Positions 1 through 64,000 of a DNA stretch of 64,000 bases are shown one piece after another. The stretch covers positions 16,882-80,881 of the forward strand of contig JAJDVG010000055.1 in the NCBI GenBank assembly GCA_022826245.1, written 5' to 3'. This DNA is from Gammaproteobacteria bacterium. Lineage in GTDB: Bacteria > Pseudomonadota > Gammaproteobacteria > Steroidobacterales > Rariloculaceae. Both the position numbers and the translations under genes were made by a program. Within the stretch, counting starts at the first letter, position 1. The number at the start of each line of letters is the position of its first letter. A model generated the notes under the pieces. The model ran no database searches. It saw only the letters and a list, made by a program, of their open reading frames with translations, and was not told the origin of the DNA.

Positions 1-2
1 TC

Positions 3-587
3 ATTGCGCACGAAAACGTGCTCGTCGCGATGAGCACCTCGGATGACCCGGTACCGTTTGAAGCCTGGCCGACGGACACCTATTTCACCGACCTCAAGGA
101 CCTGTACTTCAATGGCGAGGCACTACAGATCCTGCATCAGCCCGCAGCTCATACAGACGGCGACAGCATCGTGTTCTTCCGCCGTTCCGACGTGATCGCC
201 ACCGGCGACATCTTTCTCACTACGAGTTACCCGTACATCGATCGCGACGCCGGCGGTTCCTTTCAGGGGATCATCGACGCCCTGAATCGCATCCTGCGCC
301 TGACAGTTCCTGCCGACCGGCAGGAAGGCGGGACGATGATCATCCCGGGACACGGGCGCCTCTGCGACGAGGCCGACCTGGTGGAGTACCGGGATATGTT
401 GACGATAATCCGGGATCGAATTCGATATTTCGTGGAACAGGAGATGTCGCTCGAGGAGGTCCGCGACGCCCACCCGACGCTTGACTATGACGGACGCTAC
501 GGCACCAATTCGGGGACCTGGACGACGGACCGGTTTGTCGAGGCGATATACGAGGAACTGAGGCAGTCAGTCACCGACGATTCCTGA
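3..587 (+). CDS. MBL-fold metallo-hydrolase, C-terminal part (5' end outside window)
   Basis: Frame open to window start; AHTDGDS, ATGDIF and PGHG motifs typical of metallo-beta-lactamase fold proteins. Confidence 0.75.
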   Translation: MAHENVLVAMSTSDDPVPFEAWPTDTYFTDLKDLYFNGEALQILHQPAAHTDGDSIVFFRRSDVIATGDIFLTTSYPYIDRDAGGSFQGIIDALNRILRLTVPADRQEGGTMIIPGHGRLCDEADLVEYRDMLTIIRDRIRYFVEQEMSLEEVRDAHPTLDYDGRYGTNSGTWTTDRFVEAIYEELRQSVTDDS

Positions 588-722
588 TCTCGGAGACGTG
601 CGGCTGCTGCGGTTAACGCCGCGCACCTTCTGCCTCCGGTACTCCGTCCGTGCCAGACGCGTCGCCTCCTGTCCTCGCCCGGATGACGCGGAGGCGGTAC
701 TGTCGGCCCCGGCCACTCCGGA

Positions 723-1613
723 TCAGAGCGCCTCGAGCACCTTGACGATAGCGTCGGTACCCTGGGCCGGCGCCATGATGTGCGCGCCGGCGACTCCGTC
801 GATCTCGCGGAGCCCCCGTATGAGCTCGATGCAGATGCGCCGCCCTTCGGCACGGGCGTCGTCGGCGCCTTCCAGGCGCGCGATCGTTGCGTCCGGCACG
901 TGAACGCCGAACAGGTTGTTGTTCATCCAGATCGCCGACTTCGCCGAGCGGATCGGCCCGACGCCGATGATCACACCGACGCGGTCCGTGATGCCATCCT
1001 CCCGCAGGCGGTCGATGTACCCGCGCGCCACGTCGAGGTCGAAGCAGAACTGCGTCTGGACGAAACCCGCGCCCGCGTCGGCCTTGCCCAGCATCCACTT
1101 CGACTCCCACTTCTCGTCCGGCATCCGCGGGACGTCAGCGCCGCCGATGAAGAACTCGGGCGGCGGGTTGATCTTGCGTCCCGAAGGCAGCAGGCCGGTG
1201 TCGCGCATGTCGCGGGCGAGCATCATGAGTTCAGTGGACTTGAGATCGAACACGGGCTTCGCGTCGGGTTGATCGCCGCCGCCCGGATCGTCGCCGTGCA
1301 ACACCAGCATGTTGTGCACGCCCTGGGCGGATGCGCCGAGTAGATCTCCGGCGAGCGCGATTCGGTTGCGGTCACGGCAGGTGACCTGCAGGATCGGCTC
1401 GACATCGTTCTGTACCAGCAGTGCCGTCGCCGCGAAACTGCTCATGGCCGTTCTGCCCGCGGCCGCATCGGTGATGTTGATGGCGTTGACCGCGCCGCGC
1501 AGTTGCGCCGCCTCCTCGAGCAGGCTCGCGCCGCTGCCGGACAACGGCGGCACGATCTCCGCGGTAATAACGAATTCCTTGTTGGCAATGCTGTCCTGCA
1601 ATTTAGTCGGCAT
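723..1613 (-). CDS. Methylenetetrahydrofolate reductase family protein (MetF-like)
   Basis: Translation EFVITAEIVPP...NITDAAAGR...QVTCRDRNR...FVQTQFCFD fits the MTHFR fold; start placed at MPTKLQDS. Confidence 0.8.
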   Translation of the reverse strand: MPTKLQDSIANKEFVITAEIVPPLSGSGASLLEEAAQLRGAVNAINITDAAAGRTAMSSFAATALLVQNDVEPILQVTCRDRNRIALAGDLLGASAQGVHNMLVLHGDDPGGGDQPDAKPVFDLKSTELMMLARDMRDTGLLPSGRKINPPPEFFIGGADVPRMPDEKWESKWMLGKADAGAGFVQTQFCFDLDVARGYIDRLREDGITDRVGVIIGVGPIRSAKSAIWMNNNLFGVHVPDATIARLEGADDARAEGRRICIELIRGLREIDGVAGAHIMAPAQGTDAIVKVLEAL

Positions 1614-1781
1614 GTGATCCTGTCCCCTGCTTGCTGAAAACCTGTAATTCGGGAATTCCCTGTCATCCTGCAGCCCGGCGCAGATTGACGGAAACAACGT
1701 TGTGTGATCAGGCGTGATGTGCGCCGGCGTCCTCTCACCGCCCGCATGCGGCCTGGATAGCGTCCGCGACTTACTGCGGGT

Positions 1782-2189
1782 TTACGGCGACGTTGTCGTG
1801 TCGAATGACGACCCGGCAAACACCTCCCGTCCGTCGCTGAGCGTAACCGTGCGCGCGTTCGCAACGTTGTCTTCCGTCTTCGAGCGGAATCCCTCGACAG
1901 TAACGACCGTGCCCGGCACCAGCGAATCCCTGCGCCAGCCGAGCCGCATCAGGCCGTTCGGCGGACCGAGTTCGAGGTCCCAGTTCACGATCTCGCCGCT
2001 TTCGTCCGGTGCGTCGATATAGAGCCGCGCGTGCGGATTCGTCCATTCGAGCCGGGTGACCGTACCCGTGATCGTGACTGGCAGTTCGCGGTCGTATTCG
2101 GCAAAAAAGGAATGGTGCGGAATGGCCTGAGAAGCGCCCAGAACGGACAGCGAAGCAACTGCCGCCGCGAACAGCGTTCGAACGTTCAT
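1782..2189 (-). CDS. Secreted DUF6152-like protein
   Basis: Signal peptide then HHSFFAEYD...GTVTRLEWTNPHARLYID. Confidence 0.65.
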   Translation of the reverse strand: MNVRTLFAAAVASLSVLGASQAIPHHSFFAEYDRELPVTITGTVTRLEWTNPHARLYIDAPDESGEIVNWDLELGPPNGLMRLGWRRDSLVPGTVVTVEGFRSKTEDNVANARTVTLSDGREVFAGSSFDTTTSP

Positions 2190-2300
2190 CGGCCACTCCT
2201 TGAAGCGCTCGGGAAACGCTATGATATGCGCGATCCGAACCTTCTGCCACGGCCCGAAACGGTAGTCGGAATTGCACGGCGTGCAGCACGGAGGAAGCCA

Positions 2301-3125
2301 GTGTCCGATCCGAAAACCCGGATAGCGTGCGGAATCGCGACGCTCACTCTAGCGTTGCTCGCGACCTCCCCGGCAATCGCTCAATGGCCCCGCCACCCGA
2401 CGCCCGACGTCCCGCGAACGGCCGACGGCGAAGTGGACTTCGACGCACCCGCACCGCGAACTGGCGACGGCCACCCGGATCTGACGGGACTGTGGCGAGG
2501 CGCGCGGCGTTCGTCACAGGACGGGGACGCACCGGAACTGCCGCCGGACAGCCCTCCAATCGCGGGCTTCCGCGACGTTGGCGCCAATATGGAAGGCGGC
2601 CTGCCCTTCCAGCCCTGGGCTCGCGAGCTGCGAAACGAGCGCGAGGCCGCGGGCAGCGCGGACAATCCCGAAGCGCATTGCCTGCCGATGGGCAACATGC
2701 AGTTTCATACCCAGGGGGCGCCGCGCAAGTTCGTGCAGACGCCCGGCCTGATCGTCGTTCTCTACGAAGCGAGCATGGGCATGCGGCAGATCTTCACCGA
2801 CGGCCGGCCGTCTCCCGACAACGATCCGCAACCGTGGTGGTACGGCTACTCGACGGGATACTGGGACGGCGACGAGCTCGTCGTCGTGACGACCCATTTC
2901 CGGGACGACGGCTGGCTCGACATCATCGGCAGCCCGCGCACGGACGCGGCGACCGTTACCGAGCGGTTCAGACGGCCGAGCTACGGGCGCATGGAAATCG
3001 ACATTACGGTCGATGACCCGAAGGCCTATACGGAACCGTGGACCGTGCGCGTGAACCAGGAAATCATGGTCGACGAAGACCTGATCGAATTCATCTGCCT
3101 CGAAAACCAGCGATTCGGGCTGTAA
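2301..3125 (+). CDS. Secreted protein with DGHPDLTGLW motif, function unknown
   Basis: GTG start with GGAGGAAG upstream; signal peptide; DFDAPAPRTGDGHPDLTGLWRG motif. Confidence 0.6.
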   Translation: MSDPKTRIACGIATLTLALLATSPAIAQWPRHPTPDVPRTADGEVDFDAPAPRTGDGHPDLTGLWRGARRSSQDGDAPELPPDSPPIAGFRDVGANMEGGLPFQPWARELRNEREAAGSADNPEAHCLPMGNMQFHTQGAPRKFVQTPGLIVVLYEASMGMRQIFTDGRPSPDNDPQPWWYGYSTGYWDGDELVVVTTHFRDDGWLDIIGSPRTDAATVTERFRRPSYGRMEIDITVDDPKAYTEPWTVRVNQEIMVDEDLIEFICLENQRFGL

Positions 3126-3193
3126 GGGCGGCGCAGGCAAGGCATGATCGTCCGCTGCACGATCGCGTTTCAGGGGATTCAGGAGTATCGAAC

Positions 3194-4201
3194 ATGGGTG
3201 TGATGATCGACGGCAAGTGGACGACGGACGAGGAAGCCTCCGCGCTCAAGTTTGCCGACGGGCGCTGGCAGCGCGACGCATCGGTCATTCGTCACTGGGT
3301 CACGGCCGACGGTTCGCCCGGCCCGACCGGCGACGGCGGCTTCAAAGCCGAGGCCGGCCGCTATCACCTGTTCGTCGCCTATGGCTGTCCCTGGGCCCAC
3401 CGGACGCTGATCTTCCGGGTGCTCAAGAACCTCGAGGACATGATTTCAGTCTCGATCGCGCTGCCGCGGCGCAGCGACCAGGGGTGGATCTTCGACGCCG
3501 AAGGCGAGTTCAGCGATCCCTGCCTCGGCAAGCACGCGCTCTGGGAGGTCTACGCGGAAGGCCACCCCGGTTATACGGGACGCGTGACGGTGCCGGTGCT
3601 CTACGACAGGAAGACGGGGCGAACCGTCAACAACGAGTCCGCCGACATCATCCGCATGCTCAACTCCGCCTTTGACGGAGCCGGCGCCAACGACCGCGAC
3701 TTCTATCCGGAGGCCCATAGACCCGAGATCGACGCGCTCAACGAACGCGTTTACGCCAATCTCAACAACGGCGTCTACCGGGCCGGTTTCGCGCGCACTC
3801 AGGACGCCTACGAGGAAGCGTTCGACCAGGTGTTCGAGACGCTCGATTTCCTCGAGGACCGTCTCGGCGGGCAGCGGTATCTGTGCGGCGACCTGCAGAC
3901 GGAAGCGGACTGGCGCCTGTTCCCGACGCTGGCTCGATTCGACGTCGCTTATCACTACGCGTTCAAGTGCAACCTCAGGCGCCTGATGGACTATCCGAAC
4001 CTCTGGCCCTACACGCGCGACCTGTACCAGTCGCCCGGTATCTCGCGGACCGTGAAGCCCGACCTCTACAAGCACGGCTACTTCTCGATCAGCGAGCTGC
4101 GCAACCCGCTCGGCATCGTACCGAAGGGCCCGCTCGTCGACTTCACGCTCGCGCACGACCGCCAGCGACTGGCCAATGGTGGCAACGAGCCCGCGCCGTA
4201 G
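3194..4201 (+). CDS. Glutathione S-transferase family protein (glutathionyl-hydroquinone reductase-like)
   Basis: YGCPWAHRTLIFRVLKNLE...VPVLYDRKTGRTVNNESADIIRMLN. Confidence 0.85.
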   Translation: MGVMIDGKWTTDEEASALKFADGRWQRDASVIRHWVTADGSPGPTGDGGFKAEAGRYHLFVAYGCPWAHRTLIFRVLKNLEDMISVSIALPRRSDQGWIFDAEGEFSDPCLGKHALWEVYAEGHPGYTGRVTVPVLYDRKTGRTVNNESADIIRMLNSAFDGAGANDRDFYPEAHRPEIDALNERVYANLNNGVYRAGFARTQDAYEEAFDQVFETLDFLEDRLGGQRYLCGDLQTEADWRLFPTLARFDVAYHYAFKCNLRRLMDYPNLWPYTRDLYQSPGISRTVKPDLYKHGYFSISELRNPLGIVPKGPLVDFTLAHDRQRLANGGNEPAP

Positions 4202-4322
4202 GAAGTCGCGCAAAGCTGCGGTACTTCTGCGGCGCAGGCTTCCCGGCCCGTTGCATGCGGCGGAGCGGGCTACGATAATGCCCACCCGAACAACGACGAC
4301 CAACACAGAAGCGGGAAGACAC

Positions 4323-4889
4323 ATGAAACGACTACCGAACGCAAGCGCACTGCCGATCGCCGCAGCGGCGTTGGTCCTGGCAGGTTCCGCGATCGCAGCC
4401 GACTGGAACGTCGACGAGGCGACGAGCACTGTAACGTTCGTGGGCGTGCAGCAAGGCACGAAGTTCACGGGCCGCTTCGAGACCTTCGACGCGACGATCA
4501 GCTTCGATCCCGCCTCCCCCGACGCCGGCAGCATCGTCGGAATCGTTCAGACCGAATCCGTCAACACGCGCGACCACGATCGCGACGCCGCGCTGATCGA
4601 CGGCGACTGGTTCGACAGCCGCGAGTATCCGGAATCCGTGTTCGAGTCGGAGAGCATCGTCGAACTCGACGACGGCACGTACGATGCGGTCGGCGAACTC
4701 ACTCTCAGGGGACGCACGCGGCCGCTTACGCTGCACTTCAGCTTTACCGATGCCGGCGACGGTACCGCGCAATTCGCTGGCGAATTTTCGATCAACCGTT
4801 TCAACTACGGTGTCGGCGCAGGCTGGAACGACACGAGCTGGGTAGGCGAGGACGTCGACGTCTCGATCAACCTGAATCTGACCCAATAG
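4323..4889 (+). CDS. YceI family protein
   Basis: Signal peptide; ADWNVDEATSTVTFVGVQQGTKFTGRFETFDATISFDP. Confidence 0.85.
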   Translation: MKRLPNASALPIAAAALVLAGSAIAADWNVDEATSTVTFVGVQQGTKFTGRFETFDATISFDPASPDAGSIVGIVQTESVNTRDHDRDAALIDGDWFDSREYPESVFESESIVELDDGTYDAVGELTLRGRTRPLTLHFSFTDAGDGTAQFAGEFSINRFNYGVGAGWNDTSWVGEDVDVSINLNLTQ

Positions 4890-5001
4890 GCCGGCTGCCG
4901 GCGCAGCCCCTCTCAGCACAAGTCTCGGCATCGTCCGCCCCGCGTCTGGCCGCGGGCTGCCGACGCCGCGTCACGGTCTCACCTGCCCCGCTGCATCGCC
5001 A

Positions 5002-5025
5002 GGCGCGCGTCGGCCGACGCGCGCC
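5002..5025. repeat. Perfect 24-bp palindrome GGCGCGCGTCGGCCGACGCGCGCC downstream of glyA
   Basis: Sequence equals its own reverse complement, 2 nt from the glyA stop codon. Confidence 0.9.
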
Positions 5026-5027
5026 GA

Positions 5028-6281
5028 TCAGACGCGGATACCGGGCGCCGGGAACGCGCGGCAGAACTCGGTCACTTCGGCACGCACGCGCGCGATTTCC
5101 GTTTCGTCATCGGCATTGGCGACGACGCGATCGATCCACGCCGCGATCGAGGGCATCTCCGCCTCGCGCATGCCGCGCGAGGTCACGGCGGGGGTGCCGA
5201 TCCTGACTCCGCTCGGATCGAAGGGTTTGCGCGGGTCGAACGGAACGGTGTTGTAGTTGCACTCGATGCCGGCGCGGTTGAGCGCCTGCGCCGCGGGTTT
5301 GCCGTTGATGCCTCGCTTCGTGACGTCCATGAGGATCAGGTGGTTGTCGGTTCCGCCCGAAATCAGTCTGAACCCGTGCCCGTCGAGTGCCTGCGCGAGC
5401 GCCCTCGCATTCGCGACGATCTGGTGCGCATAGGCCCTGAATTCTTCGGTTGCGGCTTCGCGCAGCGCTACCGCGATCGCCGCGGTCGTGTGATCGTGCG
5501 GCCCGCCCTGCAGCCCCGGAAAGACCGCGCGATCGAGTTCTTTCGCGTACGTCCCGTCCGACAGGATCATCCCGCCGCGGGGACCGCGCAGCGTCTTGTG
5601 CGTCGTCGTCGTGACTATGCCGGCGTGCGGAAACGGGTGCGGATGCGCACCGGCGACCACGAGTCCCGAAATATGCGCGATGTCGGCAACGAGCACGGCG
5701 CCGACGGCCGAGGCGATCTCGGCGAAGCCCGCGAAATCCCAGATCCTGGGATAGGCCGTGCCGCCGCAGAAAATGAGCTTCGGCCGCTCCCGGCGCGCGA
5801 TATCCTCGACCTCGTCGAGATCGATGCGGTGCGTGTCCCGGTCGACCTCGTAGCCCACGGACCTGTAGATCCGGCCCGAGAAATTCACGTTCAGGCCGTG
5901 GGTGATATGGCCGCCGAACGGCAAGCCGAGACCCATGACAGTGTCGCCGGCCTCGAGCAGGGCCAGGTACACGGCCTGGTTGGCCGGGGAGCCTGAATAC
6001 GGTTGCACGTTCGCATGCGCGGCGCCGAACAGTGCCTTAGCGCGGTCGATGGCGAGCGTTTCGATCCGGTCGATGAACTCCTGACCCTCGTAGTACCTGC
6101 GTCCGGGATAGCCCTCCGAATACTTGTTGCTGAGCACCGAACCGGTCGCTTCGAGCACGGCCGGGGACACGTAGTTCTCCGATGGGATGAGTCGAATGCA
6201 CTCGTCCTGCCGTCTGGCTTCCTTCAGAACGAGTTCGTGGATATCCGGGTCGGCGGCTTGAAGCGCAGACGTTGACGACAT
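5028..6281 (-). CDS. glyA: Serine hydroxymethyltransferase
   Basis: RLIPSENYVSPAVLEATGSVLSNKYSEGYPGRRYYEGQE; TTTHKTLRGPRGG PLP-lysine motif. Confidence 0.95.
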   Translation of the reverse strand: MSSTSALQAADPDIHELVLKEARRQDECIRLIPSENYVSPAVLEATGSVLSNKYSEGYPGRRYYEGQEFIDRIETLAIDRAKALFGAAHANVQPYSGSPANQAVYLALLEAGDTVMGLGLPFGGHITHGLNVNFSGRIYRSVGYEVDRDTHRIDLDEVEDIARRERPKLIFCGGTAYPRIWDFAGFAEIASAVGAVLVADIAHISGLVVAGAHPHPFPHAGIVTTTTHKTLRGPRGGMILSDGTYAKELDRAVFPGLQGGPHDHTTAAIAVALREAATEEFRAYAHQIVANARALAQALDGHGFRLISGGTDNHLILMDVTKRGINGKPAAQALNRAGIECNYNTVPFDPRKPFDPSGVRIGTPAVTSRGMREAEMPSIAAWIDRVVANADDETEIARVRAEVTEFCRAFPAPGIRV

Positions 6282-6478
6282 GTTGATTTTCCTCGCGTCG
6301 GCTTGCCCGAACGGCGGGCCCGCCGCCGGCGGGCGCTATTCTACCGGACTGTTCGCGAGCCCGTGGATACGAGCGGCCGCCGGGAGAGCCATGGCGCGAA
6401 TGCCGCCTCGCGCCGCCACTGACGAACCGTCTGGCCGGCTATTGCCCCTCCCCGGCGGACCCCCTATTCTGCTTGGCC

Positions 6479-8584
6479 ATGAATACGAAAAACCTGTTCG
6501 CGCGGCTTGCGGCACTCGCTGCAGCCGCCCTGCTGGCGGCCTCCGCCGCGGCCGAAGTGACGCGAATCGAAGTAACGTCCCAGGGCGAGGTCGCCGACGG
6601 CAAACGCTTCGGTGTCGCCGGCGCCTACGAGAAGCTTGCCGGGACGATGCACTTCGCCGTAGACCCCAACATCGCCGCCAATCGAATCGTCAGGGACCTC
6701 GCTCACGCGCCGCGCAACGCAGCCGGCGCAGTCGAATTCTCGGCTGATTTCTTCCTGATCCGGCCGGTCGATGCCGACCGCGGTAACGGGACGTTGCTGT
6801 TCGACGTGACGAACCGCGGGCGCAAGCTCATGCTCTCGTGGTTCAACATGGCGCAGGGCAGCCAAGACCCGGAGTCTGCCGCCGACTATGGTGACGGGTT
6901 TCTGCAGCGGCACGGTTACGCGCTGCTTTGGGTCGGCTGGCAACACGACGTCCCGCGGTCCGAAGGGCTGATGCGCGTCACCGTGCCGCTAGCCGGCTCC
7001 GGCAGCGCACCGGTGAACGGCCTCGTACGCAGCGACTTCGTCGTCCGCGAGCGCGTGTCCAGCCAATCGCTCGGCGACCGTGGTCATACGCCTTACCCCG
7101 TCGCCGATCCTGCAAATGCATCGAACATCATGACCGTGCGCGACGCGCCCATGGACGAGCGACAGCCGATCGAGCGCACACAATGGGGTTTCGGCCGGCT
7201 CGAAGGAAACCGCGTGGTAGCCGATCCCGGCATGGTGTACCTGCGCGGCGGCTTCGACCCGCACAGGATCTACGAGGTGGTCTACGTGTCCGAAAACCCG
7301 GGCATCGCGGGACTCGGGCTCGCGGCCATCCGCGACGCCGTCTCGGCGCTCAAGCACGACGGCGCTGCGCAACTCGGCGTCAGCTCCGAAGCGTTCGAAC
7401 GGGCGATCATATTCGGCGCCTCGCAGAGCGGGCGGCTGGTTCGAACCTTCCTCTACGATGGATTCAATGCGGATGAAACGCAACGCAAGGTTTTCGACGG
7501 CGCGATACCGCACATCGCCGGCGGCGCGCGGGGCAGCTTCAACCACCGCTTCGCGCAGCCGTCGCGCGCGAGCTGGAGCTTTTTCTATCCGAGCGTGATG
7601 TTTCCGTTCACGGGCCGCGTGCAAACGGACCGCTACTGGGAAGAGCACGAATGCGAAGGTGCGCATTGTCCCGATATCGACCCGGCGCAACTGGAGTTTC
7701 GCGGCGGCACGACGGACGGACTTCTGGCCGGCATCGCTCCCGAACACATGCCGAAGGTCTTCCACACGAATTCGTCGAACGAATACTGGCGCGGCTCGGC
7801 TGCGCTCGTGCATACGGCTGTCGAACGTGTCGCGGCAGGCATGGAGGATGTGCAGCCACTCGAAAACGAACGCGTTTATCTGCTTGCCGGTACCCAACAC
7901 GGCCCTGCCGCGTTCCCGCCGCGCATCGGCCAGGGCCAGCTTCCCGCCAATCCGAACCAATACACCTGGTTCCTGCGCGCGCTGTTGCTCGCGCTCGATG
8001 CCTGGATCGCCGACGGCACGGCGCCTCCGGCGAGCAGCTATCCGCAGGTCGGCAACGGCACGCTCGCCCGGCTGGGGGAACTGCGATTCCCGGCCATCCC
8101 CGGCGTCACGATCCCGAACCGGATCGACAATCCGGTGGCGCTCGACTTCGGGCCGCGATTCAGGACGGAGGGCATTGCCACCATCGAACCACCCGACACG
8201 ATGCCGCATTATCCTCTCTGGCTACCGCAGGTCGACGCCGACGGCAACGAGCTCGCGGGCCTGCGCTCGCCCGATGTCGCCGTTCCTCTCGCGACCTACA
8301 CGGGCTGGAGCCTGTTCGATCCCGACTTCGGTCCCGGGGACCAGCTCGTCAGCCTGCAGGGCAGCTATATCCCGTTCTCCGCCACGCGCAGCGTGCGTGA
8401 GCAGCGCGGCGATCCGCGGCCCGCCATTCTCGAGCGCTACGCAAACCGCGACGAGTACCTCGGCCGCCTCACGCAGTATTCGGTGGAACTCGTCGATCGG
8501 GGCTACCTGCTCGCCGAAGACGTCCCCGAAATCGTCCGCCGCGCGGCCGCGCACTGGGACGCGCTCGTGCCGGCCGAGCGGTAG
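6479..8584 (+). CDS. Secreted alpha/beta hydrolase domain-containing protein
   Basis: Signal peptide; GASQSGRLVRTFLYDGFN nucleophile-elbow-like motif. Confidence 0.65.
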   Translation: MNTKNLFARLAALAAAALLAASAAAEVTRIEVTSQGEVADGKRFGVAGAYEKLAGTMHFAVDPNIAANRIVRDLAHAPRNAAGAVEFSADFFLIRPVDADRGNGTLLFDVTNRGRKLMLSWFNMAQGSQDPESAADYGDGFLQRHGYALLWVGWQHDVPRSEGLMRVTVPLAGSGSAPVNGLVRSDFVVRERVSSQSLGDRGHTPYPVADPANASNIMTVRDAPMDERQPIERTQWGFGRLEGNRVVADPGMVYLRGGFDPHRIYEVVYVSENPGIAGLGLAAIRDAVSALKHDGAAQLGVSSEAFERAIIFGASQSGRLVRTFLYDGFNADETQRKVFDGAIPHIAGGARGSFNHRFAQPSRASWSFFYPSVMFPFTGRVQTDRYWEEHECEGAHCPDIDPAQLEFRGGTTDGLLAGIAPEHMPKVFHTNSSNEYWRGSAALVHTAVERVAAGMEDVQPLENERVYLLAGTQHGPAAFPPRIGQGQLPANPNQYTWFLRALLLALDAWIADGTAPPASSYPQVGNGTLARLGELRFPAIPGVTIPNRIDNPVALDFGPRFRTEGIATIEPPDTMPHYPLWLPQVDADGNELAGLRSPDVAVPLATYTGWSLFDPDFGPGDQLVSLQGSYIPFSATRSVREQRGDPRPAILERYANRDEYLGRLTQYSVELVDRGYLLAEDVPEIVRRAAAHWDALVPAER

Positions 8585-8604
8585 TCATCGCATCGCCCGT
8601 TTCG

Positions 8605-10104
8605 ATGGCCAGGAGTCCGAACGCAACGCTTGTCGCCGCGGCATCCGTCTGCTGGCTTTCGGCGGCGGTCGCGGAGCTTCCGCCGGTGCCCGTGCCCGCC
8701 GAGAATCCAATCACCGAGGAGAAACGCGTTCTCGGCAAGATCCTGTTCTGGGACGAGCAGTTGTCGAGCGACAACAGCGTCGCCTGCGGGACCTGCCACC
8801 TGCCCGCCTCGGGCGGCGCGGATCCCCGTTCGGCCCGGCATCCGGGCACGGACCCGGGAACGATAGACGATGTCCGCGGCTCGCCGGGCATCGCGGCGCT
8901 CGACAGCCACGGCCGGCCGACCGAGCATCCCCTGTTCGGTTTCGATCGCCAGGTCACCACCCGCCTGAGCCTGTCCAACTTCGGTTCGCTGTGGGCCGGC
9001 GAAGCGTTCTGGGACGGCAGCGCAGCCGGCGAATTCCGCGATCCCCTGACGGGCGAAGTCGCGATCGCCACAGGCGGTGCGCTCGAGAACCAGGCGTTGA
9101 CCGCGCTCTCCAACGAAGCGGAGATGGCGAAGTACGGCCGCACCTGGCAGGAACTCGCGGCCAAGCTCGCCCGCGCAACGCCGCTCGGCGTCGCGAGCGA
9201 TCTGCCCGACGATGTCGCGGCTGCCCTTCGCGATTCGCGTGCTTATCCCGAACTTTTTGCTGACGCTTTCGGCGATCCCGCAATCACGCCCGTGCGCATC
9301 GCTTTCGCGATCGCAAGCTACGAACGCACGCTCGTCCCGGATCAGACCGCCTGGGACCGCTACGAGGCGGGCGACAGCGGCGCGATGGGCGAGGCGGAAC
9401 TCTACGGCTGGCAGGCCATGCAGGACTTCCAGTGCGACAGGTGCCACGAGCCGCCGCTCTTCACGAACAACGACTACTTCAATATCGGCCTCAGGCGCGC
9501 CGACTACGACCCCGGCCGGCAGGGCGTGACCGGCGATCCGGAAGATGCCGGCGAGGTTCGGACGCCGAGCCTCAGAAACGTTGGCCTGCGGCCGCGATTC
9601 ATGCATACCGGGGAATTTCAGACCCTGGGCGCGGCGATCGGCTTCTACCGAACGGGCGCCGTGCTCGCCGAACGCGACCTGATCCCGGGCGGCGGCAACT
9701 ATGCCTTCAACATGAGTACGGTTACCGAGGGCGACATCCACGCGTTTCTCGAAAACGCCCTGACCGACCCGCGGGTGCGCGACGAACGGTTCCCGTTCGA
9801 CCGGCCGACGCTCAGGACCGAGCGTGATGCCGACGACGCGCTCGCACCGGTCGCCCCCCGCGACCTTCGAGCGGCAGGCGAAGGCGCGTCGCTCAGACTG
9901 AGCTGGCAAGCTCCGGCGGACAACACCGGCGTCGTCGACTACGTGCTGTATCGCGACGGCAGCGTGATCGCGCTGCTCACGCAGACAACCTTCCTGGATA
10001 CCGATCCACCTCCATCATCGTCGGTCACCTATACTCTGCTCGCGCGCGATGCCGCCCAGAACGAATCCCCGCCCGCCCGGTTCACGATCTCAAGACGACA
10101 ATGA
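8605..10104 (+). CDS. Di-heme cytochrome c peroxidase-like protein with C-terminal fibronectin type III-like domain
   Basis: Two CXXCH motifs (CGTCH, CDRCH); KILFWDEQLSSDNSVACGTCH; C-terminal LSWQAPADNTGVVDYVLYRDG is FN3-like. Confidence 0.8.
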   Translation: MARSPNATLVAAASVCWLSAAVAELPPVPVPAENPITEEKRVLGKILFWDEQLSSDNSVACGTCHLPASGGADPRSARHPGTDPGTIDDVRGSPGIAALDSHGRPTEHPLFGFDRQVTTRLSLSNFGSLWAGEAFWDGSAAGEFRDPLTGEVAIATGGALENQALTALSNEAEMAKYGRTWQELAAKLARATPLGVASDLPDDVAAALRDSRAYPELFADAFGDPAITPVRIAFAIASYERTLVPDQTAWDRYEAGDSGAMGEAELYGWQAMQDFQCDRCHEPPLFTNNDYFNIGLRRADYDPGRQGVTGDPEDAGEVRTPSLRNVGLRPRFMHTGEFQTLGAAIGFYRTGAVLAERDLIPGGGNYAFNMSTVTEGDIHAFLENALTDPRVRDERFPFDRPTLRTERDADDALAPVAPRDLRAAGEGASLRLSWQAPADNTGVVDYVLYRDGSVIALLTQTTFLDTDPPPSSSVTYTLLARDAAQNESPPARFTISRRQ

Positions 10105-10694
10105 CAGGAAACGCCCTGCCCGAAACTCGAGACATTCCCGGTCTCGATATCGACAGCCGTACGGGTTGGCCGGACGAGCTCAAAGTCCTGCTCGAGAAGT
10201 ATCCGCGCGATAGCTGGAGATCGAGGCCGTCGCCGGTCGCGCAGTTCTGGCTCGACAAGCATGACTGGTTTCGCCACCAGAGTTCGGCGCTCAAGTCGGC
10301 GGGCGACGACTACCGCGAAGGCCGCAGCGACCCGATGACCTTCGTGACCTGGCTCGCGCCGCGCCTGCAGGATTTCATCGCGCACCTGCACGGCCATCAT
10401 CAGGTCGAGGACTACCACTACTTTCCTGCGTTTCGCGCCGCCGAGCAGCGTCTCGCGCCCGGTTTCGACGCCCTCGCCGCCGACCATGAGCTGCTGCATG
10501 ACGGGATTTCCGAAATCGTCGCGACCGTCAACGCCTTCATAGAGGCCGCGCGCGCCGGGAACCCGGCCAACGACGCCACCCGCCACGCGGCTGACCGCTA
10601 TCTCGCGAGCAGCGAGACGATGTTCCGCCGCCTGCTGCGCCACCTCGGCGACGAGGAAGACCTGATCATTCCGGTCATGCTCGATCGGGGCTGA
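10101..10694 (+). CDS. Hemerythrin-like domain protein
   Basis: HGHHQVEDYHYFP...DHELLHDGI...LRHLGDEEDLIIPVML; ATGA overlap with upstream CDS. Confidence 0.75.
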   Translation: MTGNALPETRDIPGLDIDSRTGWPDELKVLLEKYPRDSWRSRPSPVAQFWLDKHDWFRHQSSALKSAGDDYREGRSDPMTFVTWLAPRLQDFIAHLHGHHQVEDYHYFPAFRAAEQRLAPGFDALAADHELLHDGISEIVATVNAFIEAARAGNPANDATRHAADRYLASSETMFRRLLRHLGDEEDLIIPVMLDRG

Positions 10695-10731
10695 CTCACG
10701 CGCGGCCAACATCCATTGTCTTCGCGGGGGT

Positions 10732-11003
10732 GCGGGAGGCGCACTGCGGGTCGCTTGAAACGCGCGGTGACTACGTCCGAACAGGGTCGTCGTGGGCGTC
10801 GTCGCGGTGGTGCGGGGAAGCGCACCACGAGCCGCTTGAAACACGCCGTGAATTCATCGTGCAGGCTCAGTGTCAGCGTTGTCGCAGGGATGCGGGGAGG
10901 CGCACTACAGGCCGCTTGAAACACGCCGTAAATCCATCCCTGGAGGCTCCGCGCGCGCATCCCTGCGCGCGAGGGTTTCAAGCGGCCTGTAGTGCACCTC
11001 CCC
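10732..11003. repeat. Palindromic repeat family A, copy 1: two degenerate 80-bp half-units (10732, 10812) followed by a 110-bp nested palindrome (10894-11003)
   Basis: Left arm GGGGAGGCGCACTACAGGCCGCTTGAAAC (10894-10922) and right arm GTTTCAAGCGGCCTGTAGTGCACCTCCCC (10975-11003) are complementary at 28/29 positions; repeat units start at 10732, 10812, 10892. Confidence 0.9.
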
Positions 11004-11051
11004 TTGGATTGTCGCGGACTTGGGGGGGTAGTTATGGCGCGCGTGGCGGGC

Positions 11052-13487
11052 TCAGCGCGCGGGCGTGAGTTCCTCGACGACGCGGTCGTGGCGCAGGTCG
11101 GCGATTACCTCGCGGACGCGCAGCGATTCGGCACGCTCGACGCTGAAGCTTTGTTGGATGTCGCGCGAGGAGGTCGCGACGTGGAAGACGTACTCGCCCG
11201 GATCGACGATCCAGGCGCGCTCGTCGGGGTCGAAGGACGCGAGGTCCGCGGCGCGGACATCCAGTTGCAGTGTCTGCGACTGACCCGGGGAGAGTAGTGA
11301 TGTCTTGGCGAAGGCGCGCAGTTCCCTGGCGGGTTTGACGATCCGGTCCGTGGGCGCCTGCACGTAGAGCTGGATAACTTCCTTTCCCGCGACGTCGCCG
11401 GTGTTCGTGACCGTTACCGAAACGCGGTAATGATCGTCGGCGATCTCGGGCGGTTGGGCGTCGACGGTGAACGAGGTGTAGGACAGTCCGTAGCCGAAGG
11501 GATAGGCCGGGTCCACATCGAAGGTGTCGTAATAGCGGTAGCCGACGAAGATGCCGTCGCGGTACTCGACCTCCGCCGGCTTGCCGCGCGACAAGGCGCC
11601 GAACCCCGGGACCTCCTCGTCCGAGAGCTCTATTCCCGGAAAGCTTGCCGCCGACGGTACGTCGCTGTAGGCGAGCGAAAACGTTGTCGGCAACTTGCCT
11701 GACGGGTTGACCCTGCCGGTCAGTACGTCAACGACCGCGTGCCCCGCCTCCTGTCCGCCCTGCCAGGCCAGGACAATGGCATCGGCGTGCTCGCGCCAGC
11801 TCGCGGTTTCGATGACGTTGCCGATGTTCAGGATCACGACCACTTTTTTCCGCTCGGCGCGGAAAGCCGCGGAAACGTCGGCGAGCATTGCCTGCTCGGC
11901 GGCGGTCAGATCGAAGTCTCCTTCAATTTCGCGGTCCTGGAACTCGCCTGAATTGCGGCCGATCGTTACCAGCGCAAGCTCGGCCGTCTGTGCGGCGCGC
12001 TCGATCGCGGCCGGATCGAGCGGCATCTCCGGTATGAGCGGCACGAGTTCGAAAAAGAACTCCGGCTCGGGCAGTTTGGCTTCCTCTACAGCGCGGTATT
12101 CAGTGTAGGTTTGCGCAAGTTCCGCGTCGATTTCGAATCCGGCTTCCTCGAGCCCCTGCACCAGCGATACCGTGTAAGCCTCGTTGACGTCGCCGCTGCC
12201 GGAACCGCCGGCAATGAAACTGTAGGAAGTTGCGCCGAACGCGGCGATGTTGCGTTCGTCGTCCGCGAGCGGCAGGGCCGCGCCGTCGTTCTTCAGCAGC
12301 ACGGCGCCCTCGGCCGCGGCGGCGCGGGCCGTTGCAGCGTGGCTCGCGAGGTCCGGTGCATCGCTGTAGGCATACGCCTGCTGGGAACGCGAACCTGCAA
12401 TCATCGCCAGGATTCGCTCGACATTGACGTCGAGTTCGGCCTCGGTCAGCTCGCCACTCTCAACCGCCTGCCGGATCGCTTCGCTGCGCTGCGTCACGCC
12501 CGGCATGAGCAGGTTATTGCCGGCCTTCATCTGCGCGACGGGATCGTCGCCTGCGAACCAGTCGGTCATGACGAGGCCTTCGAAACCCCACTCATCACGC
12601 AACACCGTGGTCAGCAGAACGCGGGACTCGGAGACGGGCGTACCGTTGACCTGGTTGTAGGCGCTCATGATCGCCCAGGGCTGCGATCGTTCGACGGCGA
12701 TTTCCCAGCCGCGCAGGTAGATTTCGCGCAGGGTGCGTTCGCTGATCAGGGTGTCGATGAGCTGGCGATTGGTTTCCTGATTGTTGGCAAGATAGTGCTT
12801 GAGCGTCGCGCCGACGCCGTTGGACTCCACGCCGTTGACCGCGGCCGCGGCCATCGCTCCGGACAACAACGGGTCTTCGGAGAAATACTCGAAATTGCGC
12901 CCGCCGAGTGGATTCCGGTGCAGGTTCATGCCCGGCGCAAGAAACAGGTCGACGCCGTACTCGCGGATCTCCGCGCCCATGGCGACGCCGACCTGTTCGA
13001 CGAGTTCGACATCCCAGGTCGATGCGAGCGCCGTCGCCACAGGGAAGGCCGTGGCGTAGTAGGTCGCGTCGTCGTTCTCGCGCTGCGGCAGGATGCGCAG
13101 CCCCGCGGGACCGTCGGCGAGAACGGTCGAGCGGATATCGAATTCCGGCAGCGCCACCGTGTAGCCGGCCGCGCCCGGCACGCGGTCGACGTCCTGCTCG
13201 AGGCTTTGCGGGTCGCCGCGCGAGCCGCTGACGAGCCGCACCTTCTGCTCGACGCCGAGTTGCGCCATCCATTCGCGCACCTGGGCATCCACTCCCGCGG
13301 AATCCGCGGTCCGGAAGGCTGCCGCGGTGTCATCGTCCGTGAGGCCCGGGCCATCGCCGGAGGGCTCGCGCGTGTCGTTGTTCGCGGCGGTCGCAGGCTC
13401 CGCAGGCGCCGGCGCAGGGCCGCTCGGCGTGGAATCCGTACACGCGGCAACGAACGCCGCGAGGAGCATGATGACTATGACTCGCAT
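11052..13487 (-). CDS. Glycoside hydrolase family 3 lipoprotein (beta-glucosidase-like)
   Basis: Lipobox FVAAC; GPAGLRILP, LKHYLANNQETNR, MTDWFAGDDP, PFGYGLSYTSF; C-terminal FN3-like domain. Confidence 0.9.
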   Translation of the reverse strand: MRVIVIMLLAAFVAACTDSTPSGPAPAPAEPATAANNDTREPSGDGPGLTDDDTAAAFRTADSAGVDAQVREWMAQLGVEQKVRLVSGSRGDPQSLEQDVDRVPGAAGYTVALPEFDIRSTVLADGPAGLRILPQRENDDATYYATAFPVATALASTWDVELVEQVGVAMGAEIREYGVDLFLAPGMNLHRNPLGGRNFEYFSEDPLLSGAMAAAAVNGVESNGVGATLKHYLANNQETNRQLIDTLISERTLREIYLRGWEIAVERSQPWAIMSAYNQVNGTPVSESRVLLTTVLRDEWGFEGLVMTDWFAGDDPVAQMKAGNNLLMPGVTQRSEAIRQAVESGELTEAELDVNVERILAMIAGSRSQQAYAYSDAPDLASHAATARAAAAEGAVLLKNDGAALPLADDERNIAAFGATSYSFIAGGSGSGDVNEAYTVSLVQGLEEAGFEIDAELAQTYTEYRAVEEAKLPEPEFFFELVPLIPEMPLDPAAIERAAQTAELALVTIGRNSGEFQDREIEGDFDLTAAEQAMLADVSAAFRAERKKVVVILNIGNVIETASWREHADAIVLAWQGGQEAGHAVVDVLTGRVNPSGKLPTTFSLAYSDVPSAASFPGIELSDEEVPGFGALSRGKPAEVEYRDGIFVGYRYYDTFDVDPAYPFGYGLSYTSFTVDAQPPEIADDHYRVSVTVTNTGDVAGKEVIQLYVQAPTDRIVKPARELRAFAKTSLLSPGQSQTLQLDVRAADLASFDPDERAWIVDPGEYVFHVATSSRDIQQSFSVERAESLRVREVIADLRHDRVVEELTPAR

Positions 13488-13533
13488 AGGTTTCCCCGAA
13501 GTCCGGTTCAATCGGTTGGCAAAGTGCCCACCT

Positions 13534-13587
<54 letters not shown>

Positions 13588-13607
13588 GTGACGCTCGCCT
13601 GCGGTGT

Positions 13608-14048
13608 TCAGGATGCGTCGGGGTCCTGCAACGGCGCGCCGCGCAGGTCTTCGGCTCGTTCCACCTTCACGAGCACGGCGAATCCGTTTCTGTCCGGGTC
13701 GCGCTCGCGTTCGATCTGCAGGATCCTGTCCCAGACCTGGTCGCGCACCGGGCCGTCCTTGTACACGGTCGCCGTGCCGAAAAATCGCGCCACGCCCGCG
13801 AACGGCAGCAGGCTCTCCCTGAGCTCGGCCTTCTGGTAGAAGACCATGATCCTGTCGCCGTCGGCGATGTCGCTCACGCCGCCCTTGCTCCGCTCCCAGA
13901 AAGCGATGGTTTCGTCATCGAACACGCAGGTGCTGCCGCGCAGCGAGATGCGCGGGTAGCCATCGGCATCGACCGTTCCGACTAGCGGCGTGTCCGGCCA
14001 CAGGGCGTCGTTGATATGCGGCTGCAGGGCTGTCGGGATTTTCGCCAT
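13608..14048 (-). CDS. Pyridoxamine 5'-phosphate oxidase family protein
   Basis: LVGTVDADGYPRISLRGST...IAFWERSKGGV...GDRIMVFYQ. Confidence 0.75.
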   Translation of the reverse strand: MAKIPTALQPHINDALWPDTPLVGTVDADGYPRISLRGSTCVFDDETIAFWERSKGGVSDIADGDRIMVFYQKAELRESLLPFAGVARFFGTATVYKDGPVRDQVWDRILQIERERDPDRNGFAVLVKVERAEDLRGAPLQDPDAS

Positions 14049-14223
14049 GGTTCGCTCCGGAAAGAACCGGCTCAGTTTATCGGCGAGGTAAGGGCGCGCC
14101 AAGCGCCGCAGGCTCGGTGTCGACACGGCACCGTCGTCCTTAACCGCTGCTGTCCCGCGAGGACCGCACTCGTTTGCTGGGCGCTGCTCGCGAGGTCTCG
14201 CGACCGTGGGCTGCGGCAAACAC

Positions 14224-14835
14224 TCAACCGCGTCTGAACACGACCGTCAGGTTGTTGGCCGGCATCTCGACGACCTCGTCGAGCGTGAACCCGTACTTGC
14301 CGGCCTCGGCCGCGACATCGCCCAGATCGCGAACGCCCCACTCGGCGTTTCTCGCCCTGAGATCCAGATCGAACGCATCGTTGCTCGGCGCCGTGTGCCG
14401 CCCGTCGCGCCTGTAGGGGCCGTAGAGCACGAGTGGCCCGGCAGCGTCGAGGACACTGTCGATACCGCGAAACAGCGCTTCGGTCGCCGTCCACGGCGCG
14501 ATGTGAATCATGTTGATGCACACGACGGCATCGACGCGCCTGAGCGGCCACGGCTGCTCGTGCACGTCGAGGCGCAAAGGCATTCTGACGTTGACGAGCG
14601 CGCTCGCGTCGACGAGCGATTCGATCCACGCAAGCGCGCGGGACTCGGCGTCGCTCGGCTGCCAGATCAGTTCCGGCAACGCGCGTGCGAAATGGACGAC
14701 GTGCTGGCCCGTACCGCTTGCGATTTCGAGGACCGTGCCTGTCCCGGGCAACACACGCTGCAGTACGTCGAGAATTGGCTCCTTGTTGCGTTCCGCGGCC
14801 GCATTGCGAACCGGGCTGGGATGGACTTGCGGCAT
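14224..14835 (-). CDS. DUF938-type class I SAM-dependent methyltransferase
   Basis: NKEPILDVLQRVLP..VLEIASGTGQHVVHFARALP...CINMIHIAPW. Confidence 0.8.
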   Translation of the reverse strand: MPQVHPSPVRNAAAERNKEPILDVLQRVLPGTGTVLEIASGTGQHVVHFARALPELIWQPSDAESRALAWIESLVDASALVNVRMPLRLDVHEQPWPLRRVDAVVCINMIHIAPWTATEALFRGIDSVLDAAGPLVLYGPYRRDGRHTAPSNDAFDLDLRARNAEWGVRDLGDVAAEAGKYGFTLDEVVEMPANNLTVVFRRG

Positions 14836-15025
14836 GGCGGTATTTTGCCGGATTCGGCAAGGCGGCGCGCGGCACAAAAGCCTCTCCCGGAAACAGCTTC
14901 ATGGCGTACAATTTCTATACGTTTTATGCAGTTTCATTCGATGAGCAACCCCGGAAATTCGCGCGACGATCGATTTGGCGTCCGGTTCACGATCAACCTC
15001 TGTCTTCGGCGGCGCGCATAGGGCC

Positions 15026-16801
15026 GTGACGCGACTCCGAGTTGTCCTGCTGCTCCTGGCGATAGCAGGTGTCGCGGCCTGTGGGGGCGGCGGTTCGTCG
15101 CCTCCGCCGCCGACCCCGGCTCCGCCTCCCGTGCAGCAACCGCCCCCGGACCCGCCCCCGGATCCTCCGCCGCCGGACCCCGATCCCCCGCCGCCCGATC
15201 CGAATCCCGATCCCGATCCCGATCCCGATCCTGATCCGGACCCAGACCCGGATCCAGACCCGGATCCAGACCCGGACCCAGACCCGGACCCAGACCCGGA
15301 CCCCACAAGCACCTGGACTCCGAACGTCTTCCTGCCGGCCGCAACGTTCGCCGCGCAGTGCGAGAACCCGCGCAGCGGCACGAACCCGCAAACAAACCGC
15401 GCCTACCCGGACATGCAGGGCTCGACACTCGCTGAAAACAACTGGCTGCGTTCATGGAGCAACCACCTGTATCTGTGGTACGACGAGATCACCGACCGCG
15501 ATCCGGGCCTCTATCCGACACCTGACTACTTCAATCTCCTCAAGACCGAAGCGCTCACGCCGTCAGGCAACCCCAAGGACCGGTTCCACTTCACGTATCC
15601 CACCGAGGAATGGGTCCGCCTGTCGCAATCGGGCGTATCCGCGGGTTACGGTGTCGAGTGGACGCTCGTCGCGCGCTCGCCGCCGCGGCACATCGTGGTC
15701 GCATTCGCTTCCCCCGATACGCCAGCCACCCGCTCACCGGCCAATCTCGCACGCGGCGCCGTCGTGCTCGAGGTCGATGGCGTGGATGCGGTAAACGCGT
15801 CGGGTTCCGCCGCCGTCGCCACGTTGAATGCGGCCCTCTTCCCGGAAGGCGCCGGTGAAACGCACACGTTCAGGATTCGGGATGCCGGAGCGACAGCGTC
15901 CCGGGAGGTCATCCTGCGCTCCGAGTTTGTCACGCTCGAGCCCGTGCAACACGTCAGTACGATCGACACCCCGACCGGCACGGTCGGCTACATCTTTTTC
16001 AGCGACCATATCGCGACGGCGGAGCCACTGCTCATCGAAGCAATCACTGAACTCGAACAGGCCGGCATCAGCGACCTCGTGCTCGACATGCGCTACAACG
16101 GCGGGGGCTTTCTCTACATCGCCAGCGAACTCGCCTACATGATCGCCGGAGCCGTACCGACAGCCGGGCGAATCTTCGAGGAACTCCAGTTCAACGACAA
16201 GCATCCGGTCACCAACCCGGTCACGGGCCGACCGATCGAGCCTTTGCCGTTCCTGCCCGAGGCGATCGGCGATTCGGCGTACGAGGGCACGGAGCTCCCG
16301 TCCCTGAACCTGCCGCGCGTGTTCGTACTCACCGGCCGCGGTACCTGCTCCGCGAGCGAATCGGTCATCAATGGCCTGCGCGGGGTCGATGTCGAAGTAA
16401 TCCAGATCGGCGGGACCACCTGCGGAAAGCCGTACGGCTTCTACCCTGCCGACAACTGCGGTACGACGTATTTCTCGATCCAGTTCAGGGGCAACAACGA
16501 AAAGGGCTTCGGCGATTACGCGGACGGTTTCTCGCCGGGCAACGTCACGGTGCCCGCCGGCACATCCGTGCCCGGTTGCGTCGTCGGCGACGACTTCACG
16601 AGACCGCTCGGCGATACCGGGGAAGACAGGCTCGCGGCAGCACTCGAATACCGCGCCAACGGGACCTGCCCCGCGCCTCCGGCAAGCTCCCTGTTGAAGA
16701 GCTACCGGGCGGCCGGAGCGCCGGCGCTGTTTCCGGCGATCGACGGCGTGCTCATTCGTTCGCCGCTGCGCGAAAATCGCTGGCTCGATCAATGGCAATA
16801 A
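15026..16801 (+). CDS. S41 family peptidase-like lipoprotein with long Asp-Pro repeat linker
   Basis: GTG start, lipobox VAAC, (DP)n tract, PDZ-like segment, GRGTCSASESV and GGTTCGKPYG S41 catalytic-like motifs. Confidence 0.8.
   Translation: MTRLRVVLLLLAIAGVAACGGGGSSPPPPTPAPPPVQQPPPDPPPDPPPPDPDPPPPDPNPDPDPDPDPDPDPDPDPDPDPDPDPDPDPDPDPTSTWTPNVFLPAATFAAQCENPRSGTNPQTNRAYPDMQGSTLAENNWLRSWSNHLYLWYDEITDRDPGLYPTPDYFNLLKTEALTPSGNPKDRFHFTYPTEEWVRLSQSGVSAGYGVEWTLVARSPPRHIVVAFASPDTPATRSPANLARGAVVLEVDGVDAVNASGSAAVATLNAALFPEGAGETHTFRIRDAGATASREVILRSEFVTLEPVQHVSTIDTPTGTVGYIFFSDHIATAEPLLIEAITELEQAGISDLVLDMRYNGGGFLYIASELAYMIAGAVPTAGRIFEELQFNDKHPVTNPVTGRPIEPLPFLPEAIGDSAYEGTELPSLNLPRVFVLTGRGTCSASESVINGLRGVDVEVIQIGGTTCGKPYGFYPADNCGTTYFSIQFRGNNEKGFGDYADGFSPGNVTVPAGTSVPGCVVGDDFTRPLGDTGEDRLAAALEYRANGTCPAPPASSLLKSYRAAGAPALFPAIDGVLIRSPLRENRWLDQWQ
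15178..15303 (+). repeat. GAYCCN hexamer tract encoding the Asp-Pro linker
   Basis: Repeated gatccc/gatccg/gacccg/gaccca units in frame. Confidence 0.9.
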
Positions 16802-16966
16802 CGGCTGACGCGACCGGCAGCCGAGCGATCCCGGGCCCTGCGCGCGTACGCGGCGTGCGCACCGTCGGTGCGTCGCCGCCAGCGACCAAATGCGCTAAAG
16901 TCCGTCCCGGTTCCGGCCACGGTCCGGAAAACGCCTGAGCAACTCAAAGGGAACGGCAGCCAGGGG

Positions 16967-17347
16967 ATGCGCCGCACTTCACTTGCATTGATCGCCGCAA
17001 CGCCGCTTCTGCTTGCCGGCTGTTTCGGCGGGCGGGGCTCCGTCGTGGACGTTCCGGCGCGGATCGTGAATCCGTCGCCAACGTCGCGATTCGAACTGAC
17101 GCGCACCGTGATGAGCGCGGTCAACGACACGGCGATCGCGCTCGCGGACGACGCGCTGACCGAGACGAGTTCGCTGACCCTCGAGCGGTCGCCGCCGCGC
17201 AGCATCGAAGGCGAGCCGGCGACGGGCCGGCTGCTCGACCAGCCCGTGCGCTTCCGCCTCGTGCTGAACGGCGCGAACTGCGTGCTGATCAACGAAGCCG
17301 ACGGACGCCGCTGGCGCTTGTCGCAGACGGAGTGCGTGCCGGAATAG
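16967..17347 (+). CDS. Small putative lipoprotein, function unknown
   Basis: AGGGG ribosome-binding site; MRRTSLALIAATPLLLAGC lipobox. Confidence 0.6.
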   Translation: MRRTSLALIAATPLLLAGCFGGRGSVVDVPARIVNPSPTSRFELTRTVMSAVNDTAIALADDALTETSSLTLERSPPRSIEGEPATGRLLDQPVRFRLVLNGANCVLINEADGRRWRLSQTECVPE

Positions 17348-17355
17348 GTAACGTC

Positions 17356-18306
17356 GTGAAGAAACTCGCGATCATCGACGACTACGAACACGCTGCGCTG
17401 GAATCCGCGGACTGGTCGTCCGTTCAGGGCGACATCGAAGTCTCGGTATTCCACGATCATCTCGAAGATGAGGATGCGGTGGCCGAACGTCTGCAGCCGT
17501 TCGATATCGTGTCGCTCATGCGCGAGCGCACGCCCTTTCCGGGGTCGCTTCTTGCCCGGCTGCCGAATCTCGAACTCCTGGTCACATCGGGCATGCGCAA
17601 CGCATCGATCGATCTCGAGGCCGCCCGGAACCGCGGCGTCGTCGTGACGGGCACGCCGATCCTGCCCTACCCCGCGGCCGAACATGCCTGGGCGCTCATC
17701 ATCGCGCTCGCCAAACGCGTAACGGCCGACGATCACAGCATGCGCGCCGGCCGTTGGTGCGAAACTCCGACGGTCGGCCTCAACGGCAAGACCCTCGGCG
17801 TCATCGGTCTCGGCAGGCTCGGCCCGAGGGTCGCCGGATTCGGCCAGGCGTTCGGCATGAACGTCGCCGCCTGGAGCCTCAACCTGACACGGGAGCGCTG
17901 CGACGAAGTAGGCGTGACGCTCGCATCCCGCAAAGAGCTGTTCGCGACATCCGACTTCGTCACGGTCCATCTCACGCTCGGCGAGCGCAGCCGCGGCCTG
18001 ATCGACGCCGCGGATTTCGCGCTAATGAAACCGACGGCCTACTTCGTCAACACGAGCCGCGGACCCATCGTTGACGAAGCCGCCCTCGTCGACGCACTCC
18101 AACGCAACGCCATCGCCGGCGCCGGACTCGACGTCTACGACATCGAGCCCCTGCCGGCCGACCACCCCCTGCGCAGACTCCCGAACACCATCGTCACCCC
18201 GCACACGGGCTACGTGACGAAAGAGAACTTCGAGATCTTCTTCACTACGACCGTCAGCAACATCCGCGCCTGGCTCGACGGCGAACCCGTCAACGTCCTG
18301 ACCTGA
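17356..18306 (+). CDS. D-2-hydroxyacid dehydrogenase family protein
   Basis: GKTLGVIGLGRLGPRVAGFGQAFG; NTSRGPIVDEAALVDAL. Confidence 0.9.
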   Translation: MKKLAIIDDYEHAALESADWSSVQGDIEVSVFHDHLEDEDAVAERLQPFDIVSLMRERTPFPGSLLARLPNLELLVTSGMRNASIDLEAARNRGVVVTGTPILPYPAAEHAWALIIALAKRVTADDHSMRAGRWCETPTVGLNGKTLGVIGLGRLGPRVAGFGQAFGMNVAAWSLNLTRERCDEVGVTLASRKELFATSDFVTVHLTLGERSRGLIDAADFALMKPTAYFVNTSRGPIVDEAALVDALQRNAIAGAGLDVYDIEPLPADHPLRRLPNTIVTPHTGYVTKENFEIFFTTTVSNIRAWLDGEPVNVLT

Positions 18307-18312
18307 CCGCAA

Positions 18313-18399
18313 GCGACTGACCGCATCCGTTCCTCCCGAACCCCTTGCGAGCTTGCTCGGGTTACTCGGATCGAGGGGGGAACGGATGCAAGCAGTCGC
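18313..18399. repeat. Imperfect nested palindrome (C) in convergent gene gap
   Basis: GCGACTGACCGCATCCGTTCCTCCC (18313-18337) vs GGGGGGAACGGATGCAAGCAGTCGC (18375-18399): 21/25 complementary; inner CGAGC-TT-GCTCG. Confidence 0.8.
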
Positions 18400-18416
18400 G
18401 AAGCCCCCCGTACCGG

Positions 18417-19511
18417 CTAAAGCCTGAGCAGTTCCGCCGCCGTACCTCCGAGGATGGCGACGAGTTCGTCATCACCGAGTCCGTCGACGGCCAGCGCGTC
18501 GCCGACCGGATCCTCGGCCGCGATCGGGAACGGATAATCCGTACCGAGCACGATGCGGTCGGCGCCGACCTCGCCGATCAGGTGCGCGAGATTGTCCGCG
18601 GAATACACGACCGTGTCGTAGTAGAGCTGGCGCAGGTACTCGCTCGGCGCCTTCTCGATGCCCTGACAACCCTGGTTGCGCAACGCGCAGTTGTCCGAAC
18701 GCCCGACGTATGACGGCAGATAGCCGCCGCCGTGCGACCAGACGATCCGGATGCGCGGATGCCGATCGAGGAAGCCGCTGAAAATCATGTGAGACATCGC
18801 AACCGTTGTGTCGAGCGGCATGCCGATCGTGTTGCCGAGTGCGCCTGCGCCGGTGAACCGGCCGCCCGCATCGCCGAAACTGGCTTCGGGATGGATGAAG
18901 ATCACGGCCTCGAGCTCCCCGGCGCGTGTCCAGAAGGGATCGAAGCGCGGTGCGGAAATCTCTTCGTCGCCGATCAGTGTCGTCATCATGACGCCGCGCA
19001 GATCCAGTTCCCGCACCAGGTAATCTAGCTGCTCGACCGCGAGCTCCGGGTGCTGCAGCGACACGGCGCCGAGCCCGATCAGGCGGTCCGGATGCATGGC
19101 CACGGTTTCGGCCATCTTCTCGTTCAGGAGCCGAACGATCGCGTCGGCGAGTTCGGGCTCCGCCCAGTCGTGCTGATGCTGGAAGTGCAGGGTCAGCGCC
19201 TGGATGTCGATGCCCTGCCGGTCCATGTCCTGGAGACGCCCGTCGATGCTGGTGAGTCTCGGCGCCATCGGCGACCTCAGGAACGCGCCGATATCCGATT
19301 CCGCGCGCTCGTAGCCTTCGATCAGATCCCAGACCTCCGGCACGAGGATATGCGCGTGCATGTCGATCGTTCGCACGCGCTCGCCATTGATGATGGTGGG
19401 GCCACGGGGCAGTCCCGTCACAGCTTGTTGCGCAAGGGCCCAGCGGCAAGCGCACATCGCAATGCCCGCAGACCCCGCGACGCGCAGGAAATCTCTTCTC
19501 GTAGGTCTCAT
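18417..19511 (-). CDS. Amidohydrolase family protein with Tat-type signal
   Basis: RRDFLRVAGSAG twin-arginine; IDMHAHI, HPEASFG, WSHGGGYLPS, LGTDYPFP. Confidence 0.85.
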   Translation of the reverse strand: MRPTRRDFLRVAGSAGIAMCACRWALAQQAVTGLPRGPTIINGERVRTIDMHAHILVPEVWDLIEGYERAESDIGAFLRSPMAPRLTSIDGRLQDMDRQGIDIQALTLHFQHQHDWAEPELADAIVRLLNEKMAETVAMHPDRLIGLGAVSLQHPELAVEQLDYLVRELDLRGVMMTTLIGDEEISAPRFDPFWTRAGELEAVIFIHPEASFGDAGGRFTGAGALGNTIGMPLDTTVAMSHMIFSGFLDRHPRIRIVWSHGGGYLPSYVGRSDNCALRNQGCQGIEKAPSEYLRQLYYDTVVYSADNLAHLIGEVGADRIVLGTDYPFPIAAEDPVGDALAVDGLGDDELVAILGGTAAELLRL

Positions 19512-19755
19512 CGATCCTCCCCCCGATATCGGAGTCTGTCCGGCCGGCCGGCAGCTCGTCGAGCAGCCCGGTGCACCCGGCTTGAGTTTAAGGCGGCGGC
19601 CCGGCAAATTCATGCGTAGCCGGATCCGTCAAACCGAACGGTCTTGCTCGTTCCGCAGCCGCTTCGGGCATCTGACCGCCCCTGTGTAGGTTCTCCGGGG
19701 CGATCATTGTAGACTCCGCCGGATGCACTCCGGCACACGCAACGAATGAGCAACC

Positions 19756-20163
19756 ATGGCGTTAGAGAAACTCGAACACGTCACCGTCAATACTGACGAT
19801 CTGGAAAAGACCAGGGATTTCTACTGCAACGTTCTCGGCATGACCGACGGTTATCGTCCGGATCTCGGGTTCGACGGCGCCTGGTTCTACGTCGGCGACA
19901 CGCCCTGTATCCACGTGTGCGAATGGAACTCGTACATGGCCTGGGCCAGGGAGCGCGATCTGCCGCACTCGACGCGCGCCGAAGGTACGGGCTCGCTCGA
20001 CCATGTCGCCTTCAACGCCGCGGACTACGAAGGCGCGGTCGCGAGGCTCGAAGCGAGCGGCCTCGAATTTCGTCGATCGTACGTGCCCGACATTCCGCTC
20101 AGGCAGCTTTTCGTCAAGGACCCGAACGGCGTCTGCGTCGAACTCAACTTCCGCGGCGACTGA
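19756..20163 (+). CDS. VOC (glyoxalase/bleomycin resistance) family protein
   Basis: LEHVTVNTDDLEKTRDFYCNVLGM...FVKDPNGVCVELNF. Confidence 0.9.
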   Translation: MALEKLEHVTVNTDDLEKTRDFYCNVLGMTDGYRPDLGFDGAWFYVGDTPCIHVCEWNSYMAWARERDLPHSTRAEGTGSLDHVAFNAADYEGAVARLEASGLEFRRSYVPDIPLRQLFVKDPNGVCVELNFRGD

Positions 20164-20185
20164 CCTTGGCGGACAGTCGCAGGAC

Positions 20186-22102
20186 ATGCCCGACGCCTAC
20201 GCACAAGCCCTTGCACGGTCGCTGAACGACCCGGAAGGCTTCTGGGCCGAAGCCGCCCGCGGTATCGACTGGATCGAGCCGTGGCAGCGCGTGCTCGACG
20301 ATTCCAACGCGCCCTTCTACCGCTGGTTCGCCGGCGGGATCCTGAACACCTGCTACAACTGCCTCGACCGGCATGTCGCTCACGGCCGCGCCGATCAGCC
20401 CGCGCTGATCTACGAGAGCGTGATGACCGACGGGTCGCGATCGTACAGCTACGCGGAGCTTCTCGATCTCACGGCACGGTTCGCAGGCGCGCTTGCCCAG
20501 GCCGGCGTCGGCAAGGGCGACCGCGTCATCATCTACATGCCGATGGTGCCCGAAACCGTCGTCGCGATGCTTGCCTGCGCGCGCTTGGGCGCCGTGCATT
20601 CGGTGGTTTTCGGCGGCTTCGCGGCCGCCGAGCTCGCCACGCGCATCGACGACGCGAAGCCGCACGTCATCGTGTCCGCGAACTGCGGCCTCGAGCCCGG
20701 CCGCGTCGTGGCCTACAAGCCCTTGCTCGACGCCGCGATCGGCATGGCTACCCACAAACCCGCGAGCTGCATCGTCCTGCAACGTCCCGAGCTTGCGGCC
20801 GATCTCGGCCCCGGCGACATCGACTGGAACGACGCGCTTGCGGCCGCGGAGCCGGTCGAGTGCGTGCCCGTCGCCGCGACGGACCCGCTCTACATCCTCT
20901 ACACCTCGGGCACGACGGGGCAGCCGAAGGGCATCGTCCGCGACAACGGCGGCCACGCGGTCGCGCTGCACTGGTCCATGCAGGCGATCTACGGCATCGA
21001 CGCCGGCGACGTCTACTGGGCGGCATCGGATGTCGGCTGGGTCGTCGGCCACTCGTACATCGTCTACGCGCCGCTGCTCAAGGGCGCAACGACCGTGCTC
21101 TTCGAAGGCAAGCCCGTCGGCACGCCCGATGCCGGAACGTTCTGGCGGGTCGTCGAACGGCAGCGCGTCAAGGTCATGTTCACGGCGCCGACGGCGCTGC
21201 GCGCGATACGCCGCGACGACCCGGAAGGCGCCTGCATCGCCGCGCACGACCTGAGTTCGATGCGGGCGCTGTTCCTGGCCGGCGAGCGCAGCGACCCCGA
21301 AACGCTCAACTGGGCGCGCGACCATCTCGGCATACCCGTGATCGATCACTGGTGGCAGACGGAAACGGGCTGGGCGATCACCGCCAACCCGCTCGGGCTG
21401 GGCCTCTTCCCGATCCGGCCGGGCTCGGCCAACAAGGCTGTTCCGGGTTGGGATGTCCGCGTGCTCGACGACACGGGCCATCCCGCGCCGGCGGACCAGA
21501 TAGGCTCGATCGCCTGCAAGCTTCCGCTCCCGCCGGGCACGCTGCCGACCCTGTGGAACGCCGACGGGCGGTTCCGGGAGGCCTATCTCGAACGCTTTCC
21601 GGGCTTCTATTCGACGGGCGATGCGGGCTATATGGACGCCGACGGCTACGTGCACGTGCTCACACGCACGGACGATGTCATCAACGTTGCCGGGCACAGG
21701 CTCTCGACCGGCGCGATCGAGGAGGTGCTCGCGTCGCACCCGGATATCGCGGAGTGCGCCGTGACGGGCATCGCCGACGCCATCAAGGGCCAGGTGCCGC
21801 TCGGCTTCCTGTGCAGGAAATCCGGCCATGAACGCGCCGGGGACGATATCGTTCGGGAGGTGGTCGCGCTGGTCCGCGAACGCATCGGGCCCGTGGCCGC
21901 GTTCAAGCAGGCGGTGATCGTCGAGCGGTTGCCGAAAACGCGTTCCGGGAAGATCCTGCGCGGCACGCTGCGCTCGATGGCCGACGGCAAGGAGTACGCG
22001 GTCCCGGCCACGATCGACGATCCGACGATCCTCGACGAGATCGCGGTCGTGCTGCGCGGGCACGGTTATCCGGCGATCGGGTCGGACGCCCCTTCCAATT
22101 GA
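20186..22102 (+). CDS. prpE: Propionate--CoA ligase-like acyl-CoA synthetase
   Basis: YTSGTTGQPKGIVRDNGGH, WWQTETGWAI, TRSGKILRGTLR; N-terminal domain typical of acetyl/propionyl-CoA synthetases. Confidence 0.8.
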   Translation: MPDAYAQALARSLNDPEGFWAEAARGIDWIEPWQRVLDDSNAPFYRWFAGGILNTCYNCLDRHVAHGRADQPALIYESVMTDGSRSYSYAELLDLTARFAGALAQAGVGKGDRVIIYMPMVPETVVAMLACARLGAVHSVVFGGFAAAELATRIDDAKPHVIVSANCGLEPGRVVAYKPLLDAAIGMATHKPASCIVLQRPELAADLGPGDIDWNDALAAAEPVECVPVAATDPLYILYTSGTTGQPKGIVRDNGGHAVALHWSMQAIYGIDAGDVYWAASDVGWVVGHSYIVYAPLLKGATTVLFEGKPVGTPDAGTFWRVVERQRVKVMFTAPTALRAIRRDDPEGACIAAHDLSSMRALFLAGERSDPETLNWARDHLGIPVIDHWWQTETGWAITANPLGLGLFPIRPGSANKAVPGWDVRVLDDTGHPAPADQIGSIACKLPLPPGTLPTLWNADGRFREAYLERFPGFYSTGDAGYMDADGYVHVLTRTDDVINVAGHRLSTGAIEEVLASHPDIAECAVTGIADAIKGQVPLGFLCRKSGHERAGDDIVREVVALVRERIGPVAAFKQAVIVERLPKTRSGKILRGTLRSMADGKEYAVPATIDDPTILDEIAVVLRGHGYPAIGSDAPSN

Positions 22103-22218
22103 GGAAAAGTCTTTCACCTTGTTGATTTTGTTAGCTTTCCGTCGGTAACGAGCCGTTTCGCCTACTTTCGCCGGCCGAACGCGGCGTATACTGGCCGCGG
22201 TTCCGTACGGAGGCTGCC

Positions 22219-23109
22219 GTGTATCCGGCAACGATCAAGGGAATTCTGCTCTGCGCCGCCCTGGCGCTGTTCGTACTGCCGCGCGGCCATGCCGGGGAAC
22301 TCACGCTCGCCACGTGGAATCTCGAACACCTCAACGACACCGTCGGCGAGGGCTGCGTGCCGCGAACGCAGGCCGACTACGCCGCGCTCGCCGGCCAGAT
22401 CGAGGCGCTCGACGCGGATGTCGTCGCATTTCAGGAGGTCGAGAACGAGGCCGCCGCCCGGCGAGTTTTTCCGGCCGGCCGCTGGGACATTGCGTTCTCG
22501 ACGCGCCCTTTCACGGGCGCAGGACCGCCCTGCTACGACCGGCCCGAAGCTCGCCTGAATCACCAGGGCACGGGCTTCGCGATCCGCGGCGGGCTCGAGT
22601 GGCGGCGGCACGCCGATCTCGAGGATATCGCGGCGGGAAGCCGGAACTACCGCTGGGGGACCGACGTCACGGTGACCCTGGACGGCCGCGACCTCAGACT
22701 CCTGTCCGTACACCTGGCCTCGGGTTGCTGGGGCGAAGGGGAGGACCGGAGCGCGCGGCGCCAGCGTACCTGCGCGACGCTGCGCGAACAGTTCGACGAA
22801 CTTGGCGAATGGGTTGCCGAGCGGCGCAGCGAGGGCTCCGCGTATGTTCTCCTCGGCGATTTCAACCGTCGCCTCGCGGTTCCCCGCGACTGGGGCTGGC
22901 GGGCACTGGCGCCGCGATCGACGCGCCTGAGTCTGCTGACCGCCGGGATCGAGACCGCGTGCGACCCGCAGTTCACCGAGTTCGTCGACCACCTGGTCGC
23001 GAACCCCGCGGCGGCCGGGATGCTCGTCCCCGGATCCATCCGGGAAGCGCCGCGCCTGGGACCGCATCCCGATCACTGCGCGGTGGCGGCCACGTTCTTG
23101 CTCGAATAG
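22219..23109 (+). CDS. Secreted endonuclease/exonuclease/phosphatase family protein
   Basis: TLATWNLEHLND, DVVAFQEVE, LLGDFNRR, PDHCAV. Confidence 0.85.
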   Translation: MYPATIKGILLCAALALFVLPRGHAGELTLATWNLEHLNDTVGEGCVPRTQADYAALAGQIEALDADVVAFQEVENEAAARRVFPAGRWDIAFSTRPFTGAGPPCYDRPEARLNHQGTGFAIRGGLEWRRHADLEDIAAGSRNYRWGTDVTVTLDGRDLRLLSVHLASGCWGEGEDRSARRQRTCATLREQFDELGEWVAERRSEGSAYVLLGDFNRRLAVPRDWGWRALAPRSTRLSLLTAGIETACDPQFTEFVDHLVANPAAAGMLVPGSIREAPRLGPHPDHCAVAATFLLE

Positions 23110-23229
23110 CGACGCTGTATCATTCCGCCCCATCCGGCCAGAACACACATGAGCGGGCTCGAGCATCGCGGTTTCAGCCTCCCATGCACCTCAAATAGAA
23201 TCGAACGGAACAGCCAAGAGAGAACGCCG

Positions 23230-24840
23230 ATGTCACGAATCCACGTCACGCTCCCCTGCGCACTCCTTCTCGTTGCCGGCTCGCAAGCCGCCGCCCAGGA
23301 CTTCGCACCGGGCTATCTCGATCCCGAACCGATACTCAGGGCCGCCGAAGAAGCCATCGGCACGCACAATCTCGAGTGCGTGACGGTCGTGGGCGAAGCC
23401 TATTCGGGCGCCGTCGGTCAGCAGCGCCTCAACGACAAGAACGTCGACTGGCCGCGCGGCGCGCCGCTCGAGAACTACGCGCGGACGATGCACTGGAACG
23501 CCGGCACGATGATCGAGACGTTCGACCGCGCGCCGGGCATGAATCCGGCCTCGTGGAAGTACGGCGTCGGCTGGCTGAGCGGCACGCCGACGCAGCGCAA
23601 CACGCGCCAGCAGTTCGTCGTCACGGGCGAGCACGCCTGGCACCGGGACGGCGAGGATGCGCTGCCCATGGCGGCGCGCCCCGAAGACGCCGAAATCTGG
23701 CAGCTCGACATGTGGCTCAACCCGCACGGCTTTCTGAAGGCCGCCCGACTGCCGGGCGCGAACCCCGTCGCAAGCTGGCGCTGGGAGCTCGGCGAGATGG
23801 GGCGCGACGGCCCGACCACGCAGCCCGAACGCGTCAGGATCGTGTCCATCACGATGTTCGGCAAGTACCGCGTCGATGCGACGGTCAATAGCCAGAACCT
23901 GCTGCAGCGCATCCACACCTGGGTCGGCGATCCGGTGCTCGGCGACATGAACTACGAGCACGAGTTCTTCAACGACGAGTACGCCGATCTCGGCGACGGC
24001 ATCCGCTTCCCGACCCGCTGGCACAGCCACCAGGGCTGGGACGACAACTACCAGGCGCAGAGCATCAACGCCGGTCACAACTCATTCGGCGGGATCCTCG
24101 ACGACATTACACCGAACGACTGCATCACCGATATCGAGGTGCCGGAATCCGTGCTTGCCGCGGATCATTCCTTGCGCATCGACGCGCAGGAGCTTGCGGA
24201 CGGCGTGGTTCTGCTCGGCGGCGCATCGCACAACAGCGTCGCCGTCGAGTTCGACGACTTCGTGACCGTCATCGAGGCGCCGATCGACGAAGCGCGCAGC
24301 CTCGCCGTGATCGAGACGGTCGTGGAACTTTTTCCCGGGAAACCGATCCGCTTCGTCGTCAACACGCATCAGAAGCACGACCACATCGGCGGACTCAGGA
24401 CCTACATGCACATCGGCGCGACGATCGTGACCCAGCGCCAGAACTTCGCGTTCTACACCAACGACGTGCTCAACTACGCACCGCGCACGATGGCGCCCGA
24501 CATGGTCTCGCTCTGGCCGCCGACCGAACTCGCCGAGGGCTACTACTACGAACTCGTGACCGAGAACTACGTCATCAGCGACGGGCAGCGCAACCTGAAC
24601 CTGTCCTACGTGCACCCGCTCGACCACGTCGAAGGCATGCTCATGGCCTATCTGCCCGGCGAACGCATGGTCATTGAAGCGGACCTCTTCGACACGCACG
24701 AACCGCTGCCCGCGGAACCGACCCAGGCCAACCTGGCCCTGCTGAACCAGGTGCGCAGGCTCGGGCTCGATGTGGACACGATCGTCCCGATCCATGGCCG
24801 CCCGGCGGCGTGGTCGGAGTTCATGGGCTTTGTCGAGTAG
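23230..24840 (+). CDS. Secreted MBL-fold metallo-hydrolase with large N-terminal domain
   Basis: Signal peptide; NTHQKHDHIGGL, HPLDHVEGML, VPIHGRPA. Confidence 0.75.
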   Translation: MSRIHVTLPCALLLVAGSQAAAQDFAPGYLDPEPILRAAEEAIGTHNLECVTVVGEAYSGAVGQQRLNDKNVDWPRGAPLENYARTMHWNAGTMIETFDRAPGMNPASWKYGVGWLSGTPTQRNTRQQFVVTGEHAWHRDGEDALPMAARPEDAEIWQLDMWLNPHGFLKAARLPGANPVASWRWELGEMGRDGPTTQPERVRIVSITMFGKYRVDATVNSQNLLQRIHTWVGDPVLGDMNYEHEFFNDEYADLGDGIRFPTRWHSHQGWDDNYQAQSINAGHNSFGGILDDITPNDCITDIEVPESVLAADHSLRIDAQELADGVVLLGGASHNSVAVEFDDFVTVIEAPIDEARSLAVIETVVELFPGKPIRFVVNTHQKHDHIGGLRTYMHIGATIVTQRQNFAFYTNDVLNYAPRTMAPDMVSLWPPTELAEGYYYELVTENYVISDGQRNLNLSYVHPLDHVEGMLMAYLPGERMVIEADLFDTHEPLPAEPTQANLALLNQVRRLGLDVDTIVPIHGRPAAWSEFMGFVE

Positions 24841-24851
24841 CGAGAACGCTC

Positions 24852-25748
24852 CTACAACTCGTAGGTCAGGCCAAGGCTGACGCCCCAGAACTCGCTGTCG
24901 CCGATCCTCGCCCGGTACAGGATGGGTTCACCGCGACCGACGGTGGAGTCATGGCTGCGGAGCTGGTTCCAGGGTCTCGGGTCGCTCTCGAACTCGCCCA
25001 CGCGCCCCCAGCGCAACCTCAATCCGAGCGTCAACTGCTCGCGAAGGCGATACTCGACGCCGGCGAGGACTTGCCAGGCAAGCACCGTATCGGTCATCCG
25101 GGCCTCGCCGACGGTCGTGGTTCCCGCAAGTTTCGCGCGTAACGCGGGATCCGTGAATGTGGCGATGCGCGCCGGGTCGTCGTTGCGTTTCCAGACCGTG
25201 GAGTAATCGAGCGTTGCCCGTTCGGCGCCGATTCCGACTCCGAGATACGGCGTCCACAACGACGCGGTCCGGCCGAAATCGTAATACACGTTGGCGAACA
25301 GACCGTGCGAGCGAATGTCGTCAATGGCGCCGACCGCCGACTCGATTTCCTGTTCCTGCTTGTCCAGGGTCACGTCGTCGAAAATGTCGATGTCCGAGCG
25401 ATCGTCGTGGGTCGCAAGCCGATTGACGTACTCGCCTTCCAGCCTGACGCGCCCCCAGTCGTACCCGAAGGCAAGCCCGGCCCCGACCCCGTCGCCGCCG
25501 TCGAACTCGTTCGTCCAGGATGTTCGCGGCGGAGCGGAATCGCACTCCCCGCCGGTCTCCACGCCGAGCGGATTGATGATCAGATCGCACTTGGTGCCCC
25601 AATCGTTGTCCGATCCGTGTACGGCAAGCGCCTGGGCAACGTCGATCCCGAGGCCCATCCGGAAATACGTTTGCGACCGGGCGTCCGAACTCGCGGTGTA
25701 CGCAATCGCAGCCGCCGCGAGCGGCAGGAATTTAGGCCCCGGATGCAT
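24852..25748 (-). CDS. Putative outer-membrane beta-barrel protein
   Basis: Signal peptide and alternating beta-strand pattern; ends GVSLGLTYEL. Confidence 0.6.
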   Translation of the reverse strand: MHPGPKFLPLAAAAIAYTASSDARSQTYFRMGLGIDVAQALAVHGSDNDWGTKCDLIINPLGVETGGECDSAPPRTSWTNEFDGGDGVGAGLAFGYDWGRVRLEGEYVNRLATHDDRSDIDIFDDVTLDKQEQEIESAVGAIDDIRSHGLFANVYYDFGRTASLWTPYLGVGIGAERATLDYSTVWKRNDDPARIATFTDPALRAKLAGTTTVGEARMTDTVLAWQVLAGVEYRLREQLTLGLRLRWGRVGEFESDPRPWNQLRSHDSTVGRGEPILYRARIGDSEFWGVSLGLTYEL

Positions 25749-25813
25749 CGCTTGCCTCCCTTCGCCCGGCCCTGTCCAGTGAACCCTTCGTGCGTGACTG
25801 GAGATAGTGTCAG

Positions 25814-25903
25814 TGGCGGAGGGAGTGGGATTCGAACCCACGGTACAGCAAGCTGTACACTTGATTTCGAGTCAAGCCCGTTCGACCGCTCCGGCATCCC
25901 TCC
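25814..25903 (-). tRNA. tRNA-Ser (anticodon CGA), encoded CCA
   Basis: Reverse complement GGAGGGATGCCGGAGCGGTCGAACGGGCTTGACTCGAAATCAAGTGTACAGCTTGCTGTACCGTGGGTTCGAATCCCACTCCCTCCGCCA folds as a class II tRNA with long variable arm. Confidence 0.95.
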
Positions 25904-26112
25904 GCGCGCAAATCTAACAGCACGCCATGCCGTCGGCAAATGGCCGGCGGCACGTGTGAAGGGGCATCCGATCCGCTGAACTTCCGCATGGGCGCCCGCC
26001 ATGCCCGGGACCCCGAAGATCGTGTTCCGCGCGCCAGGCCCATGGGACCCGCGAATCCGGCTTGCAAGCGGTTGCAGATTGAGTGATGTTGTCTGCATCG
26101 CACGCGGAGATT

Positions 26113-28599
26113 ATGGGAACTGCCATGGCGAATATGATTCAACGCTTGGCCGGGGGAGCCTGTCTGCGGCGGGTACTGTCCGTTTCGGCTCTGCCGCTGC
26201 TGCTTGTCCTTCACTCGGCGTACGGGCCGACTGTTCGAGCTCAGACCATCGCGGTCGACGGGCTGTCGGCGTCCGTCGAAATCATTCGCGACCATTGGGG
26301 GATCAATCACATCTACGCCCGGACGGAGTACGACCTGTTCTTCGCCCAGGGCTACGCCGCGGCTCGCGACCGCCTGTTCCAGCTCGAGGTCTGGCGGGCT
26401 CAGGCAACGGGTACGGTTGCCGAGATGCTGGGCGCCGACGAACTCGACAGGGACATCGGCTTCCGGCTGTTCAGGTTTCGCGGCGATCTGACACAGGAGA
26501 TGAACCACTACCACGACCGGGGCTCCATCATCATCCCGGCATTCGTGGATGGCGTGAACGCCTACATCGCCGAAACCGAGGCCGATCCCGGGCTGCTGCC
26601 GGAGGCTTTCGAGCTTCTGGGCATTCGTCCGCAACGGTGGACTCCGGAAGTCGTGATCTCCCGGCACCAGGGCCTGCTGTCGAACGTCAGGGACGAACTC
26701 GACTACGGCCGGGCCGTGGCCCGCATCGGGGTCGATGCAGTCAAGGCCGTTGCGAACTTCCACCCGAAGGATCCGGATATCGGGCTGGATCCGGATATCG
26801 ATCCAGGCCTTCTGCAGGACGACATCCTCAGGCTTTACGCCGCCTTTCGTCAGCCTGTCCAGTTCGAGAGCAGCGACCTGGCTCCCGCGTACCGGGCGGA
26901 TATCGATGCCCTTGAGCGGATTCGGTTTGCTTCGGGCGTCGACCGGGGCCGGGACGCCCTGGCGCAGTGGCAGGATGAGCGGGACGTGGGTTCGAACAAC
27001 TGGGTCATCAGCAGCCGGCTGAGCGCAAGCGGCTACCCGATCATGGCCAACGACCCGCACCGGGCGCAGTCGGCGCCTTCGCTGCGGTACTGGGTGCACC
27101 TGGTCGGGCCGGGGTGGAACGTTGTCGGCGGCGGGGAGCCCGAGATTCCCGGGGTGAGCATCGGCCACAACGAGCACGGCGCCTGGGGTCTGACCGTCTT
27201 TGCGACCGACAGCGAGGACCTGTACGTGTACCGGACGGATCCTTCCGATCCGAACCGCTACCGCTACCGGAACACCTGGGAGGAGATGACGGTGATCGCC
27301 GAGACCATTCCGGTAAGGGAACAGGCTCCGGTGGAAGTCGAACTGAAGTACACGCGGCACGGTCCGGTGGTCTACGAGGACCCGGACAACAACGTCGCCT
27401 ACGCGGTACGCGCTGCGTGGCTTGAGCCGGGGGGCGCGCCGTATCTGGCGAGTTTGCGCATGGATCAGGCGACGACCTGGGAAGAGTTCGTCGAAGCGTC
27501 CAACTACTCCAATATTCCCGGCGAAAACATGGTCTGGGCGGACCGGGACGGGAACATCGGCTGGCAGTCCGTGGGGATTGCGCCCATCCGCCGCAACTTC
27601 TCCGGGCTGGTTCCGGTGCCGGGCGACGGGCGCTACGAGTGGGACGGGTATCTGCCGATTGTCGCCAAACCGAGCACTTTCAATCCGGCCGAAGGATTTT
27701 TCGCCACGGCGAACAACCACCTGACGCCGGACGACTATCCGCACTTCGATGCCATCGGATTCGAGTGGTCGGATCCGTTCCGCTGGGCCCGGGTATCGGA
27801 AGTTCTGGACTCGGGACGCCGCCATTCCATGGCGGACATGATGGACCTGCAGATGGATACGCTGTCGATACCCGCCCGAACCCTCGTTCCCTTGCTCGAG
27901 CACGTGGAGTTGAACGAAGGCGATGCGAATCGGGCGCGGCGCCTGTTGCTGGACTGGGACCACGATCTGGATCCGGCATCGGTCGCGGCCGGGATTTACG
28001 TCGCGTTCGAACGCAGACTGCAACGGGCGATGCACGAGCTGTTGGTGCCGGAGGAGGGCCGCGAGTACATCCCGGGCGTTTCCATGTCGGTGATCATCGA
28101 TCATGTTCTCGCACCGGGAGGGGAGTTCGGAAGCGACCCGATCGCCGGTCGCGACCGCATGCTGGCCGAAAGCCTCACCGACGGTGTCGAGGATCTGCGG
28201 GACAAGCTCGGTGGGAACATGGACGATTGGCGGTACGGCCAGCCCGCCTACAAACACGCCACGATCCATCATCCGCTGTCTCGCGCCCTGACGGGCGAGA
28301 TGCACGACCGTTACACCGTGGGCCCGCTACCGAGGGGCGGAAACTCCTACACCATCAACAACAGCGGGGCCGGCGACAACCAGACCAGAGGCGCATCGTT
28401 CCGCATCATCGTCGACACCGCCGACTGGGACCGGGCCGTGGGCACCAACAACCCCGGTCAGGTGGGCGATCCCGATTCCGTCTACTACGACAACCTGTTC
28501 GAACTGTGGGCCAACGACCGGTACTTCCCGGTGTTCTTCTCCCGACAGCGGATCGAATCGGTGGCCGCTGAACGATGGGAACTGCTGCCCGGATCATGA
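26113..28599 (+). CDS. Penicillin acylase family protein (Ntn hydrolase)
   Basis: VEIIRDHWGINHIYARTEYDLFFAQGYAAARDRLFQLE; VGSNNWVISSRLSASGYPIMANDPH. Confidence 0.9.
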   Translation: MGTAMANMIQRLAGGACLRRVLSVSALPLLLVLHSAYGPTVRAQTIAVDGLSASVEIIRDHWGINHIYARTEYDLFFAQGYAAARDRLFQLEVWRAQATGTVAEMLGADELDRDIGFRLFRFRGDLTQEMNHYHDRGSIIIPAFVDGVNAYIAETEADPGLLPEAFELLGIRPQRWTPEVVISRHQGLLSNVRDELDYGRAVARIGVDAVKAVANFHPKDPDIGLDPDIDPGLLQDDILRLYAAFRQPVQFESSDLAPAYRADIDALERIRFASGVDRGRDALAQWQDERDVGSNNWVISSRLSASGYPIMANDPHRAQSAPSLRYWVHLVGPGWNVVGGGEPEIPGVSIGHNEHGAWGLTVFATDSEDLYVYRTDPSDPNRYRYRNTWEEMTVIAETIPVREQAPVEVELKYTRHGPVVYEDPDNNVAYAVRAAWLEPGGAPYLASLRMDQATTWEEFVEASNYSNIPGENMVWADRDGNIGWQSVGIAPIRRNFSGLVPVPGDGRYEWDGYLPIVAKPSTFNPAEGFFATANNHLTPDDYPHFDAIGFEWSDPFRWARVSEVLDSGRRHSMADMMDLQMDTLSIPARTLVPLLEHVELNEGDANRARRLLLDWDHDLDPASVAAGIYVAFERRLQRAMHELLVPEEGREYIPGVSMSVIIDHVLAPGGEFGSDPIAGRDRMLAESLTDGVEDLRDKLGGNMDDWRYGQPAYKHATIHHPLSRALTGEMHDRYTVGPLPRGGNSYTINNSGAGDNQTRGASFRIIVDTADWDRAVGTNNPGQVGDPDSVYYDNLFELWANDRYFPVFFSRQRIESVAAERWELLPGS

Positions 28600-28672
28600 T
28601 TGGGGAAACGTGCGGCAACGCCAGGCTCGTCGCCATGACGGCGCCGGGATTCGACACGTTGCGCGCCGCTCG

Positions 28673-29056
28673 CTACCGGCTCCACGCCGCGCCGGCGGCG
28701 TAACCGAGCCAGACCGCGACGAGGCAGACCGCTACGGAAAGGACGACGTTGGCGGTCGCCGCGAACCACTGGCCGTCGCGGGCGAGGTTGAGCGTCTGCA
28801 CGCTGAACGCCGAGAAGGTCGTGAACCCGCCGCAGATGCCGATCATCAGGAACGCGCGAGCATCCGGCGACAGGAAAATACGGCCGTCGGCGACGCTCAC
28901 CGCGGCGAGGAAACCGATGATCAGGGAACCGGCGACGTTGACGAACAGCGTGGCCCACGGAAAGCCCACCCCGATGTACCGTGCGGCGAGGTCCGAACAG
29001 CCGTAGCGCGCCATGCCGCCGAGCGCGCTGCCGAGTCCGATCCAGAGATAGCTCAT
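28673..29056 (-). CDS. crcB: Fluoride efflux channel CrcB/FluC
   Basis: GGMARYGCSDL...PWATLFVNVAGSLIIGFL...GICGGFTTFSAFSVQTL. Confidence 0.95.
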   Translation of the reverse strand: MSYLWIGLGSALGGMARYGCSDLAARYIGVGFPWATLFVNVAGSLIIGFLAAVSVADGRIFLSPDARAFLMIGICGGFTTFSAFSVQTLNLARDGQWFAATANVVLSVAVCLVAVWLGYAAGAAWSR

Positions 29057-29892
29057 GTTCGAGGAACCGGTCGGCGGGCGATGCCCGGAGCCGGCTGTGG
29101 ACCGTTCAGGACATCGAGCGCCCGGGCGTGCAGTTCCGGCGTCGCGGCCGCGACGACAAGCCCGCCGTCAAGCGCCGGCCGTCCCTGCCAATCGGATACG
29201 ACCCCGCCCGCGCCTTCGACGACGGGAATCAGCGGGACAATGTCGTAGGCCTTGAGATCGCCTTCGACGACGAGATCGATGAACCCCGCGGCGAGCATCG
29301 CGTAGTTGTAGCAGTCCCCGCCGAAGCGGCTCATGAGGCAGCGCTTCGCCAGGGTCGCGAAGGCGGCAGCCGAGGCGCCCGCAAACAGGTCAGGATGCGT
29401 GCAGGCGAGCGACGCCTGCGACAGTTCATGACATTGCCGGGTCCCGAGCCGCTCGCGACGGTCGCCGCGGATCAGCCAGGTCCCGCTTGGTGCTCCCAGA
29501 AAGATCTCGTCGAGCACAGGCTGGCAAAGCACGCCGAGCAACGGCATCCCGTCGCGAACGAGCCCGATCAACGTTCCCCAAAGCGGCGACCCGGTCATGA
29601 AGGAGCGTGTGCCGTCGATCGGGTCGATGAGCCAAGTATACCGGGATCGCGCCGCGCGAGCGCCGCCCTCTTCGCCGATGATGCCGTGTTCGGGATAACG
29701 CTCGAGGATCGCTTCGCGCAGCAGCGTCTCTATGGCGCGGTCCGCGCTCGTGACCGGGTCGAAGCCGCCGCCGGCCTTGTTCTCGACCGTGACGGGCCTG
29801 CGGAAATAGGTTCTCGCGGTGGTTCCGGCAGCGCGCGCAAGCTCGAGACTGAAGTCCTCGAGAACGGCTACTTCATGCCTGCCCTTGGCCAT
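29053..29892 (-). CDS. Inositol monophosphatase family, histidinol-phosphatase-like
   Basis: DPVTSADRAIE, GEEGG, WLIDPIDGTRSFMTG, GGDCYNYAMLAAG. Confidence 0.85.
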   Translation of the reverse strand: MAKGRHEVAVLEDFSLELARAAGTTARTYFRRPVTVENKAGGGFDPVTSADRAIETLLREAILERYPEHGIIGEEGGARAARSRYTWLIDPIDGTRSFMTGSPLWGTLIGLVRDGMPLLGVLCQPVLDEIFLGAPSGTWLIRGDRRERLGTRQCHELSQASLACTHPDLFAGASAAAFATLAKRCLMSRFGGDCYNYAMLAAGFIDLVVEGDLKAYDIVPLIPVVEGAGGVVSDWQGRPALDGGLVVAAATPELHARALDVLNGPQPAPGIARRPVPRT

Positions 29893-29927
29893 GCACGCCT
29901 CCGGAAGCGTTCAATGATGGAAACCGG

Positions 29928-32900
29928 TCAATCCACCCAGGCGCGCGCGTTGTCGAACAGCTTCTGCCACGGCGAACACTCGCCCCAGTCGGCGGGATGC
30001 CATGAATTCTGCACCGTGCGAAACACGCGTTCGGGATGCGGCATCATGATCGTGACGCGGCCGTCGTCGTTCGTGAGCCCGGCGATGCCGTTCGGCGAAC
30101 CGTTGGGATTGGCCGGATAGCGCTCGGCCGTGCGGCCGTCGTTCGTGACGTAGCGAACCGCCGTGAGCGGCGCCTCGCACCGGTCGAGCTCATCCGCGGA
30201 CGCGAATTCGGCCCGCCCCTCGCCATGCGATGTCACGATCGGCAAGCGCGAGCCCGCCATGTCGGTCAGCAGCACCGAGCGGTTCGGGACGATTTCAACG
30301 AGCGACAAGCGCGCCTCGAACTGATCCGACCGGTTGCGCACGAAGCGCGGCCATGCGGCCGTACCCGGAATCAGCGCCTTGAGCGCGGCGAGCATCTGGC
30401 AGCCGTTGCAGACGCCGAGCGCGAACGTGTCCTCACGCGAGAAGAAAGCCTCGAAAGCCCCGCGGACGCTGTCGTTGTAGAGGATCGCCTTCGCCCAGCC
30501 GCCGCCCGCGCCGAGCACGTCGCCGTAGGAAAATCCGCCGCAGGCAAGCAGCCCTCTGAACTGCTCGAGTTCCGTGCGTCCGGCCAGCAGATCGCTCATG
30601 TGCACGTCGTGGGCGTCGAAGCCCGCGCGGTCCAGCGCCGCCGCCATCTCGCGCTGCCCGTTCACGCCTTGCTCGCGCAGGATCGCGACCTTCGGACGGC
30701 CCTTGCCGAGTTTGCGGACCTCGAGATCCATGTCGGGCAGCGGGAACGTCAGCGTGGCATTGAGACCCGGATCGTTCTCGTCGAGCGTGCTCTCGTACGC
30801 TTCGCGCGCGCACTCGGGGTTGTCGCGCAGCGCCTGCATGCGCCAGGTCAGTTCCGACCACTTCGCGTGCAGCTCGGTACGCCTGGCGCGATAGAGTGCG
30901 TCGGCGCCGCGATGAATCGCGATCTCGTCGTGATCTGCCGGCTCTGCGACGATCACGAAGGGCACGCTGCCCTGTTCCGCGAGAATGCGCTCGACACGCG
31001 GAACCTCGGCTCGCTCGACCTCGATCACGGCGCCGGGCTCCTCGGCGAAAAGCCACGCGACGACATCGCTGACTTCGGCGGGGACGCGCACGTCGAGACC
31101 GCGCCGCGACGCGAACGCCATTTCGGCGAGCGTGACGAACAACCCGCCGTCGGAACGGTCGTGGTAGGCCGACACGAGACCCGCCTCGCGCAGCCGGCGC
31201 TGAGCCCGGAAAAAGCTGACGAGGCGCTCCGGCGAATCGAGATCGGGCGGTTCGCCGCCATAGCGGGCGTAGCTCTGGGCGAGGCAGGATCCGCCGAGGC
31301 GCGTTCGGCCGTCGGCGAGATCGAGCAACACGAGCACCGTGTCGTTTCGCGAGCTGTCGAGCTCCGGCGTCAGGCAGCGACGGACATCGCCGACGGGCGC
31401 GAATGCCGAGACGACCAGCGAGACGGGCGCGGTCACGTCCCGCTCGTTGCCGTCCTGAGACCATTCGGTGCGCATCGACAGCGAGTCCTTGCCGACCGGG
31501 ATCGCCACACCGAGCGCCGGGCACAGTTCCTCGCCGACGGCCCGGACCATCTCGAAGAGATCGAAGTCGTCGTCGCCGAATCCGGCCGCTGCCATCCAGT
31601 TCGCCGACAACCTGATGTCGCCGAGCGCTGCCACATCGGCGGCGGCGAGGTTCGTGATCGCTTCGGCAACTGCCAGTCGCGCGGCGGCCGGCCCGTGCCG
31701 GATCGCAACGGGTGTGCGTTCGCCGACCGCGAGCGCTTCGCCCGTGTAAGCGGAGAAACTCGACAACGTCACCGCCGCATCGCCGACCGGCACCTGCCAG
31801 GGCCCGACGAGCTGATCCCGGCAAGCCATGCCGCCCACCGTGCGATCGCCGATGTGAATGAGGAAGGACTTGTCGCCGACCGCCGGGAAGCGCAGCACGC
31901 GGTCGACGGCGTCGGCGAGCCCGATGCCGCCGTGGTCCCAGGCGTCGAATTCCCGCGTGCGGCTGCGGGCCTCGCGCGTCATCTTCGGCGGCTTGCCGAA
32001 CAGCAGCTCCATCGGCATCGCCACGGGCGTGTTATCGAACTGCCGGTCGTTGACGACGAGTTCGCGCTGCGCGGTCAGGGTCCCGAGCACCGCGAACGGA
32101 CAGCGTTCGCGCGCGCAGATCGCGGTGAAGGCGGCGAGTCGTTCGGGCTCGATGCTCAGGATGTAGCGTTCCTGGGACTCGTTGCACCACAGCTCCATCG
32201 GGTTCATGCCGGGCTCGTCGTTCGGCACGTTGCGCAACTCGATGACGGCCCCGCAGTCGCTGTGTTCGACGATCTCGGGGATGGCGTTCGACAGCCCGCC
32301 CGCGCCGATATCGTGGATCGCCGCGATGGGGCTGTCCTCCCCGAGCGCCCAGCACGCATCGATGACCTCCTGCGCGCGCCGCTGCATCTCGGGGTTGCCG
32401 CGCTGCACGGACGCGTAGTCGAGTTCCTCCTCGCCCGAACCGCTGCCCGTCGACGATGCGGCGCCGCCGCCAAGCCCGATCAGCATCGCGGGTCCGCCGA
32501 TGACGACGAGCTTCGCTCCGGCGCCGGGCTTCGCCTTCTCGACGTGGATGTCCCGGATGTTGCCGAGCCCGCCGGCCAGCATGATCGGCTTGTGATAGCC
32601 GCGCCACTGACCGTCGCTCTCGAGCAGGCAGGTCCGGAAATAGCCGTTGAGATTCGGCCGCCCGAACTCGTTGTTGAACTGCGCGGCGCCGATCGGCCCG
32701 TCGAGCATGATCTGCAGCGGCGATGCAATCCGCGCCGGCCGTCCCGGAGACGCCGACTCCCACGGCTGCGGCCAGTCCGGTACTTCGAGATGCGAGACGG
32801 TGAAGCCCGTGAGCCCCGCCTTCGGCCTGGCGCCCCGGCCTGTCGCCCCCTCGTCGCGGATCTCCCCGCCGGAGCCCGTCGCCGCGCCCGGGAACGGCGA

Positions 32901-33818
32901 GATCGCCGTCGGATGGTTGTGCGTTTCGACCTTCATCACGAGGTGCACCGGCTCGTCGGCATGCACGTAACGCGACGACCCCGGCTCCGGGTAGAACCAC
33001 GGCGCTCGCGGACCCGCAACGACGGCTGCGTTGTCCGAATACGCCGACAGCACGCCGTCCGGCGCGTGCGCGTGGGTGTTGCGGATCATCTGGAACAGGC
33101 TCTTGTCGGCCGGTTCCCCGTCGACGATCCAGCGCGCGTTGAAGACCTTGTGCCGGCAATGCTCGGAATTCGCCTGCGCGAACATCATGAGTTCGACGTC
33201 CGAAGGATTGCGTCCGAGCGCCGCGTACTGTTCGACGAGATAGTCGATTTCGTCGTCGGAGAGCGCGAGACCGAGTTCGCGGTTGATCTCGTCGAGCGCC
33301 GTGCGCCCGAGCCCCGTCGAATCGACCCACTCGACGGGCTTCGGAGCGTGCTCGCCGAAGAGCGAATCCTGCGCCGGCGGTTCCGCGGAGAACGACTCGG
33401 TCATCCTGTCGTGCAGCAGCTCGGCAAGCGCAGCGATTTCGCCGTCCTCGAGCGCCCGGAGCAGTTCCAGTTCGTAGACCCGGCCGCGTTCCAGCCGATG
33501 CACGGGCAGCGCGCAGATTCTCGCGATATCGGTCGCCTTCGAAGCCCAGGGCGAGATCGTGCCGAGCCGCGGCACGACGAACAGCGAGCATCGTAGCGAT
33601 GAATCGTCAGACGCGGGCGAGGCAGGCGCGCCGTAGTCGAGCAAGGCGGCAAGCACGGCACTTTCGCGCGCATCGAGTTCGCGCTCGAGATGAACAAAAT
33701 GGTGGAACCGCACGCTGACGCCGGCTACCGCTTCGGAGCGCGATTGAAGCCTGTCCCGCAGCTTGCTCAGGCGGAATGCAGTCTCGGCCGCCGGACCGGC
33801 CAACTGCAGCATCGTCAT
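29928..33818 (-). CDS. purL: Phosphoribosylformylglycinamidine synthase
   Basis: 1296 aa single-chain Pur[36 protein letters not shown]-terminal glutamine amidotransferase GVCNGCQ. Confidence 0.97.
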
Positions 33819-33898
33819 GGATTCAATTCAGCACGCAGTATGCTCGACAGGCGGCGCTATCATACCGAAACGCGGCTCCGGCGGTAACCGTGCGCAGG

Positions 33899-34246
33899 CT
33901 ACTGGCGATCGGTGGATCCGCCCTTGCCCTGCGGCGTATACACCGGAACCGGAAACTGGGCAATGTTGCTGCCCTCGGCATCGCTGACCTTGCTCGCGCC
34001 CTGTTCGTCGACCTCGTCGATGCGGATGATCGAGTGCATCGGCAGATAGCTGCGCCTGACGCCCGAAAACTCCGACTTGATCTTCTCTTCGGAGGGATCG
34101 ACGACCACGCTCGAGCGCGCCCCGAAAACGAGTTTCTCGATCTCGATGAAGCCGAACAATCCCCCCTGGCTCACGTGCCGGGCGTAGACCTCGTACACCT
34201 TGCCCTGGTTGACGAAAACGACCTTGTAAATCGGCTCGGACGGCAT
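33899..34246 (-). CDS. DUF1820 family protein
   Basis: IYKVVFVNQGKVYEVYARHVSQGGLFGFIEIEKLVFG. Confidence 0.8.
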   Translation of the reverse strand: MPSEPIYKVVFVNQGKVYEVYARHVSQGGLFGFIEIEKLVFGARSSVVVDPSEEKIKSEFSGVRRSYLPMHSIIRIDEVDEQGASKVSDAEGSNIAQFPVPVYTPQGKGGSTDRQ

Positions 34247-34328
34247 GATTCGGGTTAGCGCGCGTTCGGGATGGCGGCAGCTTAGCACAAGCCAGCGCGG
34301 CCAGGATCGACGATTTCGGGACGCGCCT

Positions 34329-35243
34329 TCAGCGGCCGATTTCGCTGCACGAGGCGCCGAATGCGAAGCAACTGTAACAGCGGTGATGGTGCATGAAGAT
34401 GCGCTTGTCCATGCTCTCGGTCAGCGTCGCGCCGAGGTCGTAGGACTCGTCGTCGTCGACGAGCGTGCAGGCATACACGCGCATCCTGCCATTGATCCGC
34501 ACGACCATCTTCGAGAACGCGCACATGAATCGCCGCCGGCTTTCCTCGGTGTGATAGGCGGTCATGCAGTGCTCCGTGACCGCCGGCACGGCCGGGTTCG
34601 CTCCCGGCGTCAGAAAGTCCGGAAAACCGATCAGCGTCGTGTCCGTCGGCAGACCATGCTCGGCGAAGAGTGTCCGGAACGCCGCTTCGGATCGTCGCGA
34701 ATCGTCGTCGGCGTCGATCTGCCGCGCTACGGAGATATCGAAGCCGCGTTCATCGAGCGCCGCGAGAGCCGCCCAGGACTTGTCGAAACTGCCGGCGCCC
34801 CGGCCCGCGTCGTGGCGATCGCGGTCCGGATAGTCGATGCTGACCCTGAACGAGACCGGATGCGGTTGTGCGCGCAGCGACTCGATCTGGTGCAGGCGCT
34901 TGAGGACGGGATCGGTTCCGTTGGTCAGCACCAGGCAGGGGCGAAACGTCGAGGCATGGCGCAGGATGTTGATGAAGTCCCGGACGATGAACGGTTCCCC
35001 GCCCGTGAACGAAAACTGCTCGACGCCGAGCGTCACGGCCTCGTCGATGTAAGGGCGGGCATCCTCGAGAGTGATCCTGTCGAGCCGCCCGTCCCCGGGC
35101 CTCGAACCCTCGAGGCAGAACGGGCACGCCAGGTTGCAGGCCGTTCCGGTATGGAACCAGAGTTCGCGCAGCCCGTACGGATCGATGTATCCGCAAGGTT
35201 CGTCGATTTTCGCGAGTGCAAAATCGCTGGGGTTGGCGTTCAT
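34329..35243 (-). CDS. Radical SAM protein with C-terminal Cys cluster
   Basis: CNLACPFC (CxxxCxxC), FTGGEPF; C-terminal CTLVDDD...CYSCFAFGASC. Confidence 0.85.
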   Translation of the reverse strand: MNANPSDFALAKIDEPCGYIDPYGLRELWFHTGTACNLACPFCLEGSRPGDGRLDRITLEDARPYIDEAVTLGVEQFSFTGGEPFIVRDFINILRHASTFRPCLVLTNGTDPVLKRLHQIESLRAQPHPVSFRVSIDYPDRDRHDAGRGAGSFDKSWAALAALDERGFDISVARQIDADDDSRRSEAAFRTLFAEHGLPTDTTLIGFPDFLTPGANPAVPAVTEHCMTAYHTEESRRRFMCAFSKMVVRINGRMRVYACTLVDDDESYDLGATLTESMDKRIFMHHHRCYSCFAFGASCSEIGR

Positions 35244-36022
35244 GCATTGGGCCTCGCGCCCGGCTCGTCCCGTTCGCCATGAGAATCCGGCGCGCCGCGG
35301 ACATGATCGCTGCCCGCTGCGGCGCCGCCGTGGTACGCGCCCGCAAGTTTCTCGGGCGACACTCCGAGCATGTTACATGACGCGAGCCAGCGGTTGCGCC
35401 AGCTCCGCGACCACCAACCGTCGCGTTCCCAGCGCCGCGTCGAGACGCGAACCCGCGCGGCAAGCGGCCGGAAGCGCCCGCGCCGCCTGAGGCGCCTCAC
35501 GAGCCTGACCTCCTCGAAGAGCGGCTGCTGAGGGAATCCGCCGCATTCCAGATACGCGTCGCGCCGCACGAAGATGCCCTGATCGCCGTAGGGAATGCCG
35601 CCGAGCGCGATCCTGAGCGCCACGAGGCGCTCGAGCAGCCGTTTGTACCAGGTTCGCGAGCCCTGAAACGCGAACCGGAAGCAGCCGCCTTCGGCGCCGT
35701 CCTCGATGGCGGCGTCAATCGCCTCGAGGCCGTCGTCCGGCGGCCGGACATCGGCGTGCAGGAACCAGAATACGCTCGCCCTCGCCGTTCTTGCGCCGCG
35801 ATCGAGCTGGGCGCCGCGATTGGCCTGCGCGTCGATCAGCCGGCAGCCGTGTTCGCGGCAGAGTCCGACGAGCCGCGGATCGGGCCGACCGGACACGACG
35901 ACGATCTCCGCGGGCCGGTCATGCCATCCATCGACCTGGCCGAGCAACTCCGCGAGCGCCGCCATGTCGCCGAGCACGGGGACGATCAGCGCGATATCGT
36001 GCTTCACGAACGCGTGTTCCAT
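35240..36022 (-). CDS. TIGR04283-like family 2 glycosyltransferase
   Basis: IALIVPVLGDMAALAELL..RGAQLDRGARTARASVFWFLHADVRPP..GDQGIFVRRDAYLECGGFP; ATGA overlap with the radical SAM gene. Confidence 0.85.
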   Translation of the reverse strand: MEHAFVKHDIALIVPVLGDMAALAELLGQVDGWHDRPAEIVVVSGRPDPRLVGLCREHGCRLIDAQANRGAQLDRGARTARASVFWFLHADVRPPDDGLEAIDAAIEDGAEGGCFRFAFQGSRTWYKRLLERLVALRIALGGIPYGDQGIFVRRDAYLECGGFPQQPLFEEVRLVRRLRRRGRFRPLAARVRVSTRRWERDGWWSRSWRNRWLASCNMLGVSPEKLAGAYHGGAAAGSDHVRGAPDSHGERDEPGARPNA

Positions 36023-37470
36023 CTGAACCAGGCTCCGAACATCCGGCGCGCCGCCGGCGTCAGTCGCTTGCGGTTGAATTCGTCGGCCATGCGGCGCAGG
36101 TACTCCGACCGCGTCGGATAAGGCAGGACGGTCCTCGCGAGACGGCCGAGCCCGAGACCGTTCGTCATCGCGATGCACAGCGGCGCGAGCTGCTCGCCCG
36201 CATCGCGTCCGACGATCGTCGCTCCGAGGATACTGCCGTCGCGGGGCGCGGCCAGCACCTCCGCGAACCCGTGCTCGTCGCCCTGGGTCCTGCCGCGGTC
36301 GAGATCGCCGAAGGCCACTCGATACGTGTCGAATGCGATGCCGTCCCGCTCGAGTTCGGCCTGCGATCGGCCGACCTGAGCGACCTCGGGATCCGTATAG
36401 GTGCAATGCGGGACGACGAGTTTGCGCGTCGTCGCCGTCGGCAGGAAGAGCGCATTCTGAACGACGATGCGTGCATGGGCGTCGGCGTTGTGAGTGAACT
36501 GGAGCCGTGCGCAGACGTCGCCTGCCGCAAGGATTCGCCGGTTCGTCGTGCGCAGGTAATCGTCGACGACGATGAGCCCGCCCGCGCCGGTCTCGACACC
36601 GGCCGCCTCGAGCTCGAGTCCGTCGCTGTTGGCTCGCCTGCCGGCGGCAACGAGCACCTCGTCCGCAACGTACTCAGAGCCGTTCGCGGTCACGACGACA
36701 TCGTCACCGCGCCGCTTGACGCCCGACACGGACGCGTTCAGGTGCAGATGGACACCGCTGTGTCGAAGCGCTTGCGTGACAACCACACCCGCCTCGGGTG
36801 TCTCAAGGGCCAGCACGCGCTCGGCCAATTCGAACAGATGAACTTCGACGTTCATGCGCGAGAAGGCCTGCGCGAGCTCGCTGCCGATCGGTCCGCCGCC
36901 GATGATCGCGAGCCGTCCGGGCCTCTTGCGCAGATCGAATACCGTCTCGTTGGTCAGTGGCCGGGCTTCGGCAAGACCCGGGATCGGCGGCAGCGCGGCG
37001 CGCGCACCCGTGGCGATGACGATGCGCCGGGCGGACAGACTGATGCCCCCGACCTCAACCGTATTGCCGGCCGTGAAACGCGCTTCGCCGAGGTACACGT
37101 CGACGCCCGCGTCGGTATAGCGTTCCACGGAATCGTGTTCGGCGATCGCCGCGCGCACCTGGCGCAGCCACTCGAACGCTTCGTCGAAGCATTCGGTATG
37201 GGCTCGCCCGGCCGTGAACTCGAGCAACGCCTTCGACGGCACGCAACCGACGTTGAGGCAATCGCCGCCCATCGCCGTGCGCTCGATCAGCGCGACACGC
37301 GCGCCGAGTCCCGCCGCGGCGATTGCGGTGACGAGGCCGGCCGGACCTGCGCCGATGACGATGAGGTGATATCGACCGGCCGGTCGCGGGTTGCTGTAGT
37401 CGGCCGGGAATACGAGGCGGCGCCAGCGTTGGTCGTGCTCCGCTCCGGGATATGCGCCTGCCGCTGTCAC
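36004..37470 (-). CDS. FAD-dependent NAD(P)-disulfide oxidoreductase, mercuric reductase-like
   Basis: VIGAGPAGLVTAIAAAGLGARVALIERTAMGGDCLNVGCVPSKALLE; GTG start assumed at 37470. Confidence 0.85.
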   Translation of the reverse strand: MTAAGAYPGAEHDQRWRRLVFPADYSNPRPAGRYHLIVIGAGPAGLVTAIAAAGLGARVALIERTAMGGDCLNVGCVPSKALLEFTAGRAHTECFDEAFEWLRQVRAAIAEHDSVERYTDAGVDVYLGEARFTAGNTVEVGGISLSARRIVIATGARAALPPIPGLAEARPLTNETVFDLRKRPGRLAIIGGGPIGSELAQAFSRMNVEVHLFELAERVLALETPEAGVVVTQALRHSGVHLHLNASVSGVKRRGDDVVVTANGSEYVADEVLVAAGRRANSDGLELEAAGVETGAGGLIVVDDYLRTTNRRILAAGDVCARLQFTHNADAHARIVVQNALFLPTATTRKLVVPHCTYTDPEVAQVGRSQAELERDGIAFDTYRVAFGDLDRGRTQGDEHGFAEVLAAPRDGSILGATIVGRDAGEQLAPLCIAMTNGLGLGRLARTVLPYPTRSEYLRRMADEFNRKRLTPAARRMFGAWFRWNTRS

Positions 37471-37477
37471 TCCACGA

Positions 37478-38191
37478 TCACCCACCCCCGGAATCCCCCG
37501 CTTCGCGCCGTAGCTGCGCACCGAGCGTGCGCGTCGCCTTGCGCGTGATCACCGCGACCAGCAGCAATGTGGCCACGAGACCCGCGGCCAATAACGCCAC
37601 GCTCAACCATCCTCCGTCGAATTCGCCGCCGCTGAGTGCCGCGAGATCCTGCGCGACCGTCCCGAAATACACGTACAACACCGTGCCGGGCAGCATGCCG
37701 ATCCACGAGGCGAAAAAGTAATCCCTGAAGCGCACGCCCGTGACCCCGAGACCATAGTTGAGCAGGTTGAACGGAAACAGCGGTGACAGGCGCGCCAGAA
37801 ACACGACCGTGAACCCTTCGGATCGCGCCGCGCTGTCGAGCGCGGCGAATCGCGGCAGGCGCTCGACGCGCCGCTCGACCCAGTCGCGGGCGAAGAAGCG
37901 GCCGATCAGGAAGGCGCTCGATGCGCCGAGCACGCTGCCCGCGGACACGAGCGCTACACCGAGCGGCAGTCCGAACACGAAACCCGCGACCAGGGTGATC
38001 ACCGAACCCGGGATCAGCAACACCGTCGCGACGACGTAGACGCCGACATAGACCGCCCAGGAGAGCCCGCGATGCGCATCGATCCACGCGACTCCCGACT
38101 CGAGCCAGTCGTAGACCGGCAGCAGGAAGGCCGCGGCGCCGAGACCGGCAAGCAGCGCGATGAGAAAGAGCGGCTTGTACGAGCTGTTCAT
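37478..38191 (-). CDS. TVP38/TMEM64 family membrane protein (paralogue 1)
   Basis: GFVFGLPLGVALVSAGSVLGASSAFLIGRFFARDWVERR; LARLSPLFPFNLLNYGLGVTGVRFRDY. Confidence 0.9.
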   Translation of the reverse strand: MNSSYKPLFLIALLAGLGAAAFLLPVYDWLESGVAWIDAHRGLSWAVYVGVYVVATVLLIPGSVITLVAGFVFGLPLGVALVSAGSVLGASSAFLIGRFFARDWVERRVERLPRFAALDSAARSEGFTVVFLARLSPLFPFNLLNYGLGVTGVRFRDYFFASWIGMLPGTVLYVYFGTVAQDLAALSGGEFDGGWLSVALLAAGLVATLLLVAVITRKATRTLGAQLRREAGDSGGG

Positions 38192-38216
38192 GCCCCGCAC
38201 CCGGGCGGCCTGCGAT

Positions 38217-39014
38217 TCAGGGGACCTGGCCACGATCGACCTTATCCGCCGCTTCGGCCGCGCCGGCGCCTGCGGCTCCAATGCCGTTTTCGGACTCGCG
38301 CTCCAGATGCGCGCCGAGCACGCGGCTCGCCTTGCGGGTGATCACCACGACCAGGAGCGCGGTTGCGATCAGGCCTCCGACCGCGAGCACGAGCCCGAAC
38401 GGGCCGCGATCGAAATCGCCCTCGGTCAGCGCCAGCAGATCCTGGGCGAGGCTGCCGAAGTAGACGTAGAGCACCAGCGGAGGCAACAGACCGATCCAGG
38501 TCGCGAGAATGTAATCCCTGAAGCGCACGGCCGTCACTCCGAAGGCGTAGTTGAGCAGGAAGAACGGAAAGAACGGCGACAGGCGCGACAACAACACGAT
38601 CGTGAACCCGTCGCTGCGCACGGCGCTGTCGAGCGCGGCGAAACGCGGCAGGCGCTCGGTGCACCGCTTGACCCAGTCGCGGGCGAAGAAGCGGCCGACC
38701 AGGAAAGCGCCGGCCGCGCCGAGCACGCTGCCCGCCGACGCGGGCACGACCCCGAGCGGAAAGCCGAACATGAAGCCGCCCACGAGCGTCGGAAACGTCG
38801 CCGGGATCAGCAGCACGTTGCCCACGGCGTATGCCGCGATATAGACGGCCCACGCCAACGTTCGATGGGCTTCGATCCAGGCGATACCCGACTCGAGCCA
38901 CTCGCGGATCGGCAGCCCTGCAGTCCCGCTCGCGACGATGACGACCGCGGTACCGAGTATCGCGAGCAGCGAAACGAATACCAACGGCTTGTAAGAGTTC
39001 GTCACGCTCGCCAT
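38217..39014 (-). CDS. TVP38/TMEM64 family membrane protein (paralogue 2)
   Basis: GFMFGFPLGVVPASAGSVLGAAGAFLVGRFFARDWVKR; LSRLSPFFPFFLLNYAFGVTAVRFRDY. Confidence 0.9.
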   Translation of the reverse strand: MASVTNSYKPLVFVSLLAILGTAVVIVASGTAGLPIREWLESGIAWIEAHRTLAWAVYIAAYAVGNVLLIPATFPTLVGGFMFGFPLGVVPASAGSVLGAAGAFLVGRFFARDWVKRCTERLPRFAALDSAVRSDGFTIVLLSRLSPFFPFFLLNYAFGVTAVRFRDYILATWIGLLPPLVLYVYFGSLAQDLLALTEGDFDRGPFGLVLAVGGLIATALLVVVITRKASRVLGAHLERESENGIGAAGAGAAEAADKVDRGQVP

Positions 39015-39700
39015 TCCGACCGGTGACCGTCGTTCGCGAGCCAGGCGCCGAACGCCCTGCGCGCGGGACGCGGGTCGTCGGAGACATGCCGCCTGAACGC
39101 GTCGAGGTCCTCGAGCGTGTCGATATCGGCGAGCGGCGCGAGACGCTCCGTACGCCAGCCCAGCACAGCGCAGCGGCGCTCGAGCTCGGCCATGAGCTTC
39201 GCGCTGCTCCACGCGAGATCGCCGAGATCGGGCCACTCCCGGCGCGTACCCATGAGCACGACACCGCCATCGTGTGCGGGTCCAAGTACCGCATCGTGGC
39301 CGTCGAGCGCCGCCGCGGCCTGTTCAAGATAGCGTCCGTCGAGTTCCGGGCAGTCGATGCCGATGAAAATCCGGCGCTCGTATCCGTTCATGCGCAGCGT
39401 ACGGTCGACGTGATTGATCCGCTCCCCAAGGTTTTGACCGCGTTGCAGCACGACAGGCTCGGTGTTACCGATCCGCGCCGCCAGCCATTCGGCGTCGTCC
39501 TCGGCGACCGGTGCATAGCACACGGGGCCGGGCCATGCCGCCATGTCCTCGAGTGCGCAGCCGCATAGATACTCCGCAGCGATCGAGGCGAGCGGTCCGA
39601 TCGACGCGGCCAGGCGCCGCTTGGACCGCACGGGAGACTTGAACATCAATACGAGACAGCTCCCGGCCGTGCGCTCGGCGTTCAGATTGTCCGTGACCAT
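39002..39700 (-). CDS. TIGR04282-like (DUF2064) glycosyltransferase/nucleotidyltransferase-like protein
   Basis: LVLMFKSPVRSKRRLAASIG...FIGIDCPELDGRYLEQAAAALDGHDAVLGPAHDGGVVLMG. Confidence 0.85.
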   Translation of the reverse strand: MVTDNLNAERTAGSCLVLMFKSPVRSKRRLAASIGPLASIAAEYLCGCALEDMAAWPGPVCYAPVAEDDAEWLAARIGNTEPVVLQRGQNLGERINHVDRTLRMNGYERRIFIGIDCPELDGRYLEQAAAALDGHDAVLGPAHDGGVVLMGTRREWPDLGDLAWSSAKLMAELERRCAVLGWRTERLAPLADIDTLEDLDAFRRHVSDDPRPARRAFGAWLANDGHRSEWRA

Positions 39701-39919
39701 ATGCGCATCGCCGTGCCTGTTCGGCATCTTTCGCACCGGATTCGCTGGATTATGCCTGATCGGACGAAGCGGACAGCGGCGGCAAAACGCCGCGAGGAAC
39801 GCGAGAGTCCGTATCTGCCGCGTTACGCCAAGCCCTGCGACTCAAGCCGCCGCCGCAACGAGCACGCATTTGCTATAGTCGCCCGCTCGCCGCACGTACG
39901 CGTCGGTTGTCGCAGGATC

Positions 39920-40237
39920 ATGGTCAGATTGTTGGTAACGAATCGCGTTGGGGTCACCATCGAGGTCGCCGCGCAGCCCGGCATCTCCATGATGGAGAAC
40001 ATCCGCGAACTCGATGACAGCGTCGATGCGATCTGCGGCGGCCTGTGCTCTTGCGCAACCTGCCACGTCTACATCGAGCCGTCATGGTGGGACCGGCTGT
40101 CCGAACGCGGCTATGAGGAACTGATGATGCTCCGGGATCTCGAATCGTTCGACCCGGAGCGATCCCGCCTGAGTTGCCAGATCGAAGTGACCGACGCGCA
40201 CGACGGCATCGCCCTGACCGTAGGACCGGAAGAGTAA
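39920..40237 (+). CDS. 2Fe-2S ferredoxin
   Basis: CGGLCSCATCHVYI with distal C in RLSCQIEV. Confidence 0.9.
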   Translation: MVRLLVTNRVGVTIEVAAQPGISMMENIRELDDSVDAICGGLCSCATCHVYIEPSWWDRLSERGYEELMMLRDLESFDPERSRLSCQIEVTDAHDGIALTVGPEE

Positions 40238-40337
40238 GTCGGGCACGCGCGCGGCGCCCGACTTTCCGATAAGCTATCGATTCGAATACGTCTCCGGCAG
40301 AGCCCGAGCCCACGCTCCCGGAATTGCGAGACCAGCC

Positions 40338-40862
40338 ATGCCAAATCTGCTCCGCCGTTTCATCGCACTGTCGCTGATCGCAGGGCTTCTTGCCGCCTGC
40401 GGAGATTCGCCGGCCACCGTCGACGCGCCGGGCGCAGACCGCTCCGAGATTCGGACCATCGACTCCGACGGTTTCTCCACGATGCTCGAGTCGGCCCGCG
40501 GCAACGTCGTGCTGCTCAATCTCTGGGCGACGTGGTGCGCACCGTGCCTGACGGAGATTCCCGATCTCGTCGCGCTCGAGCGGGACCTTGCCGAGCGTGG
40601 CCTCAGTGTGATCGGTATCTCGCTCGACGACGCCGACGACGGCGAGCTGGTCCAGTCTTTCCGCGACGAGTATTTCCCGGAGTTCTTCACCTACCACGTC
40701 CGCGACGACGACTGGTATGCGCTGCTCGACGGCTTCGCCCCCAACTGGCCGAGCGTCCTGCCCACGGTCTTCGTGATCGACCGCAACGGCGAACTGGTCG
40801 AGACGCTGGTGGGAGGCAAGGACTACGAGGCCTTCGCAGCGATCGTCGAACCGCGGCTGTAG
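40338..40862 (+). CDS. TlpA-like thioredoxin-fold lipoprotein
   Basis: Lipobox LLAAC; NLWATWCAPCLTEIPDL. Confidence 0.9.
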   Translation: MPNLLRRFIALSLIAGLLAACGDSPATVDAPGADRSEIRTIDSDGFSTMLESARGNVVLLNLWATWCAPCLTEIPDLVALERDLAERGLSVIGISLDDADDGELVQSFRDEYFPEFFTYHVRDDDWYALLDGFAPNWPSVLPTVFVIDRNGELVETLVGGKDYEAFAAIVEPRL

Positions 40863-41124
40863 CCTGCGACGACACGGGCTTTGACGACGATCCGCCGTAG
40901 ATGCCCGCAGAAGTAGTCGTGCGGCCTGCGGCGTGAACCCGCCGCGCCGAAAACGACTGATCGGCCATGACGCGCGATTCCGCCACCGGCTACCGTCGCG
41001 CCACCTGACGTTTCACCGCAACGCCTGATTTTGGTGCGCCGAACGCACTGCATGGGGGCGGTCGAGATCGCCCCCCTACCCTGCCATTCGCCTATCTCGT
41101 TGTAAAAAAACAGGAACCTTGACT

Positions 41125-41140
41125 TGGCACGAATACTGCA
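41125..41140 (+). promoter_or_regulatory. Sigma54 (-24/-12) promoter motif TGGCACGAATACTGCA
   Basis: GG (41126-41127) and GC (41138-41139) with the required 10-nt spacing; close to consensus TGGCAC-N5-TTGC. Confidence 0.75.
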
Positions 41141-41190
41141 TTCAGGCAGTCGTTCGATCCGACACGTGCTGCATCAGGAGGAAGCGTGCC

Positions 41191-42197
<1,007 letters not shown>

Positions 42198-42217
42198 CTG
42201 ACTGGAGGACAATCAAG

Positions 42218-43525
42218 ATGAAGTTCAATATCAGCAAAAAAGGATTCGCGCTCGGCGCCGGGTCGCTGCTCGCAACCGTTGCGCCGGGACTCGCCCTGGC
42301 GCAGGACGAACTCAATTCGGGCGACACCGCCTGGATGCTCACGGCCACGGCGCTCGTACTGTTCATGACGATCCCGGGTCTGTCGCTTTTCTACGCGGGC
42401 ATGGTGCGCGCGAAGAATGCGCTTTCGGTCATGATGCAGTGTTTCGCCATCACCTGCCTGATGACCGTGCTCTGGGCGCTCTACGTCTATAGCCTCGCGT
42501 TCGGAAACGACATCGGCGGCGTGATCGGCGACCTCAGCAAGGTATTCATGTCGGGCGTGGGAGTCGATGTCGTCAGCGGCACGATCCCGGAGACCGTCTT
42601 CTCGATCTTCCAGCTCACGTTCGCGGTCATCACGCCGGCGCTAATCGTCGGCGCATTCGCCGAACGCATGAAGTTCTCGGCGATGCTCTGGTTCATGACG
42701 CTTTGGGTCACGATCGTCTACGCGCCCATCGCGCACTGGGTCTGGGGCGGCGGCTGGCTCGGCGGTCTCGGCGTACTCGACTTCGCCGGCGGCACGGTCG
42801 TTCATATCAATGCCGGCGTTGCGGGCCTCGTCGCCGCAATCGTCCTCGGCAAGCGCCGCGGCTATCCGCGCACGGCGATGAAGCCGAGCAACCTCGTACT
42901 CACGATGGTCGGCGCGGGCATGCTCTGGGTGGGCTGGTTCGGATTCAATGCCGGCAGCGAACTCGCGGCCGACGGCGTGGCCGGCATGGCCATGGCCGTC
43001 ACCCAGATCGCAACCGCCGCGGCGGCGCTGACCTGGATGTTCCTCGAGTGGTTCAACCACGGCAAGCCGAGTGCCCTCGGCCTGGTGTCGGGCGCGGTCG
43101 CGGGCCTCGTCGCGATCACGCCGGCTTCCGGCTTCGTCGGTCCCATGGGCGCGCTCGTCATCGGCGCTGCGTCCGGGCTGCTGTGCTATCTCGCGGTCGT
43201 CAAGGTCAAGCATGCGCTCGGCTACGATGACTCTCTCGACGCCTTTGGCGTACACGGCATCGGCGGCATCGTCGGCGCGATCCTGACGGGTGTGTTCGTC
43301 GACGCCGGCCTCGGCGGCGCCGGTCTCGCCGAAGGCGCGACGATCGTTAGTCAGGTCGGTCTGCAGATTGTCGGCGTCGTGGCGACGATCATCTACTGCG
43401 GTGTCGTCAGCTTCATCCTCCTCAAGATCGTCGACGCGGTGATCGGACTTCGCGTCAGCGAGGAAGAAGAGGAAGAAGGCCTCGACCTCGTGCTGCACGA
43501 CGAGCAGGGTTATAACCTCACTTGA
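42218..43525 (+). CDS. amtB: Ammonium transporter
   Basis: PGLSLFYAGMVRAKNALSVMMQC; DFAGGTVVHINAGVAGL; HGIGGIVGAILTG. Confidence 0.95.
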   Translation: MKFNISKKGFALGAGSLLATVAPGLALAQDELNSGDTAWMLTATALVLFMTIPGLSLFYAGMVRAKNALSVMMQCFAITCLMTVLWALYVYSLAFGNDIGGVIGDLSKVFMSGVGVDVVSGTIPETVFSIFQLTFAVITPALIVGAFAERMKFSAMLWFMTLWVTIVYAPIAHWVWGGGWLGGLGVLDFAGGTVVHINAGVAGLVAAIVLGKRRGYPRTAMKPSNLVLTMVGAGMLWVGWFGFNAGSELAADGVAGMAMAVTQIATAAAALTWMFLEWFNHGKPSALGLVSGAVAGLVAITPASGFVGPMGALVIGAASGLLCYLAVVKVKHALGYDDSLDAFGVHGIGGIVGAILTGVFVDAGLGGAGLAEGATIVSQVGLQIVGVVATIIYCGVVSFILLKIVDAVIGLRVSEEEEEEGLDLVLHDEQGYNLT

Positions 43526-43570
43526 TGGGGCCTCACCTGATGGGCCTGGCCTGATTGGTTTGTGCGCTCC

Positions 43571-43602
43571 GGCCGGCGAGCCGTCCCCGACGGCCGCCGG
43601 CC
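43571..43602. repeat. Hairpin GGCCGGC-GA-GCCGTC-CCC-GACGGC-C-GCCGGCC
   Basis: Inverted repeat read directly downstream of amtB. Confidence 0.75.
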
Positions 43603-43622
43603 TACTCCCTCGCACTCCTCCT

Positions 43623-43650
43623 GGCGCCACTTCGGTGGCGCCCTTTTTTT
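43623..43650 (+). terminator. Intrinsic terminator downstream of amtB
   Basis: GGCGCCAC-TTCG-GTGGCGCC followed by CTTTTTTT. Confidence 0.95.
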
Positions 43651-43676
43651 GGTGCACGGCCGACTTTTTCGTGGCC

Positions 43677-43820
43677 GGGGCGCATTCGCATACCACCTGT
43701 TCGAGCTCAATCTCGCCGCGCCGTCCTGGCGCGGCTCGAATCGGCGGCGCGTCGCTCTGCGCCATCCATGGCCCGCTCCGCGCCGACGACGCTCGAACAG
43801 GTGGTATGCGAACGCGCCCC
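43677..43820. repeat. Palindromic repeat family B, copy 1 (144 bp, 30-bp outer arms, nested hairpins)
   Basis: GGGGCGCATTCGCATACCACCTGTTCGAGC (43677-43706) vs GCTCGAACAGGTGGTATGCGAACGCGCCCC (43791-43820): 29/30 complementary. Confidence 0.9.
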
Positions 43821-43846
43821 TACGCTCATCGTGCTCCGGTTACAGG

Positions 43847-44608
43847 TCAGAGCCGCTGGCCGCCGTCGATCTCGATGACCCGGCCGTTGACGTAGTCGTT
43901 CTCGATGATGTACGCGGCGGCGTGGGCTATTTCCTCGGGCCGGCCGATCCGGCCGACCGGGATCGACGCAGCCATTTTCTCGAGGATTTCGGGCTTCATC
44001 GCCTCGAGGATTTCCGTCTTGATGAACCCCGGTGCGATCGCGTTGGCGCGGATTCCATGGCGCGCGAGTTCCTTCGCCCAGACGACGGTCAGCGCGGCGA
44101 CCCCGGCCTTGGCGGCGGAGTAATTGCTTTGCCCGAAGTTTCCATGCCGCGAGATGCTCGAAATGTTGATGATGCACCCGCGGTTGCCGAGGCGGATCAT
44201 CTGCGCGGCGGCTTCGCGTCCACAGAGGAACACGCCGGTCAGGTTCACGTCGATCACGGCCTGCCAGTCGCCGAGCGAGAGCTTGTCGACGACCTCGCCG
44301 TCACGCGCCTTGACGAGCAGCGCGTCGCGCAGGATGCCCGCGTTGGCGATCGAGACGTCGAGGCTGCCGAAATCCCGCACGGTACGTTCGTAGACTCCCG
44401 CGACCTCGTCTTCGCTCGCGACATTTGCCGCATAGCTGCGCGCCTCGATACCCGACGGCGCGCACCGCGACCGCGTTTCCTCGAGTTTGTCCGCGTCGAC
44501 ATCGACGAGCGCGATGTTGGCGCCCTTCTCCGCGAGACCGACGGCCATCGCCGCGCCGAGACCCCGGCCGGCGCCCGTGATCAGTACGGTCTTTCCGCTC
44601 AATTCCAT
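43847..44608 (-). CDS. SDR family oxidoreductase (FabG-like)
   Basis: [43 protein letters not shown]. Confidence 0.9.
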
Positions 44609-44674
44609 CGATCGATACTCCGGTGTGCTGCTTGCTGACTAACGTCGATTCCCCGTTGCCCGTCAAGGCGGCTC

Positions 44675-46156
44675 TCAGGGCAGACTGCGCGTCTTGACGA
44701 CCCGTCCTTCTTCGATGACGAGTTCATGCGTGAAGCGCGTCCGGATGTCGCTATGGTGTGACGCGCAAACGAGCTGGGCGCCGGCGGCGACGAACGCGCC
44801 GAGCTCGGTGCGCACGATCTCGCGGCTGAGCTCGTCGAGACCTTCGAACGGCTCGTCGAGCAGCAGAACACGCGGCTCGTTGACCAGCATGCGCGCGAGC
44901 AGCGTTCTTCTGAGCTGACCGTACGACAGGGTCGAGAGCGGCCGCGCCGCGAAATCGCTGAGAGAGAAGCGCTCGAGCGACCGGACCGTTGTCTTTTCCT
45001 CGTCAGCGGTGAGAGGCCGTATGAGTCCCACGCTCGATGCGAAGCCCGAGGCGATGCAGTCGCGCACGGTCGACGGGAAACGGTACGCCGCCTGCAACTC
45101 CGCCGAAATGAAACCGACCTGGCGCCGCAGGTCCCAGACGTTGCGCGGGTCGCCGAGCCCGGGCCAGCGGACCGCGCCGCCGAGCGCCGGCCGCAACTGG
45201 CCGTACAGGAGCTTGAGGAAAGTGCTCTTGCCGGCGCCGTTCGCTCCGCGTACGAGCCAGTGCTCGCTACGTTCGAGCCGCCAGCGGACGTCGTTCAGCA
45301 CGCGTCGGTGTCCGAGCCAGACGTCCGCGTCGAGGATCTCGATCAGCGGTCCGCAGCTTCGGGCGCGATCGGCGCGCGCACCGTCGGACCGCTTCGAACC
45401 GCCCGGTTCCGCCTGCGTCCGGGCTGGTGGCCCCGAACCCGTCACAGTGGCGCTCCGATTCGTCACGCGTTTGACGATGCAACCATCGTCGAGGTGAAGC
45501 ACGCGGCTCGCAACCGAAGGCAGATCGGTCGCGGCATGTGCGGTCGCGACAACCGTGGTGTGCTGTGCAGCCCGGGCGATGAGTTCGTCGAGGACGGCTC
45601 GGGAACGCCGGTCGAGGCCGCCCGCGGGCTCGTCGAGCAGCAGTATCGATGGCCGGAACGCCATGCTTCTTGCGATCAGTACGCGCCGCTGCTCGCCGCG
45701 CGACAGCTCCAGAAACGGCCGTCCGGCAAGCGCTCCGAGTCCGAACTCGCGCATCACGGCCCGGGCGCGGATCCGCTCACCCGGCATCGCCTGCTTGCGC
45801 GGCACGTCCTGCCTGAAGATCCCGGACAGGACGACATCGAGTGCCGAGAAGTTCCAGCCCCATTTTTCGTAGCGGTCCTGAAGCTCGGGGCCGACGAAAG
45901 CGGTCCGGCGCCTGGCCTCGACGGCGTCCCGATGCGTATGTCCGTCGAACGTGTAGCGCCGCGTCCCTGCGCCGGGCGCGGGCCACAGCGTCCCCGCAAC
46001 GAGGCCGAGCAGACTCGACTTGCCGCTGCCGTTGGGTCCGACGATGCCCCAGTGCCTGCCTTCGACGAGTTCCCAGTCGAGCCCGCTCAGCACCGTCGTA
46101 CCGCCGATCTTCACGTCGACGTTGTCGAGCGACAGCAGCGGTGTTCGAGCGCGCAA
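44675..46156 (-). CDS. Double-ATPase ABC transporter ATP-binding protein (ModF-like)
   Basis: Two Walker A motifs (GPNGSGKSS, GANGAGKST) and two signature/Walker B regions. Confidence 0.85.
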   Translation of the reverse strand: MRARTPLLSLDNVDVKIGGTTVLSGLDWELVEGRHWGIVGPNGSGKSSLLGLVAGTLWPAPGAGTRRYTFDGHTHRDAVEARRRTAFVGPELQDRYEKWGWNFSALDVVLSGIFRQDVPRKQAMPGERIRARAVMREFGLGALAGRPFLELSRGEQRRVLIARSMAFRPSILLLDEPAGGLDRRSRAVLDELIARAAQHTTVVATAHAATDLPSVASRVLHLDDGCIVKRVTNRSATVTGSGPPARTQAEPGGSKRSDGARADRARSCGPLIEILDADVWLGHRRVLNDVRWRLERSEHWLVRGANGAGKSTFLKLLYGQLRPALGGAVRWPGLGDPRNVWDLRRQVGFISAELQAAYRFPSTVRDCIASGFASSVGLIRPLTADEEKTTVRSLERFSLSDFAARPLSTLSYGQLRRTLLARMLVNEPRVLLLDEPFEGLDELSREIVRTELGAFVAAGAQLVCASHHSDIRTRFTHELVIEEGRVVKTRSLP

Positions 46157-46321
46157 CGCCTGGCTCCGGTGGCCCGTGCAAAGGGGGCGAGTACCTTATC
46201 ACCAAGCCGTCGGCGGTCCCATGCCGCCGCACGCTTTCGCCGTCAACGGCGTACGAAGGCTGCCGCGGCGTCGTGTCCCGTGCTTGCCCGCCTGCCCCCG
46301 TGCTGGTATTGGTCATCGCTT

Positions 46322-47326
46322 ATGAGCAGCATCGTGCCAACCGTCGGCGATGTCATGGAGGCGCGGGCGCGCCTGAAGCACTGGCTGGCGCCGACGCCGA
46401 CGCTGGAGTCGGCCGCGCTCAACGAACGGGCCGGGACGCGGGTGCTCGTCAAGGCCGAATGCCTGCAGCACAGCGGCAGCTTCAAGATTCGCGGCGCCCT
46501 GAACCGCCTGCTGCTGCTTGGCCAGAGTCAGCGCAACGCGGGCGTGGTCGCGTATTCATCGGGCAATCACGGCCTCGCCGTCGCGCTTGCGGCCCACTGG
46601 CTGGCCGTGCCCGCGACGATCGTCATGCCGCGCGATGCACCCGAGATCAAGCGCCGGAGCGTGCGCCGACTCGGAGCCGAGATCGTGCTTTTCGATCGCT
46701 ATTCGGACGACCGCGAGCAGATCGCCGCCGCCATCGCGGGCGAACGCGGCGCCGCGCTCGTCCCGCCATTCGACCATCCCGATGTCGTCGCCGGCCAGGG
46801 GACGCTGGGTTTCGAGCTTGCCGCCGAGGCGCAGGCGCGCAAGCTTGAGCTGTCCGCGGCACTCATACCGTGCGGCGGCGGCGGCCTGATCGCCGGCTGC
46901 GCGCTGGCGCTCAAGACGATTTTCGCGAACTGCGCGATTCATGCGGTGGAACCTGAAGGCTATGACGACACCGCGCGTTCGCTCGCCGCCGGCAGCCGCC
47001 GGCAGCTCGACGCGATGCCCGCCACGCTCTGCGACGGCCTGATGGTTGCCACGCCCGGTGCGATCAGCTTCGCGATCAACAAGGAACTGCTGGCCGGGGC
47101 GCTCACCGTAAGCGACGAGGAGGTGCTCGCCGCGATCGCTCTTGCCGCCCGCCACCTGAAGCTCGTCGTCGAACCGTCAGGCGCGGTGGCGCTGGCGGCG
47201 GCGCTGCGGCGCTCGCACTCGGAGCACTCGTGTATCGGCGTCGTGGTTTCGGGCGGCAACGTCGATCCGGACGTGCTGGTCCGCGCCCTGTCCGCAGATC
47301 GGGATGCCGCTCGGAGCGACGGATGA
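46322..47326 (+). CDS. PLP-dependent threonine/serine dehydratase
   Basis: ECLQHSGSFKIRGALNRL; AYSSGNHGLAVALAA; PCGGGGLIAGCALA. Confidence 0.9.
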   Translation: MSSIVPTVGDVMEARARLKHWLAPTPTLESAALNERAGTRVLVKAECLQHSGSFKIRGALNRLLLLGQSQRNAGVVAYSSGNHGLAVALAAHWLAVPATIVMPRDAPEIKRRSVRRLGAEIVLFDRYSDDREQIAAAIAGERGAALVPPFDHPDVVAGQGTLGFELAAEAQARKLELSAALIPCGGGGLIAGCALALKTIFANCAIHAVEPEGYDDTARSLAAGSRRQLDAMPATLCDGLMVATPGAISFAINKELLAGALTVSDEEVLAAIALAARHLKLVVEPSGAVALAAALRRSHSEHSCIGVVVSGGNVDPDVLVRALSADRDAARSDG

Positions 47327-47446
47327 GCGCCGGTTTCAGGCCGCGGATGCCGGCGGCGACAGGCGCCGGCCTGCCGCCGCAAGCGTAAATCGCCCATAAT
47401 AGCGCCACGCCGTGTCCCGAGACCGGCGTTCAAAGTATGGTTCCTG

Positions 47447-50400
47447 ATGCAGTTACGCCAGATCGATCGCCTGGACGAGTGCTATAGGCTTCGCTCGGGC
47501 ACACTATTTCTGACGGGGCTGCAGGCGTTGGTCAGGGTGCTGCTGACGCAGCGCCAGCGCGACGAACGCGAAAACCTCAATACCGCGGGCTTCGTCTCGG
47601 GCTATCGCGGCTCGCCGCTCGGCGGGCTCGACCGGGAGCTGTGGCGCGCCCGTCCGTATCTGGATTCCGCGCACATCAGGTTCGAGCCAGGGCTCAACGA
47701 GGATCTCGCCGCAACCTCCATCTGGGGCGCCCAGCAGGCGAACCTGTTTCCCGGCGCCCGCTACGACGGCGTGTTCTCCCTCTGGTACGGCAAGGGTCCG
47801 GGCGTCGACCGCTCCGGCGACGCGTTCAAGCACGGCAATTCGGCCGGCACTTCGCGGCACGGCGGAGTGCTCGTGGCTGCCGGCGACGACCACACATGCA
47901 AGTCGTCATCGCTGCCGCACCAGAGCGAATACGCCTTCATCGATGCGATGATGCCCGTGCTCAACCCGGCCGACGTGCAGGAACTGCTCGACTACGGGCT
48001 GTACGGCTTCGCGCTGTCGCGCTTCAGCGGTTGCTGGGTCGGACTCAAGGTGACTCAGGAGACGGCCGACGCAACGCAGACGGTGTCGAGCGATCCGGAC
48101 GCGCTCAGGATCGTCACGCCCGATTTCCAGATGCCGGCGGGCGGACTCAACATTCGCTGGCCCGACCCGCCGAACGATCAGGAGTACCGCCTGCAGCGCC
48201 ACAAGCTCAGGGCCGCCCTGGCCTTCGTGCGAGCCAACGGCCTCAACCACGTCGCGATCGATTCGAGCCGGCCGCGGCTCGGCATCGTGACGACCGGCAA
48301 GGCGCACCTCGATGCGCTGCAGGCGCTCGAGGATCTCGGCATCAGCCGCCGCCTGGCCGGCGAAATCGGCATCAAGCTCTTCAAGGTGGGCATGAGCTGG
48401 CCGCTCGAACCGCAGGGTATCCGGGAATTCGCCGAAGGCCTCGACGAGATCATCGTCGTCGAGGAGAAACGCGGCGTCATCGAAAACCAGATCAAGGCGC
48501 AGCTATACAACTGGCAGGCGAAACTGCGCCCGCTGATCATCGGCAAACAGGACGAGCACGGCGAATGGATCCTGCCTTCGACGGGCGAACTCACGCCAGC
48601 GCGGATCGCTCGAGTGCTCGCGCGGCGCATGCAGCGGTTCCATTCGAGTACCGACGTCGACGCGCGCGTGCGCTTTCTCGAGGAACAGGAGCGCAACCTC
48701 GCACTCATCGACGGCGACGACGTCAAGCGGATGCCGCACTTCTGCTCCGGCTGCCCGCACAACACGTCAACGCTCATCCCGGAAGGCAGCCTTGCCGTCG
48801 GCGGGATCGGCTGCCATTTCATGGCCGCGTGGATGGATCGCGACAACGTGACGTACACGCAGATGGGTGGCGAAGGCGCGACCTGGATCGGGCAGGCGCC
48901 GTTCACTGAGACCGAGCACGTCTTCCAGAATCTCGGCGACGGCACCTACGCGCACTCGGGCATCCTCGCCATCCGCGCCGCCGTCGCGGCCAATGTCAAC
49001 ATCACCTACAAGATTCTCTTCAACGATGCGGTCGCGATGACCGGCGGGCAGCCCGTCGAGGGCAATCTCACGGTCGCGCGGGTCGCTCATCAGTTGGCCG
49101 CCGAAGGCGTCGACCCTATCGTCGTCGTCAGCAACGAGCCCGACAGCCACGACCGCCAATCGGGCCTGCCCGACGGCGTCGACGTGCATCACCGCCGCAA
49201 GCTCGACGGCCTCCAGCGGGCGCTGCGCGAACGCAAGGGCGTGTCGGCGCTGATCTACGACCAGACCTGCGCGGCGGAACTGCGCCGCATGCGCAAGAAG
49301 AATGTCGTGGAGGCGCCGAACCGGCGCGTCGTGATCAACGAACTGGTCTGCGAAGGCTGCGGCGACTGCAACACGATCTCGAATTGCCTGTCCGTCACCG
49401 CGGTCGAGACCGAGTTCGGCCGCAAGCGGACGATCAATCAATCCTCGTGCAACTACGACTTCAGTTGCCTGGAAGGCTTCTGCCCGAGCTTCGTCACGGT
49501 CGAGGGCGCCACCCATGCCCCCGCAAGACCGCTCGCATCGGAAACCGTGCCGAGCCTTCCGGAGCCGACGACAGCGGAACTCGGCACGGCATACAACATC
49601 CTGATCGCCGGCATCGGCGGCACGGGCGTCGTGACGGCCAGCGGCCTGATCGGGCTCGCGGCCCATCTCGAAGGCAAGGTCGTGCTCCAGCTCGATCAGA
49701 CGGGGCTCGCGCAGAAGTTCGGCGCGGTGCTCTCGCACCTGCGGATCGCCGCCGATCGCGAACGCGTTCACGGGATGCGCATTCCGGCCGGCCAGGTGGA
49801 TCTGCTGCTCGGCTCGGACCTCGTCGTCGCCGCGGAACACGAGTCGCTGTCGATGCTCTCGCCCGAACGCTCCGCCGTCATCGTCAACACGCACGAGGAA
49901 ATGCCGCCCCGTTTCATACGCGAGCGCGATTTCGCGTTTCCCGGCCAACGCCTGCTCGCGGAACTGCGCAGCCACAGCCAGTCCGAAAGGCTCTCGACGC
50001 TCGACGCAACACGGCTCGCTTCGGCACTGCTGGGCGACAGCATCGCGGCAAACGTCTTCATGCTCGGCTTCGCGTTCCAGAGCGGCCTGTTGCCGCTCTC
50101 GAGCGACTCCCTGTACCGCGCGCTCGAACTGTACGGAGTCAACGTCGAGGAGAACAAGCGGGCATTCGACTGGGGGCGGTTCACCGCGGAGAGCCCCGAC
50201 GAAGTCGAGCGAATGGCCGGCGGCATCGACGGCCGCGCGGACCATGCGCACACGCTGGCCGAAGTGATCGACCGCCGCAGGGAGTTCCTCGAGGGCTACC
50301 AGGACCGCGCGTATGCCGAGCGCTACACGAGCCGCGTGCAACGCATCGTCGAGCTCGAACAGAAACTTCGTCCGGGCAGCACGGCGCTCGCCGACGCGGT

Positions 50401-50929
50401 TGCCCGAAGCTACTTCAAGCTGCTTGCCTACAAGGACGAGTACGAGGTCGCGAGGCTGTACACGCAGACGGACTTCATCGCCGGTCTGCGCAAGGAGTTC
50501 GGCGATTCGTTCCGGCTCGGCTTTCACATGTCGCCGCCGCTCATCGCCGGCCGCGACGCGGACACCGGCAGGCCGCGGAAGTACCGTCTGGGAGGCTGGG
50601 TGCTGCCGCTGTTCCGGGTGCTGGCAAGGCTCAAGGGATTGCGCGGCACGAAATTCGACGTCTTCGGCTACAGCAGCGAGCGGCGTCTCGAACGCCGTCT
50701 CATCGCGGACTACGAAGCGTTGCTCGACAGGTTCGAAGCCGAACTCGATGAGCGCCGGCTCGATCTCGCGACCGAACTCGCGACACTGCCGCAGTCCATC
50801 CGCGGCTTCGGCCCGATCAAGGACGCCGCGGTCAAGCAATTCGAGAGCGTGCGCGATGCGCGGCTCGCGTGCTGGGTCGAGCGGTCCGACGCGAGCGACG
50901 AAACCACGCCGACGGCAAGCGCTGCGTAA
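47447..50929 (+). CDS. Indolepyruvate ferredoxin oxidoreductase family protein, single chain (1160 aa)
   Basis: SGYRGSPLGGLDRELWRA; CSGCPHNTSTLIPEGS; CEGCGDCNTISNC; GIGGTGVVTASGLIGLAAHLEGK. Confidence 0.92.
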   Translation: MQLRQIDRLDECYRLRSGTLFLTGLQALVRVLLTQRQRDERENLNTAGFVSGYRGSPLGGLDRELWRARPYLDSAHIRFEPGLNEDLAATSIWGAQQANLFPGARYDGVFSLWYGKGPGVDRSGDAFKHGNSAGTSRHGGVLVAAGDDHTCKSSSLPHQSEYAFIDAMMPVLNPADVQELLDYGLYGFALSRFSGCWVGLKVTQETADATQTVSSDPDALRIVTPDFQMPAGGLNIRWPDPPNDQEYRLQRHKLRAALAFVRANGLNHVAIDSSRPRLGIVTTGKAHLDALQALEDLGISRRLAGEIGIKLFKVGMSWPLEPQGIREFAEGLDEIIVVEEKRGVIENQIKAQLYNWQAKLRPLIIGKQDEHGEWILPSTGELTPARIARVLARRMQRFHSSTDVDARVRFLEEQERNLALIDGDDVKRMPHFCSGCPHNTSTLIPEGSLAVGGIGCHFMAAWMDRDNVTYTQMGGEGATWIGQAPFTETEHVFQNLGDGTYAHSGILAIRAAVAANVNITYKILFNDAVAMTGGQPVEGNLTVARVAHQLAAEGVDPIVVVSNEPDSHDRQSGLPDGVDVHHRRKLDGLQRALRERKGVSALIYDQTCAAELRRMRKKNVVEAPNRRVVINELVCEGCGDCNTISNCLSVTAVETEFGRKRTINQSSCNYDFSCLEGFCPSFVTVEGATHAPARPLASETVPSLPEPTTAELGTAYNILIAGIGGTGVVTASGLIGLAAHLEGKVVLQLDQTGLAQKFGAVLSHLRIAADRERVHGMRIPAGQVDLLLGSDLVVAAEHESLSMLSPERSAVIVNTHEEMPPRFIRERDFAFPGQRLLAELRSHSQSERLSTLDATRLASALLGDSIAANVFMLGFAFQSGLLPLSSDSLYRALELYGVNVEENKRAFDWGRFTAESPDEVERMAGGIDGRADHAHTLAEVIDRRREFLEGYQDRAYAERYTSRVQRIVELEQKLRPGSTALADAVARSYFKLLAYKDEYEVARLYTQTDFIAGLRKEFGDSFRLGFHMSPPLIAGRDADTGRPRKYRLGGWVLPLFRVLARLKGLRGTKFDVFGYSSERRLERRLIADYEALLDRFEAELDERRLDLATELATLPQSIRGFGPIKDAAVKQFESVRDARLACWVERSDASDETTPTASAA

Positions 50930-50940
50930 CTTCCGGCTGT

Positions 50941-51132
50941 GCCGGGAGGCGGACTACCGGTTGCTTGAGACATCGGTACGTGCGTTCAGGCAGGCTCGGC
51001 GTGCGCGGCGTCGCGATGTTGCGGGGAGGCGTACGACGGGCCGCTTGAAACACGCCGTGAATACATCCATGTAGGCTCCGCGCGCGCATCCCTGCGCGCG
51101 AGGGTTTCAAGCGGCCCGTCGTACACCTCCCC
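50941..51132. repeat. Palindromic repeat family A, copy 2: one degenerate 80-bp half-unit (50941) plus 110-bp nested palindrome (51023-51132)
   Basis: GGGGAGGCGTACGACGGGCCGCTTGAAAC (51023-51051) vs GTTTCAAGCGGCCCGTCGTACACCTCCCC (51104-51132): 28/29 complementary; half-unit spacing 80 bp. Confidence 0.9.
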
Positions 51133-51186
51133 TTGGCTCGTCGCGGATTGGGACCGGTGGTTGTGACGCGAGTGGTGGGGTGTGGG

Positions 51187-51528
51187 TTATCGCCTGCGGC
51201 GCGCCTCCTCGGCGGTTGCGCAGCGGATGCAGCGGTCGGCGAAGGGGTAGGCCTCGAGTCGCGCCATCGGGATCTCCTCGCCGCAATCGGCGCAAGTCCC
51301 ATAGGCGCCGTTCTTGATCTGATCGAGCGCCTTGGCGATCTTGCTGAGCTCGATCCGCGCTTCGTTGCCGAGCGCGTCGACGACTTCGGCATTCTCCAGT
51401 TCCTGAGCCTGCTCCTGGGAGTCGGCGCTGCGTCCGGCCGTGAGGTTCTTCTTGATACGAGCGAGACGAACCGTGACCTCGTCGCGCTTCGCGATCAGGG
51501 TGCGCTCAATGTCCGCAAACTGGTCCAT
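51187..51528 (-). CDS. DksA/TraR family C4-type zinc finger protein
   Basis: YGTCADCGEEIPMARLEAYPFADRCIRCA. Confidence 0.92.
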   Translation of the reverse strand: MDQFADIERTLIAKRDEVTVRLARIKKNLTAGRSADSQEQAQELENAEVVDALGNEARIELSKIAKALDQIKNGAYGTCADCGEEIPMARLEAYPFADRCIRCATAEEARRRR

Positions 51529-51715
51529 CGAAGTCGGTCTCCATACTCTGCGCAACCGCGCGAGGCGCCGCAGCCGTCGCTTGGCGCCCGGCGCCGCGCG
51601 GGCATTGCGCAACCCGTGCTGGCATCGCGCCGTACCTGCTGGTACCGTGGCCGCAGCGCCACGAGTCCAGCATAGCGCCTCTTGCAGGGCGACCCAACTT
51701 TCACGAAGCGTAACC

Positions 51716-52813
51716 ATGGCCGACCTGCGGGTTCTCTACGTCACCGAGCGCGGTGATCATCCGGAGACGGGCAATCTGCTCAGGCTGCACGAAGCCGGCG
51801 TCGGGCTCAAGGTGCTGTGCCGGCCGGATTCGCGCTACGTCGGTTGGCTGACCGATGCCGGGATTCCCTTCGAACCGCTCGAGCTTGCCGGAAAGCGCGA
51901 CCGGGCGGGCACGCGGATCATCGCCGAGCATCTGGACGACTACCGTCCGCAGATCCTGCACCTGATGCGCAAACGCACCATTTTCAACGGACTGGCCGCG
52001 GCACGGGGACGGAGCGTCAAAGTCGTCCTGTACCGCGGCATCGTCGGCAACGTGAGCTTCCTCTACCCCCCGGACTGGTTCAGTTTTCTCAATCCCAGGG
52101 TGGACCGGATCGTCTGCGTCGCCGAAGCCGTCAGGCAGGAGTTCCTGCGGCTGCGCCTGGCGGGCCTGCGAATCCCGCGGAAGAAGCTCGTGACGATCCA
52201 CAAGGGACACGATCTCGAGTGGTACCGCGACCCGCCTGCCGATCTCGGCGAATTCGGCATTCCGGCTTCGTCCTTCGTCGTCAACTGCGTTGCGAACGTT
52301 CGGCCACGAAAGGGCCTTCCGCTGTTTATCGATGCCTGCGCTTCGTTGCCGGCCGATCTCGACGTTCGCTTCCTGCTGATCGGCCGCGGCATGGACGCTC
52401 CGAAGCTGCTCGAGCGCATCGCGAAGAGCCCGCATCCCGAACGTTTCCACGTACTCGGATTCCGCGACGATGCCCCGAGACTCATGGCCGCGAGCGACGT
52501 GAGCGTGCTGCCGAGCCTGCGCCGCGAAGGCCTGCCGAGGTCGATCATCGAGTCCATGAGTTACGCGACGACGCCGGTCGTCAGCGATGCCGGCGGCAGC
52601 CCCGAACTCGTCGAACACGAGCGTTCGGGCCTGGTCGTCCCGGCCGGCGACGCCGGCGCCCTCACCGACGCGCTCATGCGGCTCTACCGCGACCGCGACT
52701 GGTGCCGCGAGCTTGGCGAGAACGCGCGCGAACGGATCGCCAGCGACTTCAACGTCGAGATGACGGCTCGAAAGACCCTTGAACTGTACCGGGAACTCGC
52801 GGCCGAAGCCTGA
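51716..52813 (+). CDS. Family 4 glycosyltransferase
   Basis: VANVRPRKGLPLFIDACASLP; SDVSVLPSLRREGLPRSIIESMSYATTPVVSDAGGSPELV. Confidence 0.9.
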   Translation: MADLRVLYVTERGDHPETGNLLRLHEAGVGLKVLCRPDSRYVGWLTDAGIPFEPLELAGKRDRAGTRIIAEHLDDYRPQILHLMRKRTIFNGLAAARGRSVKVVLYRGIVGNVSFLYPPDWFSFLNPRVDRIVCVAEAVRQEFLRLRLAGLRIPRKKLVTIHKGHDLEWYRDPPADLGEFGIPASSFVVNCVANVRPRKGLPLFIDACASLPADLDVRFLLIGRGMDAPKLLERIAKSPHPERFHVLGFRDDAPRLMAASDVSVLPSLRREGLPRSIIESMSYATTPVVSDAGGSPELVEHERSGLVVPAGDAGALTDALMRLYRDRDWCRELGENARERIASDFNVEMTARKTLELYRELAAEA

Positions 52814-52932
52814 ATGCGCGCGGCGCCCACCAAGCTTGGCGGCGGGATGGTATATTCCACGGTCCGGACGCGGGGGCGCCCACAAGCCCACGTTCACACA
52901 GCGATACTCAGTACATGCCGAGGTACCGAACC

Positions 52933-53469
52933 ATGAAGCGATTGCTTGCCGTTGCCGCGCTGTGCGGCGCTTATGCCGCCACGACATACGCCCAGAGCCA
53001 GGTCGTGCGCGAGGATGTCGAGGGCATCGTCAACTTTGCCCGGATCGAAACCACCGTAGCCTGCGCAGGGGCCATCACGCCCGACTCGGTAACGAAGATT
53101 CGCGACATGGGCTTTCGCAGCATCATCAACCTGCGGCGCGCAAGCGAAGAGGGCGCGAACATCGACGCCGAGGCGGCAGCGGCCGACGAGGCCGGCATCA
53201 AGTTCGTCCACCTGCCGTTCGGCGGTCCGCAACTCGACCCCACCGTGGCCGATCGCTTCCTCGAGACGATCACCGAACCCGACACGGCGCCCGCGTTCAT
53301 TCATTGCGCCGGCGGTGGTCGCGCGGCCACGATGTGGTTCATCAAGCGGGTGATCGTGGACGAGTGGGACATCGACACCGCTCTCGAAGAAGCCACCGCG
53401 CTTGGCCTGAACCCGGAAAGTCCCACCAGAGCGTTCGCGCTCGACTACATCGCCGCGCAGACGGGCTAG
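52933..53469 (+). CDS. Secreted dual-specificity-type phosphatase-like protein
   Basis: Signal peptide; IRDMGFRSIINLR; HCAGGGRAATMW (HCx5R-type P-loop). Confidence 0.7.
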   Translation: MKRLLAVAALCGAYAATTYAQSQVVREDVEGIVNFARIETTVACAGAITPDSVTKIRDMGFRSIINLRRASEEGANIDAEAAAADEAGIKFVHLPFGGPQLDPTVADRFLETITEPDTAPAFIHCAGGGRAATMWFIKRVIVDEWDIDTALEEATALGLNPESPTRAFALDYIAAQTG

Positions 53470-53492
53470 CCGACGGGCTGCCCCAAGCGACC

Positions 53493-54521
53493 GTGGCCGC
53501 GGCAGACAGGGTGGACGCCGCGACCGCGTTTGCTCGCGCCGTACGGGAAGCGATTGACGGCAAGACCAAGCCCGTCGGTGCGCTCGGCAGACTGGAAGCC
53601 CTGGCTGCGCAGATCGCCGAAGTCCAGCAGACGCTCGAACCTGTCGCTGAACGCTGCCGGCTGACCGTCTTCGCTGCGGACCACGGCATCGTTGCGGAGG
53701 GCGTCTCCGCCTATCCTCAGGAAGTCACGCGTCAGATGCTGCTGAACTTCCTTGCCGGCGGCGCCGCGGCCAACGTGATCGCCCAGGCGCTGGGTGTCGA
53801 ATTCTCGCTGGTCGATTCGGGCGTCGCGGGGCCGGCAGTCGAGCACGACGGGCTGCTTTCCCGACGCATCGACGCAGGCACGCGCAACTCGGTCGAGCAG
53901 CCGGCGATGACGGCGTCGCAGTGCGCGGCCGCGCTCGACGCGGGCCGGCTCATCGGCGGCGGCGGCAGCCACGAAGTCGCCTGCTTCGGCGAAATGGGCA
54001 TCGGCAATACCTCTTCCGCGAGCCTCGTCGCGGCGAAACTGCTCGGTTTGCAAACGGACAGCCTCGCCGGTCCCGGCACCGGCCTCGACGCTGCCGGCCT
54101 TGCGCAGAAACGGCGCGTGCTTGCCGCGGCCGCAGCGCGAACACCGGCGGAACTCGAACCGATGACGGCCCTCTGCGAGTACGGCGGTTTCGAGTCCGTG
54201 ATGCTGACCGGCGCCGTGCTCGGCGCGGTCGAAACGGGCAAGCTCGTGCTGGTCGACGGATTCATCGCAGCGGTGTCCGCTCTGGCCGCAGTGCGCATGT
54301 CCGCGGACGTGAAGCGCCACCTCGTGTTCGCCCATCGCTCGGCCGAACCCGGCCACGACGTCGTGCTCGAGGCGCTCGGCGCCGAACCGTTGCTGGATCT
54401 GAACATGCGTCTCGGCGAAGGCACCGGTGCGCTGCTGGCCTGGCCGCTCGTGCGGGCCGCTGCGGCGATGCTGCGCGACATGGCGAGCTTCGACTCCGCG
54501 GGCGTCAGCACTCGAGGGTGA
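53493..54521 (+). CDS. cobT: Nicotinate-nucleotide--dimethylbenzimidazole phosphoribosyltransferase
   Basis: KTKPVGALGRLEALA; FAADHGIVAEGVSAYPQEVT; GEMGIGNTSSASLV; start codon (GTG 53493 or 53511) uncertain. Confidence 0.92.
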   Translation: MAAADRVDAATAFARAVREAIDGKTKPVGALGRLEALAAQIAEVQQTLEPVAERCRLTVFAADHGIVAEGVSAYPQEVTRQMLLNFLAGGAAANVIAQALGVEFSLVDSGVAGPAVEHDGLLSRRIDAGTRNSVEQPAMTASQCAAALDAGRLIGGGGSHEVACFGEMGIGNTSSASLVAAKLLGLQTDSLAGPGTGLDAAGLAQKRRVLAAAAARTPAELEPMTALCEYGGFESVMLTGAVLGAVETGKLVLVDGFIAAVSALAAVRMSADVKRHLVFAHRSAEPGHDVVLEALGAEPLLDLNMRLGEGTGALLAWPLVRAAAAMLRDMASFDSAGVSTRG

Positions 54522-55291
54522 ACAGAACACTCGGCAGTGAGTGGAACGCCTTCGCGGTTGCGGTCCGGTTTCTGACCAGGGTACCGATTCCGGGAGACGC
54601 CGCCGGCGGTCCGGAAAGGCTGGCCGCCGGGGTGCGCTACTACGCGCTGGTCGGCGCCCTGATCGGCGTCGTCTGCGCCGGCGTGTACTGGCTGGCGCTG
54701 CTCGTCTTTCCAGGCCCGGTCGCCATCGTACTCGCGATCGCGGCCGGCCCCGCAATCACCGGCGCGTTTCACGAAGACGGGCTCGCGGACACCTTTGACG
54801 GCATTGGAGCAGGCGCCGGCGACCCGCAGCGCGCGCTCGAAATCATGCGCGACAGCCGACTCGGCACGTACGGCACCGTCGCGCTGATCGCAGCGCTCGC
54901 GCTCAAGTTCGCTGTACTGACCGCGCTGTCACCCGCCACGATCGGCGTCGCTCTGGTGGCGGGCCACGGCCTGTCGCGCTGGTCCGGCGTGATCGTGATG
55001 CAAACGAGCGGCTATGTCCGCGATGCCGGCGCGGCCACGCCCGTTGCCGATCGGCTGGCAGGCTTCGGATGGTTGGTGATGCTCGTCACGGCCGCGTTGC
55101 TGGTGACGAGCCTCGCCGTTTTCCTGTCACCCTTCGCGGCGATGCTCGCACTGGCCGGCCTCGGCGGCGGGCACGTACTGATGAGGCTCTACTTCGAACC
55201 GCGCCTCAAGGGCTATACGGGCGACACGCTCGGCGCCGTGCAGCAGGCCAGCGAAATCGGCCTGTATCTGGGGCTTGCCGCATGGGCCTGA
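54518..55291 (+). CDS. cobS: Adenosylcobinamide-GDP ribazoletransferase
   Basis: AVRFLTRVPIPGD..GAFHEDGLADTFDGIGAG..RDSRLGTYGTVAL; GTGA overlap with cobT. Confidence 0.92.
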   Translation: MNRTLGSEWNAFAVAVRFLTRVPIPGDAAGGPERLAAGVRYYALVGALIGVVCAGVYWLALLVFPGPVAIVLAIAAGPAITGAFHEDGLADTFDGIGAGAGDPQRALEIMRDSRLGTYGTVALIAALALKFAVLTALSPATIGVALVAGHGLSRWSGVIVMQTSGYVRDAGAATPVADRLAGFGWLVMLVTAALLVTSLAVFLSPFAAMLALAGLGGGHVLMRLYFEPRLKGYTGDTLGAVQQASEIGLYLGLAAWA

Positions 55292-55839
55292 TCCTCGTCC
55301 GCCATACCCGGCCGAATGTCGCCGCGGGCCTGTGCTACGGGCAGACCGACCTGGAACTCGCCGGCACCTTTGCGAACGACGCTGCCGCGGTCGTCGCTGC
55401 GCTCCCGAACATCCAGAGAGTGGCGTCGAGCCCGTTGCAGCGCTGCCGGGCGCTCGCGCGCTGCATCGCCGACGCCCGGAAGCTCCCGCTTGAATTCGAC
55501 GAGCGGCTCATGGAAATGGACTTCGGCGCCTGGGAGGGACGGCCGTGGTCCTCGATCCCGATGTCTGAACTCGATGCGTGGGACGACGACTTTCTGCACG
55601 CGCGACCGCACGGCGGCGAGAGTGTCGCGATGTTCATGAGCCGGGTCGAGGCAGCGCTCGCGGACTGGTCCGCGCGGCGGGAAACCATCGCGGTCGTCAC
55701 TCACGCGGGTGTGATCAAGGTCGCCTGTTCACGGTCGAGCGAGCTCCCGCACAACTTCGAGGCTTCGATCGGTTTCGGTGGCATCATTGAGCTGCCGGAT
55801 GCGAAGGAACAGCCGACTGAGAGGCCAAACGATGACTGA
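55282..55839 (+). CDS. cobC: Histidine phosphatase family, alpha-ribazole phosphatase-like
   Basis: LILVRHTRPNVAAGLCYGQTDLEL; MDFGAWEG; VTHAGVI. Confidence 0.85.
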   Translation: MGLILVRHTRPNVAAGLCYGQTDLELAGTFANDAAAVVAALPNIQRVASSPLQRCRALARCIADARKLPLEFDERLMEMDFGAWEGRPWSSIPMSELDAWDDDFLHARPHGGESVAMFMSRVEAALADWSARRETIAVVTHAGVIKVACSRSSELPHNFEASIGFGGIIELPDAKEQPTERPNDD

Positions 55840-56434
55840 AGCCCGAACTCACGAGAAGAAGATGAAAGTCGAGCAGGCCGCCCATCGCAAACGGGTAGCA
55901 GCCGCATCCAAACCCGAGCGCGGGCTCGTGCTCGTCTACACGGGGGACGGCAAGGGCAAGTCGAGCTCCGCCTTCGGCGTGATCGTGCGCGCACTCGGTT
56001 GGGGACGGACGGTCGGCGTCGTGCAGTTCATCAAGGGCCAATGGAAAACCGGCGAGCGGCAGTTCTTCGCGCAATTCGAGGACCAGATCGTCTGGCACAC
56101 CATGGGCGAAGGCTTCACATGGGACACTCAGGACCTCGAACGCGACACGGCCGTCGCCCAGACAGCGTTCGACAAGGCCCGGGAACTCCTCGCGAGCGGC
56201 GATTACGATCTCGTCGTCCTCGACGAGATCAACATCGCCCTGCAGTATGGCTACCTGGCCGAAGACGCCGTCATCGACGGTCTCAACGCGCGCTCCGAAC
56301 GCACGAGCGTGATCCTCACGGGCCGCAACGCCGGGGAGAATGTCTGCGAATACGCCGACCTCGTCAGCGAGATGCGCGCCGTCAAGCATCCGTTCGACGC
56401 AGGCATCAAGGCCGTGCGGGGCATCGATTTCTGA
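55832..56434 (+). CDS. cobO: Cob(I)yrinic acid a,c-diamide adenosyltransferase
   Basis: GLVLVYTGDGKGKSSSAFGVIVRALGWG; LVVLDEINIALQYGYL. Confidence 0.95.
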   Translation: MTEARTHEKKMKVEQAAHRKRVAAASKPERGLVLVYTGDGKGKSSSAFGVIVRALGWGRTVGVVQFIKGQWKTGERQFFAQFEDQIVWHTMGEGFTWDTQDLERDTAVAQTAFDKARELLASGDYDLVVLDEINIALQYGYLAEDAVIDGLNARSERTSVILTGRNAGENVCEYADLVSEMRAVKHPFDAGIKAVRGIDF

Positions 56435-56577
56435 ATCCGCGACCTGCGGAGAGCGAATGGACCGCAGGCACGAGAACGATAGCCACGAAACCACGGCGTC
56501 GTCTCGGGTGCAATACGCTTGTACACGAGGGCAACGACTGATCGCCACATAGACCGTCGAGAGTCAGCCGGCGACAG

Positions 56578-56607
56578 TTGACACCCGCTCTCCCATCTCC
56601 CGACAAT
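56578..56607 (+). promoter_or_regulatory. Sigma70-like promoter upstream of cobalamin riboswitch
   Basis: TTGACA (56578-56583), 18-nt spacer, GACAAT (56602-56607). Confidence 0.6.
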
Positions 56608-56611
56608 ACAC

Positions 56612-56780
56612 ACAGATGGTGTCGCCACGAAGGCGGCCATGAGGGAACTCGGTGTAATTCCGAGGCTGTACCCGCAACTGTAAGCCGGGAGCTTGCGGCC
56701 CACAGGCCACTGGAGACTTCTCCGGGAAGGCGGCCAAAAAGCGATGATCGGCGAGCCAGGAGACCTGCCATCGCGTCGTT
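56612..56780 (+). ncRNA. Cobalamin riboswitch
   Basis: Conserved elements: GGTGTCGCC...GGGAACTCGGTGTAATTCCGAGGCTGTACCCGCAACTGTAAGCCGGGAGC...GCCACTGG...GGGAAGG...GAGCCAGGAGACCTGCC, directly upstream of btuB. Confidence 0.95.
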
Positions 56781-56950
56781 CGTTCGCGGGTCGGGAATAG
56801 TGCCGGCGAACGGGAGCGAGCATCGGGCCGCAACCCGGTGTCCCTTCTCCCGGGTAACGACATGCAACAAGGGCCGCGCCCCGCGGCGCCTGTCGTCGCC
56901 GGGGCCGGAGTTGTCGTTCGGCGCGCCCTCCAGGGCGCGGGAGGGGACCG

Positions 56951-58801
56951 ATGCTGCGCTCTCTGTCGACTTTCGGGCTGGCCGTTCCGGCTGCCTTTTT
57001 CACGCTCGCTCAGGCTCAATCGCCGGATAACGGCGAAGACTCGCAAATCGACACCATCGTCGTGACCGGCACGCGGCTCGAACAGACCGCCGCCGAGGCG
57101 GGGTCGACGATCCGGATCATCGACGCCGCGAGAATCGAAACGCTCGGTTTCGATCAGGCGCTCGATGCCATCGCCAACGCGCCTGGAGTGACCATCAACC
57201 AGAACGGCGCCTTCGGCGGCATCGCCACCGTGAGCATTCGCGGCGCCTCCAGCGATCAGACGCTCGTGCTGATCGACGGCGTGTCGGTCAATGACACGAC
57301 ATCGCCCGGCGGCGGCTTCGATTTCTCGCGACTCGACACGGAGAACATCGAGCGGATCGAGATACTTAGCGGACCGCAGTCGACGCTCTGGGGTACGGAT
57401 GCCATCGGCGGTGTCGTCTCCATCGTCACGAAGCGGCCCACGGACGGACTGAGCGGCAGCCTGTTCGGCCAGGCGGGTTCGTTCGGCTCGTTTCGCGGCG
57501 GCGCCTCGGTCAGCCATGCGAGCGAGCGGGGGGACTTCCGGATCGCGGCGACGCGGCTTTCGTCCGACGGGATCTCCAAGGCCGACGAGCGCAACGGCAA
57601 TACGGAAGACGACGGATTCGATTCCCTGTCGCTGGCCGCCCAGGGCGGGTTCAACCTGCCCGGCGGCGCGCGTATCGATGCCAGCGTGCTGCGCAACGAC
57701 GCGAGGACCGAATTCGACAGCTACTCCTTCGGCGCTCAGGGCAGCATCGGCGACGGCGACGAGGTCAGCGAGACGCAGGAACTGTCGGCGAACCTGTCAC
57801 TGACGGCGCCGCTGCTCGATGGCCGGTTCGAGAACTTCCTCATGCTCGGCCGCGCGGAAATCGACCGGAACAACGCCACGAACGGCTCCCCGAGCTTCGA
57901 TGCGCAAGGAGAACGCACGCTGTTCCGATATCAGGGTACGCTCGCCATCGACGCGCGCAACACGCTGGCCGCCGGTGTGGAACGTGAGGAATCGACGGCC
58001 AATCTCGACCGCAGTTCGCTCAGCGGGCTGTTCGCGCTGTACGAATTCCGCCCGCTCGACACGCTCAACCTCACTGCCGGCCTGCGCTCCGACGACCACG
58101 ATCGCTTCGGCTCGGAAACCACCGCCCGCTTTGCCGCCGCCTGGCGGCTGAGCTCCGGCCTGACGCTGCGTGGAAGCTGGGGCGAGGGCTTCAAGGCGCC
58201 GACGATCTTCCAGTCCACCTTCTTCTGCTGCGGCGCGGGCGCGGCGAACGAAGCACTGCGGCCGGAAAGGTCCCAAGGCATCGATGTCGGTCTCGACTGG
58301 CGATCGGCCGATGGACGCGGCCAGGCAGGCATCACGCTCTTCCAGCAGGACACCGAGGACCTGATCGTGTTCTCGTTCGGAGTCGGCGGCTACGAGAACG
58401 TCGCTGAAGTCGACTCCGAGGGCGTCGAAGTCAGCGCCCGGTGGGCCATCACGCCCACGCTCGAATTGTACGCGGACTACGCCTGGATCAGGGCGACGCA
58501 GGGCGACGGCACGCGGCTTCGGTACCTGCCGAGGCACTCCGGCGACCTCGCGCTGAGCTTCGATCCGCCCGGCCCCTTCTCGGGCTCCGTGCTGGTGCGC
58601 TACAACGGCCGGGAAACGGACCGTGCCGGCATCGACGTCGACGACTGGACACGGCTTGATGTCAACGCCCGCTACGCACTGTCCGAACGCTTCGAACTGT
58701 ACGCCCGGCTCGAGAACGTACTCGATACCCACTACCAGCAGGTCCTGGGCTACGGTACGCCGGGCCGATCGGGGTCCGTGGGCGCGCGATGGCGGTACTG
58801 A
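56951..58801 (+). CDS. btuB: TonB-dependent vitamin B12 receptor BtuB-like
   Basis: DTIVVTGTR TonB-box region; plug SIRGASSDQTLVLIDGVSVNDTTSPGGGFDFSRLDTENIERIEILSGPQSTLWG; behind cobalamin riboswitch. Confidence 0.93.
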   Translation: MLRSLSTFGLAVPAAFFTLAQAQSPDNGEDSQIDTIVVTGTRLEQTAAEAGSTIRIIDAARIETLGFDQALDAIANAPGVTINQNGAFGGIATVSIRGASSDQTLVLIDGVSVNDTTSPGGGFDFSRLDTENIERIEILSGPQSTLWGTDAIGGVVSIVTKRPTDGLSGSLFGQAGSFGSFRGGASVSHASERGDFRIAATRLSSDGISKADERNGNTEDDGFDSLSLAAQGGFNLPGGARIDASVLRNDARTEFDSYSFGAQGSIGDGDEVSETQELSANLSLTAPLLDGRFENFLMLGRAEIDRNNATNGSPSFDAQGERTLFRYQGTLAIDARNTLAAGVEREESTANLDRSSLSGLFALYEFRPLDTLNLTAGLRSDDHDRFGSETTARFAAAWRLSSGLTLRGSWGEGFKAPTIFQSTFFCCGAGAANEALRPERSQGIDVGLDWRSADGRGQAGITLFQQDTEDLIVFSFGVGGYENVAEVDSEGVEVSARWAITPTLELYADYAWIRATQGDGTRLRYLPRHSGDLALSFDPPGPFSGSVLVRYNGRETDRAGIDVDDWTRLDVNARYALSERFELYARLENVLDTHYQQVLGYGTPGRSGSVGARWRY

Positions 58802-59682
58802 TGCCTGACTCGCGCCAGGCCCCGGAGCGGGCCGCTCACCGGCGGCCATGGCTCGCCATCCTGCTGGCCACGGCACTGTATGGCTGCGGCATGGATGCGC
58901 CCGATCGCCCTGCCCGGTTGCGCCTCCCCGACCGCCTACCCGAGCGCGTCGTCAGTCTCGACTACTGCGCCGACCAGTACGTGCTCAGATTCGTGGACAG
59001 GGATCGCATCCTCGCGGTCTCGCCGGATGCGGACGCGGACTTCTCCTACATGCGCGAGCATGCCGCGGGACTGCGCGCGGTCCGGCCGGTCGCCGAGGAT
59101 GTCATGATCCTCAAGCCCGACCTCGTGGTGCGCTCGTACGGCGGCGGACCCAACGCTCCGACGATGTTCGAACGCGCCGGCATCGCCGTGCACACGATAG
59201 GCTGGGCCGAGGACATCGAGGGAGTGATGCGCGCGGTCGGGGAAACGGCCCGCGCGCTCGGAGCGGCCGAGCGCGGAGCGGCCGTCGTCGCGGACATGCG
59301 AACGCGGCTCGCGGCGTTAGCCGCTGCCGCGCCCGGCACCGAAGCGCTCTACATGACGCCGTCCGGCGTAACTTCCGGTCCCGGGTCGCTGGTCGACGAG
59401 ATGTTCCAGGCCGCGGGACTCGACAACTTTCAGACCGAACCGGGATGGCGGCCAATTCCTCTCGAGCGCCTCGTGTACGAACAACCCGACCTGATCGTAC
59501 CCGCCTTCTTCGACAGTCTGACCGACCACCCGGAAGCGTGGAGTCCGATGCGCCATCCCGTCGCGCGAACTCGCCTGCAGTCCGACATACCGCTCATCCC
59601 GATCGAGGGCGCCTGGACGGCCTGCGGCGCCTGGTTCCTCGTGGATGCGGTGGAGGCGCTGGCGAGGGGCGCCGCGCGCTGA
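58801..59682 (+). CDS. btuF: Cobalamin ABC transporter substrate-binding protein (BtuF-like)
   Basis: PERVVSLDYCADQYVLRFVDRDRILAVSPDAD; PDLVVRSY; genomic context. Confidence 0.8.
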   Translation: MPDSRQAPERAAHRRPWLAILLATALYGCGMDAPDRPARLRLPDRLPERVVSLDYCADQYVLRFVDRDRILAVSPDADADFSYMREHAAGLRAVRPVAEDVMILKPDLVVRSYGGGPNAPTMFERAGIAVHTIGWAEDIEGVMRAVGETARALGAAERGAAVVADMRTRLAALAAAAPGTEALYMTPSGVTSGPGSLVDEMFQAAGLDNFQTEPGWRPIPLERLVYEQPDLIVPAFFDSLTDHPEAWSPMRHPVARTRLQSDIPLIPIEGAWTACGAWFLVDAVEALARGAAR

Positions 59683-59685
59683 GCC

Positions 59686-60669
59686 ATGCGCGGCGGCTTC
59701 GCGGCGCTGACGGCAGCCTGCGCGGTGGCGCTGTTCGCCGCCTGCCTGCTCGGCTCGACACCGATGGAGGCGGAGCGCGTTCTGGCCGCGCTGCTGGGCT
59801 TCGGCGATGCTTCCGATCGACTGGTGGTCCTGCAGATCCGGCTGCCGAGAGCCCTGGCCGCCTTCGCCGTCGGAGCGGCACTCGGCGCGAGCGGCGCGGC
59901 CCTGCAGGGACTGCTGCGCAATCCTCTTGCTGAACCGGGCGTGCTCGGCATTTCCGCCGTCGCGTCGCTCGGCGCGACCGGAGCGCTGTACTGGGGCTTC
60001 GCCGCGGTGAGCGCATGGATCATGCCGGCCGCAGCCATCGCCGGTGCATTCGCCGGGACCGCGTTGATCGCGCTCGCGGCGCTGCGCACGGCTTCGGCGG
60101 TGACGCTCATCCTGATCGGCGTGGGACTCGCCAGTTTCGCCGGCGCCGCGATGAACCTCATGATGAACCTGGCGCCGAACCCGTTTTCGCTCGCGGACAT
60201 GATCAACTGGATGCTCGGTTCGGTTGAAAACCGGAGCTTTCCGGACCTCGCGTTCGCCGCGCCCTTCCTCATCGCGGGTTTCGGCGTGCTGTTCGCCTCC
60301 CGGCGCGGTCTGTCGGCCCTGACGCTTGGCGAGGAAGCCGCGAGCGGCGTCGGCCTGAACCTGCGCCGGCAACGCATCGCGGTCGTGCTCGGCACGGGCC
60401 TCGCCACCGGCGCCGCCGTCTCGCTTGCCGGCGTCATCGGCTTCGTCGGCATCGTCGCGCCCCACATCGTGCGCCCCATGGTCGATCATGACCCGGCGCG
60501 TTCGCTGCTGCCGTCGGCCCTGCTCGCCGGGCTGATCCTCGTACTCGCGGACATCGGCGTTCGGCTCGTGCCGACGGTCAGCGAACTCAAGCTCGGGGTC
60601 GTTGCGGCTCTGGTCGGGGCGCCCGCGTTCATCTGGATCGCCATGCAACGGCGCACCGTGCACGACTGA
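59686..60669 (+). CDS. btuC: FecCD-family ABC transporter permease (BtuC-like)
   Basis: RLPRALAAFAVGAALGASGAALQGLLRNPLAEPGVLGIS; GVIGFVGIVAPHIVRPMV. Confidence 0.88.
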   Translation: MRGGFAALTAACAVALFAACLLGSTPMEAERVLAALLGFGDASDRLVVLQIRLPRALAAFAVGAALGASGAALQGLLRNPLAEPGVLGISAVASLGATGALYWGFAAVSAWIMPAAAIAGAFAGTALIALAALRTASAVTLILIGVGLASFAGAAMNLMMNLAPNPFSLADMINWMLGSVENRSFPDLAFAAPFLIAGFGVLFASRRGLSALTLGEEAASGVGLNLRRQRIAVVLGTGLATGAAVSLAGVIGFVGIVAPHIVRPMVDHDPARSLLPSALLAGLILVLADIGVRLVPTVSELKLGVVAALVGAPAFIWIAMQRRTVHD

Positions 60670-60681
60670 AGGTCCGAACCG

Positions 60682-61473
60682 ATGTCTCCGTCCATGGAAC
60701 AGCCCGATCGCTTCCGCGGATTGCAGGTCACGGACCTCTCGGTTTCCGCGGGCCGGGTCACGCTCGTTGCCGGCGCGTCGTTTCGGCTGCAGCCCGGTGA
60801 ACTCGCCGCCCTGCTCGGTCCGAACGGGGCCGGCAAGACGAGCCTGCTGCGCGGGGTCATCGGGCTCGCGCCGCGCGTGTCGGGCCGGGCGAGCATCGAC
60901 GGCGAGGATATTGCCGCGATGACGCCCCGGCGGCGGGCGCGGCAGCTGTCCTACCTGCCCCAGAACCGCCCGCTGGCGTGGCCGAGCCCGGTCCGGGACG
61001 TCGTCGCGCTCGGGCGTTTCTCCCACGGCGCCGCGCTCGGGCGGCTGCGCGGCGCCGACCGGCACGCCGTGGAACGCGCCATTGCCGCGTGCGATCTCGA
61101 TGCGTTGGCCGGACGCCCGACCTCGACGCTGTCAGGCGGGGAACTGGCACGGGTCCACTGCGCCCGTGCATTCGCGGCCGAAGCGCCGCTCCTGATCGCC
61201 GACGAACCCGTTGCAGAGCTCGATCCCTATCACCAGTTCCGCGTCATGGACCTGATCCGCGACTTCGTCGATCGGGGCGGCGGCGCGCTCGTCGTATTGC
61301 ACGACGTCGCGCTCGCACGGCGCTATGCCGACCGCCTGCTCTGGATGAAGGCCGGGAGCATCGTCGCCGACGGGCCGCCGTCGGAGACACTGGATGCAGC
61401 CCGTCTGGAGCAGATTTACGGCGTGCGCGGCCGTGTTGACGGCGAGCGCGTGGACATCCTCGGGCCGCTCTGA
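60682..61473 (+). CDS. btuD: ABC transporter ATP-binding protein (BtuD-like)
   Basis: LLGPNGAGKTSLLRGVIGL; LSGGELARVHCARAFA; LLIADEPVAELDP. Confidence 0.88.
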   Translation: MSPSMEQPDRFRGLQVTDLSVSAGRVTLVAGASFRLQPGELAALLGPNGAGKTSLLRGVIGLAPRVSGRASIDGEDIAAMTPRRRARQLSYLPQNRPLAWPSPVRDVVALGRFSHGAALGRLRGADRHAVERAIAACDLDALAGRPTSTLSGGELARVHCARAFAAEAPLLIADEPVAELDPYHQFRVMDLIRDFVDRGGGALVVLHDVALARRYADRLLWMKAGSIVADGPPSETLDAARLEQIYGVRGRVDGERVDILGPL

Positions 61474-61495
61474 CGGCAAGTGCAACGGGCGGGGA

Positions 61496-62008
61496 TTACC
61501 GCGGCTTCACCACCATGGGAAACCCCGCAACCATGAATTCCACGCACTCGCAGACTGCGGCGACAGCCTGGTTCAGCTCTCCCTGGGCATCCCTGAACGC
61601 GCGGCCGAGGTACGCCGTCGGCACGAGTCCCGTACCCACCTCGTTCGACACGAGGATCACCGGACCGGGCGCAGTCTTGAGGAACGCGACGAGGGCGGCG
61701 CTGTGAGCGTCAACGTCGCGCTCGTAATGCATGAGGTTGCCGAGCCAGAGCGTCAGGCAGTCGACGATCACGACGCGATCGGGACCGGATGCGGTTTCGA
61801 GCGCCTCGACGAGATCGATGGGAGCCTCGACCGTGGCGAACTCCGGCCCGCGGTCGCGACGATGGCGCTCGATGCGTGCCGCCATCTCCGCGTCGGACCG
61901 TTCCGCGGTCGCGATGAAGACCCGTTCTGCCGGCAGGTGCCCGGCAAGTTCGAGCGCACGGCGGCTCTTGCCCGACCGGGCGCCGCCGACTATGAGGGTC
62001 GTCCGCAT
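61496..62008 (-). CDS. cobU: Bifunctional adenosylcobinamide kinase/guanylyltransferase
   Basis: MRTTLIVGGARSGKSRRALELA; VIVDCLTLWLGNLM; ILVSNEVGTGLVP. Confidence 0.95.
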   Translation of the reverse strand: MRTTLIVGGARSGKSRRALELAGHLPAERVFIATAERSDAEMAARIERHRRDRGPEFATVEAPIDLVEALETASGPDRVVIVDCLTLWLGNLMHYERDVDAHSAALVAFLKTAPGPVILVSNEVGTGLVPTAYLGRAFRDAQGELNQAVAAVCECVEFMVAGFPMVVKPR

Positions 62009-62039
62009 GTGCCCCGCGGTCGATCGTCGCCGGACGCGC

Positions 62040-63281
62040 TCAGCCGTCGGCCTGCACGGCGATCTCGAATCGCTTGCAGTAGTCCCGGAAGCGCTCGACG
62101 ACCGCATCGCGATCGAGGCCGTACTGGGCCAGAGAGTAACGGTGCGCACCGTGCTTGTTCTTCGGGTTCGCGGCCAGATATCCGGCCATCGCCAGCCGCG
62201 CTTCCTCACTCACCGGCCAACCGAGGAAACCGTAGATTCGTTCGACCGCCGCGAGCGGCGCCGCGACGATCTCGTCGTAACCGACGTCGAGAAATCGCTC
62301 CGCCGCCGCCCGGCTGCGAACGGCCAGGAAGTTCTCGAGCGCCCCGGCCCAACGCGCGGTCCAGTCGGCCGCGACCTCGGCCGGATCGACATCGTCGCTG
62401 AAAGCGCGCCGCAGCACCGTCGCGTGACTGGCCATCGAGGCGATGACGCGTAACGGATCGCGATGGGTCTGGATGATCCGCGCATCCGGATAGCGGTCGA
62501 GCAAGGCGGCTAGCCCGAACAGGTGCCCGGGCGCCTTGAGCACCCAGCGGCCCATTGGCCCACGAGCCTGCAGGTGCTGCAGAAAACGCCGATGAAAGGC
62601 GTAGGCAAGCTCCTGACCATGTCGCTCGAACCAGTCCTCATAGGACGCAACGTTGTGAGTAGTGTGAAACTGGATGCTCATGAACACCGGCGCCGTGATC
62701 GCGATGCATTCCTGCGGCAGGTCCGGCGCAAGCGGATGAATCTTCATGAACTCGGGCGCGAGGCGGTCGGTCCAGGCGAGACGCGCCGCGGTCCTGCGGC
62801 GCGCCCTCTCGACCCCGGCCGCATCGTTCGCGAATCCTGCCGGGTACATGACTTCCCAGGTCAGCGGACAACGGTTGGCGGGATCGACGCTCAGCAGGCC
62901 GTGCAGCAGGGTCGTGCCGGTGCGCGGCAGACCGACGACGAACACCGGCGCTTCGATCGCTTCGTTCGCGATGCCGGGCGATCGGGCGCGTTCGGCCTCC
63001 AGGTGCAGCAGGGTCTCGAGCAGGCTGACGATGAGCTCTCGAACCGTGACCCGCCCGAGAGTCGTGAGGGCTGCTTCGCGTCGATAGGCGTCGAGCAGGC
63101 GCGTGAGCGGCCCGTCGATGGGCCAGTCGCCGAAGTCGTCGAGGCGGGCCCGCCGCCGCGCGGCACTCTCGATCGCTGCGCGTTCGAGCGATGGCGCGTC
63201 GACACCGATGCCCCGGAGCGCCTTGCCGCCGGCGTTGAGCGCGCCCACTCCGGCGGCAGTCCCGAGGCTTGCAAGGTTCAT
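62040..63281 (-). CDS. Sulfotransferase family protein
   Basis: FVVGLPRTGTTLLHGLLSVDP (5'-PSB-like loop); QTHRDPLRVIASMAS. Confidence 0.88.
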   Translation of the reverse strand: MNLASLGTAAGVGALNAGGKALRGIGVDAPSLERAAIESAARRRARLDDFGDWPIDGPLTRLLDAYRREAALTTLGRVTVRELIVSLLETLLHLEAERARSPGIANEAIEAPVFVVGLPRTGTTLLHGLLSVDPANRCPLTWEVMYPAGFANDAAGVERARRRTAARLAWTDRLAPEFMKIHPLAPDLPQECIAITAPVFMSIQFHTTHNVASYEDWFERHGQELAYAFHRRFLQHLQARGPMGRWVLKAPGHLFGLAALLDRYPDARIIQTHRDPLRVIASMASHATVLRRAFSDDVDPAEVAADWTARWAGALENFLAVRSRAAAERFLDVGYDEIVAAPLAAVERIYGFLGWPVSEEARLAMAGYLAANPKNKHGAHRYSLAQYGLDRDAVVERFRDYCKRFEIAVQADG

Positions 63282-63363
63282 TTCAGAAATCCGGCGGTTT
63301 GCTACCATGTCGCCGGCGGCATTGTCGCCCAGCCACCCTCGTTGCAGCAATCCGACGCCGCCC

Positions 63364-63885
63364 ATGACGCTCCGTGAAATCCGTTCGTTGATCCGTGCCG
63401 TTCCGGACTTTCCGAAACCCGGAATCGTCTTCCGCGACATCACGCCCTTGCTCGCGCATCCGGAAGGGTTCAACGCAACGATCGAGCGGCTTGCGGAGCA
63501 GGCGGACGGCACCGATCCCGACGCCATCCTGGCCATCGAATCGAGAGGCTTCATCTTCGGCGCCGCGCTCGCGAACCGCCTCGCCCTGCCACTGCAGATC
63601 GTGCGCAAGAGCGGCAAGCTGCCGCGCGAGTCGATCGCCATCCGCTACGAACTCGAGTACGGCCACGATCACCTCGAGGTTCACACCGACGCGATCGAGC
63701 CCGGCGGCCGCTACCTGATCGTCGACGACCTCATCGCCACTGGCGGCACGGCCGAGGCCACCGCGAGACTCGTCCGCCAGCAACAGGGCATCGTCGCCAG
63801 GTGCCTGTTCGTGGTGGAGCTGTCGGCGCTCAACGGCCGCGAGGCCCTCGGCGACCTACCCGTCGTCAGCCTGCTGAGTTTCTGA
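63364..63885 (+). CDS. apt: Adenine phosphoribosyltransferase
   Basis: IRAVPDFPKPGIVFRDITPLLAHP; AIESRGFIFGAALA; LIVDDLIATGGTAEA. Confidence 0.95.
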   Translation: MTLREIRSLIRAVPDFPKPGIVFRDITPLLAHPEGFNATIERLAEQADGTDPDAILAIESRGFIFGAALANRLALPLQIVRKSGKLPRESIAIRYELEYGHDHLEVHTDAIEPGGRYLIVDDLIATGGTAEATARLVRQQQGIVARCLFVVELSALNGREALGDLPVVSLLSF

Positions 63886-63911
63886 TAACGCGCCCGTACT
63901 GCATCGCGTAA

Positions 63912-64000
63912 GGGGTGCGGGTGCGTACTATACGTGCGACCACAATCTCGCCGCGCCGTCCCGGGCGCGGCGCGGATCGGCGGCGCGGCACGCTGCGCCA
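63912..64000. repeat. Palindromic repeat family B, copy 2 (truncated by window end)
   Basis: Shares CAATCTCGCCGCGCCGTCC...GCGCGG...ATCGGCGGCGCG...CTGCGCCA with 43708 onward, at the identical 31-nt offset from a GGGG arm start. Confidence 0.85.

Follow-up and report, generated by a model that had tools for sequence, protein, structure and literature searches.

The nested palindrome that closes the array in the window, by which we mean the whole stretch of 64,000 nucleotides that was analysed, represents one copy of a mobile repeat, small and non-coding, that is interspersed in genomes across the class Gammaproteobacteria. Its minus strand is the strand that is kept folded. The repeat is a new, much wider branch of the kind represented by YPAL, a Yersinia repeat known since 2006, and it comes with a new functional reading. 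The best explanation, to which we give an even chance of being correct, is that a repeat related to YPAL/RU-2 presents predicted CsrA/RsmA-binding hairpins on its folded minus-strand RNA, is inserted by a route other than RAYT, and forms arrays that decay. YPAL is thereby joined to a repeat found in many gammaproteobacterial families, in which one strand stays folded while its sequence drifts, and this leads to a testable function in CsrA/RsmA binding.

Anatomy of the two copies and of the arrays

The features of the repeat in the window are listed in Table 1. The arms of copy 1 are complementary at 28 of 29 positions, as the earlier note had read them, and the hairpins lie where it had put them, with TCCA-TCCC-TGGA at 10933-10944 and CGCGCGCA-TCCC-TGCGCGCG at 10952-10971. 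Read on the minus strand, the one mismatched arm position forms a G-U pair; the stem of core hairpin 1 carries a 5-nt bulge. The fold was much more stable than expected by chance (z = -12 for the minus and -11 for the plus strand). The anatomy of copy 2 is the same, its arms pairing at 28 of 29 positions, and one decayed half-unit accompanies it. The period of 80 bp described earlier for the array of copy 1 is correct when counted from GCGGG (80 and 80 bp); counted from CGCTTGAAAC, which begins at 10752, 10833 and 10913, the spacing is 81 and 80 bp, one G making the difference.

Table 1. Positions of the repeat features in the window
Feature	Position	Strand	Description
Half-unit -2	10732..10811	+	left arm, decayed hairpin 1 and linker, without right arm
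Half-unit -1	10812..10891	+	left arm, decayed hairpin 1 and linker TTGTCGCAGGGATG, without right arm
Left arm of full copy 1	10894..10922	+	29 bp; 29/29 pairs on the minus strand, counting one G-U
Core hairpin 1	10923..10949	-	loop 10935-10942 = CAGGGATG (CANGGANG); based on class-wide conservation and covariation
Core hairpin 2	10950..10974	-	conserved; loop 10958-10965 = CAGGGATG (CANGGANG) on the minus strand
Right arm of copy 1	10975..11003	+	left arm inverted
3' tail of copy 1	11004..11040	+	TTGGATTGTCGCGGAC..., common to one subfamily of copies
Decayed half-unit 5' of copy 2	50943..51021	+	offset about 81 bp
Full copy 2	51023..51132	-	left arm 51023-51051, right arm 51104-51132
3' tail of copy 2	51133..51170	+	TTGGCTCGTCGCGGATTGGG...

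The possibility raised earlier that these two loci are the only ones in the genome did not hold. A BLAST search with copy 1 retrieved about 45 full-length copies along with some 20 half-units, and the search of the genome and its relatives with a covariance model, which the earlier note had proposed, found 87 copies here and 50 and 23 in two congeners; the copy number for this genome is a lower bound, since several contigs start or finish in the repeat (C9, C24, C26, C38, C52, C54), indicating that it breaks the assembly. Among 46 copies from this genome the inner arm letters vary (e.g., GCACTACAGGCCGC, GCATTGCGCGCCGC, GTATGACCCGGCGC) with matching changes in the right arm in nearly all cases, and the core is nearly constant.

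The half-unit periodicity recurred at many loci of this genome, with a spacing that was nearly always 81 bp (80 bp once and 78 bp once), and the half-units were always located on the left-arm side (5') of a full copy. Their interpretation as decayed left halves was right in its main idea, except that they are not uniformly degenerate: the arms often match those of the local full copy, and it is the cores that decay. In this genome the hairpin 1 motif was kept in 44 of 46 full copies versus 9 of 18 half-units. A half-unit corresponds to a full unit minus about 48 bp, from the hairpin 2 loop to the linker, and full copies in tandem at a spacing of 129 to 130 bp were detected at three loci. The most economical interpretation is that full units were duplicated in tandem and that the internal copies then lost their right half. 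Duplication of the full unit of about 129 bp would generate the arrays, and the internal copies would then lose 48 bp, so that 81-bp half-units remain 5' of a single intact palindrome at the end of the array.

The same half-units could be explained by a SINE-like retroelement whose minus-strand RNA is reverse transcribed, the half-units being copies cut short at hairpin 2, which is GC-rich. In every case they retain the side that corresponds to the 3' terminus of such an RNA and stop at hairpin 2, and the target duplications of YPAL are variable in length, from 3 to 26 bp (PMC2229807), which is consistent with such an origin. Against this, RVT_1 genes were absent from all six genomes searched (G000, G001, G002, G005, G015 and G310), which comprise five high-copy family members, namely the own genome, two congeners and two further members, and the closed genome G310. 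The retroelement is therefore disfavoured, and we regard it as highly improbable. CRISPR and integron attC arrays were set aside because the spacers are homologous rather than unique and the units occur without cassettes.

Arrays of 81-bp half-units were found in this genome and in a congener. In other genera, full copies were arranged in tandem at a spacing of 146 to 180 bp (L066 3120-3737; L098 4734-5125 and 160-386), indicating that arrays are not confined to this genus. Core-only copies that lack the outer arms (model positions about 13 to 68) were also observed (L172 5153-5208, L088 426-481 and L097 632-683), and these adjoin or overlap full copies.

Distribution and relation to YPAL/RU-2

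The covariance model used for the genome searches was built from a gapless alignment of 46 sequences. Class-wide, it was matched by 61 of 292 gammaproteobacterial genomes. In a phylum-wide draw of 299 genomes, for which the number of genomes from other classes is not stated, all 25 positives belonged to Gammaproteobacteria. The distribution was patchy even inside the family of the host. A 22-nt core pattern occurred in at least 118 stretches of GTDB species genomes. Among the matches listed, nearly all came from named gammaproteobacterial groups, including Microbulbifer, Marinobacter, Xanthomonas, Stenotrophomonas, Methylotuvimicrobium, Pectobacterium, Sodalis and others, together with one MAG labelled Alphaproteobacteria and a few labelled only Proteobacteria. 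The 60-nt class consensus found no match in E. coli. A phage origin was considered and was not supported, as the core pattern had zero matches in viral contigs.

That the element matches nothing known holds only in part: its core is common to YPAL/RU-2 of Yersinia (Rfam Ysr224), and its arms, tail and distribution differ. Against Ysr224, which is YPAL, the window element scored below the threshold (23.4 bits, E = 0.0037, gathering 70), and a YPAL copy itself scored 133.9 bits. In the reverse direction, covariance model R1 found the copy on a Yersinia similis plasmid (63.5 bits, E = 8.5e-12), and the RU-2 sequence printed in PMC2759123 is the reverse complement of that copy. On this conjugative plasmid (NZ_CP007231; L179 2920-3145) the YPAL copy is located between two copies of AAACCGCCATAAAGGCGGTTT, apparently a duplicated terminator.

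YPAL/RU-2 (168 bp; Ysr224, RF02770) and the present repeat have in common the core GCCGTAAATACATCCATGTAGGCTC, with two CANGGANG hairpins in a long stem, and both are intergenic, mobile and present in many copies (PMC2759123, PMC2229807). The conserved two-hairpin core is thus present in the window element, but the full sequence of about 168 bp with its outer flanks is not: arms, outer sequences and tail are unrelated, and the YPAL flanks are absent here. YPAL has been described only for Yersinia and Erwinia, whereas the present repeat is class-wide. The 81-bp half-unit arrays seen here are absent from the descriptions of YPAL consulted (PMC2759123, PMC2229807), in which CsrA-type loops are likewise unmentioned. 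No paper containing the core letters was found, and in the open-access literature neither a published account of the class-wide repeat nor a paper connecting YPAL with such a family or with CsrA was found.

Strand-specific pairing and the hairpin loops

The arms are inverted and 25 to 30 bp long, and those of different genera have no sequence relationship. In the 46-sequence alignment, 23 of the 30 pairs, among them every one of the 14 outer-stem pairs, showed two-sided changes, and 92.9% of the cells were paired, compared with 32 to 44% when the partners were slid. The arm mismatches that are wobble-compatible numbered 147 to 165 on the minus strand versus 38 to 41 on the plus strand (about 4:1). 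Counted by element, 62 leaned to the minus and 10 to the plus strand (sign test, p = 3e-10), and the predicted fold was more stable on the minus strand in 83 of 95 copies. Arms that were copied and then mutated should show equal wobble on both strands, and the observed bias therefore indicates that pairing of the minus strand is maintained. Alternatively, the asymmetry may have arisen from a strong strand-biased mutation process. That the arms are inverted copies of each insertion target is disfavoured, because copies in this genus share them, though they are unrelated between genera; the wobble bias suggests that they drift under the constraint of RNA pairing. Arms that are unrelated between genera yet complementary, combined with a minus-strand G-U bias, appear to be new.

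The functional form would be a minus-strand RNA in which a stem of 25 to 30 bp of freely drifting sequence presents the two hairpins. On this strand the sequence of each loop is CANGGANG, the motif that CsrA/RsmA binds with high affinity. In hairpin 2 it was present in 78 of 95 class-wide copies versus 0.75% of shuffles. The letters CA-GGA-G were fixed in 82 to 87 of 87 loci, with G, T or A at the first N and T, C, G or A at the second; the per-position counts for hairpin 2 somewhat favour the motif, since the stretch counted was picked as the best match. The hairpin 1 motif was partly contained in the pattern that fetched many of the loci, so that its conservation is partly by construction and counts for less; this does not apply to the hairpin 2 motif.

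The spacing between the two motifs was 23 nt in 62 of 78 copies, which lies inside the range of 10 to 46 nt given for binding by CsrA dimers (PMC6028588). CsrA sites have been described as RUACARGGAUGU, the E. coli SELEX consensus, and as (A/U)CANGGANG(U/A) (PMC6692469), and hairpin 1 of the GTAC-type copies, GUACAGGGAUGU, fully matches both. The element thus carries CANGGANG in hairpin loops at a dimer-compatible spacing. The presence of both minus-strand loops as CANGGANG, about 23 nt apart, appears to be new.

Similar arrangements of hairpins are known from other RNAs. The TwoAYGGAY RNA (Rfam RF01731) has the same architecture, an outer stem around two hairpins with CAUGGAUG-type loops, and is predicted, on the same kind of grounds, to bind CsrA, but it is assigned to Clostridia (PMC4333381) and no common sequence was seen outside the loops. 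Its Rfam model had no match in the window, and the minus strand of YPAL matched it weakly (18.9 bits, gathering 43), so that the two-hairpin outer-stem architecture is found here and the Rfam gathering score is not reached. The sponge RNAs CsrB/CsrC and RsmX/Y/Z sequester CsrA/RsmA by multiple A(N)GGA hairpins (PMC4333381, PMC6692469). These are dedicated sRNA genes, whereas the present element is scattered as a repeat that offers two sites in each copy and for which no promoter is known.

The hairpins would most probably serve to bind CsrA/RsmA, each transcribed copy acting as a two-site CsrA ligand, either a sponge or an mRNA-protecting module. In a broader version, which we propose tentatively and hold to be somewhat short of an even chance, a class-wide mobile repeat carries the CsrA/RsmA-binding hairpin pair as its payload and titrates or rewires the regulator, YPAL being one branch of it. 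The repeat may then scatter CsrA-binding sites around genomes. If this is true, mobile DNA is a source of new sites and of sponges for a global regulator, and amplification to tens of copies adds CsrA sites to a genome and may titrate or rewire CsrA.

The csrA gene was found in 59 of 62 element-bearing genomes, including the own genome. It was also found in all 18 genomes tested that do not carry the element, and its presence is therefore uninformative. In three element-bearing genomes (G095, G110 and G212) csrA was not found, and in G095 and G212 the loops are conserved despite this. G110 loci such as L245, L248, L257 and L268 contain a repeat of different appearance that has two CANGGANG-type hairpins (e.g., TTACATGGACGTAA and CGCAGGGATGC) and may represent a separate family built on the same plan.

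Insertion sites and mobilization

At the locus of copy 2 an insertion was observed. The same two genes are present in the congeners G001 and G002, where the intergenic stretch is only about 40 to 70 bp and the element is absent, and the approximately 230 extra bp found here consist of the half-unit, the full copy and a tail of about 50 bp. The intergenic sequence of the congeners is too diverged for a target duplication to be read.

Gene 3' ends were favoured, with 32 copies between convergent and 17 between divergent genes, counts that are based on simple ORF calls and from which many copies inside predicted ORFs were discarded. Both copies in the window are located between convergent genes. 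This placement would suit a module that acts at gene 3' ends in the manner of YPAL, terminating transcription in both directions or stabilizing mRNA, with a stem that protects transcripts and loops that are incidental. YPAL itself inserts beside targets with dyad symmetry and, as reported, possibly affects the stability of upstream transcripts (PMC2229807). However, a plain stem needs neither conserved CANGGANG loops nor a wobble bias on one strand, and no T-run follows the arms. We therefore consider a 3' end module improbable.

Contrary to expectation, the folded strand showed no bias for co-transcription with its neighbours, as 58 upstream genes were co-directional and 59 downstream genes were opposed. 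The lack of orientation relative to genes agrees with a reading in which the folded minus strand, as single-stranded DNA or RNA, is the substrate of a mobilizing enzyme, the two GGA hairpins and the stem are what that enzyme recognizes, and the resemblance to CsrA sites is due to convergence. Folding of one strand, as in single-stranded DNA recombination systems, and the conservation of the loops in genomes without a csrA match also agree with it. So does the arrangement of inverted neighbours: where copies of opposite orientation lie within 450 bp of each other, the folded strands always point away from each other (9 of 9 pairs; loci L103, L110, L116, L117, L123, L089, L232, L213 and L077). 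In the pairs examined by sequence, the arms differ between the partners. This reading leaves the exact match to the CsrA consensus, with both N positions varying, unaccounted for, and it has no candidate enzyme; the high-copy relatives contain neither Y1_Tnp nor RVT_1. We regard it as rather unlikely. The distribution of csrA and the strand-orientation results leave CsrA binding plausible, and the hairpins may serve a mobilizer instead.

REP, BIME and REPIN elements are likewise short, high-copy intergenic palindromes, sometimes in inverted pairs. They are marked by a length of 20 to 40 bp, a GTAG/CGTC tag and a RAYT gene, of which the tag and the gene are both missing here: no conserved GTAG or CGTC tag was found (GTAG, GGAG and GTAC all occur), and Y1_Tnp (RAYT) genes were absent from the same six genomes that were searched for RVT_1. 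Membership in REP/REPIN thus fails, as RAYT genes are lacking in the high-copy genomes searched, and movement by a RAYT transposase is refuted for the genomes searched and retains a negligible probability overall. The statement of the earlier note that the array does not match REP/BIME was borne out by this absence in the high-copy relatives tested. Under the preferred explanation, a YPAL/RU-2-related repeat with predicted CsrA/RsmA hairpins, copies would insert near gene 3' ends by a non-RAYT and probably non-reverse-transcriptase route.

Two further features of the window were observed. A cobalamin riboswitch is located at 56600-56786 (Rfam RF00174, 124.6 bits), and the N-terminal part of the protein predicted at 14975-16801 contains a long Asp-Pro repeat.

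Follow-up and report, generated by a model that had tools for sequence, protein, structure and literature searches.

A dispersed nested palindrome with paired GGA hairpins and its possible role as a CsrA-docking RNA

Between two convergent genes in the window (the whole stretch of 64,000 nucleotides analysed here) lies a palindrome of 144 bp that encloses two smaller hairpins, which raises the question of which of its strands matters and what such a structure could do there. The reading that we prefer, at a probability of roughly 0.5, is that this is a dispersed non-coding element whose minus strand forms a three-way junction with two GGA hairpins, and that it may be a CsrA-docking RNA, acting as a decoy or as a shield of transcript 3' ends and spreading in the manner of the Yersinia repeat YPAL.

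The palindrome and its setting

The sequence-only reading described a nested palindrome with 29 of 30 arm pairs and inner hairpins, and that description is correct (Table 1). The arms of 30 nt are 97% complementary and stand 84 nt apart, their single mismatch being a G.U pair on the minus strand. This is the strongest inverted repeat in the window; arms of at least 25 nt with at most one mismatch occur only here and in two copies of a 110-bp element that we call family A, and none of 20 dinucleotide-resampled windows contained a comparable repeat. As plus-strand text, the inner hairpins read GCCGCGCC-GTCCT-GGCGCGGC and, at the end of a longer stem, GCC-ATCCAT-GGC. Folded as minus-strand RNA, the element forms a stem of about 30 bp that encloses the two inner hairpins, with a folding energy of -114.7 kcal/mol, compared with -65.5 +/- 4.0 kcal/mol for shuffled sequences (z = -12.3). 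A similar fold is obtained for the family A copy at 51023-51132 (z = -12.0). The gene on the left, amtB, ends on the plus strand at position 43525, and the SDR gene on the right ends on the minus strand at 43847, so that the element lies 26-27 nt beyond the SDR stop codon and in the sense orientation to that gene.

Table 1. Features of the window that bear on the palindrome
Feature	Position	Strand	Remarks
Family B element	43677..43820	- (predicted folded strand)	144 bp inverted repeat
Outer arm, 3' side of minus-strand RNA	43677..43706		29/30 pairs with 43791-43820
Outer arm, 5' side of minus-strand RNA	43791..43820		partner of 43677-43706
Apical hairpin GCC-AUGGAU-GGC	43761..43772	-	exact C[ANGGAN]G hexaloop; GGA is the complement of 43765-43767
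Second hairpin GCCGCGCC-AGGAC-GGCGCGGC	43715..43735	-	from the sequence and the family B alignment
SDR-family oxidoreductase gene	43847..44608	-	family named from sequence
amtB intrinsic terminator (GGCGCCACTTCGGTGGCGCC and T run)	43623..43650	+	kept in congeners
Partial second family B copy	63918..64000	-	R2 43.4 bits; truncated 5', outside the seed alignment
Family A element, 110 bp, same architecture	10894..11003	-	R1 94.0 bits; in the seed alignment
Family A element, 110 bp, same architecture	51023..51132	-	R1 98.9 bits; in the seed alignment

Two families, one folded strand

A lack of further elements of this geometry would have refuted the sequence-only reading, but such elements exist in number. 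We built covariance models of family A (R1) and of family B (R2), to which the palindrome belongs; R2 scores the window copy, itself part of the seed alignment, at 135.7 bits on the minus strand. The source genome has two nearly complete and two partial copies of family B, one of which is cut by the end of the contig, where the window also ends. Sister genera have up to 22 matches per genome, in which the core (query positions 30-120) is conserved and the arms differ. Family A has more than 40 near full-length copies in the source genome, a lower bound as 40 of 104 candidates were scored. Its core, GAGCCTACANGGAYGTATTYACGG, recurs across the Gammaproteobacteria: named genomes yielded at least 120 stretches with a 24-base core pattern, nearly all from this class (Stenotrophomonas, Marinobacter, Rheinheimera, Halopseudomonas, Methylotuvimicrobium, Yersinia, Pantoea and others) and one from a record labelled Rhodobacteraceae. 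R1 has matches in 48 of the 196 genomes sampled from the class, with at least 21 candidates in several of them. Enlarged family A variants with extra nested hairpins in or near hairpin 1 occur in Methylomicrobium/Methylotuvimicrobium (L121, L132, L159, L198) and Rheinheimera (L090, L196).

Many of the family A copies are accompanied by degenerate half-units that repeat about every 81 bp (positions 10735-10893 and 50942-51022 of the window, and G000 C59:145268-145494 and C39:2387-2599). Each consists of hairpin 2, the right arm and a 15-nt tail, the left arm being missing; the half-units look older with distance, and those of one array have arm variants in common.

The models of the two families cross-match weakly. 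R1 gives no match on the window's family B element, and R2 scores a family A copy at 36.3 bits, which is uninformative on kinship because the reverse strand of B scores no lower; homology of A and B was not accepted on this basis. The two are alike in architecture and may, but need not, be of common descent.

In both families an outer stem of 20-40 bp varies from copy to copy with its pairing kept, around a conserved core. Across 76 family A copies of the class, arms from different copies share about 34% identity, but pairing within a copy reaches 95.6%, as against 47% (maximum 52%) after arms are swapped; these figures are for family A, and for family B, whose core varies in length, arm mismatches and RNAalifold were used. 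RNAalifold finds compensatory changes at 28 of 33 pairs in family A and at 29 of 44 predicted pairs in family B. Between orthologous copies in congeners, six stem pairs are altered on both sides and hexaloop changes are confined to N positions (three locus pairs, the third of which also has several broken pairs), suggesting that the structure is kept in place and not only renewed at insertion. The fold is thus maintained by compensatory change. The earlier proposal of a superfamily defined by structure and not by sequence therefore stands for the outer stems but fails for the cores, which are strongly conserved in sequence; its GGGG...CCCC ends, offered as part of a shared layout, are a local feature, as the arms of many relatives start differently.

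The mismatches of the arms tell the strands apart. Read on the minus (GGA) strand, those within the bacterial family comprise 51 G.U and 6 A.C; part of this ratio reflects a single inherited G.U that many of the family A copies share, and family B alone gives 11:1. In other species of the class the counts are 118 and 23 (p = 1e-16, the copies being phylogenetically non-independent), with 52 copies leaning towards G.U and 7 towards A.C, and in the stems of hairpin 1 they are 37 and 2. This excess of G.U over A.C marks the minus strand, opposite to the text first read, as the one that matters in its folded form. RNA is the usual reading; G.T would likewise be favoured over A.C in folded single-stranded DNA.

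Read on the minus strand, the two hairpins are each capped by C[ANGGAN]G, the apical loops reading CANGGANG with free N positions, and it is in this form, not as the CATCCMTG motif proposed for the other strand, that the loop is meaningful. Hairpin 1 keeps C A N GGA N G on a stem that varies freely: in windows anchored on GGA, present in 115 of 128 copies, the C is kept in 100/115, the A in 96/115 and the closing G in 103/115, while the N before GGA is T in 50, G in 39, A in 23 and C in 3. In the family B alignment GCCANGGANGGC is invariant and CCA(N)GGAYGG is kept. The window copy has one loop AUGGAU and one AGGAC, the latter one base shorter than the AGGGAU, AUGGAC and ACGGAC hexaloops of its relatives.

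Could all this arise without any function, in a decaying repeat whose arms are kept matched by template switching during replication? Quasi-palindrome correction yields perfect arms that differ from copy to copy, and perfect arms of 28-37 bp differing between copies are what we find. Such a process does not, however, predict a strand-specific G.U bias, CANGGANG loops with free N, or a core found across a class, and this already disfavoured reading is in our view highly improbable.

Occupied sites, spread and gene context

With the conserved amtB terminator as an anchor, the window element is seen to be absent from the same site in two congeners, G001 and G002: between the terminator's end and the SDR stop codon lie about 196 nt here, 72 nt in G001 and 40 nt in G002. 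Its absence from both implies that it was gained (or lost) recently. No clear target duplication is visible at 43677-43820, and the intergenic sequence of the congeners is too diverged to place the boundary. G001, while lacking the element, keeps GCGCGCCCCTACGCTCATC (L292 200-220), which matches the end of the right arm and its flank (window 43808-43830); this is either a remnant or an indication that the ends of the outer arms derive from the target. Another orthologous site holds a family B element in G002 (L037) and a family A element in G000 (L025), so that sites are used repeatedly.

These observations bear on an alternative that we regard as possible but doubtful, namely a purely mobile MITE- or REP-like repeat in which a transposase or recombinase supplied in trans acts on folded single-stranded DNA, the GGA loops are recognised by that enzyme and RNA is irrelevant. 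High copy number, presence and absence at one site, different element types at an orthologous site, the occurrence of elements without CsrA and the lack of a sense bias (both described below) are all consistent with it, as is the wobble bias, for the reason given above. A review describes YPAL, too, as mobile: its insertions duplicate 3-26 bp of the target, its targets lie at dyad symmetry, and its sites occur both empty and filled (PMC2229807). The window element likewise has filled and empty sites between close relatives. Against this, no Y1_Tnp gene (PF01797; RAYT/TIRYT-type) was found in the source genome or in the element-rich genomes of the family, nor was any version of the element seen to carry a transposase; moreover, compensation and loop conservation go on at orthologous, immobile copies, where a signal for mobility alone need not keep them.

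The lack of Y1_Tnp also led us to reject an origin from REP/RAYT systems. Like the REP/RAYT and TIRYT repeats (GTAG and CGTC families), the elements are multi-copy intergenic palindromes, mostly 3' of genes, but the REP/RAYT repeat is a palindrome of 20-40 bp with a GTAG or CGTC tag (PMC3733652), whereas the elements here measure 144 and 110 bp (110-145 bp overall), have GGGG...CCCC ends and lack the GTAG tag. A phage origin was likewise rejected, with no match in a phage collection and one in viral contigs. That contig (IMGVR_UViG_2724679354_000001; L294 6209-6300) has a YPAL-type copy, the sole exact core match in the viral contig collection. A YPAL-like copy, 74.8% identical to the Yersinia one, stands beside transposase remnants on a wastewater E. 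coli plasmid (L295 3018-3108); four other E. coli records have comparable places.

Gene-pair counts, made from heuristic gene calls and leaving out 33 class-wide copies that overlap an ORF call, show that convergent gaps are enriched and divergent gaps depleted around the elements. At codirectional sites the elements favour neither orientation with respect to their neighbouring genes (14 sense to 15 antisense and 13:9, or 27:24 together), and the sense preference of a 3'UTR element was therefore not found there. Together with the depletion of divergent gaps, this agrees better with insertions being weeded out where they harm promoters than with a role in one transcript.

The context counts are also the ground for a further alternative, which we consider unlikely: an mRNA element of 3' ends whose stem terminates or protects the mRNAs of convergent genes or is cut by RNase III, as the NEMIS and ERIC repeats are reported to do, the loops being incidental. 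The distribution over convergent and divergent gaps would suit it, as would the very stable fold and reports on MITE RNAs, YPAL being co-expressed with upstream genes (PMC2229807). However, selection against harmful insertions also predicts promoter depletion, and a plain stem would call for the reverse of the pattern seen, in which the stem sequence is free and the loop letters are fixed. Nor does a U tract follow the stem on either flank, the minus strand running on as GGCCACGAAAAAG and the plus strand as TACGCTCATC, so that the element was rejected as an intrinsic terminator; amtB has a terminator of its own.

A c-di-GMP-I-GGC riboswitch (L062 1907-1997) and a sub-threshold glycine-GGAnGA match (L082 75-276) stand near elements of relatives, probably by coincidence, and the window has a cobalamin riboswitch on the plus strand at 56600-56786 (124.6 bits).

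Likeness to catalogued RNAs and to CsrA sites

At gathering scores, Rfam gives no match on the window element. Family B bears a close likeness to TwoAYGGAY (RF01731, in clan CL00106 with CsrB), which has the same variable external stem and the same two adjacent AYGGAY-type hairpins on the same strand, an arrangement that the elements also have. CsrA binding has been proposed for TwoAYGGAY, whose external stem is poorly conserved (PMC4333381). Its model, with a gathering cut-off of 43 bits, exceeds that score in 0 of 39 genomes; the best elements reach about 36-38.2 bits, sub-threshold matches on the predicted strand include family B copies G016:C398, G019:C36 and G001:C2 and one family A copy, and the window copy gives no match up to E = 10.

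Family A shares its core and architecture with YPAL/RU-2 of Yersinia (Ysr224, RF02770). That core is found in the RU-2 sequence of Y. pestis as printed in PMC2759123, and R1 recovers Yersinia similis copies at 72-75 bits, with which Rfam Ysr224 coincides. The window's family B element differs from YPAL, having another core and longer, more widely spaced hairpins.

The consensus of CsrA/RsmA (RsmE) sites in the structural literature is (A/U)CANGGANG(U/A), and the GGA hairpin loops, compared as sequences, match it. In CsrB, RsmY and RsmZ, GGA likewise stands in C-G-closed hairpin loops and in pairs, but each of those sRNAs comes from one dedicated gene and has many GGA hairpins, whereas here there are two per copy and dozens of copies scattered over a genome. 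The folded strand, the CsrA-like loops, the YPAL/Ysr224 core of family A and the TwoAYGGAY likeness of family B are all absent from the sequence-only reading.

Under the CsrA reading, transcription past the stop codon of the adjacent gene would produce the minus strand as RNA, which would fold into a three-way junction of a long variable outer stem and two hairpins exposing GGA in C[ANGGAN]G. Each such RNA would bind a CsrA/RsmA dimer, the two GGA hairpins being the contact sites, and the transcribed copies together could form scattered CsrA decoys, shields of host transcript 3' ends, or both. The element itself would spread as a non-autonomous YPAL-like repeat.

The loops of CsrA type, the resemblance to TwoAYGGAY and the CsrB clan, the single CsrA of usual sequence in the source genome and the existence of Ysr224 as an sRNA of the same type all favour this reading; other observations weigh against it. 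A CsrA match is present in 42 of the 48 genomes with family A elements and in 127 of the 148 without (196 genomes), so that co-occurrence does not exceed expectation and, as a line of support, was rejected; it counts against. No CsrA match was found in the remaining 6 of the 48. CsrA was not found in G115 (99% complete), G109 and G142, all of which have elements with both GGA loops, nor in G133, where such elements are of a diverged type; genes missing from draft genomes may explain some of these absences, but hardly all. Against a simple CsrA decoy stand this lack of tracking and the lack of sense bias. The second loop of the window copy, one base short, and the Ysr224 model, which represents the opposite strand, also count against the reading, and CsrA binding would not account for the conserved GAGCC and UUYACGGCG flanks of hairpin 2. 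Given elements without CsrA and no association between the two, we hold CsrA binding at about even odds. Within the literature collection covered, no paper treats both YPAL and CsrA, and searches gave nothing relevant on CsrA with intergenic or transposable repeats.

The comparison joins the YPAL repeat, the Ysr224 sRNA and the TwoAYGGAY motif, which are catalogued apart, with two repeat families, and names their folded strand. If CsrA binds, many genomes would contain dozens of mobile CsrA sites, which maps of the regulator that mask repeats could miss. We would only tentatively, and with some doubt, go on to suggest that tens of mobile CsrA-binding RNAs under structural constraint are scattered at gene ends in gammaproteobacterial genomes, a repeat that might buffer or rewire the Csr network beside the CsrB-type sRNAs. 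If CsrA does not bind, a conserved GGA-loop RNA or single-stranded DNA needs another partner.

The Ysr224 model represents the strand opposite to the one that we take to be folded. Its matches at L170 1814-1920 and L123 7888-7994 lie on the strand opposite to the wobble bias, and the strand given in the catalogue may merit checking.

Follow-up and report, generated by a model that had tools for sequence, protein, structure and literature searches.

The window, i.e. the whole stretch of 64,000 nucleotides analysed in the present study, contains two full copies of a 110-bp palindromic element. Decayed left-half units of this element, which were absent from a preliminary description of the same DNA, lie upstream of both copies. 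The features, with the approaches that defined them, are as follows.

10733-10789, no strand assigned: second, more distant left-half unit upstream of copy A (direct reading and the listing of locus L018)
10813-10868, no strand assigned: left-half unit upstream of copy A, the hairpin of which has lost its GGA (direct reading and similarity search)
10894-11003, minus strand: full 110-bp element, copy A, both minus-strand loops of which are CAGGGATG (reading, genome search, folding and loop analysis)
50943-50997, no strand assigned: decayed left-half unit upstream of copy B (direct reading; unit type from the locus listing)
51023-51132, minus strand (the probable folding strand): full 110-bp element, copy B, with 29-bp arms enclosing two hairpins (reading, genome search, folding and covariation)
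51023-51051, no strand assigned: left arm of copy B, partner of 51104-51132 (reading and covariation)
51062-51073, minus strand: hairpin 1 of copy B, TACATGGATGTA on the minus strand, with the loop CATGGATG matching CANGGANG (loop and spacing analysis)
51081-51100, minus strand: hairpin 2 of copy B, GCGCGCAGGGATGCGCGC on the minus strand, with the loop CAGGGATG matching CANGGANG (loop and spacing analysis)
51104-51132, no strand assigned: right arm of copy B (reading and covariation)

In addition, a gene for a TonB-dependent receptor (56951-58801) has a cobalamin riboswitch (56600-56786, plus strand) immediately before it.

Direct reading confirmed that copies A and B are each exactly 110 bp, as the preliminary description had reported. 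The changes noted there at left-arm positions 10, 13 and 16 (C/T, T/G and A/G) are indeed matched in the right arm (G/A, A/C and T/C), hairpin 1 covaries as described (TCCA-TCCC-TGGA versus TACA-TCCA-TGTA), and the outer C-A mismatch common to both copies lies at arm position 8. Ten positions differ between the copies: eight belong to the four compensated pairs originally counted, one is a loop base (C/A) and one is an unpaired base (A/G). Compared with shuffled sequence, the folding of the element reached a z of about -11 on the plus strand and about -12 on the minus strand. The covariation was upheld in a larger alignment, in which arm changes might have proved uncorrelated with their partners. 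Among 54 aligned copies from the host genome (G000) and a congener (G001), with column shuffles and slid registers as controls, 96.7% of the cells were paired, compared with 89.9% in the shuffles (0 of 500 as high), 18 pairs were changed on both sides (12.2 in the shuffles), and 158 cells were double-changed (43 in the shuffles), while all slid registers were at most 50% paired. Of the 29 arm pairs, 16 showed such both-sided changes, as did one pair in each of the two parts of hairpin 1. At orthologous positions of the two genomes, some elements differed by several double changes with few that broke a pair, and others were nearly identical. The structural signal at the two 110-bp copies is real and strongly supported.

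The element is abundant in the host genome. About 44 copies, either full-length or at contig edges, were obtained in one search and 24 more in a second, giving a total of at least 65 copies in 3.6 Mb, a lower bound since the draft assembly breaks at the repeat (contigs C9, C12, C21, C24, C26, C38, C52, C54 and C56 end in or near it). The length was identical in all 42 complete copies extracted first. Left-half units, comprising the arm and hairpin 1 without the right arm, precede many of the copies at a spacing of about 81 bp, and most of those in the host-genome listing retain the GGA loop. At several loci (L024, L004, L007, L023 and L269), up to three or four such units, about 81 bp apart, stand before the full element, and their arm variant is often that of the adjacent full copy. 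The presence or absence of copies differs between congeners: both window copies are missing from the aligned orthologous regions of G001, where the flanks are too diverged for exact junctions, and a remnant of the element has been kept at another site. Clean empty sites were sought, and the search was defeated by the highly diverged intergenic flanks.

Only the centre of the element is held in common by the window copies and their distant relatives. This core, which reads ...CANGGANG...GAGCC-UACANGGAYGUA-UU(U/C)ACGGCG on the folding strand of both the window copies and the printed YPAL sequence, is nearly constant across genera. The flanking arms (median 29 bp) are unrelated in sequence between genera, yet self-complementary. 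Among the matches listed, the core pattern was found in Xanthomonas, Stenotrophomonas, Arenimonas, Marinobacter, Halopseudomonas, Alcanivorax, Shewanella, Sodalis, Methylotuvimicrobium and many uncultured Gammaproteobacteria. Of 291 genomes sampled across the class, 13 contained the core, compared with 0 for a reversed-pattern control. Genome G300, taken to be Methylotuvimicrobium buryatense 5G, carried 221 exact cores. None was found in phages, and the only plasmid with a core was from Yersinia similis. As judged from these sequences, the window copies represent a single family within a gammaproteobacterial YPAL superfamily and are a dispersed, non-autonomous palindromic repeat. Several relatives are composite. 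Other hairpins interrupt the hairpin 2 loop in L100, L156, L167, L170, L197 and several M. buryatense copies. They often contain GCCATGGATGGC together with a stem whose loop is GCAGGAGC, so that their AGGA loops face the other way and a second family of hairpins is nested within the first. In L202 and M. buryatense family I, an additional inverted repeat (TATACCC...AAATTTCGGC) encloses the element from outside, as if a larger miniature transposon held it. Insertions between duplicated dyads were observed in L304 (1440-1620) and L098 (AAACCGCCATAAAGGCGGTTT, terminator-like, and GAGATGAGTTCACTCATC).

The closest known system is YPAL, or RU-2, the Yersinia palindromic sequence of about 168 bp, which shares the core and its strand, holds two A(N)GGA hairpins within a long imperfect palindrome, and occurs in many intergenic copies. 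The window family likewise consists of dispersed intergenic copies within complementary arms. In the printed YPAL/RU-2 sequence (PMC2759123), the strand that contains CAAGGATG and CATGGATG is also the one with the more stable fold (-68.1 versus -59.4 kcal/mol). However, the arm sequences are unrelated, and the window family is 110 bp long with half-unit arrays. In the papers examined, YPAL has been reported from Yersinia and Erwinia, with a few copies in E. coli. It is described as mobile, with target duplications of 3-26 bp at dyads, and as expressed together with upstream genes (PMC2229807). Target-site duplications, both of them dyads, flank relatives in the Y. similis plasmid (21 bp) and in Sodalis (18 bp), whereas the window family shows no consistent duplication and the host genome was not above control. 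Two Rfam families are also similar. The consensus of Ysr224 (RF02770), several copies of which are reported to be transcribed in Y. ruckeri (PMC12112432), includes the core and hairpin 2, and weak matches to it occur at the element in many relatives, but its arms are truncated and its annotation follows the other strand, and the window copies score 20 bits against a gathering cut-off of 70 bits. TwoAYGGAY (RF01731), earlier proposed to bind CsrA (PMC4333381), resembles the element in that a long stem bears two A-Y-GGA-Y hairpins. It matched neither the window copies nor the host genome, and only one relative, the AT-rich L182, passed it, on the minus strand (47.4 versus a cut-off of 43 bits). 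At gathering thresholds, a window-wide Rfam scan matched no family to the element. Lastly, CsrA sponges of the CsrB/RsmZ type share the repeated GGA hairpins, and the half-unit arrays add sites, although these sponges are dedicated sRNA genes, and the element is instead a repeat scattered over the genome, with long double-stranded arms and lacking a visible promoter. The window family is a variant, not described before, of an already known kind of mobile palindrome.

Which strand folds is revealed by the polarity of the mismatches. Read on the plus strand, the wobble-type mismatches in 110 distinct arms comprise 169 A-C and 40 G-T, and the excess persists when counted by locus (73 versus 14) or by genus-level group (61 versus 12, i.e. 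61 of 73 informative groups). A-C cells on the plus strand are G-U pairs on the minus strand, which folds more stably in 86 of 98 cases. The apical base beside each loop varies oppositely (A-U to G-U on the plus strand), and this base is the free N after GGA on the minus strand. Polarity was marked in shared mismatches (A-C to G-T, 20:5) and hardly seen in those private to one copy (16 A-C and 13 G-T, small numbers), a contrast which suggests selection during the spread of lineages rather than on each copy. The A-C excess marks the minus strand as the one under selection for folding. Since cruciform extrusion and arm correction treat both strands alike, one-sided mismatches point to a single strand that has to fold, and it is because one strand has to fold that the arms mutate in matched pairs. 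The preliminary description had offered selection on a folded RNA or a cruciform, or arm-to-arm gene conversion. This interpretation is partly supported: a folded single strand fits best, and neither a cruciform nor conversion alone accounts for the A-C excess. The minus-strand fold, the CsrA-type loops and the identity as a known kind of dispersed repeat go beyond that account. It is quite improbable that arm-to-arm conversion or replication-fork template switching maintains the palindrome with no need for function; the arms are often perfect and change in matched pairs, and such correction is familiar for quasi-palindromes, but the process is strand-neutral and predicts neither the A-C excess nor the conservation of the loop motif. 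Conversion may be a contributor.

The polarity also bears on a GTAG-type REP/BIME mobilised by a RAYT. TGTAG or TGGAG stands ahead of hairpin 2 on the plus strand, and the intergenic, 3'-biased location is that of REPs (PMC3733652). However, the base in question is a covarying stem position rather than a fixed unpaired tag, no Y1 gene is present in the host genome or its congeners, and the polarity indicates the opposite strand, which leaves this explanation with very little probability. A RAYT/REP origin was rejected: the Y1 gene is absent from the host genome and seven other carriers, and none adjoins the cores.

The minus-strand core carries CANGGANG, the CsrA/RsmA consensus, twice, once in each hairpin, and both loops of copies A and B present CANGGANG with A(N)GGA in the hairpin loop. 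The hairpin 2 loop, which lies outside the search pattern and was not used to retrieve loci, is CANGGANG in 74 of 92 loci, and in 86 of 92 when one-base variants are allowed, compared with an average of 1.6 in shuffles and 2 on the plus strand. Loop variation is restricted to the two N positions of CANGGANG, and the GGA-to-GGA spacing is 20±1 nt (19-21) in all 86 loci scored. The CsrA consensus is RUACARGGAUGU, with six-base loops and a dimer that bridges sites 10-63 nt apart (PMC7652899). On the strength of this resemblance, the loops are putative CsrA/RsmA binding sites. The host genome has a csrA gene, which is uninformative since csrA is present in 251 of 291 genomes of the class. An association of Ysr224-like matches with csrA was set aside, the comparison (28 of 30 genomes versus 86% overall) having no power. 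Against CsrA binding, intact elements with GGA loops occur in a genome that is 98% complete and in which csrA was not detected (G245), and the Ysr224 annotation is for the opposite strand, the loops of which carry TCC.

The genomic setting provides evidence of a further kind. Copies are enriched at convergent gene ends and depleted at divergent ones, and both window copies lie between convergent genes, as would suit a bidirectional transcription terminator or an mRNA 3'-end stabiliser selected at such ends. This explanation is unlikely, as the copy at 51023 has neither a T-run following a GC stem nor a terminator-like site, and the core and loop motif are conserved far beyond the requirements of a terminator. 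Relative to flanking genes, no orientation bias was observed (co-directional 24 versus 20 in Methylotuvimicrobium buryatense; 7 versus 9 rows in the host genome), based on our own gene calls, which are noisy at high GC and missed the DksA gene beside the copy at 51023. The lack of bias also counts against CsrA binding, as about half of the copies would have no minus-strand transcription by read-through. It favours the alternative in which the folded minus strand is single-stranded DNA, needed by a transposase or recombinase that recognises hairpins and works in trans to move the element, with the A(N)GGA loops as its recognition sites and CsrA irrelevant. The concentration of polarity in shared, that is propagated, mismatches fits this explanation too, as do the dyad direct repeats around the Yersinia and Sodalis relatives, as published for YPAL (PMC2229807). 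Conversely, 8 of 14 carrier genomes, the host included, have no Y1 (RAYT-type) transposase gene, no core was found near the 12 Y1 loci examined, cores in M. buryatense are only weakly biased in orientation relative to the replichores (about 50:28 by our count), and loop variation closely fits the degenerate CsrA consensus. Movement as single-stranded DNA is therefore possible but rather doubtful. Insertion into lagging-strand DNA in particular was rejected: the first 13 M. buryatense cores listed were on one strand, but 40 chromosome-wide stretches gave only about 50:28.

Herein, we propose, with middling confidence, a mobile repeat of the YPAL type in which the minus strand, once folded and probably as RNA, offers a CsrA dimer two putative sites about 20 nt apart. 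First, the lineages that spread would be those in which the minus strand folds into a long stem with two A(N)GGA hairpins. Second, upon minus-strand transcription, one CsrA/RsmA dimer would clamp both loops. Third, transcribed copies and half-unit arrays, with an extra site about every 81 nt, might act on CsrA locally as sinks, or as docking sites in 3' UTRs. No promoter-like site was found at the copy at 51023, which counts against the proposal. In the literature searched, which did not cover De Gregorio 2006, the original YPAL paper, no earlier description of the strand polarity and CsrA-type loops was found.

The present results unite elements described separately, including YPAL, Ysr224 and unnamed palindromes of Xanthomonas, Stenotrophomonas, Methylotuvimicrobium, Marinobacter and others, in a single superfamily whose core is constant and whose arms covary freely, and give this superfamily a testable partner, CsrA. 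Tentatively, and with more doubt than belief, we suggest that the class-wide family of mobile palindromes, to which YPAL, Ysr224 and numerous unnamed families belong, might constitute a system of dual CsrA sites, dispersed and either selfish or domesticated, which spreads as folded RNA or DNA strands and, at tens to hundreds of copies per genome, buffers CsrA/RsmA. If CsrA binds, the copy number of the repeat would be an unrecognised variable of CsrA/RsmA regulation, and the repeats would be candidates in genera whose CsrA-sequestering RNAs are unknown.

Follow-up and report, generated by a model that had tools for sequence, protein, structure and literature searches.

Half-units of a dispersed YPAL-like palindromic element probably arise by in-place tandem duplication at its 5' side in a gammaproteobacterial genus

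The window, by which we mean the whole stretch of 64,000 nucleotides analysed here, contains a 110-bp palindrome preceded by a decayed copy of its own left half, both located between the 3' ends of two convergent genes. The features found at this locus are the following.

47447-50929, forward strand: upstream gene, 1160 aa, which reads as an indolepyruvate ferredoxin oxidoreductase; its stop lies 13 bp before the half-unit
50943-51022, forward strand: degenerate half-unit, 80 bp (nhmmer E=1.6e-12 with a model made from the half-units of other loci; spacing 80)
51011-51022, forward strand: 5' edge of the element, 12 nt, TCGCGATGTTGC (consensus CGCGGTGTTGC), closing the half-unit linker (flank conservation, 20 single copies)
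51023-51132, forward strand: intact palindromic unit, 110 bp, with outer arms of 29 nt at 51023-51051 and 51104-51132, 97% complementary
51054-51076, forward strand: inner hairpin 1 of the core (GCC..TAC-ATCCAT-GTA..GGC), with covarying pairs in 14 sequences
51078-51103, forward strand: inner hairpin 2 of the core, whose loop ATCCCT at 51088-51093 is the half-unit break point (pair covariation and half-unit endpoints)
51133-51152, forward strand: 3' edge of the element, TTGGCTCGTCGCGGATTGGG (consensus TTGGCTTGTCGCGG) (flank conservation, 41 copies)
51187-51528, reverse strand: convergent DksA/TraR-like gene (codon-bias gene call, name read off the sequence), its stop 54 bp past the palindrome

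Orthologues of the upstream gene are 55-86% identical, and the closest named relatives of the host, judged by one protein, are gammaproteobacteria with identity up to 58%. As single-strand DNA the intact unit folds at -52.3 kcal/mol (z -12.2), and the conserved edges, ~12 nt on the left and ~20 nt on the right, are parts of the element.

Read from its start, the half-unit comprises a left arm, a decayed inner hairpin 1, the left strand of inner hairpin 2 in diverged form and a copy of the 12-nt 5' edge. Its left arm starts at 50943 and that of the intact unit at 51023, a distance of exactly 80 bp; the sequence-only reading, which had placed a degenerate unit at 50941 and the intact one at 51021, was therefore right on the period and within 2 bp on the coordinates. 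When a profile HMM was trained on 32 half-units from elsewhere, leaving out both loci of the window, it matched 50944-51022 (E=1.6e-12) and both half-units of a second locus at 10.7 kb (~1e-17); beyond half-units, its matches in the window were solely the palindromes and their reversed right arms. An ungapped arm comparison at the 50943 locus gave 26 of 56 positions, which is not unusual for this GC-rich window, and would miss the half-unit because a 1-nt deletion follows the arm. At the second locus two half-units precede the intact unit:

10733-10813, forward strand: outer half-unit, 81 bp (profile HMM, E=1.7e-17)
10814-10893, forward strand: inner half-unit, 80 bp (profile HMM, E=1e-17)
10894-11003, forward strand: intact palindromic unit (palindrome detection and profile HMM)

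The linkers of the two loci agree at 32 of 42 positions, bearing out the resemblance to the linker at 10862-10891 that had been noticed from the letters.

The palindromic repeat is present in ~70 copies in the host genome (G000; 3.6 Mb, 62 contigs). This genome and the two others of the genus, G001 and G002, have the look of draft or MAG assemblies. Several of their contigs end inside elements, so that the numbers of copies and arrays are lower bounds and the arrays may be longer than they appear. In G000 the contigs C3, C8, C9, C12, C13, C21, C24, C26, C38, C39, C52, C54 and C56 end inside or at most a few hundred bases from element copies; the assembly breaks at these places, and the copy number is therefore underestimated. 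The three genomes together hold 25 arrays with 38 half-units, 34 of them 78-81 nt long and all 38 on the left-arm side; ten loci with half-units at ~80-bp spacing belong to the host. Extras on the right-arm side are few, partial and irregularly spaced (L137, L143, L148, L168, L219). It had been proposed that copies lacking half-units, or lacking the 80-bp spacing, would speak against a periodic process: most copies are indeed single, but where half-units are present their spacing is nearly always 78-81 bp. Two subfamilies can be told apart by the inner arm, TTGAAAC with GCC/GGC and TTGAGAC with GCG/CGC, the half-units being mostly in the first; many of them, including the one at 50943, are decayed (identity 0.60-0.70). 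Shorter direct repeats of 29-52 nt at L017, L030, L151 and L214 have the same 5' edge and end inside the outer arm or shortly beyond it, so the right endpoint is not always the apex of hairpin 2. At L231 (1400-1511) the inner core has the opposite orientation to its outer arms and edges, as though it had been turned round between the arms, and at L120 (~1200 and 1503) two cores of opposite orientation lie ~300 bp apart with outer arms that differ, each well paired. A simple pattern scan of ~35 loci outside the genus showed no half-unit arrays.

Over their first 29 nt, half-units are closer to the full unit beside them (0.88) than to full units elsewhere (0.80), a difference reached in 0 of 10,000 permutations; the same test in G001 gave 0.83 versus 0.78 (p=0.002). 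Neighbours in one array are also more alike (0.82) than half-units of different arrays (0.72), and the linker at L282 repeats a flank found at that locus only. When the number of half-units was compared across the related genomes, as the sequence-only reading had suggested, orthologous loci were found to differ by whole half-units: 2/1/0 at L004/L146/L153, 3/0 at L172/L143, 3/1 at L171/L131 and 3/3/1 at L006/L136/L155. At L002/L144 the relative has one outer and two inner half-units. Both host half-units match the outer one alone (0.96-0.98), and the inner pair has a private linker marked by a 2-nt deletion; units were thus added separately in each lineage. The own-locus resemblance and the whole-unit differences indicate that half-units arise in place by tandem duplication, in line with the earlier proposal of a shared amplification process with one half-unit gained or lost per step. 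An age gradient with the newest units beside the palindrome found no support, the values being 0.81/0.82/0.79 by order along the arrays. The data show common endpoints and a period of ~81 bp at many loci, arrays on one side only, arms particular to each locus and half-unit numbers that vary between orthologous sites. The element at 51023 itself has no recognisable counterpart in G001 or G002, and G001 has a short spacer alone between the two genes.

Half-units run from the 5' edge of the element as far as the hairpin-2 apex, and at L009 the half-unit keeps the unmutated hairpin strand GCGCGCGCGTCC up to the loop, where it is joined to TCGCGGTGTTGC. These endpoints and the L009 junction suggest a stall at the hairpin with a restart at the 5' edge, and replication slippage provoked by the palindrome is the likely cause of the half-units. 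The palindrome would fold in single-stranded DNA during replication; synthesis would halt at the inner hairpin and restart at the 5' edge of the element, giving the first half-unit, and slippage between the resulting 81-bp direct repeats could then add or remove one unit per step. The same instability, acting in the opposite direction, would delete palindromes and leave scars. Slippage alone fails to explain the one-sidedness, since the right arm never forms comparable arrays, and at some loci half and full units may have been mobilised together. SbcD is a nuclease that cuts hairpins; a search gave no match to it in the host genome or in G001, with a positive control, a circumstantial observation that fits tolerance of palindromes.

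Three sites that hold a full element in the host retain in G001 only the right edge and the final ~12-17 nt before it. When both genomes were scanned in full by pattern, solitary right ends turned up in G001 at those three sites only, and in the host nowhere save at contig ends; since they are confined to sites where the host has a full copy, they are likelier scars than pre-existing insertion targets, and the latter explanation for the "empty" sites was rejected. Several copies in G002 are without their right half. Both observations imply that, besides the gain of half-units, there is loss of palindromes.

Concerning the role of the element, 56 copies could be tested against codon-model gene calls. 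Not one of them is intragenic; 30 are flanked by convergent genes and only 5 by divergent ones, the gene stops being typically 10-60 bp from the element. Judging from this position and from its fold, its main function would likely be to provide a hairpin at the 3' ends of the convergent transcripts on either side, a role proposed for YPAL and REP elements (PMC2229807, PMC3733652).

Taken jointly, our best explanation is that a non-coding, YPAL-like palindromic mini-element (~12 nt of 5' edge, a 110-bp palindrome and ~20 nt of 3' edge) is dispersed in the genome and the intact unit is one of its copies, that the half-unit at 50943 is an in-place tandem duplicate of its 5' part, between the 5' edge and the hairpin-2 apex, and that slippage, palindrome loss and a 3'-end role complete the picture; we assign to this whole a probability of about 0.68.

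Half-units could instead be truncated new insertions, the element copying itself beside an existing copy and the 5' part alone landing when copying ends at the hairpin. Abortive copying of that kind would give a 5' edge common to all half-units, those of 29-52 nt included, with 3' endpoints that vary, and YPAL has been described as mobile (PMC2229807); yet the arms are specific to their own locus, adjacent units have private changes in common, no mobilising gene was found, and RAYT (PF01797) is absent from all six genomes searched with a positive control, so we regard it as improbable. An equally low weight goes to a composite of half and full unit that formed once and then spread, the 80-bp spacing going back to one ancestral event with later whole-unit slippage. 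It would account for the near-constant endpoint and the 81-bp length at many loci, and whole elements are clearly dispersed; against it, arms are common within a locus and different between loci, most copies are single, and the linkers at L009 and L171 retain hairpin sequence lost in others, suggesting separate ages or origins.

Were the half-units independent, selected modules for binding protein or RNA, as in BIMEs, their strict spacing would be functional, and the YPAL and REP elements of other bacteria do have an effect on the stability of mRNA (PMC2229807, PMC3733652); the decay of many half-units, that of the reported locus included, their absence from most copies and their loss in relatives make this very hard to sustain. 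As for chance similarity in a GC-rich window, the poor ungapped arm comparison is what could be said for it, and it is refuted by the match to a profile drawn from outside loci and by a layout repeated at many loci, in agreement with the earlier argument that one period at two loci is hardly fortuitous.

The core of the element was also found well beyond the genus. A covariance model of the core, whose pairs covary, was run on 274 sampled genomes of the class and found it in 44 of them (L284-L333), patchily distributed over many gammaproteobacterial families, often with at least 20 copies per genome and in many genomes with at least 21 scored matches. Within copies the outer arms pair at a mean of 0.85-0.99 over 24 nt in all sets except G285 (0.64, poor in the register tested), whereas arms of different copies do not pair (0.39-0.53). 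Within G275, matches between many of the copies nevertheless extend over 110-126 bp, arms included; the arms are therefore related and covarying, not new each time, and capture of the arms from the target site was rejected on these copies. At L297, L302, L292, L332 and L333 (G104, G161, G072) an outer inverted repeat of the type TGTTCCGAATA ... TATTCGGAACA flanks the palindrome and may mark where a larger mobile unit truly begins and ends. A speculative extension, which we consider rather doubtful, is that a gammaproteobacteria-wide family has one conserved two-hairpin core whose outer arms vary yet stay paired through template switching between arms, and that in this genus the same replication process, running one way, writes strings of half-elements beside the palindrome. 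If it were true, each locus would record its own replication errors.

Repeats of this kind seem to grow and shrink stepwise beside a hairpin, and they provide a natural, replicated record of the effects of long hairpins on a bacterial chromosome, at dozens of loci in three related genomes, with stepwise gains, losses and scars. Given the defined endpoints and the stepwise changes, models of palindrome-driven slippage become testable without engineered constructs. Moreover, the core of the Yersinia YPAL is not confined to Yersinia and is part of a family present in many gammaproteobacterial families, whose arms diverge yet stay complementary.

Several other assignments were tried and rejected. 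The loops look like those of TwoAYGGAY RNA on the reverse strand, but no Rfam match to it was obtained, and a plasmid or phage origin of the core was dismissed after neither collection gave a match. Among viral contigs the exact pattern matched once, at L253, a complete Ysr224/YPAL copy that scores 134 bits with the Rfam Ysr224 model, whereas the core in the window scores 25 bits, under the 70-bit gathering threshold. A RAYT-driven REP/REPIN element was rejected as no Y1/RAYT gene (PF01797) was detected in the six genomes.

Among known systems the closest is YPAL/RU-2, the Yersinia palindromic element of ~168 bp (PMC2759123, PMC2229807), inside which Rfam Ysr224 (RF02770) lies. Aligned locally with the YPAL/RU-2 sequence printed in PMC2759123, the core scores 38, the best of 2,000 shuffles being 19, and GCCGTRAATACATCCATGTAGGCTC is nearly identical; the alignment is limited to ~75 nt around the core, in a palindrome of 110 bp. 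The core has the hairpin with an ATCCAT loop and the GC hairpin with an ATCCNT loop, while the outer arms and edges are unrelated and the 168-bp length does not apply, so that on sequence grounds the element is YPAL-like by its core and is not a copy of YPAL. Both are intergenic and palindromic with empty and filled sites, and among the orthologous sites compared here some of those of the relative are scars of former copies. YPAL has a variable target-site duplication of 3-26 bp, and the flanks at the sites compared here are too diverged to reveal one. YPAL is co-transcribed with upstream genes and alters mRNA stability, with which the place of our element at gene 3' ends would be compatible. 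Tandem arrays of 5' half-units found no mention for YPAL in the literature covered, which was partial and without the original 2006 description; as far as that search reached, one-sided half-unit arrays are undescribed.

REP, REPIN and BIME elements with RAYT (PMC3116915, PMC3733652) are likewise palindromic, intergenic, located at gene 3' ends and between convergent genes, and clustered; REP measures 20-40 bp, whereas the element described here is a long branched hairpin of 110 bp with 29-bp arms, and in contrast to BIME/REP clusters its arrays consist of half-palindromes in direct orientation. ERIC/RU-1 and RU-3 are also short palindromic intergenic elements of Gammaproteobacteria, with cores that differ when judged by eye, without alignment, against the sequences in PMC2759123. 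Finally, a Porphyromonas gingivalis MITE with an internal minisatellite (PMC4596501) is reported to carry a tandem repeat likewise; it belongs to a different phylum, and in our case it is the 5' half of the element itself that is repeated.
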